36,206 nucleotides of DNA from Deltaproteobacteria bacterium (GTDB lineage: Bacteria > Desulfobacterota > DSM-4660 > Desulfatiglandales > Desulfatiglandaceae): contig JAFDGR010000011.1 of assembly GCA_019309145.1 (NCBI GenBank), positions 1-36,206 on the forward strand, written 5' to 3'. The number at the start of each line of letters is the position of its first letter. Within the stretch, counting starts at the first letter, position 1. Below, piece by piece: positions 1 through 36,206 of the stretch. The notes under the pieces were generated by a model. It was not told where the DNA came from. It saw only the letters and a list, made by a program, of their open reading frames with translations, and ran no database searches. Position numbers and translations under genes: made by a program.

Positions 1-810
1 AAACGCCGGATTGCGGTCAAGATACTCCCGAAATCATTGATCAACGAAATGAGTGCGGAATTTTTTCGTCAGGAGGCTGAGGCCGCGGCCATCTTGTCCC
101 ACCCAAACATCATTCCGGTCTACGAGGTAGGAAACACGGGTGAATTCCTCTTTTTTACCATGCAGCTCGTCAACGGGAAGTCCCTTGCCCAGTACATCAA
201 GATGGCGGCGAAGAATCCCTTGCCTTCCAGGCGCTTTCTCCCCGTGGACGCCACGCTGCGTATCGTCATTGAAGTCCTCGACGCCCTCGATTACGCCCAC
301 CAGCAGGAGATCATCCACCGGGATATCAAGTCGGCTAACATCCTCATCGAGTCCCACACGAAGCGACCCATCATCACGGATTTCGGACTCGCCAAGGTGT
401 CCAGGGGACCTGATGAAAACGACTCCATGATCCTGGGCACACCGACTTACATGGCACCGGAACAGATTCAAAAGGCCCCTGTGGATCCCAGGACCGATAT
501 TTATGCCACCGGCACCATGCTGTTTGAGATGCTGGTAAGCCAGCTGCCCTTTCCCAAGGTGAGCAATGTCAGGGATCTCCTGAAGGCAAAACTGACCCTG
601 CGTGACCGCTTCTTCCAGTATCGGCCTTCCCAGTTGAATCCCGCCGTTACAGAAGGATTGGATCGGATCATACAAAAGGCCACCGCTTTTCATCCGGAAG
701 ACCGGTACGCTTCCGCCCGCGAATTCAAAGCGGACCTGAAAGAATACCGTACGCGCCGGCTCGAAGACGCGGCCGCGAGGAGGAACCATGTCTTCGCCCA
801 AGCCCATTAA
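1..810 (+). CDS. Serine/threonine protein kinase, 5' end outside window
   Basis: Hanks-type protein kinase that transfers phosphate from ATP to Ser/Thr of target proteins. The reading frame is open from base 1, so the true start and the glycine-rich loop lie upstream; 269 residues are visible. Seen in order: the ATP-anchoring lysine in IAVKIL (residue 7), the catalytic loop IHRDIKSANIL (HRD at about 106-108), the metal-binding DFG (about 127-129) and the activation-segment motif GTPTYMAPEQ (about 146-155). All catalytic residues that can be seen are intact, so it should be active. The frame ends soon after the kinase fold with a short basic tail, so no C-terminal sensor or membrane domain follows. 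It overlaps the next gene by 23 bp, which suggests translational coupling with the degenerate-GGDEF protein and a shared signalling role (inference). Confidence 0.93.
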   Translation, partial: KRRIAVKILPKSLINEMSAEFFRQEAEAAAILSHPNIIPVYEVGNTGEFLFFTMQLVNGKSLAQYIKMAAKNPLPSRRFLPVDATLRIVIEVLDALDYAHQQEIIHRDIKSANILIESHTKRPIITDFGLAKVSRGPDENDSMILGTPTYMAPEQIQKAPVDPRTDIYATGTMLFEMLVSQLPFPKVSNVRDLLKAKLTLRDRFFQYRPSQLNPAVTEGLDRIIQKATAFHPEDRYASAREFKADLKEYRTRRLEDAAARRNHVFAQAH

Positions 811-3265
811 AAACCAGTTGATGCAGTTCGGGCGAAATATCGCCCTGACCTTCAACAGGGCCACCATGTACGACACCGCCCATCCCTACGTGGTCCAGTC
901 TATCGAACAGGTCCACCAGACACTGGAGCCTCTGCTGGAACACATTTCGCCCCTGGTTTTCATTTTCAACCAGGGACAGTTCTTCATCGACGAGGAGCCT
1001 CTCGATCCGCGCGTGAATGTAGGTCGCATCGTCTCTCACTTCAAGAAGGCGGGGATCCAGTCCATCTCCTTTGAAAAGGGGGTGGACAAGAACGACATTC
1101 GCATTTTCCTGGAGATCGTCTCTTCCCTGAACAAATACCCCGATACGGACGCCATGAAGGACGCCCTGGCGGCAAAGGGTGTCGATTTCGTGAAGATCAA
1201 TCACGTCTTCTATAAAAAGGTCACAGAAGATGACGAAGTGGTCTCGAAGGAGGCCCTCAAAAAGGTTACACCGGCCATGATGGAGGAGGACCACTTCAAA
1301 TCCAGAAAGATGTTTGTCGAGGCCCTCCTGGAGAGCGTCCTGACCGAGGAGTTCATCAAGACGCTCAATATCGAAAACCTTGTGAAGAACCCGGCGGGCG
1401 TCACCCGGAACATGATCCAGGCGGACCTGGAAGGGGGGAAGGGATCTGCGCAGGGGAAAGAGCGCAAAGTGCCCGGTGGGGTTTCCGGCGGGAACGGCGC
1501 TCCTGGGGACGGAAAAGTCCAGGCCGCTTCTGCAGGGATGAACCGGCAAGGACCTGCTGGGAGCGGAGGCCCTGGTCATCCCGCCGGAGCTGTCGGGGTC
1601 GGGGCCCCGTCCGGGGGATCGATCTCAACGGAGAACGCCGCGCGGCAGCAAGGTCCTGCACAGTTCCCCGGAACCGGCCTGGAAGGATCCGGCAGAGGAG
1701 CGCAGCGAGCCGCCGATCCCCAGGCCGTGGAGGATGTTCCCGTGGGCCACGGTGCCGTACTCTACATGCAACTCGAAGTCATGGAGCAGGAGGTGGAGAA
1801 AAACCTTGCCGGTCAAGGCAGTGTGGAACTTTCCGAACTGGCCTCTGCTGTCTTCGAGATGAAGCATCACCTCATGGCTGGAATTCAGGCCCAGAAGGCC
1901 CTGGGAATCAGCTACGAAAATGAAGAAGAAATCCTGGAGAAGAGCAACGAGATCACGGACCGGGTCCTTCTTTCCCTCATCAGGGAAGAGTATCAGGCGG
2001 GCCGCATCAGCACCTCCCGGCTGGCCCAGATCCTCCGGCGGCTGGTCCCCGACCCCGCGGAACTCCGCAGACTCCTTCCAAAAATCAAGGAGGTCCTTCT
2101 GGAAGAAGGCATGTCCCTGCCCGAGTATCTGAAGCTCGTCCAGGAGCTGGGGCGGGAACTCCAGAGCGACGGCCTGGCCAAGATCATCCACGAGAGCTCG
2201 GAACAGATCGGAGTGGACGGCGAAGAGATTTTCGAGGAGATGCAAAGAAATCCCTCTCAGGCCGCCGAACTCATCTACCTGGCGGCCGAAATCAGGAAGG
2301 GTACGGGAGATGAAAAGGCGCTCTCCGATCTGCTGGTGGATTACGTGGAGCAACTCGGAGCCCGGATGGGGGCGGAAATGGACCAGGGTGCGGAAGACGG
2401 AGGGGAAGCGCATCTTCAAAAGGTCATGACGGACGTCAAATCCAATATCGTCCAAAAGCTGGCTCGCATGGACGTCAAGGACGATATCCTGGCGCGATTG
2501 GAAGAGAAACTGAACAAGCGCGTGGACCATATGCTGGACAACCTGCGGCTGGAGTGGCTCAAGAGCCAGGAGGCGCAGACGGACAAGGCCCCGGCCAAGC
2601 GCCTTAGCGTGCTTCAGACCCTGGAACGTAGCGTAAGTGAAAACGAGGAGTTGGGGGAAATCCTCAAAGTCGTCCGCTCCAAGGTGGAGGCCGGCGAAAT
2701 CGACGAGAACGATTTTCGGCAGATTCACGCGGAGATCCTGGCCCAGAAGCAGCGGATCAACGATCTGGACGCCGGAAAGGGCCTCCCTTCAGGTATCCTG
2801 AAGTCGGACGAACTGGTCTTTTTCCTGGAAAAGGAAATAGCACGCGCCAGGCGTTATAACACACCCTTTGCCGCCTTGGGTTTTTCCCTGGTCAAGGCCA
2901 AGGCCAGGGTCAAGAAGGGGGCGGAAACCGTGAGCCGCCAATCCCTCATGGATGCGGTCCTGCAAAAGCTCGCGGTGATCTTCCGGGAAACGGACGTCCT
3001 GGGGCAGATCGGAAGAAGGAAGGTGGTGGCCCTGCTCCCCATGACACCTGAGTCCGATGGGAAACTCGCTTTGCGCCGCAGCATGAGACTTTTACACCTC
3101 GAACCCCTGGACGTGAAAAGGATCCCCGTGGACATCAAGATGGCGGGCGTGCTGGCCAAGGTGGACCTGGAAGAGGCCCGGGACGCCAAGGCCTTCCTGG
3201 ACACCCTGACCGCCCAACTCACCGACATGGCCGCCAGGATCAAGAATATCCACGCCTATTTCTGA
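788..3265 (+). CDS. Large signalling protein with degenerate C-terminal GGDEF-like domain
   Basis: An 825-residue cytoplasmic protein with no signal peptide or membrane segment. Three zones are visible: an N-terminal conserved-looking alpha/beta region (about 1-210), a Gly/Ala/Pro-rich low-complexity linker (about 213-300), and a long charged helical region (about 320-650) leading to a C-terminal domain (about 665-825). That last domain has the pattern of a diguanylate cyclase: an FFLEKEIARARRYN-like helix, a hydrophobic strand, and a GRRKVVALLPMTPES stretch where GGDEF would be. The GG(D/E)EF signature and metal-binding acidic residues are absent, so it should not make c-di-GMP and may act as a protein-interaction or receptor module. 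The ATG start at 788 lies inside the kinase gene. The linker contains a G6 run (1433-1438) and may be natural low complexity or a frameshifted stretch. Function is otherwise unknown. Confidence 0.8.
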   Translation: MSSPKPIKNQLMQFGRNIALTFNRATMYDTAHPYVVQSIEQVHQTLEPLLEHISPLVFIFNQGQFFIDEEPLDPRVNVGRIVSHFKKAGIQSISFEKGVDKNDIRIFLEIVSSLNKYPDTDAMKDALAAKGVDFVKINHVFYKKVTEDDEVVSKEALKKVTPAMMEEDHFKSRKMFVEALLESVLTEEFIKTLNIENLVKNPAGVTRNMIQADLEGGKGSAQGKERKVPGGVSGGNGAPGDGKVQAASAGMNRQGPAGSGGPGHPAGAVGVGAPSGGSISTENAARQQGPAQFPGTGLEGSGRGAQRAADPQAVEDVPVGHGAVLYMQLEVMEQEVEKNLAGQGSVELSELASAVFEMKHHLMAGIQAQKALGISYENEEEILEKSNEITDRVLLSLIREEYQAGRISTSRLAQILRRLVPDPAELRRLLPKIKEVLLEEGMSLPEYLKLVQELGRELQSDGLAKIIHESSEQIGVDGEEIFEEMQRNPSQAAELIYLAAEIRKGTGDEKALSDLLVDYVEQLGARMGAEMDQGAEDGGEAHLQKVMTDVKSNIVQKLARMDVKDDILARLEEKLNKRVDHMLDNLRLEWLKSQEAQTDKAPAKRLSVLQTLERSVSENEELGEILKVVRSKVEAGEIDENDFRQIHAEILAQKQRINDLDAGKGLPSGILKSDELVFFLEKEIARARRYNTPFAALGFSLVKAKARVKKGAETVSRQSLMDAVLQKLAVIFRETDVLGQIGRRKVVALLPMTPESDGKLALRRSMRLLHLEPLDVKRIPVDIKMAGVLAKVDLEEARDAKAFLDTLTAQLTDMAARIKNIHAYF

Positions 3266-3377
3266 TGGAAAGCACTCCCTTTTCATGCAGTTTGGCGGGA
3301 CATCTCTTGATATGAAAATTCCCATGGGCTTGGACTGGAAATTGTGGTGGGTGAGCAGGCGAAATCGTCTGCAGTGC

Positions 3378-5663
3378 CTACCGCTGCTCCTGATGCTTCT
3401 CTTCAATGGCCTTGAGAATCTTTTCCGGGGTCATGGGAAAATCTGTCAGGGTCACGCCAATGGCATTGCTTATTGCAGCGGCATAGGCCTGGGCCGCGCT
3501 CATGGCAATGGACATACCCGCCTCTTTTGCCCCATACGGGCCGGCCGGATCCAGGGATTCCACGATGATGTTGTTAATCCTGGGCATGTCGCAGGCAAGG
3601 GGGACTTTGTATTCCAGTTGTGTGGGGTTCAGGCATCTCCCCCCGTCCCAAGAGTGGTACTCGGTCAGCATGCCACCCTGCCCTCCCATGGCCACGCTGC
3701 CTTCAAATTGTCCCTCCACCAGCATGGGATTCAGGGCAAAGCCGCAATCCTGGGCGGCCGTCACCTCCAGGGCCTTGACCATACCTGTTTCCGGATCAAC
3801 CTCCACCTCGGCTATCGTGGCCCCGAACGAAAAGGCCTCCGACAGCTGGCCCTGGGGGTTTTTCACCCATTCCCTGGTGTGATCGACCTTTGGCGCGTAG
3901 TGCCCTTCGCCCGAGACCGGGCTCCCCTGAATAAGCCCCATTCGAACCGCCTTCTTGAGCGGGATAAAACGATCCGGGCTCCCGGCAACAAATATCTTCT
4001 TGTCCTTTAACATGAGGTCCCGCGGGTTTGCCTCGAGCGCTTTTGCCGCAATAGCAAAGAGCTTGTTTCGGGCATCAACAGCAGCCAGCCGGGCGGCATT
4101 TCCCCCGGCAAACGTGGTCACCATGGAATAGGAACCCGGGTCATTGGGGGTCACCTCGGTATCCGCCGTGATCAGCGTCACCTCATCCATGGAAAGGCCC
4201 AGTTCTTCGGCAACCACCTGGACGAGCATGTTATCATTGCCCTGGCCGTTATCCACCACCCCTGAAATCAGGGTGACCCCGCCGTCTTCATTAAATTTTA
4301 TGATGGCCTGAGATCCCCCCCTGATCCCAAGAGGGAATCCGGTCTGCACCGAGTTTATGCCGATGCCGATGCCCCTCCACGGCGGGAGTTTGCCGTATTT
4401 TTCCCTCCACCCGGACTTCAAAGCGGCCTTCTCAATGCATTCCGTCAGGCCGCAGGAGGAAACGTAACTCCCGGTGGGGGTGTATTCCCCTGCCTGCCGA
4501 GCGTTGCGAAGACGCATGGTCACCGGATCAATACCCAGTTCTTCGGCCAGCATGTCCAGTTGCAGGTCTATGCCGCAGGCAAAGGAGCGGCCGTGCATCC
4601 GGATCATGCCCCTGATGGGTTTGTTCGTGAAAATCCTGTACCCGTTGTACCTCACATTGTCCATTCGATATGCCTGCTCCATACACAGGAACGGCACTGA
4701 GGTGGCAATAGGGCCTGTGGAGGAATAAGCCCCTCCGTCCATGTAACAGGTGATGTCCCGTGCAAGGACCTTTCCCTCCCGGTCCACGCCTGTTTTTATG
4801 GTGGTGATAAGGGCATGGCCCATACGGACATTGACGGTATTTTCCTCCCTCGTATAAACGATCCTGACCGGCCGGCCGGACTTTCTTGCAAGAAGGGCAC
4901 AGATATAGTCGGCAGGCGAGATCTCGGATCTCCCTCCAAAGGCCCCACCAATGGCGATCTTCCGCACTTTGACCTTGTGGAGCGGCATCTGGAGGGCGTT
5001 TGACAGGGGTTTTGATTTCATGTGAGGTCCGGCATTGGGCATCCATATCTCCAGGTTGCCGTCGTCATCAAAACGGGCCACAACCGCGTACGGCTCACCC
5101 ATAAAATAGTCGTCTTCAGCAGCGGTAAAGGTATCTTCACGGATCAGGGAGGACTCACTGAAGCCCTTTTCTATATCACCCACGTCGATATTGACATGCA
5201 CGTTTACATTATTCGGGTAATTCTCGTGTATCCACGGGCCCTCCGACGCCATTGCCTCAATGGGGTCATACACTGCGGGAAGCTCTTCAAGGTCCACGTC
5301 AATCAGGTCCAGCGCCTCAAGCGCGGTCTCTTCATCCACCGCCGCGACAGCCGCTATTTCTTCCCCGAAATACCGCACCTTGTCCCTGGGAAGAAAATCC
5401 ATGTCCTGGGTGTAACGGAACACTCCCCACTTGACCCCGGCGGTGTCCTGCCCCGTGACAACGGCCTTCACCCCTTTGAGCCGTTCCGCCCGTGAGGTAT
5501 CAATATGCAGTATCCGTGCGTGGGCCAGGGGACTCCGTTTGATCTTGCCCGCCAGCATTCGCGGGAGCTTCAGGTCCGCGGCAAACTGCACGTCTCCTGT
5601 TACTCTTGAAAGGGAATCAACCCTCGGGACCCGTTTCCCGATCAGGGAAAACTCTTTTTCCAT
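3378..5663 (-). CDS. Molybdenum-hydroxylase large subunit, 4-hydroxybenzoyl-CoA reductase alpha-like
   Basis: A 761-residue molybdopterin-binding subunit of the xanthine dehydrogenase/aldehyde oxidase family, close in length to 4-hydroxybenzoyl-CoA reductase alpha. Visible family marks include the N-terminal RVDSLSRVTGDVQFAADL stretch, the cofactor loop GGAFGGRSE, GVVDNGQGNDN, and the C-terminal GPYGAKEAGM block. In this family the residue after GxKxxG is the catalytic glutamate (as in GxKxVGE); here it is methionine (Met717, codon 3513-3515), so normal hydroxylase or reductase chemistry is doubtful. The rest of the subunit shows no decay. The ATG start has GGAGGG just upstream and lies 2 bp after the stop of the 2Fe-2S subunit gene, the last of a B-C-A operon. 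The substrate cannot be read from sequence; the 4-hydroxybenzoyl-CoA link rests on the partner subunit. Confidence 0.9.
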   Translation of the reverse strand: MEKEFSLIGKRVPRVDSLSRVTGDVQFAADLKLPRMLAGKIKRSPLAHARILHIDTSRAERLKGVKAVVTGQDTAGVKWGVFRYTQDMDFLPRDKVRYFGEEIAAVAAVDEETALEALDLIDVDLEELPAVYDPIEAMASEGPWIHENYPNNVNVHVNIDVGDIEKGFSESSLIREDTFTAAEDDYFMGEPYAVVARFDDDGNLEIWMPNAGPHMKSKPLSNALQMPLHKVKVRKIAIGGAFGGRSEISPADYICALLARKSGRPVRIVYTREENTVNVRMGHALITTIKTGVDREGKVLARDITCYMDGGAYSSTGPIATSVPFLCMEQAYRMDNVRYNGYRIFTNKPIRGMIRMHGRSFACGIDLQLDMLAEELGIDPVTMRLRNARQAGEYTPTGSYVSSCGLTECIEKAALKSGWREKYGKLPPWRGIGIGINSVQTGFPLGIRGGSQAIIKFNEDGGVTLISGVVDNGQGNDNMLVQVVAEELGLSMDEVTLITADTEVTPNDPGSYSMVTTFAGGNAARLAAVDARNKLFAIAAKALEANPRDLMLKDKKIFVAGSPDRFIPLKKAVRMGLIQGSPVSGEGHYAPKVDHTREWVKNPQGQLSEAFSFGATIAEVEVDPETGMVKALEVTAAQDCGFALNPMLVEGQFEGSVAMGGQGGMLTEYHSWDGGRCLNPTQLEYKVPLACDMPRINNIIVESLDPAGPYGAKEAGMSIAMSAAQAYAAAISNAIGVTLTDFPMTPEKILKAIEEKHQEQR

Positions 5664-5665
5664 GC

Positions 5666-6157
5666 TTACCCTCCGGTACTATTCCGGCCGGAGCCCATGG
5701 TGACGGCGAGCACGGCCTCGACAATCTTCGCATAGCCGGTGCATCTGCAGATATTCCCACTTATCCCTCGGCGGATGTCTTCTTCGGTCGGCGCGGGGTT
5801 TCTCTTGAGCAATCCCTTGACCGACATAAGCATTCCCGGAGTGCAGAACCCGCACTGAACCGCACCGTGATCAATGAACGACTGCTGCAGGGGATCCGGA
5901 TGACCGTGCGCTCCCAGACCCTCCACGGTCGTTATTTCGCGGCCCTCCATCTCCAGGGCCAGGGTCAGGCAACTCCTCACCGGGACCCCGTCACACAATA
6001 CCGTGCATGAACCGCACACCCCTTCTCCGCAGCTCTCCTTGGTACCGGTAAGCTCCAGTTCTTCCCGGAGGACCTCGAGCAGGGTCCTGTTAGGCGAGAT
6101 ATACAAGTCTACTTCTTCGCCGTTTACCGTAAAAGACAATGGCACCTTGTTTTTCAT
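5666..6157 (-). CDS. Molybdenum-hydroxylase small [2Fe-2S] subunit
   Basis: Electron-transfer subunit (163 residues from the chosen start) that carries two [2Fe-2S] clusters between the molybdenum site and the FAD or 4Fe-4S subunit. The plant-type cluster ligands are Cys43, Cys48, Cys51 and Cys63 (C-x4-C-x2-C-x11-C). The second cluster uses Cys102, Cys105, Cys137 and Cys139 (CGFC and CRC). The frame extends upstream to 6250, but the ATG at 6157 is preferred: it has GGGGAAGGA at good spacing, begins directly with the ferredoxin fold (KNKVPLSFTVNGEE), and gives the usual family length. The longer start would overlap the preceding FAD-subunit gene. All cofactor ligands are present, unlike the altered active site of the large subunit. 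Confidence 0.92.
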   Translation of the reverse strand: MKNKVPLSFTVNGEEVDLYISPNRTLLEVLREELELTGTKESCGEGVCGSCTVLCDGVPVRSCLTLALEMEGREITTVEGLGAHGHPDPLQQSFIDHGAVQCGFCTPGMLMSVKGLLKRNPAPTEEDIRRGISGNICRCTGYAKIVEAVLAVTMGSGRNSTGG

Positions 6158-6230
6158 GACATGTTCCTTCCCCGGTAGCTCCGTTGGGCCTGGCACATGA
6201 TCTCCATCCCCTTCTTTCACGATCCCCGCA

Positions 6231-7232
6231 TCAGCCGGTTGCCACTGCAATCGCCTCTTTTATGGCCCTTCTGACCAGGATATGGGCCATCTTTTGCCGG
6301 TATTCCAGGGACGAGCCCAGATTCTCAACCATAAAGGCGGACGCATGTTTTTTTGCCAGATCCGAAGTGGCCTCAATGGCCTTTGTATCGTCAATGGGCA
6401 TTCCCACAAGGGTGGCGGCAGCCTCTTTCAGCAGCAGGGGTGCCGCGCCTGCGCCACCCACGGCGATCCTGACGGCCTCTATTCGCCGATCCACTACCCT
6501 GAGTGACACTGCAGCCGATACAAGGGCAAAATCAATCGCCGAGCGGTATGAAACCTTTTGAAAACCGCTGCCCGCCCCTTCTCCGGGCATTGGCACACGT
6601 ATCTCCAGCACGAGTTCATCGGGCTCAATGGCAAAAGGGGCCTCACCCTTCCCGGTAAAGAACTCTTCCACGGGGAGCACCCTTTCTCCCTTGCTGGAAG
6701 CGAGAATCACCTCACAACCCAGGGCCATCAGGGCACAGGCCCCATCAGACTGGTTGGCCGAGCGGCACCGGTCACTGTTTTCCTCGGCGTAACAGGTCTG
6801 GCCGTTGTCCTTGTGGCACGGGGTCCTGCCGGAACGCCAGAATTGGGATTGATTGTAGAACAGGCACCGCGTATCAAGGCAGAGATTCCCGCCGATGGTT
6901 CCCCGAAAGTGCTGGATCGACGGGGCGCCGATCTTCCCCACGGCCTGTCTCAGAGCGGGCAGATACTTTTCTACTTTTTCGTTTTCCAGCACCTCCACCA
7001 GGGGCGTCATGGGACCAATAACGATCACCCCGTCTTTTTCTCTTATGCCTTTCAGGCCCTCCAGGTTTTTCAGGCTTACCACGAAACGCGGTTTCACCAG
7101 TCGCTGTTTCATGCGGACCAGCAGGTCTGTACCGCCGGCCAGCACCACAGCTTCTTCGCCATGAGAAGCCAGGTAATCCAGGGCCTCCCGGAGATCTCCA
7201 GGAGCAAAATATTCAAATTCCGGAATAATCAC
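6231..7232 (-). CDS. Molybdenum-hydroxylase FAD subunit with extra [4Fe-4S] insertion (4-hydroxybenzoyl-CoA reductase beta-like)
   Basis: A 333-residue FAD-binding (CoxM/XdhB-type) subunit. FAD contacts are visible at VLAGGTDLLVRM (about 30-41) and TIGGNLC (112-118). An insertion absent from ordinary xanthine dehydrogenases carries Cys123, Cys139, Cys147 and Cys156. The spacing 16/8/9 is the same as the four [4Fe-4S] ligands I recall for Thauera 4-hydroxybenzoyl-CoA reductase beta (122/138/146/155). That cluster is characteristic of the low-potential, reductive members of the family, so the enzyme probably works with ferredoxin-type partners rather than NAD or O2 (inference). Translation starts at GTG with AGGA upstream. 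It is the first gene of the operon; the next gene's start lies 73 bp beyond this stop. Confidence 0.92.
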   Translation of the reverse strand: MIIPEFEYFAPGDLREALDYLASHGEEAVVLAGGTDLLVRMKQRLVKPRFVVSLKNLEGLKGIREKDGVIVIGPMTPLVEVLENEKVEKYLPALRQAVGKIGAPSIQHFRGTIGGNLCLDTRCLFYNQSQFWRSGRTPCHKDNGQTCYAEENSDRCRSANQSDGACALMALGCEVILASSKGERVLPVEEFFTGKGEAPFAIEPDELVLEIRVPMPGEGAGSGFQKVSYRSAIDFALVSAAVSLRVVDRRIEAVRIAVGGAGAAPLLLKEAAATLVGMPIDDTKAIEATSDLAKKHASAFMVENLGSSLEYRQKMAHILVRRAIKEAIAVATG

Positions 7233-7385
7233 TTTAATAATCCTGCGGCTGTCATAAGGGCCTTGGGCGCCCCTGTTTTTTTCTCATTCCGCTCAAAGGG
7301 GTCCCCAATATCCTCCCTCCCCGGCGGTGGCCCACCATATCACAATGGTCTTTTTGATCAAGCAAAATCCGCCTGCAGGATGTTG

Positions 7386-7414
7386 TGGAGACAATGGAAT
7401 AAAAGAGATATAAT
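7386..7414 (+). promoter_or_regulatory. Candidate sigma-70 promoter for the epimerase gene
   Basis: A perfect TATAAT (7409-7414) is preceded, with a 17-bp spacer, by TGGAGA (7386-7391), which matches four of six bases of the -35 consensus. It lies 66 bp before the ATG at 7481, whose ribosome binding site AGGAG is at 7470-7474. It is in the divergent region between the hydroxylase operon and the epimerase gene. Assignment is by consensus only. Confidence 0.45.
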
Positions 7415-7480
7415 AAACATTGAGGGAGACGCTCTTTCAGACAGCGATGACCCAATGTATTCTCGTAACAGGAGATTGCT

Positions 7481-8389
7481 ATGCGCATTTTCATGACAGG
7501 CGGAACGGGTTTTGTGGGCACGACGCTGAGCACGCGGCTTGCGGCCGAAGGCCACGAGGTAACCATCCTTTCCAGGCATGTTTCCCGGGATCGCAATCTG
7601 TCCCCCGGTATCACCCTCATCCAGGGCGATCCCACCCAAAAAGGTCCCTGGCAGGACCAGCTTGACGGGAACGATGTCTTCATCAACCTGGCCGGGGCCT
7701 CCATTTTCAGGCGATGGACCCAAAAAGCAAAAACATTGATGCGGGAAAGCCGCCTCCAGACCACCGGGAACCTGGTCAATGCCCTTGCAAGGGTCCAGGG
7801 TCGGGAAATCGTCCTGCTTTCCGCTTCAGCAGTCGGATACTACGGCTTTCATGAAAATGAAATCCTGGGTGAAGAGAGCCCCCACGGGAATGATTATCTC
7901 GCAACCCTGGCGGTGGATTGGGAAAAGGAAGCGCTCCGTGCAGAGGAATATGGCGTTCGGGTGCTCCTCTGCCGGTTCGGCATCGTGCTGGGAAGGCACG
8001 GCGGCGCCCTGGGTCAGATGTTGCCTCTTTTCCGCAAAGGACTGGGAAGCGCCCTGGGAACTGGGAACCAGTGGTTTCCCTGGATTCATGAACAGGACCT
8101 GGTGAATATCTTCCGCTTCCTGGTGGAACAAAAAGGTCTTTCAGGGCCTATCAATTTTACCGCTCCCGAACCGGTTACCAATCGAGAATTTACCAAGGCC
8201 CTTGGAAAGGCCCTCGGGAAACCCACCTTCCTGCCCGCGGTTCCGGGGTTTTTCCTGAAAATAATGAAAGGGGAGTTCGGCACGGTCCTCTTGAGAGGCC
8301 AGCGGGTCATCCCGAAAAAGCTCCTTCATGCCGGATTCCGTTTCCGGTTTCCCACGATCCAGGACGCCCTCACTGACCTCGTGTCATGA
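7481..8389 (+). CDS. TIGR01777-type NAD(P)-dependent SDR epimerase
   Basis: A 302-residue atypical short-chain dehydrogenase of the TIGR01777 (YfcH-like) group. The N-terminus MRIFMTGGTGFVGTTL is the dinucleotide-binding TGGTGFVG motif, and SASAVGYYG (about residues 110-118) holds the family's YYG active-site tyrosine region. The C-terminal 50 residues match the short domain typical of this group (PAVPGFFLKIMKGEF, then a GQRVIPKKL-type motif). Members are predicted nucleotide-sugar epimerases or reductases with no settled substrate. It stands alone between two minus-strand operons, with its own promoter-like sequence, and ends 20 bp from the convergent methyltransferase gene. Confidence 0.93.
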   Translation: MRIFMTGGTGFVGTTLSTRLAAEGHEVTILSRHVSRDRNLSPGITLIQGDPTQKGPWQDQLDGNDVFINLAGASIFRRWTQKAKTLMRESRLQTTGNLVNALARVQGREIVLLSASAVGYYGFHENEILGEESPHGNDYLATLAVDWEKEALRAEEYGVRVLLCRFGIVLGRHGGALGQMLPLFRKGLGSALGTGNQWFPWIHEQDLVNIFRFLVEQKGLSGPINFTAPEPVTNREFTKALGKALGKPTFLPAVPGFFLKIMKGEFGTVLLRGQRVIPKKLLHAGFRFRFPTIQDALTDLVS

Positions 8390-8409
8390 GGAATTTTTTT
8401 CAGCGCTTT

Positions 8410-9870
8410 TTACGACTGGCTCGCCAGTTCCTTTTCACCTTTTGCCTTCAATCTATCCAAAGCAGCAAGCGTTTCCGAAGGCAGAGAAGATGCTTGATGC
8501 GCGTCTACCAGCTTCCGGATTTCTTCAGATATTCTCTTGCCCGCATCCTTGGCGCCATCCGCATGCCAGGCATTGTACGTCTGGCGGGTGAAAATATCGG
8601 GTCGCCACAATTCCTTCCGAAAATTCTGAAAGGTGTGCTTCTCCTGCAGATAATTCCCGCCTGGACCGACCTTGGCAATCACGTCCCTCGCTATGGTTTC
8701 TGCATTAATCTCGAGTCCCCGCAAAAACCGCTTGGTCATACCAATGATCTCGTTCCCCAGGACCAGTTGTTCTACAGAACAGACCATGGCACTATCCATG
8801 TAACCGACATCATGGATAAGATTCAGGCCTGCAAGTCCCTGGGCCAGGATACCGAATGCACTCTCGGCTCCTGCCTGGGCATCCACCACTTTAGACTCTG
8901 TTGCACCGGCCAAGCCCCAGGTGGGAAGACCGAAATACTGCGCCATCTCCGCCTGAGCGGCGAGGGCAACGTTCATTTCAGGGGCACTCACCATCATCAG
9001 TCCAAACCGCATATCAAAGATCCCGAAATTGCAGCCTGCACCGACAGGGCAACCGGGATTGCGTAATTGGGCGAGCACCAGCCCCAGAAGACTTTCCGCC
9101 ATTCCCTGAGCGACAGCCCCGGCCATGGTGACGGGTCCGGTTGCACCGGGCTGGATACTGGGCCCGGTCATCTGGGGTAAACCATAGTCTGCTGCCACAA
9201 ACATCCTGTCCACCACTTCGGCCGGAAACACAAGCGGAGATATGGATTCGGGATACAGGACCAGGAACGGCTTTCGCCTGAGTTCATCAAGACCTCCGGC
9301 AATCTCCGCAGCCATTTCATAAACCAGTTCCGCCCCCCGGGCACTATAGGTAAGCAATACCATCGGTTTCACCGTATTAGTGACCGTGGCATAAAACTCA
9401 TGGATGTCCGCGGCAGTGGCCGGTACATCCTGGCAGGACCCCATCGGCATAACCCAGTCAATGTGTTCCAGCGCATCCGCCACCCTGGCCGCCAGCGCAA
9501 GATCATCAACAGTCGTGGGATGCACCTCTCCGGAAAAGGCATCCTTTGTGTTGGGGCTGGCAGTTGAGGTGCCGTAGTAGCTCTTCCGGCCTTCCACTTC
9601 CAGGGCCCGATCCCCGTTCCGATCATAAATGGTCCATCCTTTCGGGGCGGTCGCAATGCATTGCTGCACGATGAACTCGGGAACGTATACTCTATCTCCC
9701 TTGACCATGGCTCCGGCACTCTGAAGCATCTCCCTGGCGCCCTGATGGTAGATTTTGAACCCCACCTTTTCCATAACCTCAAAGACCGCTCGCACAAGCT
9801 CCTGCACCTGGACATCAGTTAACATCCTGAAATGAGGGCTCCGACTCTCGGTCGCATTTGTTTGAATCAT
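8410..9870 (-). CDS. MttB/MtgB-superfamily corrinoid methyltransferase, non-pyrrolysine
   Basis: A 486-residue member of the trimethylamine methyltransferase superfamily (COG5598), TIM-barrel enzymes that move a methyl group from a methylated amine to a corrinoid protein. Family-like stretches include GVGAGCNFGIFD-type residues in the middle and WGLAGATESKVVDAQAG near residue 320. True MttB has an in-frame TAG for pyrrolysine; here the frame has no internal stop, so it belongs to the non-pyrrolysine branch, whose known members act on quaternary amines such as glycine betaine, proline betaine or carnitine. The ATG at 9870 is chosen over the longer 9906 start because GGGAG lies at proper spacing. 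A strong terminator separates it from the importer operon. No corrinoid protein or reductive activase gene is in the window, so a partner must be elsewhere. Confidence 0.88.
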   Translation of the reverse strand: MIQTNATESRSPHFRMLTDVQVQELVRAVFEVMEKVGFKIYHQGAREMLQSAGAMVKGDRVYVPEFIVQQCIATAPKGWTIYDRNGDRALEVEGRKSYYGTSTASPNTKDAFSGEVHPTTVDDLALAARVADALEHIDWVMPMGSCQDVPATAADIHEFYATVTNTVKPMVLLTYSARGAELVYEMAAEIAGGLDELRRKPFLVLYPESISPLVFPAEVVDRMFVAADYGLPQMTGPSIQPGATGPVTMAGAVAQGMAESLLGLVLAQLRNPGCPVGAGCNFGIFDMRFGLMMVSAPEMNVALAAQAEMAQYFGLPTWGLAGATESKVVDAQAGAESAFGILAQGLAGLNLIHDVGYMDSAMVCSVEQLVLGNEIIGMTKRFLRGLEINAETIARDVIAKVGPGGNYLQEKHTFQNFRKELWRPDIFTRQTYNAWHADGAKDAGKRISEEIRKLVDAHQASSLPSETLAALDRLKAKGEKELASQS

Positions 9871-9936
9871 GGTTGCTCTTCTCCCGTTGTTTGCGCATTC
9901 ATCCACGGCAAGCCCGTGGTCTTCTACGAAGACGGA

Positions 9937-9972
9937 TAAAACGGGGGCAGTATCACTCCAGGCTGCCCCCGT
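9937..9972 (-). terminator. Rho-independent terminator after the importer binding-protein gene
   Basis: A perfect 10-bp inverted repeat, ACGGGGGCAG (9941-9950) and CTGCCCCCGT (9963-9972), with a 12-nt loop. Read on the minus strand it is followed by TTTT. It lies just after the stop of the binding-protein gene (9988) and before the methyltransferase start (9870). It should end or attenuate transcription of the oxidoreductase-importer operon, so the methyltransferase would be expressed at a different level or from its own promoter. Confidence 0.85.
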
Positions 9973-9987
9973 CTGTTTCTTATCCTG

Positions 9988-11634
9988 TTAAGCCCATGAC
10001 CAGTCCTGAATGTTCCAGGTGATATCAGTCACATAGGGATTAATCTTGTACCTTTTGAGATTACTCTTCTTACCATACATAAACACGTAAGCGAAGATAG
10101 GCGCAAAGGGGACTTCATCCAGAAGAATATCCTGGATCTTGTGATAGACTTTTTTCCGTTTTTCCATATCGGAAATCATCACACCCTCTTCCAGGAGTTT
10201 GTCCAGCTCCGGATTTTGGTACTGCACATAGTTGGACCCGACACCGTCTTTAACCGGGATCTGCTTGGAATGGCATCGTGCGGTATAATCCGGATCCATG
10301 CCCACGGTCGGTTCCCACCCCACCATGAGCGTATCGAACTGACTCTTGGTAGTGTACTCACCCCATACCACAGAAGCGGGCATGTTCTTAATCTCCATGG
10401 CCACGCCGATCTCCTTCCAGCCTGCCTGAACCATGGCCTCCGCCTGCTCTCTTGCCTTGGACCCGGCGGTGGTGGACATGGAGAACTTGAGTTTGACGCC
10501 GTTTTTCTGCCGGATGCCATCGGATCCTTTCTTCCAGCCTGCCCCCTCAAGCATTTCAACTGCTTTTCCGGGATGGTAGCCCGGATCCTTCAAATTGTGG
10601 TTATAGGCCCAATGTGTGGGGTGCAGATATGACAGGGTCTTCGGTGGGAGGCCGTAGTAGATATCTTTCACCCATTTTTCCTTGTCCACTGCAAGATAGA
10701 GGGCCTGCCGTACAACCTTTTCCTTGAACTGTGGTTTCCCGCAGTTAAAATAGATAAATTCTACCCACGGGGCCGGGGTAACGAGGGCATCCCTCCCGGC
10801 AAGATGACGTGCTTCTTCAAATCGCTCCGGCGGCACCCCGTGCAGGCCGAGCACATCGATTTCTCCTGTCTTGAACTGGGTGTACAGGACGGTCTGATCA
10901 GGGACAAACTTGTGAATCACCGTGTCTATTGCCGGCGCGCCGCGATGATAATCGGGGTTTTTCTTATAAATCATGTGACTCCCGGCTACCCGTTTGACCA
11001 GTTTGTACGGCCCAGTTCCAATGGGATGAGTATTATAGGGAGCGGTGTTGATATCTTTGACCTTGGCGAGGAGATGTTCAGGAACCACATGCATTTTCTG
11101 CCAGGCCCAGACAAACGGGACGAATGGTTTTGAAATATGAATCTCGATATGGTGATCGTCCAGGATACGAAAATCAGAGATCATGTCAAAGCCGGATCGA
11201 GAGCGAATGGCTACCTTGGGATTGATAATCGTCTTGTAAGTAAATTCGACGTCCCTGGCCGTAAAAGGCACACCGTCCTGCCATTTGATTCCTTTTTTAA
11301 GTTCGATTTTCCAGACCTTCCCGTTTTCAGTGATTCCACCGTTTTCCAGGGTCGGCACGCGGGCAGCAAGGTTGGGGATAAAATGGCCTTTTTCGTTCAC
11401 GTCCCACAGGGCATCAAACATGCAGGCCTCGGGGACTTCTTCAGTACCTGAATTCACATAAAGCAAAGGGTTGAATTGAACGGGCTCCTGGGTCATTCCA
11501 ATAATGACATTGTTCTTTTTCTTCGCCCACGCAGGATGGCCCAATCCCACGCCCGCGCCTGCGATGGCCGTTCCTGCCGCCACCATACCGGTAGCCTTGA
11601 TGAATTCCCTTCGTGTCATGCCTCTCTTTTTCAT
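9988..11634 (-). CDS. ABC transporter substrate-binding protein, family 5 (Opp/Dpp-type), Tat-exported
   Basis: A 548-residue periplasmic solute-binding protein of the DppA/OppA family. The N-terminus has a twin-arginine signal (TRREFIK at about 7-13, then a hydrophobic Ala/Gly-rich stretch ending in AWA), so it is exported folded by the Tat route. The mature part has family hallmarks: ITENGKVWKIELKKGIKWQDG near residue 100, a DVEFTYKTI-type motif, and GTGPYKL near 205. The ATG is preceded by AAGGAGG. It is the last gene of the set encoding a complete importer. Family 5 proteins bind di- and oligopeptides but also nickel, sugars and quaternary amines; the neighbouring amine oxidoreductase and methyltransferase suggest an N-methylated amino acid or peptide (inference). 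Confidence 0.93.
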   Translation of the reverse strand: MKKRGMTRREFIKATGMVAAGTAIAGAGVGLGHPAWAKKKNNVIIGMTQEPVQFNPLLYVNSGTEEVPEACMFDALWDVNEKGHFIPNLAARVPTLENGGITENGKVWKIELKKGIKWQDGVPFTARDVEFTYKTIINPKVAIRSRSGFDMISDFRILDDHHIEIHISKPFVPFVWAWQKMHVVPEHLLAKVKDINTAPYNTHPIGTGPYKLVKRVAGSHMIYKKNPDYHRGAPAIDTVIHKFVPDQTVLYTQFKTGEIDVLGLHGVPPERFEEARHLAGRDALVTPAPWVEFIYFNCGKPQFKEKVVRQALYLAVDKEKWVKDIYYGLPPKTLSYLHPTHWAYNHNLKDPGYHPGKAVEMLEGAGWKKGSDGIRQKNGVKLKFSMSTTAGSKAREQAEAMVQAGWKEIGVAMEIKNMPASVVWGEYTTKSQFDTLMVGWEPTVGMDPDYTARCHSKQIPVKDGVGSNYVQYQNPELDKLLEEGVMISDMEKRKKVYHKIQDILLDEVPFAPIFAYVFMYGKKSNLKRYKINPYVTDITWNIQDWSWA

Positions 11635-11724
11635 AATGCCTCCTTTCCAGTCTGCTGCTCATGTTGCCAGAAATTGCACCAGCAGTCGTATGAACTTCCT
11701 GCGGATGCTACCCTCGTGCCGAAC

Positions 11725-11746
11725 GAAAGGTCCGGGAACACCTTTC
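11725..11746 (-). other. Stem-loop between permease and binding-protein genes
   Basis: A perfect 7-bp inverted repeat, GAAAGGT (11725-11731) and ACCTTTC (11740-11746), with an 8-nt loop. It sits in the 135-bp gap between the second permease gene and the binding-protein gene. On the minus-strand transcript a run of Ts precedes it and none follows, so it does not look like a terminator. Such hairpins can protect the downstream binding-protein message, which must be made in excess. Role inferred. Confidence 0.4.
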
Positions 11747-11769
11747 AAAAAAATCCTTCGTTTTAGAGA

Positions 11770-12732
11770 TCACATGCCCACCCTTGGATCAAGGGCATCC
11801 CGCAGGCCATCCCCCAGAAAATTGAAACTCATGACCGTGAGTGTAATCATAACGCCGGGAAATATGGCGAGCCAGGGAGCCAGGTCGAAGTATGATTGGG
11901 CGTTTGTCAGCATATTTCCCCAGCTTGCCAGAGGTGGCTGAATGCCATAACCCAGGAAGCTGATATACGACTCCATAAGAACGGCATTTGCGACATTCAG
12001 GGTGGCTGAAACAAGAACAGGAGAGATCGCATTCGGCAGGAGTTCTTTCAACATGATTCTTCTCCCGGACGCACCCAGCGCGAATGCCGCCTGCACAAAT
12101 TCCTGTTCCTTGATGTACTGGATTTGGGCCCGAATAATCCGGGCCACCTCCATCCACGAGGTAAGACCGATAATGAGGGCAATGGAAACCACTGTGGGCG
12201 TGATAAACGCAGCCAGAACCAGCAACAGGAACACCTGGGGGAAACAGAGAACAGTATCTGTAAAGCGCATCAGGATATTATCCACCCTGCCGCCATAAAA
12301 GCCGGCGATCACCCCAATAGCAAGACCGGTAACGATCGTGGCGAACATGGCAGCCATACCCACTACCAGGCTTATTCTCCCGCCGTGAAGCAAGCGGCTC
12401 AGCAGATCACGCCCCACTTCATCGGTACCAAGGACAAATTGTGCATTCGAAAAAGGAGGGATAAAGCGAAGTTTTGTATCGAGCGCCAGCGGGTCGTGAG
12501 GCGCCACAACATCCGCGAATAACGCCAGCAAGAGAAGCAGGATAACGACACAACCACCGGCAACAGCAAGCCGGTGCTGGAGAAACCGGCGCAAGATGCG
12601 CCGAACCTGCGTCTCATAATAATGGGACGAAGCGTCCGGGAAAACCTCGCAGGGATCTCCCAGGGACGTTGCGCCTTCCATGGCTTCACTTTGACCAGGC
12701 CCAATATCAGCAATGCTCTTCTTGCCCATCAT
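11770..12732 (-). CDS. ABC transporter permease, Opp/Dpp C-type
   Basis: A 320-residue inner-membrane permease of the DppC/OppC family. It has an N-terminal cytoplasmic stretch, a first membrane helix around LAVAGGCVVILLLLLALFA, and further helices towards the C-terminus. The EAA-type cytoplasmic loop that docks the ATPase is visible as FVQAAFALGASGRRIMLKELLP (about 215-235). GTDEVGRDLLSRLLHGGRISL near residue 105 is the usual C-type permease signature. Its ATG overlaps the stop of the B-type permease gene by 4 bp, so the two are translationally coupled and should form the heterodimeric channel. Confidence 0.93.
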   Translation of the reverse strand: MMGKKSIADIGPGQSEAMEGATSLGDPCEVFPDASSHYYETQVRRILRRFLQHRLAVAGGCVVILLLLLALFADVVAPHDPLALDTKLRFIPPFSNAQFVLGTDEVGRDLLSRLLHGGRISLVVGMAAMFATIVTGLAIGVIAGFYGGRVDNILMRFTDTVLCFPQVFLLLVLAAFITPTVVSIALIIGLTSWMEVARIIRAQIQYIKEQEFVQAAFALGASGRRIMLKELLPNAISPVLVSATLNVANAVLMESYISFLGYGIQPPLASWGNMLTNAQSYFDLAPWLAIFPGVMITLTVMSFNFLGDGLRDALDPRVGM

Positions 12733-13682
12733 TCCAATCTCAATCTCGGATCGATCATTGCATTGATCACGTCAGCGAACAAATTTCCGATGATAACGGC
12801 CATGGCTGTTATCATGATCATCCCCATCAGAACAGGATATTCTTTCATGGTAAGGGCGTCGACGAAAAGCCGTCCCATACCAGGCCAGCCGAATATTGTC
12901 TCCGTTACAAGTGCCCCTGAAAAAAGCCAGGGCAATTGAATACCAGCCAGCGTAACGAGTGGTGCAAGTGCATTGGGAAAAGCATGACGAAAGAGAATCC
13001 TGCGGCCTGAGAGGCCCTTTGAGCGGGCCGTCCGTATGTAATCCTGGTTAATAACTTCGAGGAAACTGGACCGGGTATAACGACTCCATTGGGCCACCAG
13101 CACAAGGGCCAACACCACGGCAGGAAGAATAAGATGCGTGAGTAAATCAAGTATTCCCTCTTCTCCTCCCAGGGTAAACATCCCTCCTGAGGGGAGCCAG
13201 CCAAGTTTCAAGGAAAAAAGAAAAATAGTCATCAAGCCAAACCAGAATGTCGGGAAAGAAAGGGCCACCATTGCTCCCGTCGTGGCAAGATAGTCAAAAA
13301 CAGAGTAACGCCTGACGGCGCCAAGGATGCCGATCAACATACCTATTATCACGGCAAGAGACATCCCTGAACCCATCAGGATGAAGGTTGCAGGAACCCG
13401 CTCCAGGATCACATTCAGAACCGGCCTCCCCCCGAAAAAGGTGTAGCCCCAGTTGCCGGTAAACATGCCATAGGCCCATTTGAAATACTGGATATACATG
13501 GGCTGATCCAGTCCGAATATCTGTTTTATGCGCGCGATATCCTGTGCCGTAATGGTTGGATTGAGGGTGTACACCGCCAGAGGCCCGCCAGGAGCCAAGT
13601 GCATCATGGCAAAACCGATAATTGAAACCCCGATCAGGAGTGGAATGGCCTGGACGAGCCTTTTCAGGATAAATTGAAACAC
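12729..13682 (-). CDS. ABC transporter permease, Opp/Dpp B-type
   Basis: A 317-residue inner-membrane permease of the DppB/OppB family, starting at GTG with GGGGAG seven bases upstream. The first helix (FILKRLVQAIPLLIGVSIIGF) and the DLDQP-like segment FGLDQPMYIQYFKW are typical of B-type subunits. The EAA loop appears as DYIRTARSKGLSGRRILFRHAFPNAL (about 215-240). About six membrane segments are visible. It partners the overlapping C-type permease. Confidence 0.93.
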   Translation of the reverse strand: MFQFILKRLVQAIPLLIGVSIIGFAMMHLAPGGPLAVYTLNPTITAQDIARIKQIFGLDQPMYIQYFKWAYGMFTGNWGYTFFGGRPVLNVILERVPATFILMGSGMSLAVIIGMLIGILGAVRRYSVFDYLATTGAMVALSFPTFWFGLMTIFLFSLKLGWLPSGGMFTLGGEEGILDLLTHLILPAVVLALVLVAQWSRYTRSSFLEVINQDYIRTARSKGLSGRRILFRHAFPNALAPLVTLAGIQLPWLFSGALVTETIFGWPGMGRLFVDALTMKEYPVLMGMIMITAMAVIIGNLFADVINAMIDPRLRLE

Positions 13683-13704
13683 TGTTTATCTCCCCTTGTC
13701 GGAG

Positions 13705-14706
13705 TCAATATGCCGATTCATTCCATTCATCCTCATAAAGATGACACGCAACCAAGTGGTCTTCATCTACGATCCTGAATTCCGGTTCTCTCTTATCGCA
13801 GGGCTCAAATCGCCGGGGGCACCGGGGATGGAAACGGCAGCCTGAAGGCGGCCGGATCGGTAAAGGGACATCCCCTTCCAGGATTATTCGTTTCCGCTTA
13901 TGCTCAGGATCAGGTACCGGAACGGCAGAAAGCAAGGCCGAAGTGTACGGATGCAGCGGATGTCTATAGAGCTCGCTCCTGGGTGCTGTCTCTACAATCT
14001 TTCCCAAATACATTACTGCGATTCTGTCTGCTATGTGATGGATAACGCTTAGATCATGGCTGATCATGATATAAGTCAAACCCAGTTCTTCCTGAAGGTC
14101 TTCAAAAAGATTTATGACTTGTGCCTGAATGGAAACATCAAGGGCTGAAACCGGCTCATCGCCCACGATCAATTTTGGATTGACCGCAAGCGCGCGGGCT
14201 ATCCCTATTCTCTGACGCTGTCCCCCCGAGAATTCGTGCGGATAACGCCGCATGGCGGAAGCGGAAAGCCCAACCTTCTCCAGCAAATCTGCGATCCGGT
14301 CTTCCTTCTCCCCCTGTTCAACCAAGCCATGGATTTCCAAAGGTGCGGCAATGATCGTGCCCACCGTATGCCTTGGATTTAATGATGAAAAAGGATCCTG
14401 GAAAATAATCTGCATTTCACGACGAAGATCTTTCATCTGCTTCCGGTCATACGAAGTTATGTCCTTTCCATTATAGTAAATTGATCCACCGGTTGGTTCA
14501 ATCAGCTTCAATATGGTCTTTCCGGCTGTTGTCTTCCCGCAACCACTCTCCCCCACCAGACCCAGGGTTTCACCTCTCATGACCTGAAGGTTTATTCCGT
14601 CAACAGCATGAACATTGGCGATCACCCGTGAAAAAAATCCTTTCTTGACGGGAAAATATTTCACCAGATGGTCCACTTCAAGCAATGGCTCAGACCTTTG
14701 CCCCAT
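13705..14706 (-). CDS. ABC transporter ATP-binding protein, Opp/Dpp F-type
   Basis: A 333-residue ATPase that powers the importer. Seen: Walker [10 protein letters not shown], signature [15 protein letters not shown], Walker [13 protein letters not shown], and the His switch [10 protein letters not shown]. The C-terminal extension has the oligopeptide-ATPase cysteine pattern ([15 protein letters not shown], then CHLYE), which in several family members binds an iron-sulfur cluster. The ATG has GGAGG nine bases upstream and lies 4 bp after the D-type ATPase stop. Together the two ATPases form the asymmetric nucleotide-binding pair. Confidence 0.94.
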
Positions 14707-14710
14707 CCCT

Positions 14711-15724
14711 TTAGACCTCCCTGCAGGCTACCATGTGCCCATTTTCTATTGACCGAAGCTCAGGCATTTTTTCCCGGCATTTCGGTTGGGCAATGGGACA
14801 TCGATCAAAAAACGAACAGCCCGAAGGCAGGAAACACAAATTGGGTACCTGTCCCGGAATCTCCGTCAGACGCGGTTGCCGTTCCTCATCATTGATTTTG
14901 GGAATTGATCGGAGCAGGCCCTGGGTATAAGGGTGGAGAGGTTTTCTGAAGATGGTCTTGACGTCGGATTTTTCGACGATTTTCCCCGCATACATGACCG
15001 CAACCTGGTGAGCCATCTCGGCGATAATCCCCAGGTCATGAGAAATTAACAGGATACTTGTTCCCAGATTTTTCTGCAAATCAAGCATCAGGTCCAGGAT
15101 CTGCGCCTGGATCGTTACATCCAGCGCCGTGGTGGGTTCATCCGCGATAAGGACCTTCGGGTTACAGGCCACCGCCATGGCAATCATCACACGCTGGCGC
15201 ATCCCCCCGGAAAGCTGATGGGGATATTCATCCGCCCGCCGTTCAGGGTCCGGGATGCCCACCATATCCAGCAGTTCAATTGTTCTCTCACGCGCTGCCG
15301 CCCTGTTCATCTGGTAATGGTTTGTCAGTACTTCTTCGATTTGAAACCCTATGGACATAATGGGGTTCAAGGAAGTCATGGGCTCCTGGAAAACCATGGA
15401 GATTTCCCTTCCCCTGATCCCCTGCATTTCTTTTTCACCGGCCTTCAGTAAATCCTTCCCGTCAAAAAGAATCTCTCCTCCCCGGTATTCGGCCGGCGGC
15501 ACATCGAGAAGCTTCAGGATCGACAAAGAGGACACGGTCTTTCCACAACCACTTTCACCAACCAATCCCAGGGTTTCCCCTTTTCCCAGCTGGAAGGAAA
15601 TCCCATCCACGGCCTTGGCCACACCCTCTCTCACGTGGAAATAGGTGCGAAGATTCCTGATATCCAGGAGCACATCATCCGATGAGTTCGTAAGCACATG
15701 AGAATGGACTTCAAGCGATTTCAA
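14711..15724 (-). CDS. ABC transporter ATP-binding protein, Opp/Dpp D-type
   Basis: A 337-residue ATPase. Seen: Walker [10 protein letters not shown], signature [15 protein letters not shown], Walker [13 protein letters not shown], switch ISHDLG, and a C-terminal cysteine-bearing oligopeptide extension ([15 protein letters not shown]). The given start is a TTG without a close ribosome binding site; an in-frame GTG at codon 10 is an alternative, so the first residues are uncertain. The gene follows the amine oxidoreductase stop by about 65 bp on the same strand, which places importer and oxidoreductase in one operon. Confidence 0.92.
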
Positions 15725-15789
15725 AATGTTTCGTACACCTCACTCATAACAAGGCATGAAACGTGCCGCTCCAGGCCGCGCCGGTTTTC

Positions 15790-17094
15790 CTACCCAATGA
15801 CTGAGAAACTTGAATCCGGGTTGACTTCCCTCAAACGACTGAAAAATCCAATGTTGCATTCCCATCCGGTATGCTGCATCACGAACGTCACCGGATCGGC
15901 ATCATGATCATGCCCTCCTTCCACCTTTTCGATCAACTCAGCCATCAGGACTCCTGCCACAGGTGCGTTCTTGTATTGATTCCCCGAACTCCCCACCGCC
16001 ATATAGAACCCCGGGAGATCGGATGTATCATAGATGGGAATCCAGTCAGTACTCACGTCATAAAGATCGACCACTCCCTGTGGTTTGTTCGGAATAGGGA
16101 GGCCATGAATACGCTGGCCTTCACGCATGGCTTGAGTCGTCCACTGATCGGTGAATCCCCTGTTGAAATCATCGGGATCAACCCATTCACGCGGATCACA
16201 TTCCGGGTCCTCACTGCCGATCAGCACATGATTTCCCACCTCGGGCCGGGAATAGCAGCCGATATCACCATCAGAAATAATCGTGCCGTCTTTTTCATAA
16301 TCAAAGCCCTCTGGTGAAGGGACGTGACAGACCTCCGCCCGCAGTGCTTTCGTCTTTATGTTCATACCCTCTTCAACCCCTGCCATGCGATTTATCAGGT
16401 ACGAATGCGGACCGGCCACGTTGACTACAATAGGTGCCCCAAACTCGGAACCGTCTTTCAGCTTCACACCGGATACATGATTCCCGCTCTTCACTATTCC
16501 TGCAACCTCTGTGTTAAACAGGAACTCCCCTCCATTTGCCTCCGCAGCCACTTGAACATTATGGGTTGACAATTGTGGATCGGTCACATAGCCGGACTCA
16601 GGAACAAAAATTGCTCCTTCGATGGCATCTCCGGTTGGTTTTCCGAAGGCAGGGTCTCCCAAAAGCTTCGGGGGAAAAAACTTTTTTGTATTGAGAATGG
16701 GCATCCTTTCCCGGATTTCCTCCGGGCCAAGTTCCTCGTACGGAACACCGAGCTTATCAAGGCTGGCCATGACCATTTTTAAATTCTTGTTGATTGGTGT
16801 CTTGATGACGAGACAACCGGTGTTGATATACCGGGCCATTCCGGCCTCATCTTCCACACCAAGATAGTTTGCCCAATCAACCCAGTAAAAATATCCTTCC
16901 CGGGCCATTGCCACCCCATCCGGGGTAGAATAGTGCAGCCTGATTATAGCACACGAGTTTGAAGTCGATCCATATCCCGCTGCCGGGAGCTTATCAATGT
17001 TGAGTGTCTTATATCCCTTTTTCGCCAGCTCAAAGGCAACGCAACAACCGATGATGCCGGCACCGATAATAATAGCGTCATAGTTTTTTTCCAT
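15790..17094 (-). CDS. FAD-dependent amine oxidoreductase (DAO family, sarcosine/dimethylglycine-dehydrogenase-like)
   Basis: A 434-residue flavoprotein of the D-amino-acid oxidase/sarcosine oxidase beta group, which oxidises C-N bonds of secondary or tertiary amino acids. The N-terminal Rossmann motif IIIGAGIIGCCVAFELA (GxGxxG at residues 11-16) and GSTSNSCAIIRLHYS, the counterpart of the GGTTRxAGIIR motif of sarcosine oxidase beta, are clear. The frame is open to 17193, but the ATG at 17094 has GAGGAG upstream and starts right at the nucleotide-binding fold. It leads the importer operon and is divergent from the GntR regulator. A fitting job is oxidation of a partly demethylated amine after import (inference). 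Length is normal, and the TAG stop follows a complete domain. Confidence 0.9.
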   Translation of the reverse strand: MEKNYDAIIIGAGIIGCCVAFELAKKGYKTLNIDKLPAAGYGSTSNSCAIIRLHYSTPDGVAMAREGYFYWVDWANYLGVEDEAGMARYINTGCLVIKTPINKNLKMVMASLDKLGVPYEELGPEEIRERMPILNTKKFFPPKLLGDPAFGKPTGDAIEGAIFVPESGYVTDPQLSTHNVQVAAEANGGEFLFNTEVAGIVKSGNHVSGVKLKDGSEFGAPIVVNVAGPHSYLINRMAGVEEGMNIKTKALRAEVCHVPSPEGFDYEKDGTIISDGDIGCYSRPEVGNHVLIGSEDPECDPREWVDPDDFNRGFTDQWTTQAMREGQRIHGLPIPNKPQGVVDLYDVSTDWIPIYDTSDLPGFYMAVGSSGNQYKNAPVAGVLMAELIEKVEGGHDHDADPVTFVMQHTGWECNIGFFSRLREVNPDSSFSVIG

Positions 17095-17401
17095 CGCGAT
17101 CTCCTCATAGAAGTTAAATGGTGCCATTCGTGAACAAGGAAACGTATTTCTCAAGGGGGCGTAACAAAAAAACAACCAAGAAGAACAATGCAAAGACTGA
17201 CAGATTTACAAAAGGTCACGGAATATCCTTTTCCGGCATTCCCGCTGATGCGGCAATCCGGTGATTTGAAATTGTTGCCTACTTGCGCGACCGTTTTTTA
17301 TAGAATAGCCTACCAGGCTTTGAACACAAGCGATTCAAATTCATAAATTTCCGTCAGGCATAAGAAAGAGGCTTTCGGAAGAAATGATTAACATTATTTA
17401 C

Positions 17402-17445
17402 GCGGCACTGAATCATTAAATCATTTTATATATTAAATGTGCCGC
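17402..17445. repeat. Inverted repeat GCGGCAC-N30-GTGCCGC, candidate operator
   Basis: Two perfect 7-bp arms separated by 30 bp of AT-rich sequence in the middle of the divergent region. No T-run follows either arm and both neighbouring genes start, not end, here, so a terminator is unlikely. A regulator binding two half-sites or looping the promoter would fit. Confidence 0.4.
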
Positions 17446-17493
17446 TCAAAGATTGTCAAGACAAAAGTCAGGAGATCATGCAACAGGAGAAAA

Positions 17494-17532
17494 TTGACAT
17501 TGACAGAAACCACAAAAGATTATATTTATAAT
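17494..17532 (+). promoter_or_regulatory. Candidate promoter of the GntR regulator gene
   Basis: A tandem TTGACATTGACA (17494-17505) supplies a perfect -35. A TA-rich block (17521-17532, containing TATATT and TATAAT) supplies possible -10 hexamers, but the perfect TATAAT is 21 bp from the nearer TTGACA, so exact pairing is uncertain. It lies 60-100 bp before the TTG start at 17592. Confidence 0.4.
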
Positions 17533-17591
17533 TTATTAGTATTTCCTCAAGGTTCCGCAACCTTCAGCATTCAGACAAAAGGAAAGATGCA

Positions 17592-18314
17592 TTGCTTTTA
17601 AAAAAAGCCCGGAAGAGCAGCCTGGTCCAGGATATTGTTTCTCAAATTGAAGAAGCCATCGTTGATGGGACCTATAAGGCCGGCGATAAGCTGCCCTCCT
17701 TGAGCAAACTGCACGAAATTCTGGGGGCAAGCCAGGGGACCCTTCGGGAGGCCTTTCGCATCTTGGCACAGAAAGGCCTTATCGAGGTAAAACTCGGTTC
17801 CAAGGGAGGGGCGTATGTAAAGGAATCCAATAGTGAGCCGGTTGCGGAGGGACTCGCATTACTCATCAGGCAAGGAAAAATCTCTTATGAAGACCTCGCG
17901 GAATTCAGAAAGGTTGTTGAGGCCGGCCTTATACGACTCGTGATACAAAACGCCATGGAAAATGATGTACGACAATTAAAAAGTCTGCTTCTGAAACTGG
18001 AACCCTGTTCAAAAAAAGGCTCTGAAGGGTGGTCAGACTTTCTCAGCATTGAAGTACAGATTCGCAAGCAATTTATTCGTATATCAGGCAACAGTATGTA
18101 CGAGGCGGTCTTGATTCCCATCCATGAAAATATCATTACCTATGGCCGCAAATTAGCGAATAATACGGAAACCAGACCGGATAAGGCCTTTCATGACTGG
18201 TGCCAAATCATCGAAGCCATTTCAAAAGGTGACCTTGAGACGGCCGTCTCTGTTACCACGCGACATATTGACCGCTACGTCAAAGTGATATCCGCTCAGA
18301 TGAAGGCAAAATAA
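17592..18314 (+). CDS. FadR-subfamily GntR transcriptional regulator
   Basis: A 240-residue one-component regulator. Residues about 10-75 form the GntR winged helix-turn-helix (AGDKLPSLSKLHEILGASQG, then LREAFRILAQKGLIEV). Residues about 95-235 form an all-helical FCD effector domain with an EFRKVVEAGLIR helix and a C-terminal His near TTRHIDRYVK, which in this family often helps bind a metal and a carboxylate ligand. The start is TTG, with AAGGAAAG (17579-17586) at good spacing; the ATG at 17587 is out of frame. Divergent from the oxidoreductase-importer operon, it most likely controls that operon in response to the imported compound or a breakdown product (inference). Confidence 0.92.
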   Translation: MLLKKARKSSLVQDIVSQIEEAIVDGTYKAGDKLPSLSKLHEILGASQGTLREAFRILAQKGLIEVKLGSKGGAYVKESNSEPVAEGLALLIRQGKISYEDLAEFRKVVEAGLIRLVIQNAMENDVRQLKSLLLKLEPCSKKGSEGWSDFLSIEVQIRKQFIRISGNSMYEAVLIPIHENIITYGRKLANNTETRPDKAFHDWCQIIEAISKGDLETAVSVTTRHIDRYVKVISAQMKAK

Positions 18315-18383
18315 CCTTCCGGGGCCTTCTCAAAACGCTCAACCGGGATGTGTTCCCATGGGCCCGGGGAGTGCAGGCAGGTG

Positions 18384-19709
18384 TTATTGAAACACTATGC
18401 CGGCTTTCCGGTTCTGCCGTTTCCAGTAGCGGTTGTAGAAAAACCCGGGCCTTGTCTTGACTGGTGACTCCTGAACAAGATCCGTCCATTCAGTTGTTTT
18501 TTCCCATGCCTTCTTAAAAGCCTCCGCGGTCAGCTCCGTGCACTCCTTTCCGGTTCCCTTGGGGGCCTTCGTGAGCAATTCCTTTTCCAGCCCATCCCGT
18601 GCTTCCTGGAATGTCCTGGCACGGGTTGGAAAATCCTGGAGAACCGTTCGATGCAGTTTTTCATGGTGCCACCACACGGATCCGGAATCAAAGCTTCCTG
18701 TGGGGGCGGGTCCCAGGTCCGGAAGGGTTGCATTTCCAAACCAGATCGGCTTGAAAATCGAGATACAGGGAGCGGACGTGCCCGTGGCCCAATACGTCTG
18801 AAAGTCAGGTTTCAGGTGCGCCACGAGAGAACCAACGGTCTGGGTGGCGTTTCGGAATACCCTGTTTCCTGCATGGGCGCACAACCGGTTCCCCAGGAGG
18901 TGGCTGTCCGGGCGATACTCCCCCTCTCCATGGTCTCTCAGCACCTTGAACGCGGCTGTCACATCCACAGTGCCTTTCATCCCGGCAACCCGTTTGAAGG
19001 ATCGTTCCCGGCGCGTGCGTGACGCGGAAAAGGTGGTATACAAATAATCCGAATAACAGCGGGCAAAATGAAAGCTTCGTCCCTTTTTCAGCCAACCCCT
19101 GTTTCTTGCCGTGGCAATCAGTTCAGGATGTGCCTTGTCAAACTCCTCTCCAATGGTGAGCCCGTTGCTGATGGAGTACATCTCTTTGATTTTCAAAGCG
19201 GCCCAGAGGGGCCCTGCCGTCTCAAGGACCCATGCCTCATTCGGGTCGGCAATGATATAGCTGTTGTGGTAAGAAATCCGCTTATCTTCATACCCGCACA
19301 ACCCACCCTGTCCGTAATCCGACAGATGCTGCACCACGGTCTCGAGAGCCTGCTGTGCAGAAGACGAACGTTCCAGGGCGATACGCAGAAGATCCATGCC
19401 CGTCAAAACGCCTTCCTTTCGAATGGGCATCCGGGTCCACACGGCTTCATTGCCGATGACCACCCCCTTTTCATTGGCGCCCATTTCCGCCCCCCACATC
19501 CAGAAGGGCCGGCAAAGCAAAACCGCGCGTGTCTCTCTCGCCTGCGGCACCTCTCTATACGTACAATGAAGAGTTCTGTCTTTTCGGTATTCCCGGGCAG
19601 GATGGTATTCCAGGACCTGGGCCTCGTTGGGTTCACGGTCACTGTTCTTCCCGAAAATGAGAGAGCCGTCCGCGGTAAAGGGTGGAAGGGCGATAAAGGT
19701 ATCACACAT
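18384..19709 (-). CDS. Peptidase family C69 / secernin-like N-terminal-nucleophile hydrolase
   Basis: A 441-residue Ntn hydrolase of the C69 dipeptidase/secernin family. Cys2 in MCDTFIALPP is the expected nucleophile, exposed after Met removal, and IFGKNSDREPNE is the conserved block that follows it. GANEKGVVIGNEAVWT and SYIIADPNEAWVLETAG are further family signatures. There is no signal peptide, so it acts in the cytoplasm, cleaving or transferring at an amide bond. It starts 3 bp after the kinase-fold gene and is last in a three-gene operon with that gene and a class-III aminotransferase. Substrate unknown; relatives include dipeptidases and acyl-transfer enzymes. Confidence 0.88.
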   Translation of the reverse strand: MCDTFIALPPFTADGSLIFGKNSDREPNEAQVLEYHPAREYRKDRTLHCTYREVPQARETRAVLLCRPFWMWGAEMGANEKGVVIGNEAVWTRMPIRKEGVLTGMDLLRIALERSSSAQQALETVVQHLSDYGQGGLCGYEDKRISYHNSYIIADPNEAWVLETAGPLWAALKIKEMYSISNGLTIGEEFDKAHPELIATARNRGWLKKGRSFHFARCYSDYLYTTFSASRTRRERSFKRVAGMKGTVDVTAAFKVLRDHGEGEYRPDSHLLGNRLCAHAGNRVFRNATQTVGSLVAHLKPDFQTYWATGTSAPCISIFKPIWFGNATLPDLGPAPTGSFDSGSVWWHHEKLHRTVLQDFPTRARTFQEARDGLEKELLTKAPKGTGKECTELTAEAFKKAWEKTTEWTDLVQESPVKTRPGFFYNRYWKRQNRKAGIVFQ

Positions 19710-19712
19710 GGT

Positions 19713-20636
19713 TCAACGCTCTATTTTACCGGGCAGGAGAAATTCATATCTTTTCCGAAATATCCTGGTGGTGAGCCACCGGTCGATGCGCCGAAAGGCC
19801 AGGAAAAGGGTCCAGATGAGTTTATCTTCCTTGTAATACTTTTCTACTTCCTTCTGGTTCAGGGGTTTTTGTCCGGAAGGAAGAGAACGATTGATGCTTT
19901 CGATGGCCGCCGGTATCAGTTCCGGAGACTTTTCCTTGTAAAGGTTGCCGGCCAGGTCCATGTACACGAGACGGGGATCGTAATAGCGGTTCATCACATC
20001 CTTGAGAAACAGCCACCTGATCAACCATCGGAGAAAGACCGGGGCGCTCTGCAGAAACAGCTCCGGGTCCATCTGCTCCACCCTGTTCTTACGGTAAAGG
20101 GGAGTACTGGTGTCTATGTACAGGATTTCATCGTTTTCCAGGGTTACCCAGTTGGATACCTGGGCATCGATTGCCAATTGCAGTGCCGGGTGAGAGGAAG
20201 CGTTGAACGTCCATACCTTGTCTATCTCCGTGATGATCCGTTCCAGCAATGCCGTCGCCTTCGCCGGTTCAAGACCGTGGATGAGGCGGTGAGCAAAACG
20301 ATCCCCGGGAAACCGCTCCTGCGCGATGTAGAGCACCACGGGACGATCCGGGATTTCAATGATCACGGTCTCGTGGCGCGGGAGCGTGAGGCCCGCATCG
20401 CTGAGGTAGCCGCAATACTCATGAAACTGCCCTGCATACACTTCCGCGGCTTCCCGGTTGGAAAAGAGGGGCATCCGCTTATATGCCACGTCGGGGTTAT
20501 TCCCGATCTGGAGGATAATGGAAATTTCCCCGTAGCCGAGCACCCTGGCCGGGATACGCGACTTTTCAGGGTCCTGGGGATGCAACCCCGCTTCAAACTC
20601 AGCAACCAGTTCCCGATTGATCTCCATTTTCCGCAC
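19713..20636 (-). CDS. Unknown protein with protein-kinase/APH-like fold features
   Basis: A 307-residue soluble protein that I do not recognise by name. The order of motifs resembles the kinase/aminoglycoside-phosphotransferase fold: a glycine-containing turn VLGYGEISI (about 32-40), a lysine after a short strand in VAYKRM (Lys53), a catalytic-loop-like IDAQVSNW (Asp157, Asn162) and a metal-site-like ILYIDTSTP (Asp175). The HRD histidine and a classical DFG are absent. It may phosphorylate a small molecule, or be a pseudokinase. Translation starts at GTG 20636 with AAGGAG five bases upstream; an in-frame ATG at 20627 is an alternative. It is sandwiched between an aminotransferase and a C69 hydrolase, which suggests small-molecule metabolism (inference). 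Confidence 0.72.
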   Translation of the reverse strand: MRKMEINRELVAEFEAGLHPQDPEKSRIPARVLGYGEISIILQIGNNPDVAYKRMPLFSNREAAEVYAGQFHEYCGYLSDAGLTLPRHETVIIEIPDRPVVLYIAQERFPGDRFAHRLIHGLEPAKATALLERIITEIDKVWTFNASSHPALQLAIDAQVSNWVTLENDEILYIDTSTPLYRKNRVEQMDPELFLQSAPVFLRWLIRWLFLKDVMNRYYDPRLVYMDLAGNLYKEKSPELIPAAIESINRSLPSGQKPLNQKEVEKYYKEDKLIWTLFLAFRRIDRWLTTRIFRKRYEFLLPGKIER

Positions 20637-20648
20637 TCCATCTCCTTT

Positions 20649-21932
20649 TCAATGCTTCCATTTTTCCACAAACCCCTCCACCTGCCGTTTGATCTTCAGC
20701 ACCGGCCGCAGCCTTTTGGCGGCGGCAAGCGCCCTGTCCAGCCGCCCCATGACCAGGTCCACCTCGCTGAGGTCCATGATCAGGGGAGGCAGTAACTGGC
20801 AAACCGACGGGTCATTGTTGGCGTAAACCATGAGCAGATCATTGTCGTATGCCGTCTTGGACAGCACCGGGCCGGAAAGCTCATCCTTGAGTTCCAGGCC
20901 CATCATGAGCCCCAGTTGGCGAAGACCAAGCAGGAACCGGGGGTGCTTCTTCCGGAGTTTTTCCACTCCCTGATCGAAGGCACGGGCAAGTTCGTTCACG
21001 TGGTCCAGAAATTTCGGGTCCGACGAGATCTCCAGGACCCGTTGTGCCACCAGGCAGCCTACCTCTGCACCGCCGAACGTGGAGACATGGATAAAGGGAT
21101 CCTCATGAAAAACGGCCTCCAGGGGGATACGGATCACCGTGGCCGTAAGGGGATAAATGCCGCCCGAAAGTCCTTTCCCCAGGACCACGATATCCGGCAC
21201 AATGCCGAAATGCTCAAACCCCCAGAGTTTGCCGGTGCGCCCGAGCCCTGTCTGCACTTCGTCAATGATGAGGAGCGCGTCTCGCTCGGCGCACAGATCC
21301 CGCACCGCGGGGAGATATCCTTCCGGCGGGACCGTGATGCCAAGGGTTGCGGGAACCGTCTCCAGAATCACCGCGGCCGTATTGGTGTCCATCTCCGCGG
21401 CAAGCGCGTCCCTGTCACCAAAAGGGACCTGCACAAACCCGGGGGCCGGTGGCCCGAACGGGGCCCGGTATTTCTCATCGCCGGCGGCCATGGCAAGGCC
21501 CGTGTGCCCGTGATAGCCGCCCCTGGCTGAAATAATTTTATCCCTGCCCGTGTGCGCCCTCGCCACTTTCAGCGCCAGGTCGACCGCTTCGCCCCCGCCC
21601 ACCCCGAAAACGGTGTAGTCCAGATCCTCGGGCATGAGGTCCGCAATCATTTTGGCCAGGTCCGCCCTGGCCTTGCTCATGAGGTGACCGTTGCCGATAT
21701 CCAATTCCTCAAAGCCCTTCATCAATACATCGATTAATTGTGGATTCCGGTGCCCCAGGTTGAACACCCCGCCGTTGCAATGGAGATTGAACAACCGCTT
21801 CTTGCCGTCCAGGTCACCAAGGTAACATCCGTCACGTTCCCCCATGACAAACTGCATGCCGTACTTTTCAAAAAATGCGGCTTTTCCCCATGACACGTGG
21901 TCCCGGAATTCCTCAACGGCCTTCTGTGTCAT
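20649..21932 (-). CDS. Class-III (omega) pyridoxal-phosphate aminotransferase
   Basis: A 427-residue fold-type I PLP enzyme of the acetylornithine/4-aminobutyrate/omega-aminotransferase class. Seen: the phosphate-binding GVGGGEAVDLALK (about 110-122), GGYHGHTG (138-145), IIDEVQTGLGRTG with the PLP-pyridine aspartate (Asp224), and the Schiff-base lysine in VLGKGLSGG (Lys253). The frame opens at a TTG (22001) without a ribosome binding site; the ATG at 21932 starts the conserved part and has a weak GAGAG upstream. It leads the operon with the kinase-fold and C69 genes. The amino donor cannot be told from sequence. Confidence 0.9.
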   Translation of the reverse strand: MTQKAVEEFRDHVSWGKAAFFEKYGMQFVMGERDGCYLGDLDGKKRLFNLHCNGGVFNLGHRNPQLIDVLMKGFEELDIGNGHLMSKARADLAKMIADLMPEDLDYTVFGVGGGEAVDLALKVARAHTGRDKIISARGGYHGHTGLAMAAGDEKYRAPFGPPAPGFVQVPFGDRDALAAEMDTNTAAVILETVPATLGITVPPEGYLPAVRDLCAERDALLIIDEVQTGLGRTGKLWGFEHFGIVPDIVVLGKGLSGGIYPLTATVIRIPLEAVFHEDPFIHVSTFGGAEVGCLVAQRVLEISSDPKFLDHVNELARAFDQGVEKLRKKHPRFLLGLRQLGLMMGLELKDELSGPVLSKTAYDNDLLMVYANNDPSVCQLLPPLIMDLSEVDLVMGRLDRALAAAKRLRPVLKIKRQVEGFVEKWKH

Positions 21933-22269
21933 TTCAGACGCTCTCTTTCCCCGGCCCAATGGTCTTACCCCTTTCTCCTGAAGGAACCAGAAATACATCA
22001 ATTATTATCATTCAATTTGACAGAAATTATACGGTACTTCAAGAAAATTTGGTACCTGTAACTTCAGGTTTCATTATCTTCTTTTATTGAGCTATTACGT
22101 AATTTATTGAGATGAATGTGAAGGAACATGAGATGATGAACTTCAAGAGCCGATGAAAATGGATATTTTGTCAATTCCGTGTAAGGATCGCCGTGATCAA
22201 CCGACCAATGAAGAAAGTCGAGTTTTTTGTCCCGTTTTATCTCTCACCAACAGCAGAAAGGAGAAAGGA
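21933..22269. promoter_or_regulatory. 337-bp divergent region between aminotransferase and cytochrome genes
   Basis: AT-rich non-coding DNA between two outward-facing genes. It contains a TTGACA (22017-22022) without a good -10, a small hairpin ACCTG/CAGGT (22054-22069), and a conspicuous direct-repeat/palindrome block (22083-22111, listed separately). The AAAGGAGAAAGGA ribosome binding site of the cytochrome gene ends the region. No gene is supported here. Confidence 0.5.
22083..22111 (+). promoter_or_regulatory. Tandem TTTATTGAG repeats around a 10-bp palindrome
   Basis: Two identical 9-bp direct repeats TTTATTGAG (22083-22091 and 22103-22111) lie exactly 20 bp apart, two helical turns, with a perfect palindrome ATTACGTAAT (22094-22103) between them. 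The block is about 160-185 bp before the cytochrome start. This arrangement is typical of a transcription-factor site, but I cannot name the factor. Confidence 0.45.
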
Positions 22270-22749
22270 ATGAAAAAATTGATCATTGCGGTATCGTGCC
22301 TGGTCTTCGCATTCGGTATTGCCGTCTACGCCTCGGCCTCCGATGAAATGCCGGGAGCAAATCCCCAGGCGCTCTGGAATTATATCACAAAGGTATCCCC
22401 TTATACATCCTGGGGATTCTGGCCTGACCACAAGGGGATGCTGAAAGGTCGCGCGCCACATGGTTCCTGGCACAAGGTTTATGTGAATGACAAGGCGCTG
22501 AATTCATCGCACGCGCCGGTCCAGTATGGTGCCATTGAGGTGAAAGAAAACTACAACCGATCGAAAAAGCTCAAGGTCATTACCGTCATGTACAAAGTAA
22601 AAGGGTATAATCCTGCGGCCGGGGACTGGTTCTGGGTCAAGTACCGGTTGAACGGCAAGGCCGACAAATTCGGAAAGCCCAAAGGCTGTATAAATTGCCA
22701 TGGCATCCGGGCGAATAACGACTATATCACCGTGCATGAATTCAAGTAA
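22270..22749 (+). CDS. Exported cytochrome P460-family c-type cytochrome
   Basis: A 159-residue secreted haem protein. An N-terminal Sec signal (KKLIIAVSCLVFAFGIAVYASA) is followed by the P460 fold with WNYITKVSPYTSWGFWPD, a PHG motif (63-65), IEVKENY (89-95), and GDWFWVKY (118-125). The C-terminal GCINCHG supplies the CxxCH haem attachment (Cys140, Cys143, His144). P460 proteins range from hydroxylamine-oxidising and NO-detoxifying enzymes to simple electron carriers. The ATG at 22270 is chosen because AAAGGAGAAAGGA precedes it and the signal peptide starts there. It is probably co-transcribed with the DUF4079-type membrane gene 21 bp downstream, a likely electron partner (inference). Confidence 0.88.
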   Translation: MKKLIIAVSCLVFAFGIAVYASASDEMPGANPQALWNYITKVSPYTSWGFWPDHKGMLKGRAPHGSWHKVYVNDKALNSSHAPVQYGAIEVKENYNRSKKLKVITVMYKVKGYNPAAGDWFWVKYRLNGKADKFGKPKGCINCHGIRANNDYITVHEFK

Positions 22750-22770
22750 CCCAGAACAACAGGGGTCCAA

Positions 22771-23199
22771 ATGCTCATCATCCACCCCATCATCCAGTTT
22801 TGTGCGACGCTCCTGGCGTGTTTTGTGTTTTTTCTCGGGCTCCAGCGTTTCCGTATGCTCCATCTGAAACAGAAGACCAGGTTCAACTGGAAACAACATG
22901 TGTTGCTCGGGATAATGACGTTACTCACTTTGCTGGCCGGGATGGTGGGAGGGATGAGCATGGTCTATCTCAACTGGCACGGCTTCCTGGTCACCGGGGT
23001 CCACGGAAAAATCGCCCTGGTCATTCTTCCCATGGTCCTCTTCGGGCTCATTTCCGGGCTGTACATGAACAGCAAGAAGAAAAAGCGGAAAGCGCTTCCG
23101 TTCATTCATGGGACCGTGAACCTTTTTCTTCTTTTACTGGCCTTCTACCAGATGTACAGCGGTTGGTGGGTGTATAACGCCTTTATTTTGGGCAACTAG
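22771..23199 (+). CDS. DUF4079-type four-helix membrane protein, cytochrome-b561-like
   Basis: A 142-residue integral membrane protein with four hydrophobic segments (about 3-27, 45-65, 78-98 and 112-135) and basic cytoplasmic loops (KKKKRK). Histidines sit at the helix ends (HP at 5, WHG and VHGK near 70-79, IHGT near 113), as in b-type haem proteins of the DUF4079/b561 type. AGGGG lies before the ATG. With the P460-like cytochrome directly upstream it may pass electrons between the quinone pool and the exterior; this is inference from histidine placement and neighbourhood. Its last 4 bp overlap the end of the convergent 72-residue gene. Confidence 0.78.
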   Translation: MLIIHPIIQFCATLLACFVFFLGLQRFRMLHLKQKTRFNWKQHVLLGIMTLLTLLAGMVGGMSMVYLNWHGFLVTGVHGKIALVILPMVLFGLISGLYMNSKKKKRKALPFIHGTVNLFLLLLAFYQMYSGWWVYNAFILGN

Positions 23200-23414
23200 G
23201 AAAGATACTGCTTCAATTCGGAGACGAATTTCACCCGCTCTGACGCATCGCCCTTGATCCGCTCTTTCACCTTTTTCCAGGTTGGCGGGCAATTCTTATA
23301 TTCCACGTCCACAATGGAGTGAATCACCTTGTCAATATCTTTCTTGTTCCCCTTGTCCACGGTGATGCCTGCCTCATCCAGGATGTCTTTCATGTATCGG
23401 AAATAGCATGACAT
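23196..23414 (-). CDS. Conserved-looking small protein, 72 residues, unknown function
   Basis: A short soluble protein beginning MSCYFRYMKDILDEAG and rich in Lys, Asp and Glu, with a second cysteine in YKNCPPTW. GGGGG precedes the ATG at about nine bases. It lies 37 bp after the rhodanese-rubrerythrin fusion on the same strand, so it is very likely the last gene of that operon. I recognise no domain. The compact, well-started frame and operon position support it being real. The two cysteines could bind metal or be redox-active, but nothing proves this. Confidence 0.7.
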   Translation of the reverse strand: MSCYFRYMKDILDEAGITVDKGNKKDIDKVIHSIVDVEYKNCPPTWKKVKERIKGDASERVKFVSELKQYLS

Positions 23415-23451
23415 GTTTTCATTCCCCCATCTTCATGTTCACCCAATCAGA

Positions 23452-24285
23452 CTATGCCTTCCTGTTCATCAGCTCCCCGAGGGCCGTCAGATGGGCCTTT
23501 TCCTGCTGGGCCAGGTCATGAAACAGCTTTTTCGCATCCTGGTGCTTGATCTCTTCCGAATATCGCATATAAAGATCCATGGCCTGCGCTTCAAACATCA
23601 TGGCAATTGAAAACACATCCTCTAAGGCATGTTCCTTCCCCATGATCCTTTCCAGGTACTCCTCAGTGCTGAGCCCTCCTTCCAGGGCCCCGCGAACAAT
23701 CTTAGACTCGAATGTGGGCCGATCAACATGGGTTCCAGTTATCTTCCTGAAAAGCTCAAAGAGCCGACCTTTGTGTTTTTCCTCAATCCCTGCCAGTTTC
23801 GTAAGTAATTGTGCTGCTTCCGCGTCGCCCGTTTTTCCCGACGCCTCGGTATAAAACCCGCCCAGCCTCTCCTCCATGCCAGAGGCAAAAAGAATGATCG
23901 CTTCAGGAGTTTCCATGTCCTTCACAAATTCCAGCCCCATCTCCGGTGGACCCGCTACTTTAACTCCCTGCCATGCCCTGATCCCGCCCTGCAGGTTATA
24001 CACCTCTTGGAAGCCCTCCCCTTCCAGGAGCTTCGCAGCGACCCGGCTGCGGCCACCGACGGCTCAGTAAGCGATAACGGGTCTTAATGGATCCAGTTCC
24101 CCGAGGCGATCCGAAAGTTGAGGCAGGGGGATCAGTTTCGCCCCAGGGATCCGTTCCTTCTCATATTCTCTCTCCTGGCGGACGTCCAGCAGGGTATAGG
24201 AACCTTCCTGATGCTCCTCCATGAAGGCCCTTGCTTCGTCCGCGGTCATGTTGCGGACCGGTGAAAACAGCGACTTGATTTTCAT
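23452..24285 (-). CDS. Selenocysteine-containing rhodanese-rubrerythrin fusion protein
   Basis: One 277-residue protein read through an in-frame TGA at 24064-24066 (codon 74). Residues 1-108 form a rhodanese domain (LLDVRQEREYEKERIPGAKLI form, then VIAY-Sec-AVGGRSR, then YNLQGGIRAW). The TGA sits exactly where the catalytic cysteine of the usual AYCAVGGRS loop belongs, so Sec74 would be the persulfide- or selenide-carrying nucleophile. Residues about 118-277 form a ferritin-like rubrerythrin domain with EEKH (168-171), FEAQ (Glu232) and QEKAH (Glu262, His265) as likely diiron ligands; no rubredoxin domain follows. A 6-bp hairpin after the TGA fits a bacterial SECIS. The ATG at 24285 has AAGGGGG upstream. 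Ordinary gene calling would give two fragments (24064-24285 and 23452-24003). Role: thiol/peroxide stress or sulfur transfer (inference). Confidence 0.88.
24034..24066 (-). promoter_or_regulatory. Candidate bacterial SECIS element with its UGA codon
   Basis: On the minus strand the TGA (24066-24064) is followed after 12 nt by a perfect 6-bp stem CGCAGC (24051-24046) / GCTGCG (24039-24034) closing a 6-nt loop CGGGTC. The loop begins 18 nt after the UGA and its second base is G. This fits the published bacterial SECIS model as I recall it: loop 16-37 nt from UGA, with a G among the first two loop bases. It would recruit SelB with selenocysteyl-tRNA. Confidence 0.75.
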
Positions 24286-24302
24286 GTATCGCCCCCTTTT
24301 CC

Positions 24303-24455
24303 TCATCCACTCCTGCCGTCATCACACGGCTCATCATCATCCGATCCCCGGGCGTGTTCCGCACTCGGCGCCGTGGTACACTCAGAGAGCGCCTCGTTCA
24401 CCGGCTTCTTTTTCTTTGCCTTTTCTTCCAATTCCTTTTTTTCTTTCTCTTCCAT
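24303..24455 (-). CDS. Small charged protein, 50 residues, unknown
   Basis: A very short frame beginning MEEKEKKELEEKAKKKKPVN, with a Lys/Glu-rich helical first half and an acidic Cys-containing second half (two Cys, DDDEPC). GGGAGGG lies seven bases before the ATG. It ends 17 bp before the selenoprotein start on the same strand, so the two are probably one operon. No domain is recognised. The good ribosome binding site is the main support; the low-complexity composition lowers confidence. Confidence 0.45.
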   Translation of the reverse strand: MEEKEKKELEEKAKKKKPVNEALSECTTAPSAEHARGSDDDEPCDDGRSG

Positions 24456-24573
24456 CTTCTGACCCTCCCTTGCCTGCCATTGCTGAACCGGCAGACCGCT
24501 GCATTTCGTTTTCCCCACGGGGTCTCTTTCAAACAACGTTGCTTTTACGCGAAAAATAACGTAAGAAAAATTG

Positions 24574-24593
24574 ATGCTGGACAGCATTTTTTT
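24574..24593 (+). terminator. Weak hairpin plus T-run in the rubrerythrin leader
   Basis: A 5-bp stem ATGCT (24574-24578) / AGCAT (24583-24587) with a GGAC loop, followed on the plus strand by seven Ts. It lies about 75 bp before the rubrerythrin ATG, in the divergent region. It could be a leader attenuator, or chance in AT-rich DNA. Confidence 0.25.
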
Positions 24594-24661
24594 CTTGTAT
24601 CACCGTTCCCGAAAAAAGTCAGTAGCATTCTCAAAATCGAATAAAAGGAGGGTCACCACCC

Positions 24662-25162
24662 ATGTCTGAAAAGAACGAAAAGAATCTCGCCTACGCCTTC
24701 GCTGCCGAATCAAAGGCCGCCATCCGGAACGATGCGTTCGCGAAGAAGGCTGACAAAGACGGTTACGCGCAGATCGCTCGTCTTTTCAGGGCTGTCTCCG
24801 ATGCCGAGTCCGTCCATGCACGCAGGTTTCTCCTCCTGATACGTGGTAAAGTGGGCACAACGGAAGAGAACCTCGATGCCGCCTTCCACAACGAGATCAG
24901 GGCTAATGTTGAAGAATATCCGAAGCTCATCAAGGACGCCACCGATGAAAACAACGAAGGTGCACTCCGGGCTTTTTCCCACGCACGAGACGTGGAGAGC
25001 AGGCATGCCGAGCTTTATAAAAAGGCCATGAATGACATGCTTGCTGATCGCCACTCCCGGTATTACGTGTGCCAGGTTTGTGGGTACATCAGCGAAGACA
25101 ACCCGCCTGAGAATTGTCCCGTGTGCGGCGCGGTGAAAGCCAAATTCAAGCTGGTTGAATAA
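24662..25162 (+). CDS. rbr: Rubrerythrin
   Basis: A 166-residue non-haem diiron peroxidase used by anaerobes to reduce hydrogen peroxide. The N-terminal ferritin-like four-helix bundle carries the iron ligands (AAESKAAI, ESVHARR, then DVESRHAELY), and the C-terminal rubredoxin domain has YVCQVCGY and ENCPVCGA for the Fe(SCys)4 site. AAAGGAGGG precedes the ATG at 24662. The gene is divergent from the selenoprotein rhodanese-rubrerythrin operon, so the two diiron proteins may share control and together form an oxygen and peroxide defence locus. Confidence 0.95.
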   Translation: MSEKNEKNLAYAFAAESKAAIRNDAFAKKADKDGYAQIARLFRAVSDAESVHARRFLLLIRGKVGTTEENLDAAFHNEIRANVEEYPKLIKDATDENNEGALRAFSHARDVESRHAELYKKAMNDMLADRHSRYYVCQVCGYISEDNPPENCPVCGAVKAKFKLVE

Positions 25163-25190
25163 AAGACGGCTTTATGCCCGAGACGGGGGA

Positions 25191-26495
25191 TCAATTTTTC
25201 CGCCCTTTTTTCGGAACGAGGTACAGTGGTGCCAGGGTGTCGGGAGAAACGCCCAGGTGGCAGCCCGCCATGATGACCCAGTTGATCAGGGTCGTTCGCA
25301 CCACCCCCAGGCGCTGCCAGCGTCTGCCGGACGTGAGAACCTCGGCTTCGGCGATCCTGATACGGCCGTATGCCCGCAGAAGCCTCACCAGCAAAAAATC
25401 TTCTGCAAGAGAAACATGAGGGAACCCTCCCACCGAGTTGAACAACGCCTTTTTCATGAACAATGCCTGATCCCCGTAAGGTAACTGGAAAACACGCGAC
25501 CGCACATTCGTCATCCATTCAACCGCGCGGATAAGCGGCACCCGGCAGTCCGTTTTGAACCGGAAGGCACCGGCCGCGGTCCTTCTCGGAAGAAGGGTCT
25601 CAAAAACATGGTCCACGTAACGTGCCGGGAGAAGGGTATCTGCGTGGAGGAAAAGAAGCACTTTCCCCTTTGCTGAAGCGGCTCCCGCGTTTTGCTGCAA
25701 AGCGCGACCTTTCATTGTCGCGACAACCTTTGCTCCGGCCTCTTCGGCAACCGCTCTGGTGCGGTCCCTGCTCCCCCCATCCACCACGATAATTTCCGCG
25801 TCCTGATCCCTCGCCCCGGCAATAGTCTCCCTGATATTATTTTCTTCGTTCAGGGCAGGGATGATGACCGACAGGTACGGCCGCATTTGCACCAGCCGCG
25901 GATTCCATTCCTGCAGATCTTCAATGGTGTCCACGTCCATAAGTGGTTTCAAGAGATGATACCTCAAGCTCTTGCCCCTGACCACCTTGAGCGTTTGATC
26001 AAGCACAGTATCGTCTCCCCATGTCATCCCCTCGAATATATCCAGGGGTCGGTTCATCCCGACGAGCCAGTATCCCCCGTCCGTGCTGGGACCGAGGACC
26101 ACATCTTTTTCCCGGAGCATACGAAACGCTTCCTGCAAACGGCCCTGTGTCAACCCCGGGATATCCGTGCCCAGGAGAACCACGCGCCTGCACCCATCCT
26201 GGAAGGCCTTCTGGAATGCGTCACGCATTCGCCTGCCAAGATCCCCCTTTTCTTGTTCTGATAACAGGATCCCGCGCCCCAGCCAGTTCAGTACTTTGTC
26301 TTTGTTTCCCCCCTCAAAACAAAACGCGGATTCCCTTTCAGAACTGGCAACGAACCTTGTAACAATACGAAGGGTGGCCTCAGTAAGTTCCCGTTGCAGA
26401 TCCGCCGCCCCTGCCGGGCCGAGAAGCGGGACCAGGCGTGTCTTCACCTTGCCCGGAAACGGGTACCGCCCGAATATGATAATCCTCTGTCTCAT
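25191..26495 (-). CDS. Two-domain glycosyltransferase: DUF2064 (TIGR04282-like) fused to GT2 (TIGR04283-like)
   Basis: A 434-residue fusion. Residues 1-200 form a DUF2064/TIGR04282-type nucleotidyl/glycosyltransferase domain (IIIFGRYPFPGKVKTRL, LLGTDIPGL at 107-115, GPSTDGGYWLVGM at 135-147). Residues about 205-434 form a family-2 glycosyltransferase (SVIIPALNEE at 209-218, IIVVDGGSRDRT, LFLHADT at 281-287, then YGDQALFM). These two families are usually separate neighbouring genes, named in databases as radical-SAM/selenodomain-associated transferases 1 and 2 and also tied to arsenosugar synthesis. The ATG at 26495 is preferred over 26507 because of AGGAC at five bases. No radical SAM partner lies next to it here. 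Acceptor sugar unknown. Confidence 0.88.
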   Translation of the reverse strand: MRQRIIIFGRYPFPGKVKTRLVPLLGPAGAADLQRELTEATLRIVTRFVASSERESAFCFEGGNKDKVLNWLGRGILLSEQEKGDLGRRMRDAFQKAFQDGCRRVVLLGTDIPGLTQGRLQEAFRMLREKDVVLGPSTDGGYWLVGMNRPLDIFEGMTWGDDTVLDQTLKVVRGKSLRYHLLKPLMDVDTIEDLQEWNPRLVQMRPYLSVIIPALNEENNIRETIAGARDQDAEIIVVDGGSRDRTRAVAEEAGAKVVATMKGRALQQNAGAASAKGKVLLFLHADTLLPARYVDHVFETLLPRRTAAGAFRFKTDCRVPLIRAVEWMTNVRSRVFQLPYGDQALFMKKALFNSVGGFPHVSLAEDFLLVRLLRAYGRIRIAEAEVLTSGRRWQRLGVVRTTLINWVIMAGCHLGVSPDTLAPLYLVPKKGRKN

Positions 26496-26561
26496 GACGT
26501 CCTGCATGTTTCACGGCTCAATACCTATTGCTCCTGAGATGAACCTCAAGGCGCTGAATTG

Positions 26562-26583
26562 AAAAGGTGGACATTTCCCCACC
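26562..26583 (-). terminator. Short rho-independent terminator after the nitroreductase gene
   Basis: On the minus strand GGTGG and CCACC form a 5-bp stem with an 8-nt loop followed by TTTT, directly after the nitroreductase stop codon at 26589. The stem is short, so termination may be partial. It would separate the nitroreductase from the glycosyltransferase gene. Confidence 0.45.
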
Positions 26584-26588
26584 ACAGC

Positions 26589-27221
26589 TCAAGCAAATGT
26601 TACGACGATTTCTTCGTATGACTTCCTCCACTTGGGCGGCTGCAATTTCTTGGTCTCGTCAAAATGCCCGACCGCCAAAAGCAGGGGTATCCAGTAGTTC
26701 TCGGAAATGCCGAATTCCTTCCTGACGCCATCATGATCAAATCCGTCCATGGGGTGCGTGTCAAGCCCGAGATGCTTTGCGGCAAACATGAGCGCCATCG
26801 CAAAAAAGCCGGCGTTCTTGCACGCAAAAGCCTGCTGTTTCTCTTCCCGCTCCCCATACAGACCCTTGCACGCGTTGATGAACCAGTCATACTGTGCTTC
26901 ACCCATGCTGCCCGCCTTCACCATTTCCTTGAAGTTCTTTTCCACAAAAGGATGGCCCTTTTTCCACGCATCCCGGTCGGCCAGGACGATGAAGACCACC
27001 GGGGCATCGCTGACTTTGGGCTGGTCCATGGCCAGTTTCCTGAGCCGCATCTTTTCTTCCTGGTCCCTGAGCACCATCAGGCTCCATGGCTGGAGATTGA
27101 AACTGGACGGGGCCTTTGCGGCTGTCTCCACCAGTTCCCTGATGAGTTCATCAGAAACATCTTTGTTCGTGTCAAAAAAATTGACCGCCCTTCTTCCATT
27201 GATTACCTCTTTGAAATCCAT
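26589..27221 (-). CDS. Nitroreductase-family FMN oxidoreductase
   Basis: A 210-residue flavoprotein of the nitroreductase superfamily. The FMN phosphate-binding N-terminus INGRRAVNFFD (about 8-18), the APSSFNLQPWSLMVL block (about 37-51) and the C-terminal PLLLAVGHFDE are typical. Family members reduce nitro compounds, quinones or enones with NAD(P)H. It is probably a single-gene unit: a palindrome and promoter-like AT-rich DNA lie upstream and a short terminator downstream. Substrate not predictable. Confidence 0.92.
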   Translation of the reverse strand: MDFKEVINGRRAVNFFDTNKDVSDELIRELVETAAKAPSSFNLQPWSLMVLRDQEEKMRLRKLAMDQPKVSDAPVVFIVLADRDAWKKGHPFVEKNFKEMVKAGSMGEAQYDWFINACKGLYGEREEKQQAFACKNAGFFAMALMFAAKHLGLDTHPMDGFDHDGVRKEFGISENYWIPLLLAVGHFDETKKLQPPKWRKSYEEIVVTFA

Positions 27222-27253
27222 GCGCCATCTCCTTTCTTAGTACACGCTGGCAT

Positions 27254-27271
27254 ATATACACGAGCGTATAT
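27254..27271. promoter_or_regulatory. Inverted repeat ATATAC-N6-GTATAT upstream of the nitroreductase gene
   Basis: Perfect 6-bp arms with a 6-bp spacer, 33-50 bp before the nitroreductase ATG, where a promoter or operator is expected. A candidate binding site of an unknown regulator. The rest of the 257-bp region to the next gene (27272-27478) shows only short inverted repeats and no gene. Confidence 0.35.
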
Positions 27272-27478
27272 CATACTGCCTAGATGCGGCTTTCCGGGAA
27301 GGCAGGGAACCGGCATATTCCCTCTGCTACGTTCGCTACGCCGTCCATGGCTCCGCTCACTGCGGATGTCGGCCCTTCCACTGTTCTGTTCCAGGACCGA
27401 CATGACGCCGCTCCGGGAACATCCCGTTCCCCTGCCTCCAACGCATCAATGCGTCACTGTAATTGCCCACCATAGTGC

Positions 27479-28483
27479 TTAGTGTGCCATTTCTTCTGCA
27501 CTGATTGCCGCCCCGAGCAGGGCAGCCCTACTGTCAAGGATGACCCTGACGGGTATCTTCTCCAGAAAGCCCTGGAACCTCCCCTTCCTGGTAAAAGCCT
27601 TCAAGAAAAGATCCTCCTTCAGGGCCGGCAGGATTTTTGGCGGGATACCCCCGCCCAGGTAGATCCCTCCCGTCGTCATCGCGGTTAAGGCCAGGTTCCC
27701 GCATACGGCCCCGAGTATGGAAACGAAATGTTCCAGGACTTGCCTGCACAGAGGAAGCCCGTTCCCAAGCGCAGTTTCAGTGATCGCCTGGGCCGGGTCC
27801 GTGGTGGCCATGCGCTCTTTGAGCCACGCCGGTTCCTCGTATCGTCCGAGGCTTTTGAGCCACCGGTATATATTCACCAAGCCCTGCCCTGAAAGCACCC
27901 GTTCCACGCTCACATGCCCGAATTGCCCGTGCAGGTACCGCCACAGCGAGACCTCTTCCTCGGTCTTCGGAGCAAAGTCCACATGCCCCCCTTCAGACGA
28001 CACCGGCACATAATGGTGGTCTTGAAAAACCAGCAGCGCCTCTCCCAGCCCTGTTCCGGGGGCCACAACGCCGATGTTCCCTTGCTTTTTGCCCCGCGCC
28101 TGATTGAGGGAGCAGGTCTGGTTGCGGCCGAGGAATGGGACGGAGACGGCCGTTGCCGCCAGATCGTTGAGGAGACGAACGTGCTTCCATCCAAAATGAT
28201 TCCTGATCCTGGTTTCCGAAACCACCCAGGGAAGATTTGTGGTCCTGGAACGACCGCTCACCACGGGTCCCGCAATACCAAAAGCAGCACCTGCAGGGAA
28301 GGCAGCATGTTTCTTGATAAAATGCTCAAGGATAATCTCCAGCCCTTTTGCGTCCCTGCTGGAATAGGTGCGCATGGTTTTCAGACGCGGCCGTTTCTTC
28401 CCGGGAGTAAAAAGACCGATATTCGTTTTCGTCCCCCCGATGTCCCCGGCAAGAAAGGTTTTTTCATTGGGATTGTGAGACAC
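27479..28483 (-). CDS. glk: Glucokinase
   Basis: A 334-residue ATP-dependent glucokinase (bacterial Glk family): glucose to glucose 6-phosphate. The phosphate-binding loop LAGDIGGTKTN (11-21), the LLNDLAATA motif with the catalytic aspartate (about 104-112), VVAPGTGLGEALL (about 140-152), and SSEGGHVDFAP (about 163-173) are all present, with GGIYLGGGIPP near the end. Start is GTG with GGAGATGATAA upstream, overlapping the end of the shortened pgl gene by 20 bp. It is the last gene of the zwf-to-glk run and feeds the first step of the pathway. Confidence 0.95.
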   Translation of the reverse strand: MSHNPNEKTFLAGDIGGTKTNIGLFTPGKKRPRLKTMRTYSSRDAKGLEIILEHFIKKHAAFPAGAAFGIAGPVVSGRSRTTNLPWVVSETRIRNHFGWKHVRLLNDLAATAVSVPFLGRNQTCSLNQARGKKQGNIGVVAPGTGLGEALLVFQDHHYVPVSSEGGHVDFAPKTEEEVSLWRYLHGQFGHVSVERVLSGQGLVNIYRWLKSLGRYEEPAWLKERMATTDPAQAITETALGNGLPLCRQVLEHFVSILGAVCGNLALTAMTTGGIYLGGGIPPKILPALKEDLFLKAFTRKGRFQGFLEKIPVRVILDSRAALLGAAISAEEMAH

Positions 28484-28877
28484 TTATCATCTCCTTTGAG
28501 AGCAGGAAGGCGGCATCCCGGTCAAGAATCCAGATCAAAGACCCGGTGGACGGTTGAACATGGACGGCCGGGAGCCGGGTGTCATGGTCTTCAAGGACGG
28601 ATTTTACCGCCCGGGCCTTCTCTTTCCCAACCACAAGAAACACCACATTTCTCGCCCTGTTGAGAACCGGAAAACTCATGGTAAGGCGGGCAACGTCAGG
28701 ATCTCCGCCCGTCACCGGGATCACCCATTTTTTTTGCTCCCCCAGAGCAGCATGACCCGGAAAAAGCGATGCGGTATGCCCGTCCGCACCCAGGGCGATC
28801 TCAGAAAAAAGATGGGCCGCCTTTTCTGCCAGCACCTCCGGCGTTTCTACCATAATAACTTCCCTTTTCGCTCCCAT
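28464..28877 (-). CDS. pgl: 6-phosphogluconolactonase with large internal deletion
   Basis: Only 137 residues, against about 230-250 for the family. The first 27 residues (VIMVETPEVLAEKAAHLFSE) match the usual N-terminus, and residues 29-137 match the C-terminal half, with the catalytic GADGHTASLFPG (about 30-41) and SLIWILDRDAAFLL at the end. The middle, including the SGGSTP substrate-phosphate loop and the DER motif, is absent. The join is in frame with no stop. The enzyme normally hydrolyses 6-phosphogluconolactone; without the phosphate-binding half it is probably inactive or altered. It still has a ribosome binding site and coupled position between TVP38 and glk. It could be a real recent deletion or an assembly collapse. 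Confidence 0.85.
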   Translation of the reverse strand: MGAKREVIMVETPEVLAEKAAHLFSEIALGADGHTASLFPGHAALGEQKKWVIPVTGGDPDVARLTMSFPVLNRARNVVFLVVGKEKARAVKSVLEDHDTRLPAVHVQPSTGSLIWILDRDAAFLLSKEMISVSQSQ

Positions 28878-28900
28878 GCGCTCCCCTTACCCCTGCTTTC

Positions 28901-29611
28901 TCACTCCCCCTTGATCTTCTTGATGATCTTCGGGATAAAAAAGGAGAACACAAAGAGCCCGATGGAGAAAAATACCTTGAAGGAAATCAGTTCTCCCCAG
29001 TTTCCCGAGGCCCACACGTCTTTCAGGGTCCCGATGAAAAAGGTAAAAATAAAAGTCCCCACAATGATGCCAAGACCTGTTCCAAAAAGATAATCCCTGA
29101 AACGCACCTTGGTCAGCCCCATACCGAAATTCATGGGGGTGAAGGGGAAATAGACCAGCCGAAGATAGAGCACCGTGGCAAACCCGTTGCGCTCTATGGC
29201 GTCGTCATATTTTTTGAGCCGGTCCCCGATCAAGGACGCGGCGAATTCCCTTCCCAATGTCCTCCCGATGAAAAAGGCAACGCTGGCCCCCACCATGGCC
29301 CCGATCCAGACATACACAAAACCTTTATACGGGCCGAAAATGGCAGCGCCCAACGCGGTGAGCAGGGTCCCGGGCAGAAAAACGCAAACCCCTGCCGCGT
29401 AGACCAGCATATAAATCAGGGGTGCCCAAATCCCGACAGCGTTGAGAAAACCGCCCAAGGCATCCGCCGTCAAATAGTCCTTTACCCCGGTGAACCTTGC
29501 CACAAGGAGGGCACCCACAATAAACAGCAGAAACACAATAGCCTTCAAAATTGCCTTTTTTGAGCTTTTTCGTCCCGCTTCCGGAAGTTCTTTCTGGTTC
29601 ATATCAGTCAT
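28901..29611 (-). CDS. TVP38/TMEM64 (DedA-like) membrane protein
   Basis: A 236-residue integral membrane protein of the TVP38/SNARE-associated Golgi domain family. An N-terminal anchor (ILKAIVFLLFIVGALLVARF) is followed by the family core: CVFLPGTLLTALGAAIFGPYKG, GASVAFFIGRTLGREF, and FPFTPMNFGMGLTKVRFRDYL (note the FPFTPMNFG loop), then two C-terminal helices. Relatives are proposed lipid or small-molecule transporters. The ATG at 29611 overlaps the end of the ATPase gene by 8 bp; the frame further upstream lies inside that gene and is not used. Confidence 0.9.
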   Translation of the reverse strand: MTDMNQKELPEAGRKSSKKAILKAIVFLLFIVGALLVARFTGVKDYLTADALGGFLNAVGIWAPLIYMLVYAAGVCVFLPGTLLTALGAAIFGPYKGFVYVWIGAMVGASVAFFIGRTLGREFAASLIGDRLKKYDDAIERNGFATVLYLRLVYFPFTPMNFGMGLTKVRFRDYLFGTGLGIIVGTFIFTFFIGTLKDVWASGNWGELISFKVFFSIGLFVFSFFIPKIIKKIKGE

Positions 29612-30395
29612 CTTCGCTTTTCTCCCGGAGGCTTTCGCTGAGTTCCCGGGTAAACCGGGGCACCTGCCCCTCGTAATTTTTTCTCGGCCTGGCAAGGGGC
29701 ACCCTGATCTCCCTGCGGATCCGTCCCGGTGCCTTGTCCATGACCAGGATCCTGTCCGCCAAAAGGACCGCCTCACTCACATCATGGGTGACAAAAAGGA
29801 TCGTCTGCTCTAATTGGTCCCACAGACTGAGCAGCAAATCCCGCATTTCTTCCCGGGTGTGGGCGTCCAGGGCCCCAAACGGTTCATCCATGAGCAGCAC
29901 TCGCGGCTTCAGGATAAGGACCCTGGCAAGGGCGACGCGCTGTTTCATGCCTCCTGAAATCTCCCGGGGAAGATACTTCCTGAAATCAGTCAGGCCCACG
30001 AGGGAAAGGAACCGTTCTACTTCCCTCTGATGCCTGGAATTCCCATTTGATGGTTTTCGCAAACCAAAGGCGATGTTTTCCTCCACCGTCAACCACGGAA
30101 ACAGGGCGTCTTCCTGGAACACGAAACACCGGTCGGTACCGGGTTTCTTCACGGGGTTGCCGTTCAGCAAGACGCATCCGGAAGTCGGGGTCAAAAATCC
30201 TCCGATAATTTTCAGCAGGGTGGTCTTGCCGCACCCGCTCTTGCCCACAATGCAAATGAGCTCACCCCTTTGCACAGTAAAATGGATATCCTCCAGGACA
30301 TGCTGCCCCGTTCCATTCAACTGAAACTCCTTGGAGAGATGGTCTACCCGGAGTATCGCGCCCGTGTCCGGCGTTTCCACCTTTTCCACCTTCAT
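29604..30395 (-). CDS. ABC transporter ATP-binding protein, SsuB/TauB-type
   Basis: A 263-residue ATPase of the nitrate/sulfonate/taurine importer group. Seen: Walker A GKSGCGKTTL, the Q-loop VFQEDALFPWLTVEEN, signature ISGGMKQRVALARVL, Walker B VLLMDEPFGALD, and switch VTHDVSEAVLLADRI. Its start overlaps the end of the permease gene by 4 bp. It energises the importer encoded by the three adjacent genes. Confidence 0.94.
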   Translation of the reverse strand: MKVEKVETPDTGAILRVDHLSKEFQLNGTGQHVLEDIHFTVQRGELICIVGKSGCGKTTLLKIIGGFLTPTSGCVLLNGNPVKKPGTDRCFVFQEDALFPWLTVEENIAFGLRKPSNGNSRHQREVERFLSLVGLTDFRKYLPREISGGMKQRVALARVLILKPRVLLMDEPFGALDAHTREEMRDLLLSLWDQLEQTILFVTHDVSEAVLLADRILVMDKAPGRIRREIRVPLARPRKNYEGQVPRFTRELSESLREKSEDD

Positions 30396-31189
30396 CCCAT
30401 CCTCCTGGCGCTCCTGAAAAAAAACCGGAGGGTAAACATGAGCAGTTTGTCGCTGAGCCGTCCGATGATCGCGATGATGATGATTCCCAGGATAATCATA
30501 TCGATGCGGCCCAGCATCCTGGCGTCCATGATGACCGCTCCCAGGCCGTCCGGGACCCCCGTAAGTTCACCGAGGACAAGGTAGGCCCAGGAAATGCCCA
30601 GCCCCAGTCGCAGTCCTGTCATAAGGTCCGGCATGATTCCCGGCAAAAGAACCGCAAACACTCCCCGCAACCTTGTGACCCCCATCATGGCACCCGACTG
30701 GAGCAAGATGGGGCTAATCTGTCTGGCGCTTGCGGCCGTGTTGATGTAAATAGGGAAAAAGGCGGCCAGTGCGACAAGGAAGATCGTGGTTTTCAGCCCG
30801 ATGCCGAACCAGACCAGGGCAATGGGCAGCCAGCAGATTCCCGGAACAGACCGCAGACCGTTGACAAAGCTACTCATCAGTTTCTGCGCAAAAGGAAGCC
30901 TGCCGGAAATGAGACCGAGAGGCAGTCCCAGGACAGTGGCGAGCCCGAATCCGCTCCCCACCCTGATAAGACTCGCCTGCGCGTCTGACCAGAACCTGCC
31001 TGCGTACGGGGCCTGCCCCGGCTGCTGAAACAGGTAATTGTATGCAGTGGAAAGAATTTCCCGCGGTTTGGGCAGCAGGTAACCGGGAATCAAGGCGAAT
31101 TCACTCACGAGAATCCATCCGAGCACCATGACCGCCGGGATGATCCAGGGGAGCCCTGTTTCCACAACTTTCCTTTTGGACCAAGTCAT
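30392..31189 (-). CDS. ABC transporter permease, SsuC/TauC-type
   Basis: A 265-residue inner-membrane permease of the sulfonate/nitrate/taurine group with about six helices. Typical stretches are the N-terminal PKPREILSTAYNYL, RVGSGFGLATVLGLPLGL, the periplasmic NGLRSVPGICWLPIALVWFGIG and the loop RLRGVFAVLLPGIMPDLMTGLRLGLG that docks the ATPase. The ATG directly abuts the TAG stop of the binding-protein gene (TAGATG). Confidence 0.93.
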   Translation of the reverse strand: MTWSKRKVVETGLPWIIPAVMVLGWILVSEFALIPGYLLPKPREILSTAYNYLFQQPGQAPYAGRFWSDAQASLIRVGSGFGLATVLGLPLGLISGRLPFAQKLMSSFVNGLRSVPGICWLPIALVWFGIGLKTTIFLVALAAFFPIYINTAASARQISPILLQSGAMMGVTRLRGVFAVLLPGIMPDLMTGLRLGLGISWAYLVLGELTGVPDGLGAVIMDARMLGRIDMIILGIIIIAIIGRLSDKLLMFTLRFFFRSARRMG

Positions 31190-32161
31190 CTATTTTTTCA
31201 TCCGCACAAAATCCGCCCTGACCTTCTTTACAAAACCCAGATCAAAAAGCGCTGAGTAGTCCGGTTCCTTTTCAATTACCCCCAGGGCCTTCATCCTTGC
31301 TCCCAGGGCCCTGGTCCTTTTCACGAACTGCTCATCCATGTACCACGCCAGCTCCATGTTGGGAGCGGCCTTTTTGAGTATTGACAGGGGGGTGCCGAAA
31401 CTTGAGGCCTTCTTCAACCATTCATCCTGGTGTTTTTTCAGGTATTCGGTTGCCCTGGCATGGGCCAGGACCAGGCTGAAAACCAGTTCAGGATGATTTC
31501 TGATAGTCTCCCTGCGCACGAGCATCCCTGCATTGATGGTCCCGATCGTCCCCCCAAAATAGGGATAAGAAAGGATGCGTCCATATCCCTTCACCACAGC
31601 CATGGTCGGAAACGGCTCCCCGGAAAGAAAAGCATCGATGCCGCCTCTGGCCAGGGCCATTCCCATGTCAAAAAAATCCACCCGGGTAAGATGAACATCC
31701 CGATCGGGTGACAGCCCGTTCCTGGTCAGGACCTCTCTCAGGAGTATCTCGTGCATGGTGCCGGGGACGTATCCGACCTTCTTTCCGGCCAGATCTTTCG
31801 GGCTCTTTATGGGTCCGTCCTTTCTCACCACCAGGGCGGAACATTTGTTACAGAGCGCTGCCACCAGCACCACCGGCTGCCCCCTGGATGCTGAATGGAT
31901 GGCGTGCGCCAGGGTGGTGCCGCACATATCCAGGCTCCCGGCCAGAAGGGCCATCTTCTGGTCAGCCGGGTTGGTGAACGAAAATATGGACACCTTGCTG
32001 CCGGCGGGAAAAAATTGTTGATAATAAAAAGGCTGGATGGTCTGTGCCGTCTTCCAGGTTCCTACCTTTATTTCCCCGGCCCACGACGAGATTGCAAAAA
32101 ATAAAGTCAGGATGAACAATAGGGAGAACAAGAACAGTTGCCGGCGGATACGAATCTTCAT
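31190..32161 (-). CDS. ABC transporter substrate-binding protein, SsuA/NrtA/NMT1-like
   Basis: A 323-residue exported protein with a Sec signal (LFLFSLLFILTLFFAISSWA) and then a type-II periplasmic binding fold: KVGTWKTAQTIQPFYYQQFFP, ALLAGSLDMCGTTLAHAI, then SPKDLAGKKVGYVPGT (the conserved domain-hinge block). A CNKC motif near residue 105 and the Cys in LDMCGTT are unusual for this family and could contact a metal or sulfur ligand. AAGGAAGGA precedes the ATG. It follows a radical SAM gene by 22 bp, so the importer may supply or salvage a compound made or used by that enzyme (inference). Confidence 0.9.
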   Translation of the reverse strand: MKIRIRRQLFLFSLLFILTLFFAISSWAGEIKVGTWKTAQTIQPFYYQQFFPAGSKVSIFSFTNPADQKMALLAGSLDMCGTTLAHAIHSASRGQPVVLVAALCNKCSALVVRKDGPIKSPKDLAGKKVGYVPGTMHEILLREVLTRNGLSPDRDVHLTRVDFFDMGMALARGGIDAFLSGEPFPTMAVVKGYGRILSYPYFGGTIGTINAGMLVRRETIRNHPELVFSLVLAHARATEYLKKHQDEWLKKASSFGTPLSILKKAAPNMELAWYMDEQFVKRTRALGARMKALGVIEKEPDYSALFDLGFVKKVRADFVRMKK

Positions 32162-32183
32162 ATTTTTTGTTCCTTCCTTATTC

Positions 32184-33227
32184 TCAGGCAGCGTGTTGTG
32201 CTGACACGCGTTTTCCGTTTGTCCTCAGGACAAAGCAGTTGGAGGGAAGACCCGGATCCCAGCCTGTCTCCCCATGCATCCTCCGTGCTTCGAAGATCCC
32301 AAAGCCCCTGTTCTTGCCGGTATCCGGCTGATTATCCCGCGGGCTCGAACCTTTCTCCGGGAACAACAGATTCGCCCCAGCGATGAGGGAAAGGCTGTTC
32401 GGCTCGTGCGTGCAGTGGGCTTTTGGCACATGTGCCATGACCAGCCGGCTCACCGCCACCATGCGGGCCAGTTCCAGCTCGCTGACCATGCCGAAATGTT
32501 CCATGGGTGACCCGGGAAAATTGATTCGCCGCATCACCCCGCTATAGGTGGCACCGTACGCTTTTGCCAGAAACATGAGATCTACGATCTCTTCCAACGC
32601 ATGCTCCGGTCCTACCGGTTCCACACAGTTCATCCAGAGGAGCCCAACATCCCTGATCACCTGGATAGTGTGTATTCTTTTTTCACGTTTAAACGGGGTA
32701 TCTCTTCCCTCCCCCAGCCGCAGCGCGTGATAAGCGCCCACAAAACCGGCATTGAGAAGCTCCTCTCCTTCCCGGTGGTTGATGTCCCTCGTGTTGGCCA
32801 CCAGGGGTGTTGAAACGGCGCTTTTCAATAATCTCCCCACTTCCAGCAGTCGTTCAAAAGAATAGGTCCCGGTGGTCATGATATTGAGTGAATCCGCACC
32901 GCCGTCTTCCGCCTCTCTTGCCCATTGGAGGATTTTCTCCTCGCTGAATTCAACAGACTCGGTGAAAATTCCCGCCTTCACCGCAAGGGAGCAGAAGTTG
33001 CAATTGAGGGGGCAAGGAGTCACATTAACGCCGATGTGAAAATGATTCTCACCCTTTCCGGCAAACAGCTCCCTGGACAAAGCATCGGCTGTTTCCATTA
33101 ACGCGTAGGTCTCCGGGGAATGCAAATCCAAGCGCAAAAGGAGGAGGGCCTCCTCCCTCGAGAGGTCCCCGCACTGGCTGCCCTTCAGCAGAATGTTTGA
33201 TACTTCAGTTGCAATTTTCCATCCCAT
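32184..33227 (-). CDS. BioB-like radical SAM enzyme
   Basis: A 347-residue radical S-adenosylmethionine protein resembling biotin synthase. The cluster motif CPLNCNFCS (Cys72, Cys76, Cys79; CxxxCxxC) follows the VNVTP strand as in BioB. GGADSLNIMTTGTY and NCVEPVGPEHALEEIVDLM are barrel segments of the group, and the C-terminal AGANLLFPEKG is the BATS-like end. The frame runs upstream to 33428, but the extra part lies inside zwf; the ATG at 33227 with AGGAG upstream is used and overlaps the zwf end by 23 bp. Possible activities in the group include sulfur insertion or carbon-skeleton rearrangement; the substrate is unknown. The location in a glucose-6-phosphate operon with an importer is unusual. 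Confidence 0.9.
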   Translation of the reverse strand: MGWKIATEVSNILLKGSQCGDLSREEALLLLRLDLHSPETYALMETADALSRELFAGKGENHFHIGVNVTPCPLNCNFCSLAVKAGIFTESVEFSEEKILQWAREAEDGGADSLNIMTTGTYSFERLLEVGRLLKSAVSTPLVANTRDINHREGEELLNAGFVGAYHALRLGEGRDTPFKREKRIHTIQVIRDVGLLWMNCVEPVGPEHALEEIVDLMFLAKAYGATYSGVMRRINFPGSPMEHFGMVSELELARMVAVSRLVMAHVPKAHCTHEPNSLSLIAGANLLFPEKGSSPRDNQPDTGKNRGFGIFEARRMHGETGWDPGLPSNCFVLRTNGKRVSAQHAA

Positions 33228-34758
33228 ATCTCTTCTCGCTCCTATTATTATCAGGGCCCCATGAACCCGCTTCGTAGAAAGAAAGCCTTTCGGCTCGGTC
33301 ACCGCACGTTTCGCATGCCTCCAGCACCGGGGTGAGGAAAGACCAGCAGAGCTCCACGCCGTCCTGGCGCCAGAAGAGCATGTGATCTCCCAGCATGCAG
33401 TCCAGCAGTACCTTTTCGTACGCCTCAAGGACCGGCCCCTTGTAATCCTGGCTATAGTGGAAATCCATGGTCACCGTCCGCAGGCATACTTTCGCCCCCG
33501 GATTCTTGGTCTGAAAGGTCAACTGGATCTTTTCTTCAGGATAGATGCCCATAACCAACCGGTTTGCGGAAATACCTTCACCCAGAATTCGGCGAAACAT
33601 GGAATGGGGAATCTCCCTGAATTGGATCACGATCTCCGTGCGTTTTTCCGCGAGTCTTTTCCCGGAAGTGAGAAAAAAGGGGACCCCTTGCCACCGCCAG
33701 TTATCCACGAAGATCTTCAGCCTGGCAAAGGTGGGAACAAGGCTCCTTGGGTTCACCCCGGGCTCAGCCCGGTAGGCCGAAACCGGGGCGCCTCCCACCT
33801 CTCCGGTTCCATATTGTCCGAGCATCAGATACCCGGACAGATCGTTCAGGGGAAAAGACCGCAGGGACCGGTATATTTTCACCTTTTCGTCGCGCACCCT
33901 GTCGTCCTCGAACTGTGCCGGCGGTTCCATGGCGATCAGGGAAAGGAGCTGCATCATGTGGTTCTGGAACATATCCCGCAAGACCCCTGCCTGCTCATAA
34001 TATCCTGCCCGGTGTTCCACGCCGAGGGATTCCGCAGCAGTGATATACACGGATTGGATGTATCTTCGATCCCATATGGGTTCGAAAATGGCGTTCGCGA
34101 AACGGAACATGAGGATATTCTGCACCGTCTCTTTTGCCAGGTAATGATCAATCCTGAATATCTGGTGTTCTTTCCAGTGTTCGTGAAGAGCACGGTCCAA
34201 TGCCATGGCAGATTCAAGATCCCGGCCGAATGGTTTTTCCACCACGATCCTGGTCCAGTTGGCCCCCTGCTCCCGTGAAAGCCCTGACTCTCCGAGCATT
34301 TTTGCGGTTGTCTCGTACAGGGACGGAGGGATTGCCAGGTAAAAAAGCCTGTTTCCGTCTGTTCCATATGCCTTTTCCATCTCCCCGATCGATTCGGCCA
34401 GCGCACTGAAAGACGCAGAGGAATCGTATGCAATAGGCCGGTAATGCAGCAGCCTCGCAAAACCGGCCCATTCGGCTTCAGTGAGCGTCTTGTGACGATC
34501 GATGGCTTGCTTCATCTTTTCTCTGAACCCGGAATCATCCATTGCAGTCCTGGCACATCCAACAATGAAACAGGGGTCTGGAAGGCCGTCGTTGCAATAA
34601 AGTTCGTACAGCGCCGGCACGATCTTGCGGCCGGTGAGATCTCCGGATGCCCCCACAATCACAAGAGCGCATGGGTCCGGTCGGCCCTCCATGAGACACG
34701 ATTCAAACGGGACCTTGAGATCCGAGGTGGTTGTTGGCGCAATAATCGTCTCTTCCAT
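33205..34758 (-). CDS. zwf: Glucose-6-phosphate 1-dehydrogenase
   Basis: A 517-residue NADP-linked dehydrogenase that oxidises glucose 6-phosphate to 6-phosphogluconolactone. Seen: the nucleotide-binding GASGDLTGRKIVPALY (36-51), EKPFG (174-178), and the active-site signature RIDHYLAKE (202-210) with its catalytic His-Asp region, followed by ETVQNI. The length is normal for the family. The ATG has AAGGAAAG upstream. It is the first gene of the eight-gene run ending in glk; its product is the substrate of the shortened 6-phosphogluconolactonase in the same operon. Confidence 0.97.
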   Translation of the reverse strand: MEETIIAPTTTSDLKVPFESCLMEGRPDPCALVIVGASGDLTGRKIVPALYELYCNDGLPDPCFIVGCARTAMDDSGFREKMKQAIDRHKTLTEAEWAGFARLLHYRPIAYDSSASFSALAESIGEMEKAYGTDGNRLFYLAIPPSLYETTAKMLGESGLSREQGANWTRIVVEKPFGRDLESAMALDRALHEHWKEHQIFRIDHYLAKETVQNILMFRFANAIFEPIWDRRYIQSVYITAAESLGVEHRAGYYEQAGVLRDMFQNHMMQLLSLIAMEPPAQFEDDRVRDEKVKIYRSLRSFPLNDLSGYLMLGQYGTGEVGGAPVSAYRAEPGVNPRSLVPTFARLKIFVDNWRWQGVPFFLTSGKRLAEKRTEIVIQFREIPHSMFRRILGEGISANRLVMGIYPEEKIQLTFQTKNPGAKVCLRTVTMDFHYSQDYKGPVLEAYEKVLLDCMLGDHMLFWRQDGVELCWSFLTPVLEACETCGDRAERLSFYEAGSWGPDNNRSEKRYGMENCN

Positions 34759-34782
34759 GGTTTCTTTCCTTCGTGTTTCAGT

Positions 34783-34818
34783 AAGCTATTAGCGATTAGC
34801 TCTTGGCGATTAGCTTAT
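34783..34818. repeat. Short GCTAATCGC-type repeats at the 3' side of the four-helix-bundle gene
   Basis: Read on the minus strand, the stretch carries GCTAATCGC and GCTAATCGCTAATAGC, and it contains the last codons and the TAA stop of the four-helix-bundle gene. Related GCTAACAGC units lie on the other side of that gene in opposite orientation. Confidence 0.6.
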
Positions 34819-35158
34819 GGATAAAACTGTTCAACATCATTTTTATTTCGTTGGTCTCTTGATTAAGTTTTCTATACATTTCATCACCAATATAATTCAG
34901 ATCCCAAGCGAGCCTTAACTGATACTCCACTTCACTCGCAGACCCGCCGGCGATACTCATGAACCTTGCAAGCTCCCGCTCACTGCCTCTGCCACAACCT
35001 TCAGCTATATTCGTCGGAATGGAGGCAACAGCTCTTCGTAATTGGACAGTAAGTCCGAATTGCTCATCAGATGGAAAATTTCTCGTTATTCTATAAATTG
35101 CGAGTGTTAGAGCGTGGGCTTTCTCCCAAACCTTTAGTTCCCGAAAATCCCTCATCAT
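34796..35158 (-). CDS. Four-helix-bundle protein, 23S rRNA intervening-sequence (IVP/S23) family
   Basis: A 120-residue soluble helical protein of the S23/IVP family (MRDFRELKVWEKAHALTLAIY, then LRRAVASIPTNIAEGCGRGS, then LRLAWDLNYI). Such proteins are found inside 23S rRNA intervening sequences and also as free-standing genes; their biochemical role is unsettled. No rRNA is nearby. AAGGAATA precedes a double ATG start. Arrays of GCTAAxAGC-like units flank the gene on both sides and even form its stop codon, which suggests that gene and repeats moved as a unit (inference). Confidence 0.9.
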   Translation of the reverse strand: MMRDFRELKVWEKAHALTLAIYRITRNFPSDEQFGLTVQLRRAVASIPTNIAEGCGRGSERELARFMSIAGGSASEVEYQLRLAWDLNYIGDEMYRKLNQETNEIKMMLNSFIHKLIAKS

Positions 35159-35172
35159 TATTCCTTTTCAGC

Positions 35173-35203
35173 GCTAACAGCTAACAGCCAATAGCTAACA
35201 GCT
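35173..35203. repeat. GCTAACAGC repeat array at the 5' side of the four-helix-bundle gene
   Basis: Three near-identical GCTAACAGC units plus a degenerate one (GCCAATAGC) in 31 bp, between the four-helix-bundle gene and the DUF547 gene. It is opposite in orientation to the array on the other side. Confidence 0.65.
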
Positions 35204-35205
35204 GA

Positions 35206-36206
35206 TCAATGGTTCAGGTTCCAGTCATAAAACAGATACTCAACCTTGACGGTGTCCATATGCTCCTCAAGGAATTCCGCCTTTTCCTGATCCGCCATAT
35301 ATTTCAAAAGGAATCGGAAAAGATCTTCTCTTTTCCCGAAATCTCTCCAATACCATCTGAATATCTGGGAAAGGAAAATCTTGTTTCGCTCCGGCAGGAT
35401 AAGGACTTCCGAACTGTTGATGAAATGTTCAGCAGCCGTTTCCAGCTGCCGGTCAATGCTCTCGGGGGCGTAGTAGTCAATGGGTGCGCAGGAGCGGGAT
35501 CCGCAGACCAGGGCAAAATGGATCCTTGGATCCGCGACGATAAGGCCCAGGGAACGCCTCGGATCATTCCTGCTGAAAAGGCGGCGTATCCGGAATGGCG
35601 GCCGGGCATTGGCCCGCAGGATACCATGCTCAATTTCATCGGCCGAAAAAGAAAACCCACCAACCCTGTACGCAATGTTTCTAAAAAAATCTGTCACTTC
35701 CTTTACCGACGACCTTATCCCCAGTTCCACGATTCCGTGTACGACGATGGTGTTGTAAAGATTAATCCAGAATGCCTTTTTCTGGTCGGGGGAGAAAAGC
35801 AAAGTGAGATCAAAACCCTGCAGGCTCGCCGCGATATCCCGGTACCGGGCATAGGCAGGTGATTCTCGCAGGGCATCGTAATCCACCAGTCCCCGCTCCA
35901 GGTCATAGAACCTGTTTTTGAGATCACTGATGGACGCCATAAGGGCGGAACCCGTGTCCCGGGAGGCGGCCACCTTGTTTCTCCGCTGCTGATTCATGAT
36001 AATCCTCTTTCCAAGCGCGCGGGAGTTCCCGCTCCCGTGCACGATTGAGCCGCTCCCGTCTTTTTCATAGTACTCATACACGAGTTCCAGGAACAGAGAA
36101 CTTGTCCAGGAAAAGTCCGAGGACCCATACCCCTCCCCTGTTTGCGAATCAAAATATTCATGAAACCCGAAACGGATGGGTAATTGTATCATATCCTGCT
36201 TTATGG
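35206..36206 (-). CDS. Glycoside-hydrolase tail fused in frame to a DUF547 protein, 5' end outside window
   Basis: The frame is open to the window edge. The first visible part (MIQLPIRFGFHEYFDSQTGE, then SSDFSWTSSLFLELV) resembles the C-terminal end of (alpha/alpha)6-barrel glycoside hydrolases of the GH63/MGH1 type. After a Gly/Ser-rich join comes a DUF547 domain (about 160 residues: DQKKAFWINLYNTIVVHGIV, then DPRIHFALVCGSRSCAPI with a Cys in CGSRSC, then KIFLSQIFRWYWRDFG). An internal ATG at 35997, preceded by AAGAGG, could start a separate 263-residue DUF547 protein, so fusion and two-gene models are both open. DUF547 function is unknown. Confidence 0.75.
   Translation of the reverse strand, partial: IKQDMIQLPIRFGFHEYFDSQTGEGYGSSDFSWTSSLFLELVYEYYEKDGSGSIVHGSGNSRALGKRIIMNQQRRNKVAASRDTGSALMASISDLKNRFYDLERGLVDYDALRESPAYARYRDIAASLQGFDLTLLFSPDQKKAFWINLYNTIVVHGIVELGIRSSVKEVTDFFRNIAYRVGGFSFSADEIEHGILRANARPPFRIRRLFSRNDPRRSLGLIVADPRIHFALVCGSRSCAPIDYYAPESIDRQLETAAEHFINSSEVLILPERNKIFLSQIFRWYWRDFGKREDLFRFLLKYMADQEKAEFLEEHMDTVKVEYLFYDWNLNH

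Follow-up and report, generated by a model that had tools for sequence, protein, structure and literature searches.

A predicted selenocysteine rhodanese joined to a ferritin-like diiron domain in a Desulfobacterota genome

Can a TGA codon in the catalytic loop of a rhodanese stand for selenocysteine (Sec), and what would be the task of such a rhodanese when its frame continues into a ferritin-like domain? These questions are raised by a locus in a window of 36,206 nucleotides (the whole stretch of DNA analysed), which belongs to a draft genome of 4.12 Mb spread over 404 contigs (completeness 94%, contamination 6%). The gene occupies positions 23452-24285 on the minus strand; its frame starts with the ATG at 24285, ends with the stop at 23454-23452 and encodes 277 residues, with a TGA at 24064-24066 (codon 74) as lone internal stop. 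Translation agrees with the original prediction in the single interruption, the length of the product and the position of the TGA, and it supplies the strand, which had been left unstated. As also anticipated there, standard annotation splits the gene, since translation with table 11 gives two ORFs of 80 and 183 aa instead of the fusion. The plus strand across 23452-24285 is broken by stops. A frame running past a TGA is by itself not unusual, because the window contains 83 joins of two stop-to-stop frames (at least 50 codons each) across one TGA.

Homologues were searched for in 395 genomes of the same phylum using the read-through protein as query, with at most six candidates scored per genome. 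Matches occurred in at least 340 of the 395, many covering the rhodanese part only. We examined 110 phylum loci (L001 and L020-L128), of which 102 passed as full length (L079, L104, L106, L107, L109, L110, L114 and L115 did not), and residue 74 is encoded in these 102 by TGA in 31, TGC in 55 and TGT in 16. The seven partial phylum loci that cover residue 74 hold only Cys or TGA there (TGA in three), L114 being without that position. A scan of named genomes gave at least 80 loci; of the 80 taken, 24 are not full length, and in the remaining 56 the codon is TGA in 11, TGC in 37 and TGT in 8. L108 (TGT), a broken copy of 85 residues, was dropped, and L185, which lies in a frame of 620 residues, contributes neither to the tree nor to the Sec/Cys counts, though it is one of the 157 loci in which neighbours were counted. 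The resulting set of 156 full-length fusions from the phylum sample and the named genomes comprises 114 with Cys, 42 with TGA (the window's own gene included) and nothing else; among the matches listed, five near-complete stop-free ones stand outside it (G171, G187, G106, G186 and a second one in G088). The proposal that the TGA replaces the active-site cysteine is thus borne out, the homologues holding only Cys or TGA at the rhodanese catalytic position, and a sequencing error is ruled out because 42 loci share the TGA at the same codon. Two family copies, L104 and L108, are apparently broken, with stops elsewhere than residue 74, and the copy in L185 is perhaps joined to a further domain.

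The closest named relatives kept, from a Desulfatiglandales MAG (L130) and a Desulfobacteraceae MAG (L131), are both 53% identical to the window's protein. Members with TGA are labelled Thermodesulfobacteriota, plus one Nitrospiraceae MAG (L157); Cys members are also found in MAGs labelled Planctomycetota, Rokubacteriota, SAR324 and Methanosarcinales, for which mis-binning is possible. Scanning viral contigs with a single protein found no relatives. A tree of the 156 rows, for which residue 74 was masked, requires no fewer than 19 Sec/Cys changes; well-supported branches force 11 of these. Such exchanges in one enzyme offer a natural experiment on what selenium buys. On one side of the midpoint root, a clade of 30 rows consists entirely of Cys forms. 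Downstream of the TGA, dN/dS is 0.12-0.23 in five of seven close Sec pairs (e.g. 0.16 against 0.72, or 0.13 against 1.03); dS is saturated in the pair L031/L035, and constraint is weak in L049/L052 (0.51 against 0.71). Upstream of it, L044/L045 (few changes) and L049/L052 give no clear constraint.

Beyond the codon itself, a perfect 6-bp hairpin with a G-containing loop had been described 12 nt downstream of the TGA, and it is there within the coding sequence at 24051-24034 of the minus strand (CGCAGC-CGGGTC-GCTGCG). A bSECIS element is a hairpin just after the UGA with a G within the first two bases of the apical loop, the loop lying 16-37 nt after the UGA; here the loop CGGGTC lies at +18. 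Folds of the single sequence over 45-64 nt do not separate the hairpin from shuffles (z -0.3 to +0.2), and this approach was rejected and replaced by a comparison with Cys homologues and by a test in which codons were redrawn synonymously at local codon use and the region +9 to +33 was folded. In the latter, the Sec rows fold more stably than their redrawn versions, with a mean z of -2.13 (n=42; p <=0.05 in 25), and the Cys rows only slightly so, with -0.38 (n=114; p <=0.05 in 8; Wilcoxon p 5e-5), the two groups being different at Mann-Whitney p 4e-16; the window's own sequence gives a borderline result (z -1.77, p 0.053). Counting both the main and a shifted register, 40 of 42 Sec rows versus 6 of 114 Cys rows have a perfect stem, and, when only rows sharing the residues RS..AA are considered, 39 of 40 versus 5 of 88 (Fisher p 4e-26, without correction for relatedness). 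The codon of Ser80 is AGC in all 42 Sec rows and in 61 of the 114 Cys rows.

Five Sec rows pair in the shifted register. Counting pairs in the main register gives 80% of cells paired with few double changes, for which reason fixed-register covariation was set aside as weak SECIS evidence, and a search for any qualifying hairpin was discarded as a discriminator, since one is found in 42/42 Sec but also in 98/114 Cys rows. Four of the six stem-bearing Cys rows (L022, L058, L142 and L159) sit in mixed Sec/Cys clades, which suggests that their stems may be leftover (fossil) SECIS elements after a change from Sec to Cys. The check for a bSECIS suggested earlier therefore has a positive outcome at the level of the family, where the SECIS-like stem goes with the TGA. 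What raises the combination of TGA and hairpin above chance is that the TGA falls on the catalytic residue, that this residue is Cys or TGA throughout the relatives and that few genes other than the TGA forms keep the stem.

The genome also encodes the means of inserting Sec. We found a tRNA-Sec with anticodon tca (73.6 bits, cut-off 47), SelB (351 and 272 bits, cut-off 242), SelA at 269 bits (cut-off 268), of which only the second half is present, at a contig end, and two SelD genes, both of which contain a single in-frame TGA, within the motif GSGUASK. All of selA, selB, selC and selD, which the original prediction had advised to look for in the same genome, are accordingly present, SelA partially. 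The two SelD loci (L210, C250:1267-2193; L211, C89:4862-5788) are different genes, and one of them may be foreign, given the contamination of about 6% in the assembly. SelA is over the cut-off in each of the 33 other phylum-sample genomes with a TGA copy, a count apart from the 11 TGA genomes of the named set; this co-occurrence lends weak support, because the background is 102/106 among the other phylum-sample genomes with the fusion or a part of it, most of them Cys genomes. The four without SelA (G078, G392, G288 and G005) are all Cys, and two of them are less than 80% complete. Taking together the UGA, the hairpin and SelA, SelB, tRNA-Sec and SelD, the gene almost certainly encodes a selenoprotein in which Sec occupies the catalytic site of the rhodanese and a four-helix domain carrying all the predicted diiron ligands comes next. 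The selenocysteine reading is supported about as securely as sequence can make it, and none of the outcomes named in advance against it (a genome without Sec machinery, a correction of the TGA, unrelated residues in homologues) appeared.

Concerning the anatomy of the protein, residues 21-106 (23968-24225, minus) match the rhodanese family PF00581 at 69.3 bits (gathering cut-off 22.2), and the domain has the catalytic loop U-x-x-G-x-R-S, in the form U-A-V-G-G-R-S. Residues 136-272 (23470-23880, minus) form a helical Rubrerythrin/ferritin-like domain (PF02915, 37.7 bits, gathering cut-off 22.8), a family matched at E 0.001 by 55/55 relatives scanned. The rubredoxin domain PF21349 has no match in the fusion, as expected from the earlier description of a ferritin-like domain without rubredoxin. 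In a 97-row alignment (without L045, L070, L103, L105 and all named rows), D34, V35, R36, E40, G48, P53, residue 74, G77, R79, G100 and G101 are invariant in the first half of the protein, and H171, E202, E232, E262 and H265 in the second. We take E138, E168xxH171, E232 and E262xxH265 to be the pattern of a ferritin-like diiron site, to which E202, in an EGG motif, could be added as a candidate extra iron ligand; all these seven candidates are present in 94/97 rows (29/30 Sec, 65/67 Cys). The window's protein has no cysteine. Proteins without any Cys beside residue 74 are 29/42 of the Sec forms and 46/114 of the Cys forms, so that Sec forms are not alone in lacking thiols; any further Cys column is filled in at most 12/97 rows.

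AlphaFold modelled the whole protein with a mean pLDDT of 89.3 and a pTM of 0.88. Because the best 50 Foldseek matches of this model are of rhodanese type, in keeping with the Pfam assignment of that domain, the C-terminal domain was modelled apart (pLDDT 89.2, pTM 0.85). Its first match is the Dps-like PA4880, and 2fzf, 1vjx and 2oh3 are among the others; the best E is 1.3e-3 and none passes 1e-3. The match of the modelled domain is general ferritin-like and not rubrerythrin-specific. The fusion resembles rubrerythrin in having a PF02915 domain with diiron ligands, but differs from it in the missing rubredoxin, in the conserved E202 of the EGG motif, and in position 235, which is A, S or G in 97/97 rows and which is presumably the site of rubrerythrin's extra helix C glutamate (ExxE). 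CoA-disulfide/persulfide reductases (PDB 3icr, 3nta, 8a56) similarly join a rhodanese to a redox domain; however, the partner there is, by the entry names, a flavoprotein and not a diiron bundle.

Rhodaneses with Sec are established predictions (PMC13188914, PMC9312934, PMC1088965, PMC2398784, PMC8318568). That they are known in deltaproteobacteria, as the original prediction stated, agrees with the one reported in a deltaproteobacterial MAG, which PMC8318568 names without its domains and which could be a member of the fusion family. For Desulfobacterium autotrophicum, 31 Sec proteins have been reported, only part of them named in the text (PMC2702500). A 2026 review (PMC13188914) tabulates predicted forms 1-5 of rhodanese-like selenoproteins, among them form 2 'UxxG' (MBM9537886.1), form 3 (NF041203) and form 5 (TsoB, NF045694). 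The protein described here is like these in bearing Sec in the rhodanese domain, and the UxxG of forms 2 and 4 corresponds to its U-A-V-G; it scores, however, 33.6 bits for NF041203, below the curated cut-off of 115, and 18.2 bits for NF045694, whose cut-off is 805. The words rubrerythrin and ferritin are absent from the main text of the review, and form 2, compared by motif only, may already be a rhodanese-diiron fusion under a one-domain name. We found no description of a Sec rhodanese fused to a diiron domain in the literature searched, mainly open-access main texts without supplements, including the consulted text of PMC1794560, PMC5029168, PMC4561486, PMC5322559 and the encapsulin paper PMC8346489. 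The rhodanese-diiron architecture is therefore undescribed in that literature, not proven new; within these bounds it would be a new domain architecture for the predicted selenoproteome. Ordinary ORF calling, by cutting the TGA members in two, hides a conserved enzyme of many lineages of the phylum and some others.

What could such an enzyme do? Our main reading, to which we assign a probability of roughly 0.4 to 0.5, is a diiron enzyme fed by sulfane sulfur that would reduce peroxide or O2, with the rhodanese as electron input. The rhodanese domain would take sulfane sulfur from persulfide, polysulfide or thiosulfate onto Sec74, and the electrons of the selenium-sulfur adduct would pass to the diiron site, where peroxide or O2 would be reduced; the rhodanese would thus stand in for the rubredoxin of classical rubrerythrin in feeding electrons to the iron. 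Selenium chemistry in general brings faster turnover and resistance to irreversible over-oxidation, which would matter here, as the protein lacks any further thiol that could resolve the catalytic residue once it is oxidised. The Cys form would have an identical task, given the repeated exchange between Sec and Cys forms. We infer this mechanism from the conserved iron ligands and some of the neighbouring genes, namely a rhodanese and metallo-beta-lactamase-type protein and an FprA-like flavodiiron protein, each a strong match in 5 of 157 loci. The putative role in peroxide or sulfur stress and the putative coupling to a diiron site first suggested for this locus fit the metal ligands and part of the gene context. 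For the explanation as a whole, Sec protein and mechanism included, we would accept an even bet. Only tentatively do we go further and suggest a novel type of redox enzyme: a Sec rhodanese would replace rubredoxin as input module of a diiron peroxidase or O2 reductase, and persulfide or polysulfide would pay directly for peroxide removal, in the window's case by a protein without cysteine. If the mechanism were true, sulfane-sulfur and peroxide chemistry would be linked in one polypeptide, in organisms living where sulfide meets oxygen.

Instead of receiving electrons, the diiron domain could itself oxidise with O2 the sulfane sulfur on Sec74 or Cys74, giving sulfite or thiosulfate, as a diiron counterpart of the rhodanese-persulfide dioxygenase (PDO) fusions; we consider this unlikely. 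The iron of persulfide dioxygenase is mononuclear. The pairing of domains is in principle as in BpPRF (PDB 5ve3), a match of the rhodanese part, and in the Rho-PDO of Desulfobulbales, where a rhodanese is likewise joined to an iron enzyme of another fold in a sulfane-sulfur context; the iron domain of PDO has, however, the metallo-beta-lactamase fold, and Sec is unmentioned in the consulted part of PMC13047784. In the same source, rhodanese-persulfide dioxygenase fusions are reported in cable bacteria and other Desulfobulbales. In our data the next gene to the fusion encodes a rhodanese and metallo-beta-lactamase-type protein in L163, L164, L166, L168 and L169, probably the same protein as that Rho-PDO. 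A neighbour of this type is strong in 5 and weak in 7 of the 157 loci, which were counted with flanks that differ in length and in many cases do not exceed 1.5 kb, and in the one member scanned all NCBIfam matches are below cut-off. A PDO-like protein next door would, however, make the fusion redundant for that reaction, and the ferritin-like diiron proteins of anaerobic organisms generally count as peroxidases or ferroxidases. In L163, L164, L166 and L168 (Desulfopila, Desulforhopalus and a Desulfobulbaceae MAG), the Cys fusion is placed directly before the rhodanese-metallo-beta-lactamase gene and two genes after an FprA-like gene.

Nor do we think it probable that the protein is a Sec/Cys peroxidase or sulfurtransferase in which the diiron domain has no further role than to bind iron or shape the oligomer, with no exchange of electrons between the domains. 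A lone Sec without a partner thiol would resemble a one-Cys peroxidase, and the ferritin-like cargo of encapsulins is considered to consist of ferroxidases (PMC8346489). However, in the 97 rows the iron ligands are conserved as well as the catalytic residue, and fusion of the two domains persists throughout 156 diverse rows; this suggests joint work, and does not prove electron exchange.

A role in selenium handling, with Sec74 holding selenium as perselenide and delivering it to SelD, appears very improbable. It has been proposed in print that a rhodanese perselenide might carry selenium (a title cited in PMC5877670), and the commonest neighbour of the fusion, at 27/157 loci (26 strong matches to the seed set), is an FAD oxidoreductase resembling the domain fused to SelD; two members scanned match TIGR03169 at 238 and 254 bits (cut-off 310). 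This neighbour accompanies 14/42 Sec versus 13/114 Cys forms (Fisher p 0.003), but the association is gone under independent pairs, and a link between it and the Sec state was rejected. Moreover, Cys forms outnumber Sec forms, the four genomes without SelA are all Cys, and no TIGR03169 match over the cut-off was found in the window's own genome, the best one having 84 bits. Finally, that the locus is no selenoprotein, being two separate genes or a pseudogene by point mutation or sequencing error, is hardly credible in spite of the two ordinary ORFs and the non-significant single-sequence fold, given that 42 full-length loci from many genomes, the Nitrospiraceae MAG among them, carry the TGA at this codon, that the stem accompanies it and that the catalytic and iron-binding residues are intact after the TGA.

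Returning to the gene context, neighbours differ between lineages and none is constant, and the neighbour counts are never the main support for the readings given above. The original prediction placed weight on a divergent pair with rubrerythrin. The neighbour is real, a rubrerythrin with rubredoxin domain (PF02915 and PF21349) at 24662-25162 on the plus strand; the weight on the pair finds no support in relatives, since a rubrerythrin-like neighbour occurs in 6/157 loci including the window (strong in 2, weak in 4), and as far as seen it was ruled out as a conserved partner. In 16 loci the fusion lies close to a gene for a membrane protein that, in the one member scanned, carries the Pfam fatty acid hydroxylase domain. 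Among the 157, an FprA-like flavodiiron neighbour is strong in 5 and weak in 1, a peroxiredoxin-like one strong in 2 and weak in 5, and a Fur-like one strong in 1 and weak in 2, names which we presume from the appearance of the sequences and not from a family scan. Sulfur and oxygen genes lie mostly beside Desulfobulbales Cys forms and not beside the window's gene, whose neighbours are cytochrome P460-like, DUF4079-like, rubrerythrin and nitroreductase, with only rubrerythrin recurring elsewhere.

Just 3' of the fusion, on the minus strand at 23196-23414, the ORF list contains an ORF of 72 aa, without Pfam or NCBIfam matches at E 0.001, which is possibly co-transcribed with the fusion gene. 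Also adjoining the selenoprotein gene, on the plus strand, are the cytochrome P460-like gene (22270-22746, 36.8 bits) and then the DUF4079-like gene (22771-23196, 32.3 bits). On the other side, at 25191-26507 of the minus strand, the window encodes a DUF2064 joined to a family 2 glycosyltransferase, and a look-alike of this protein lies directly before the fusion in L175.
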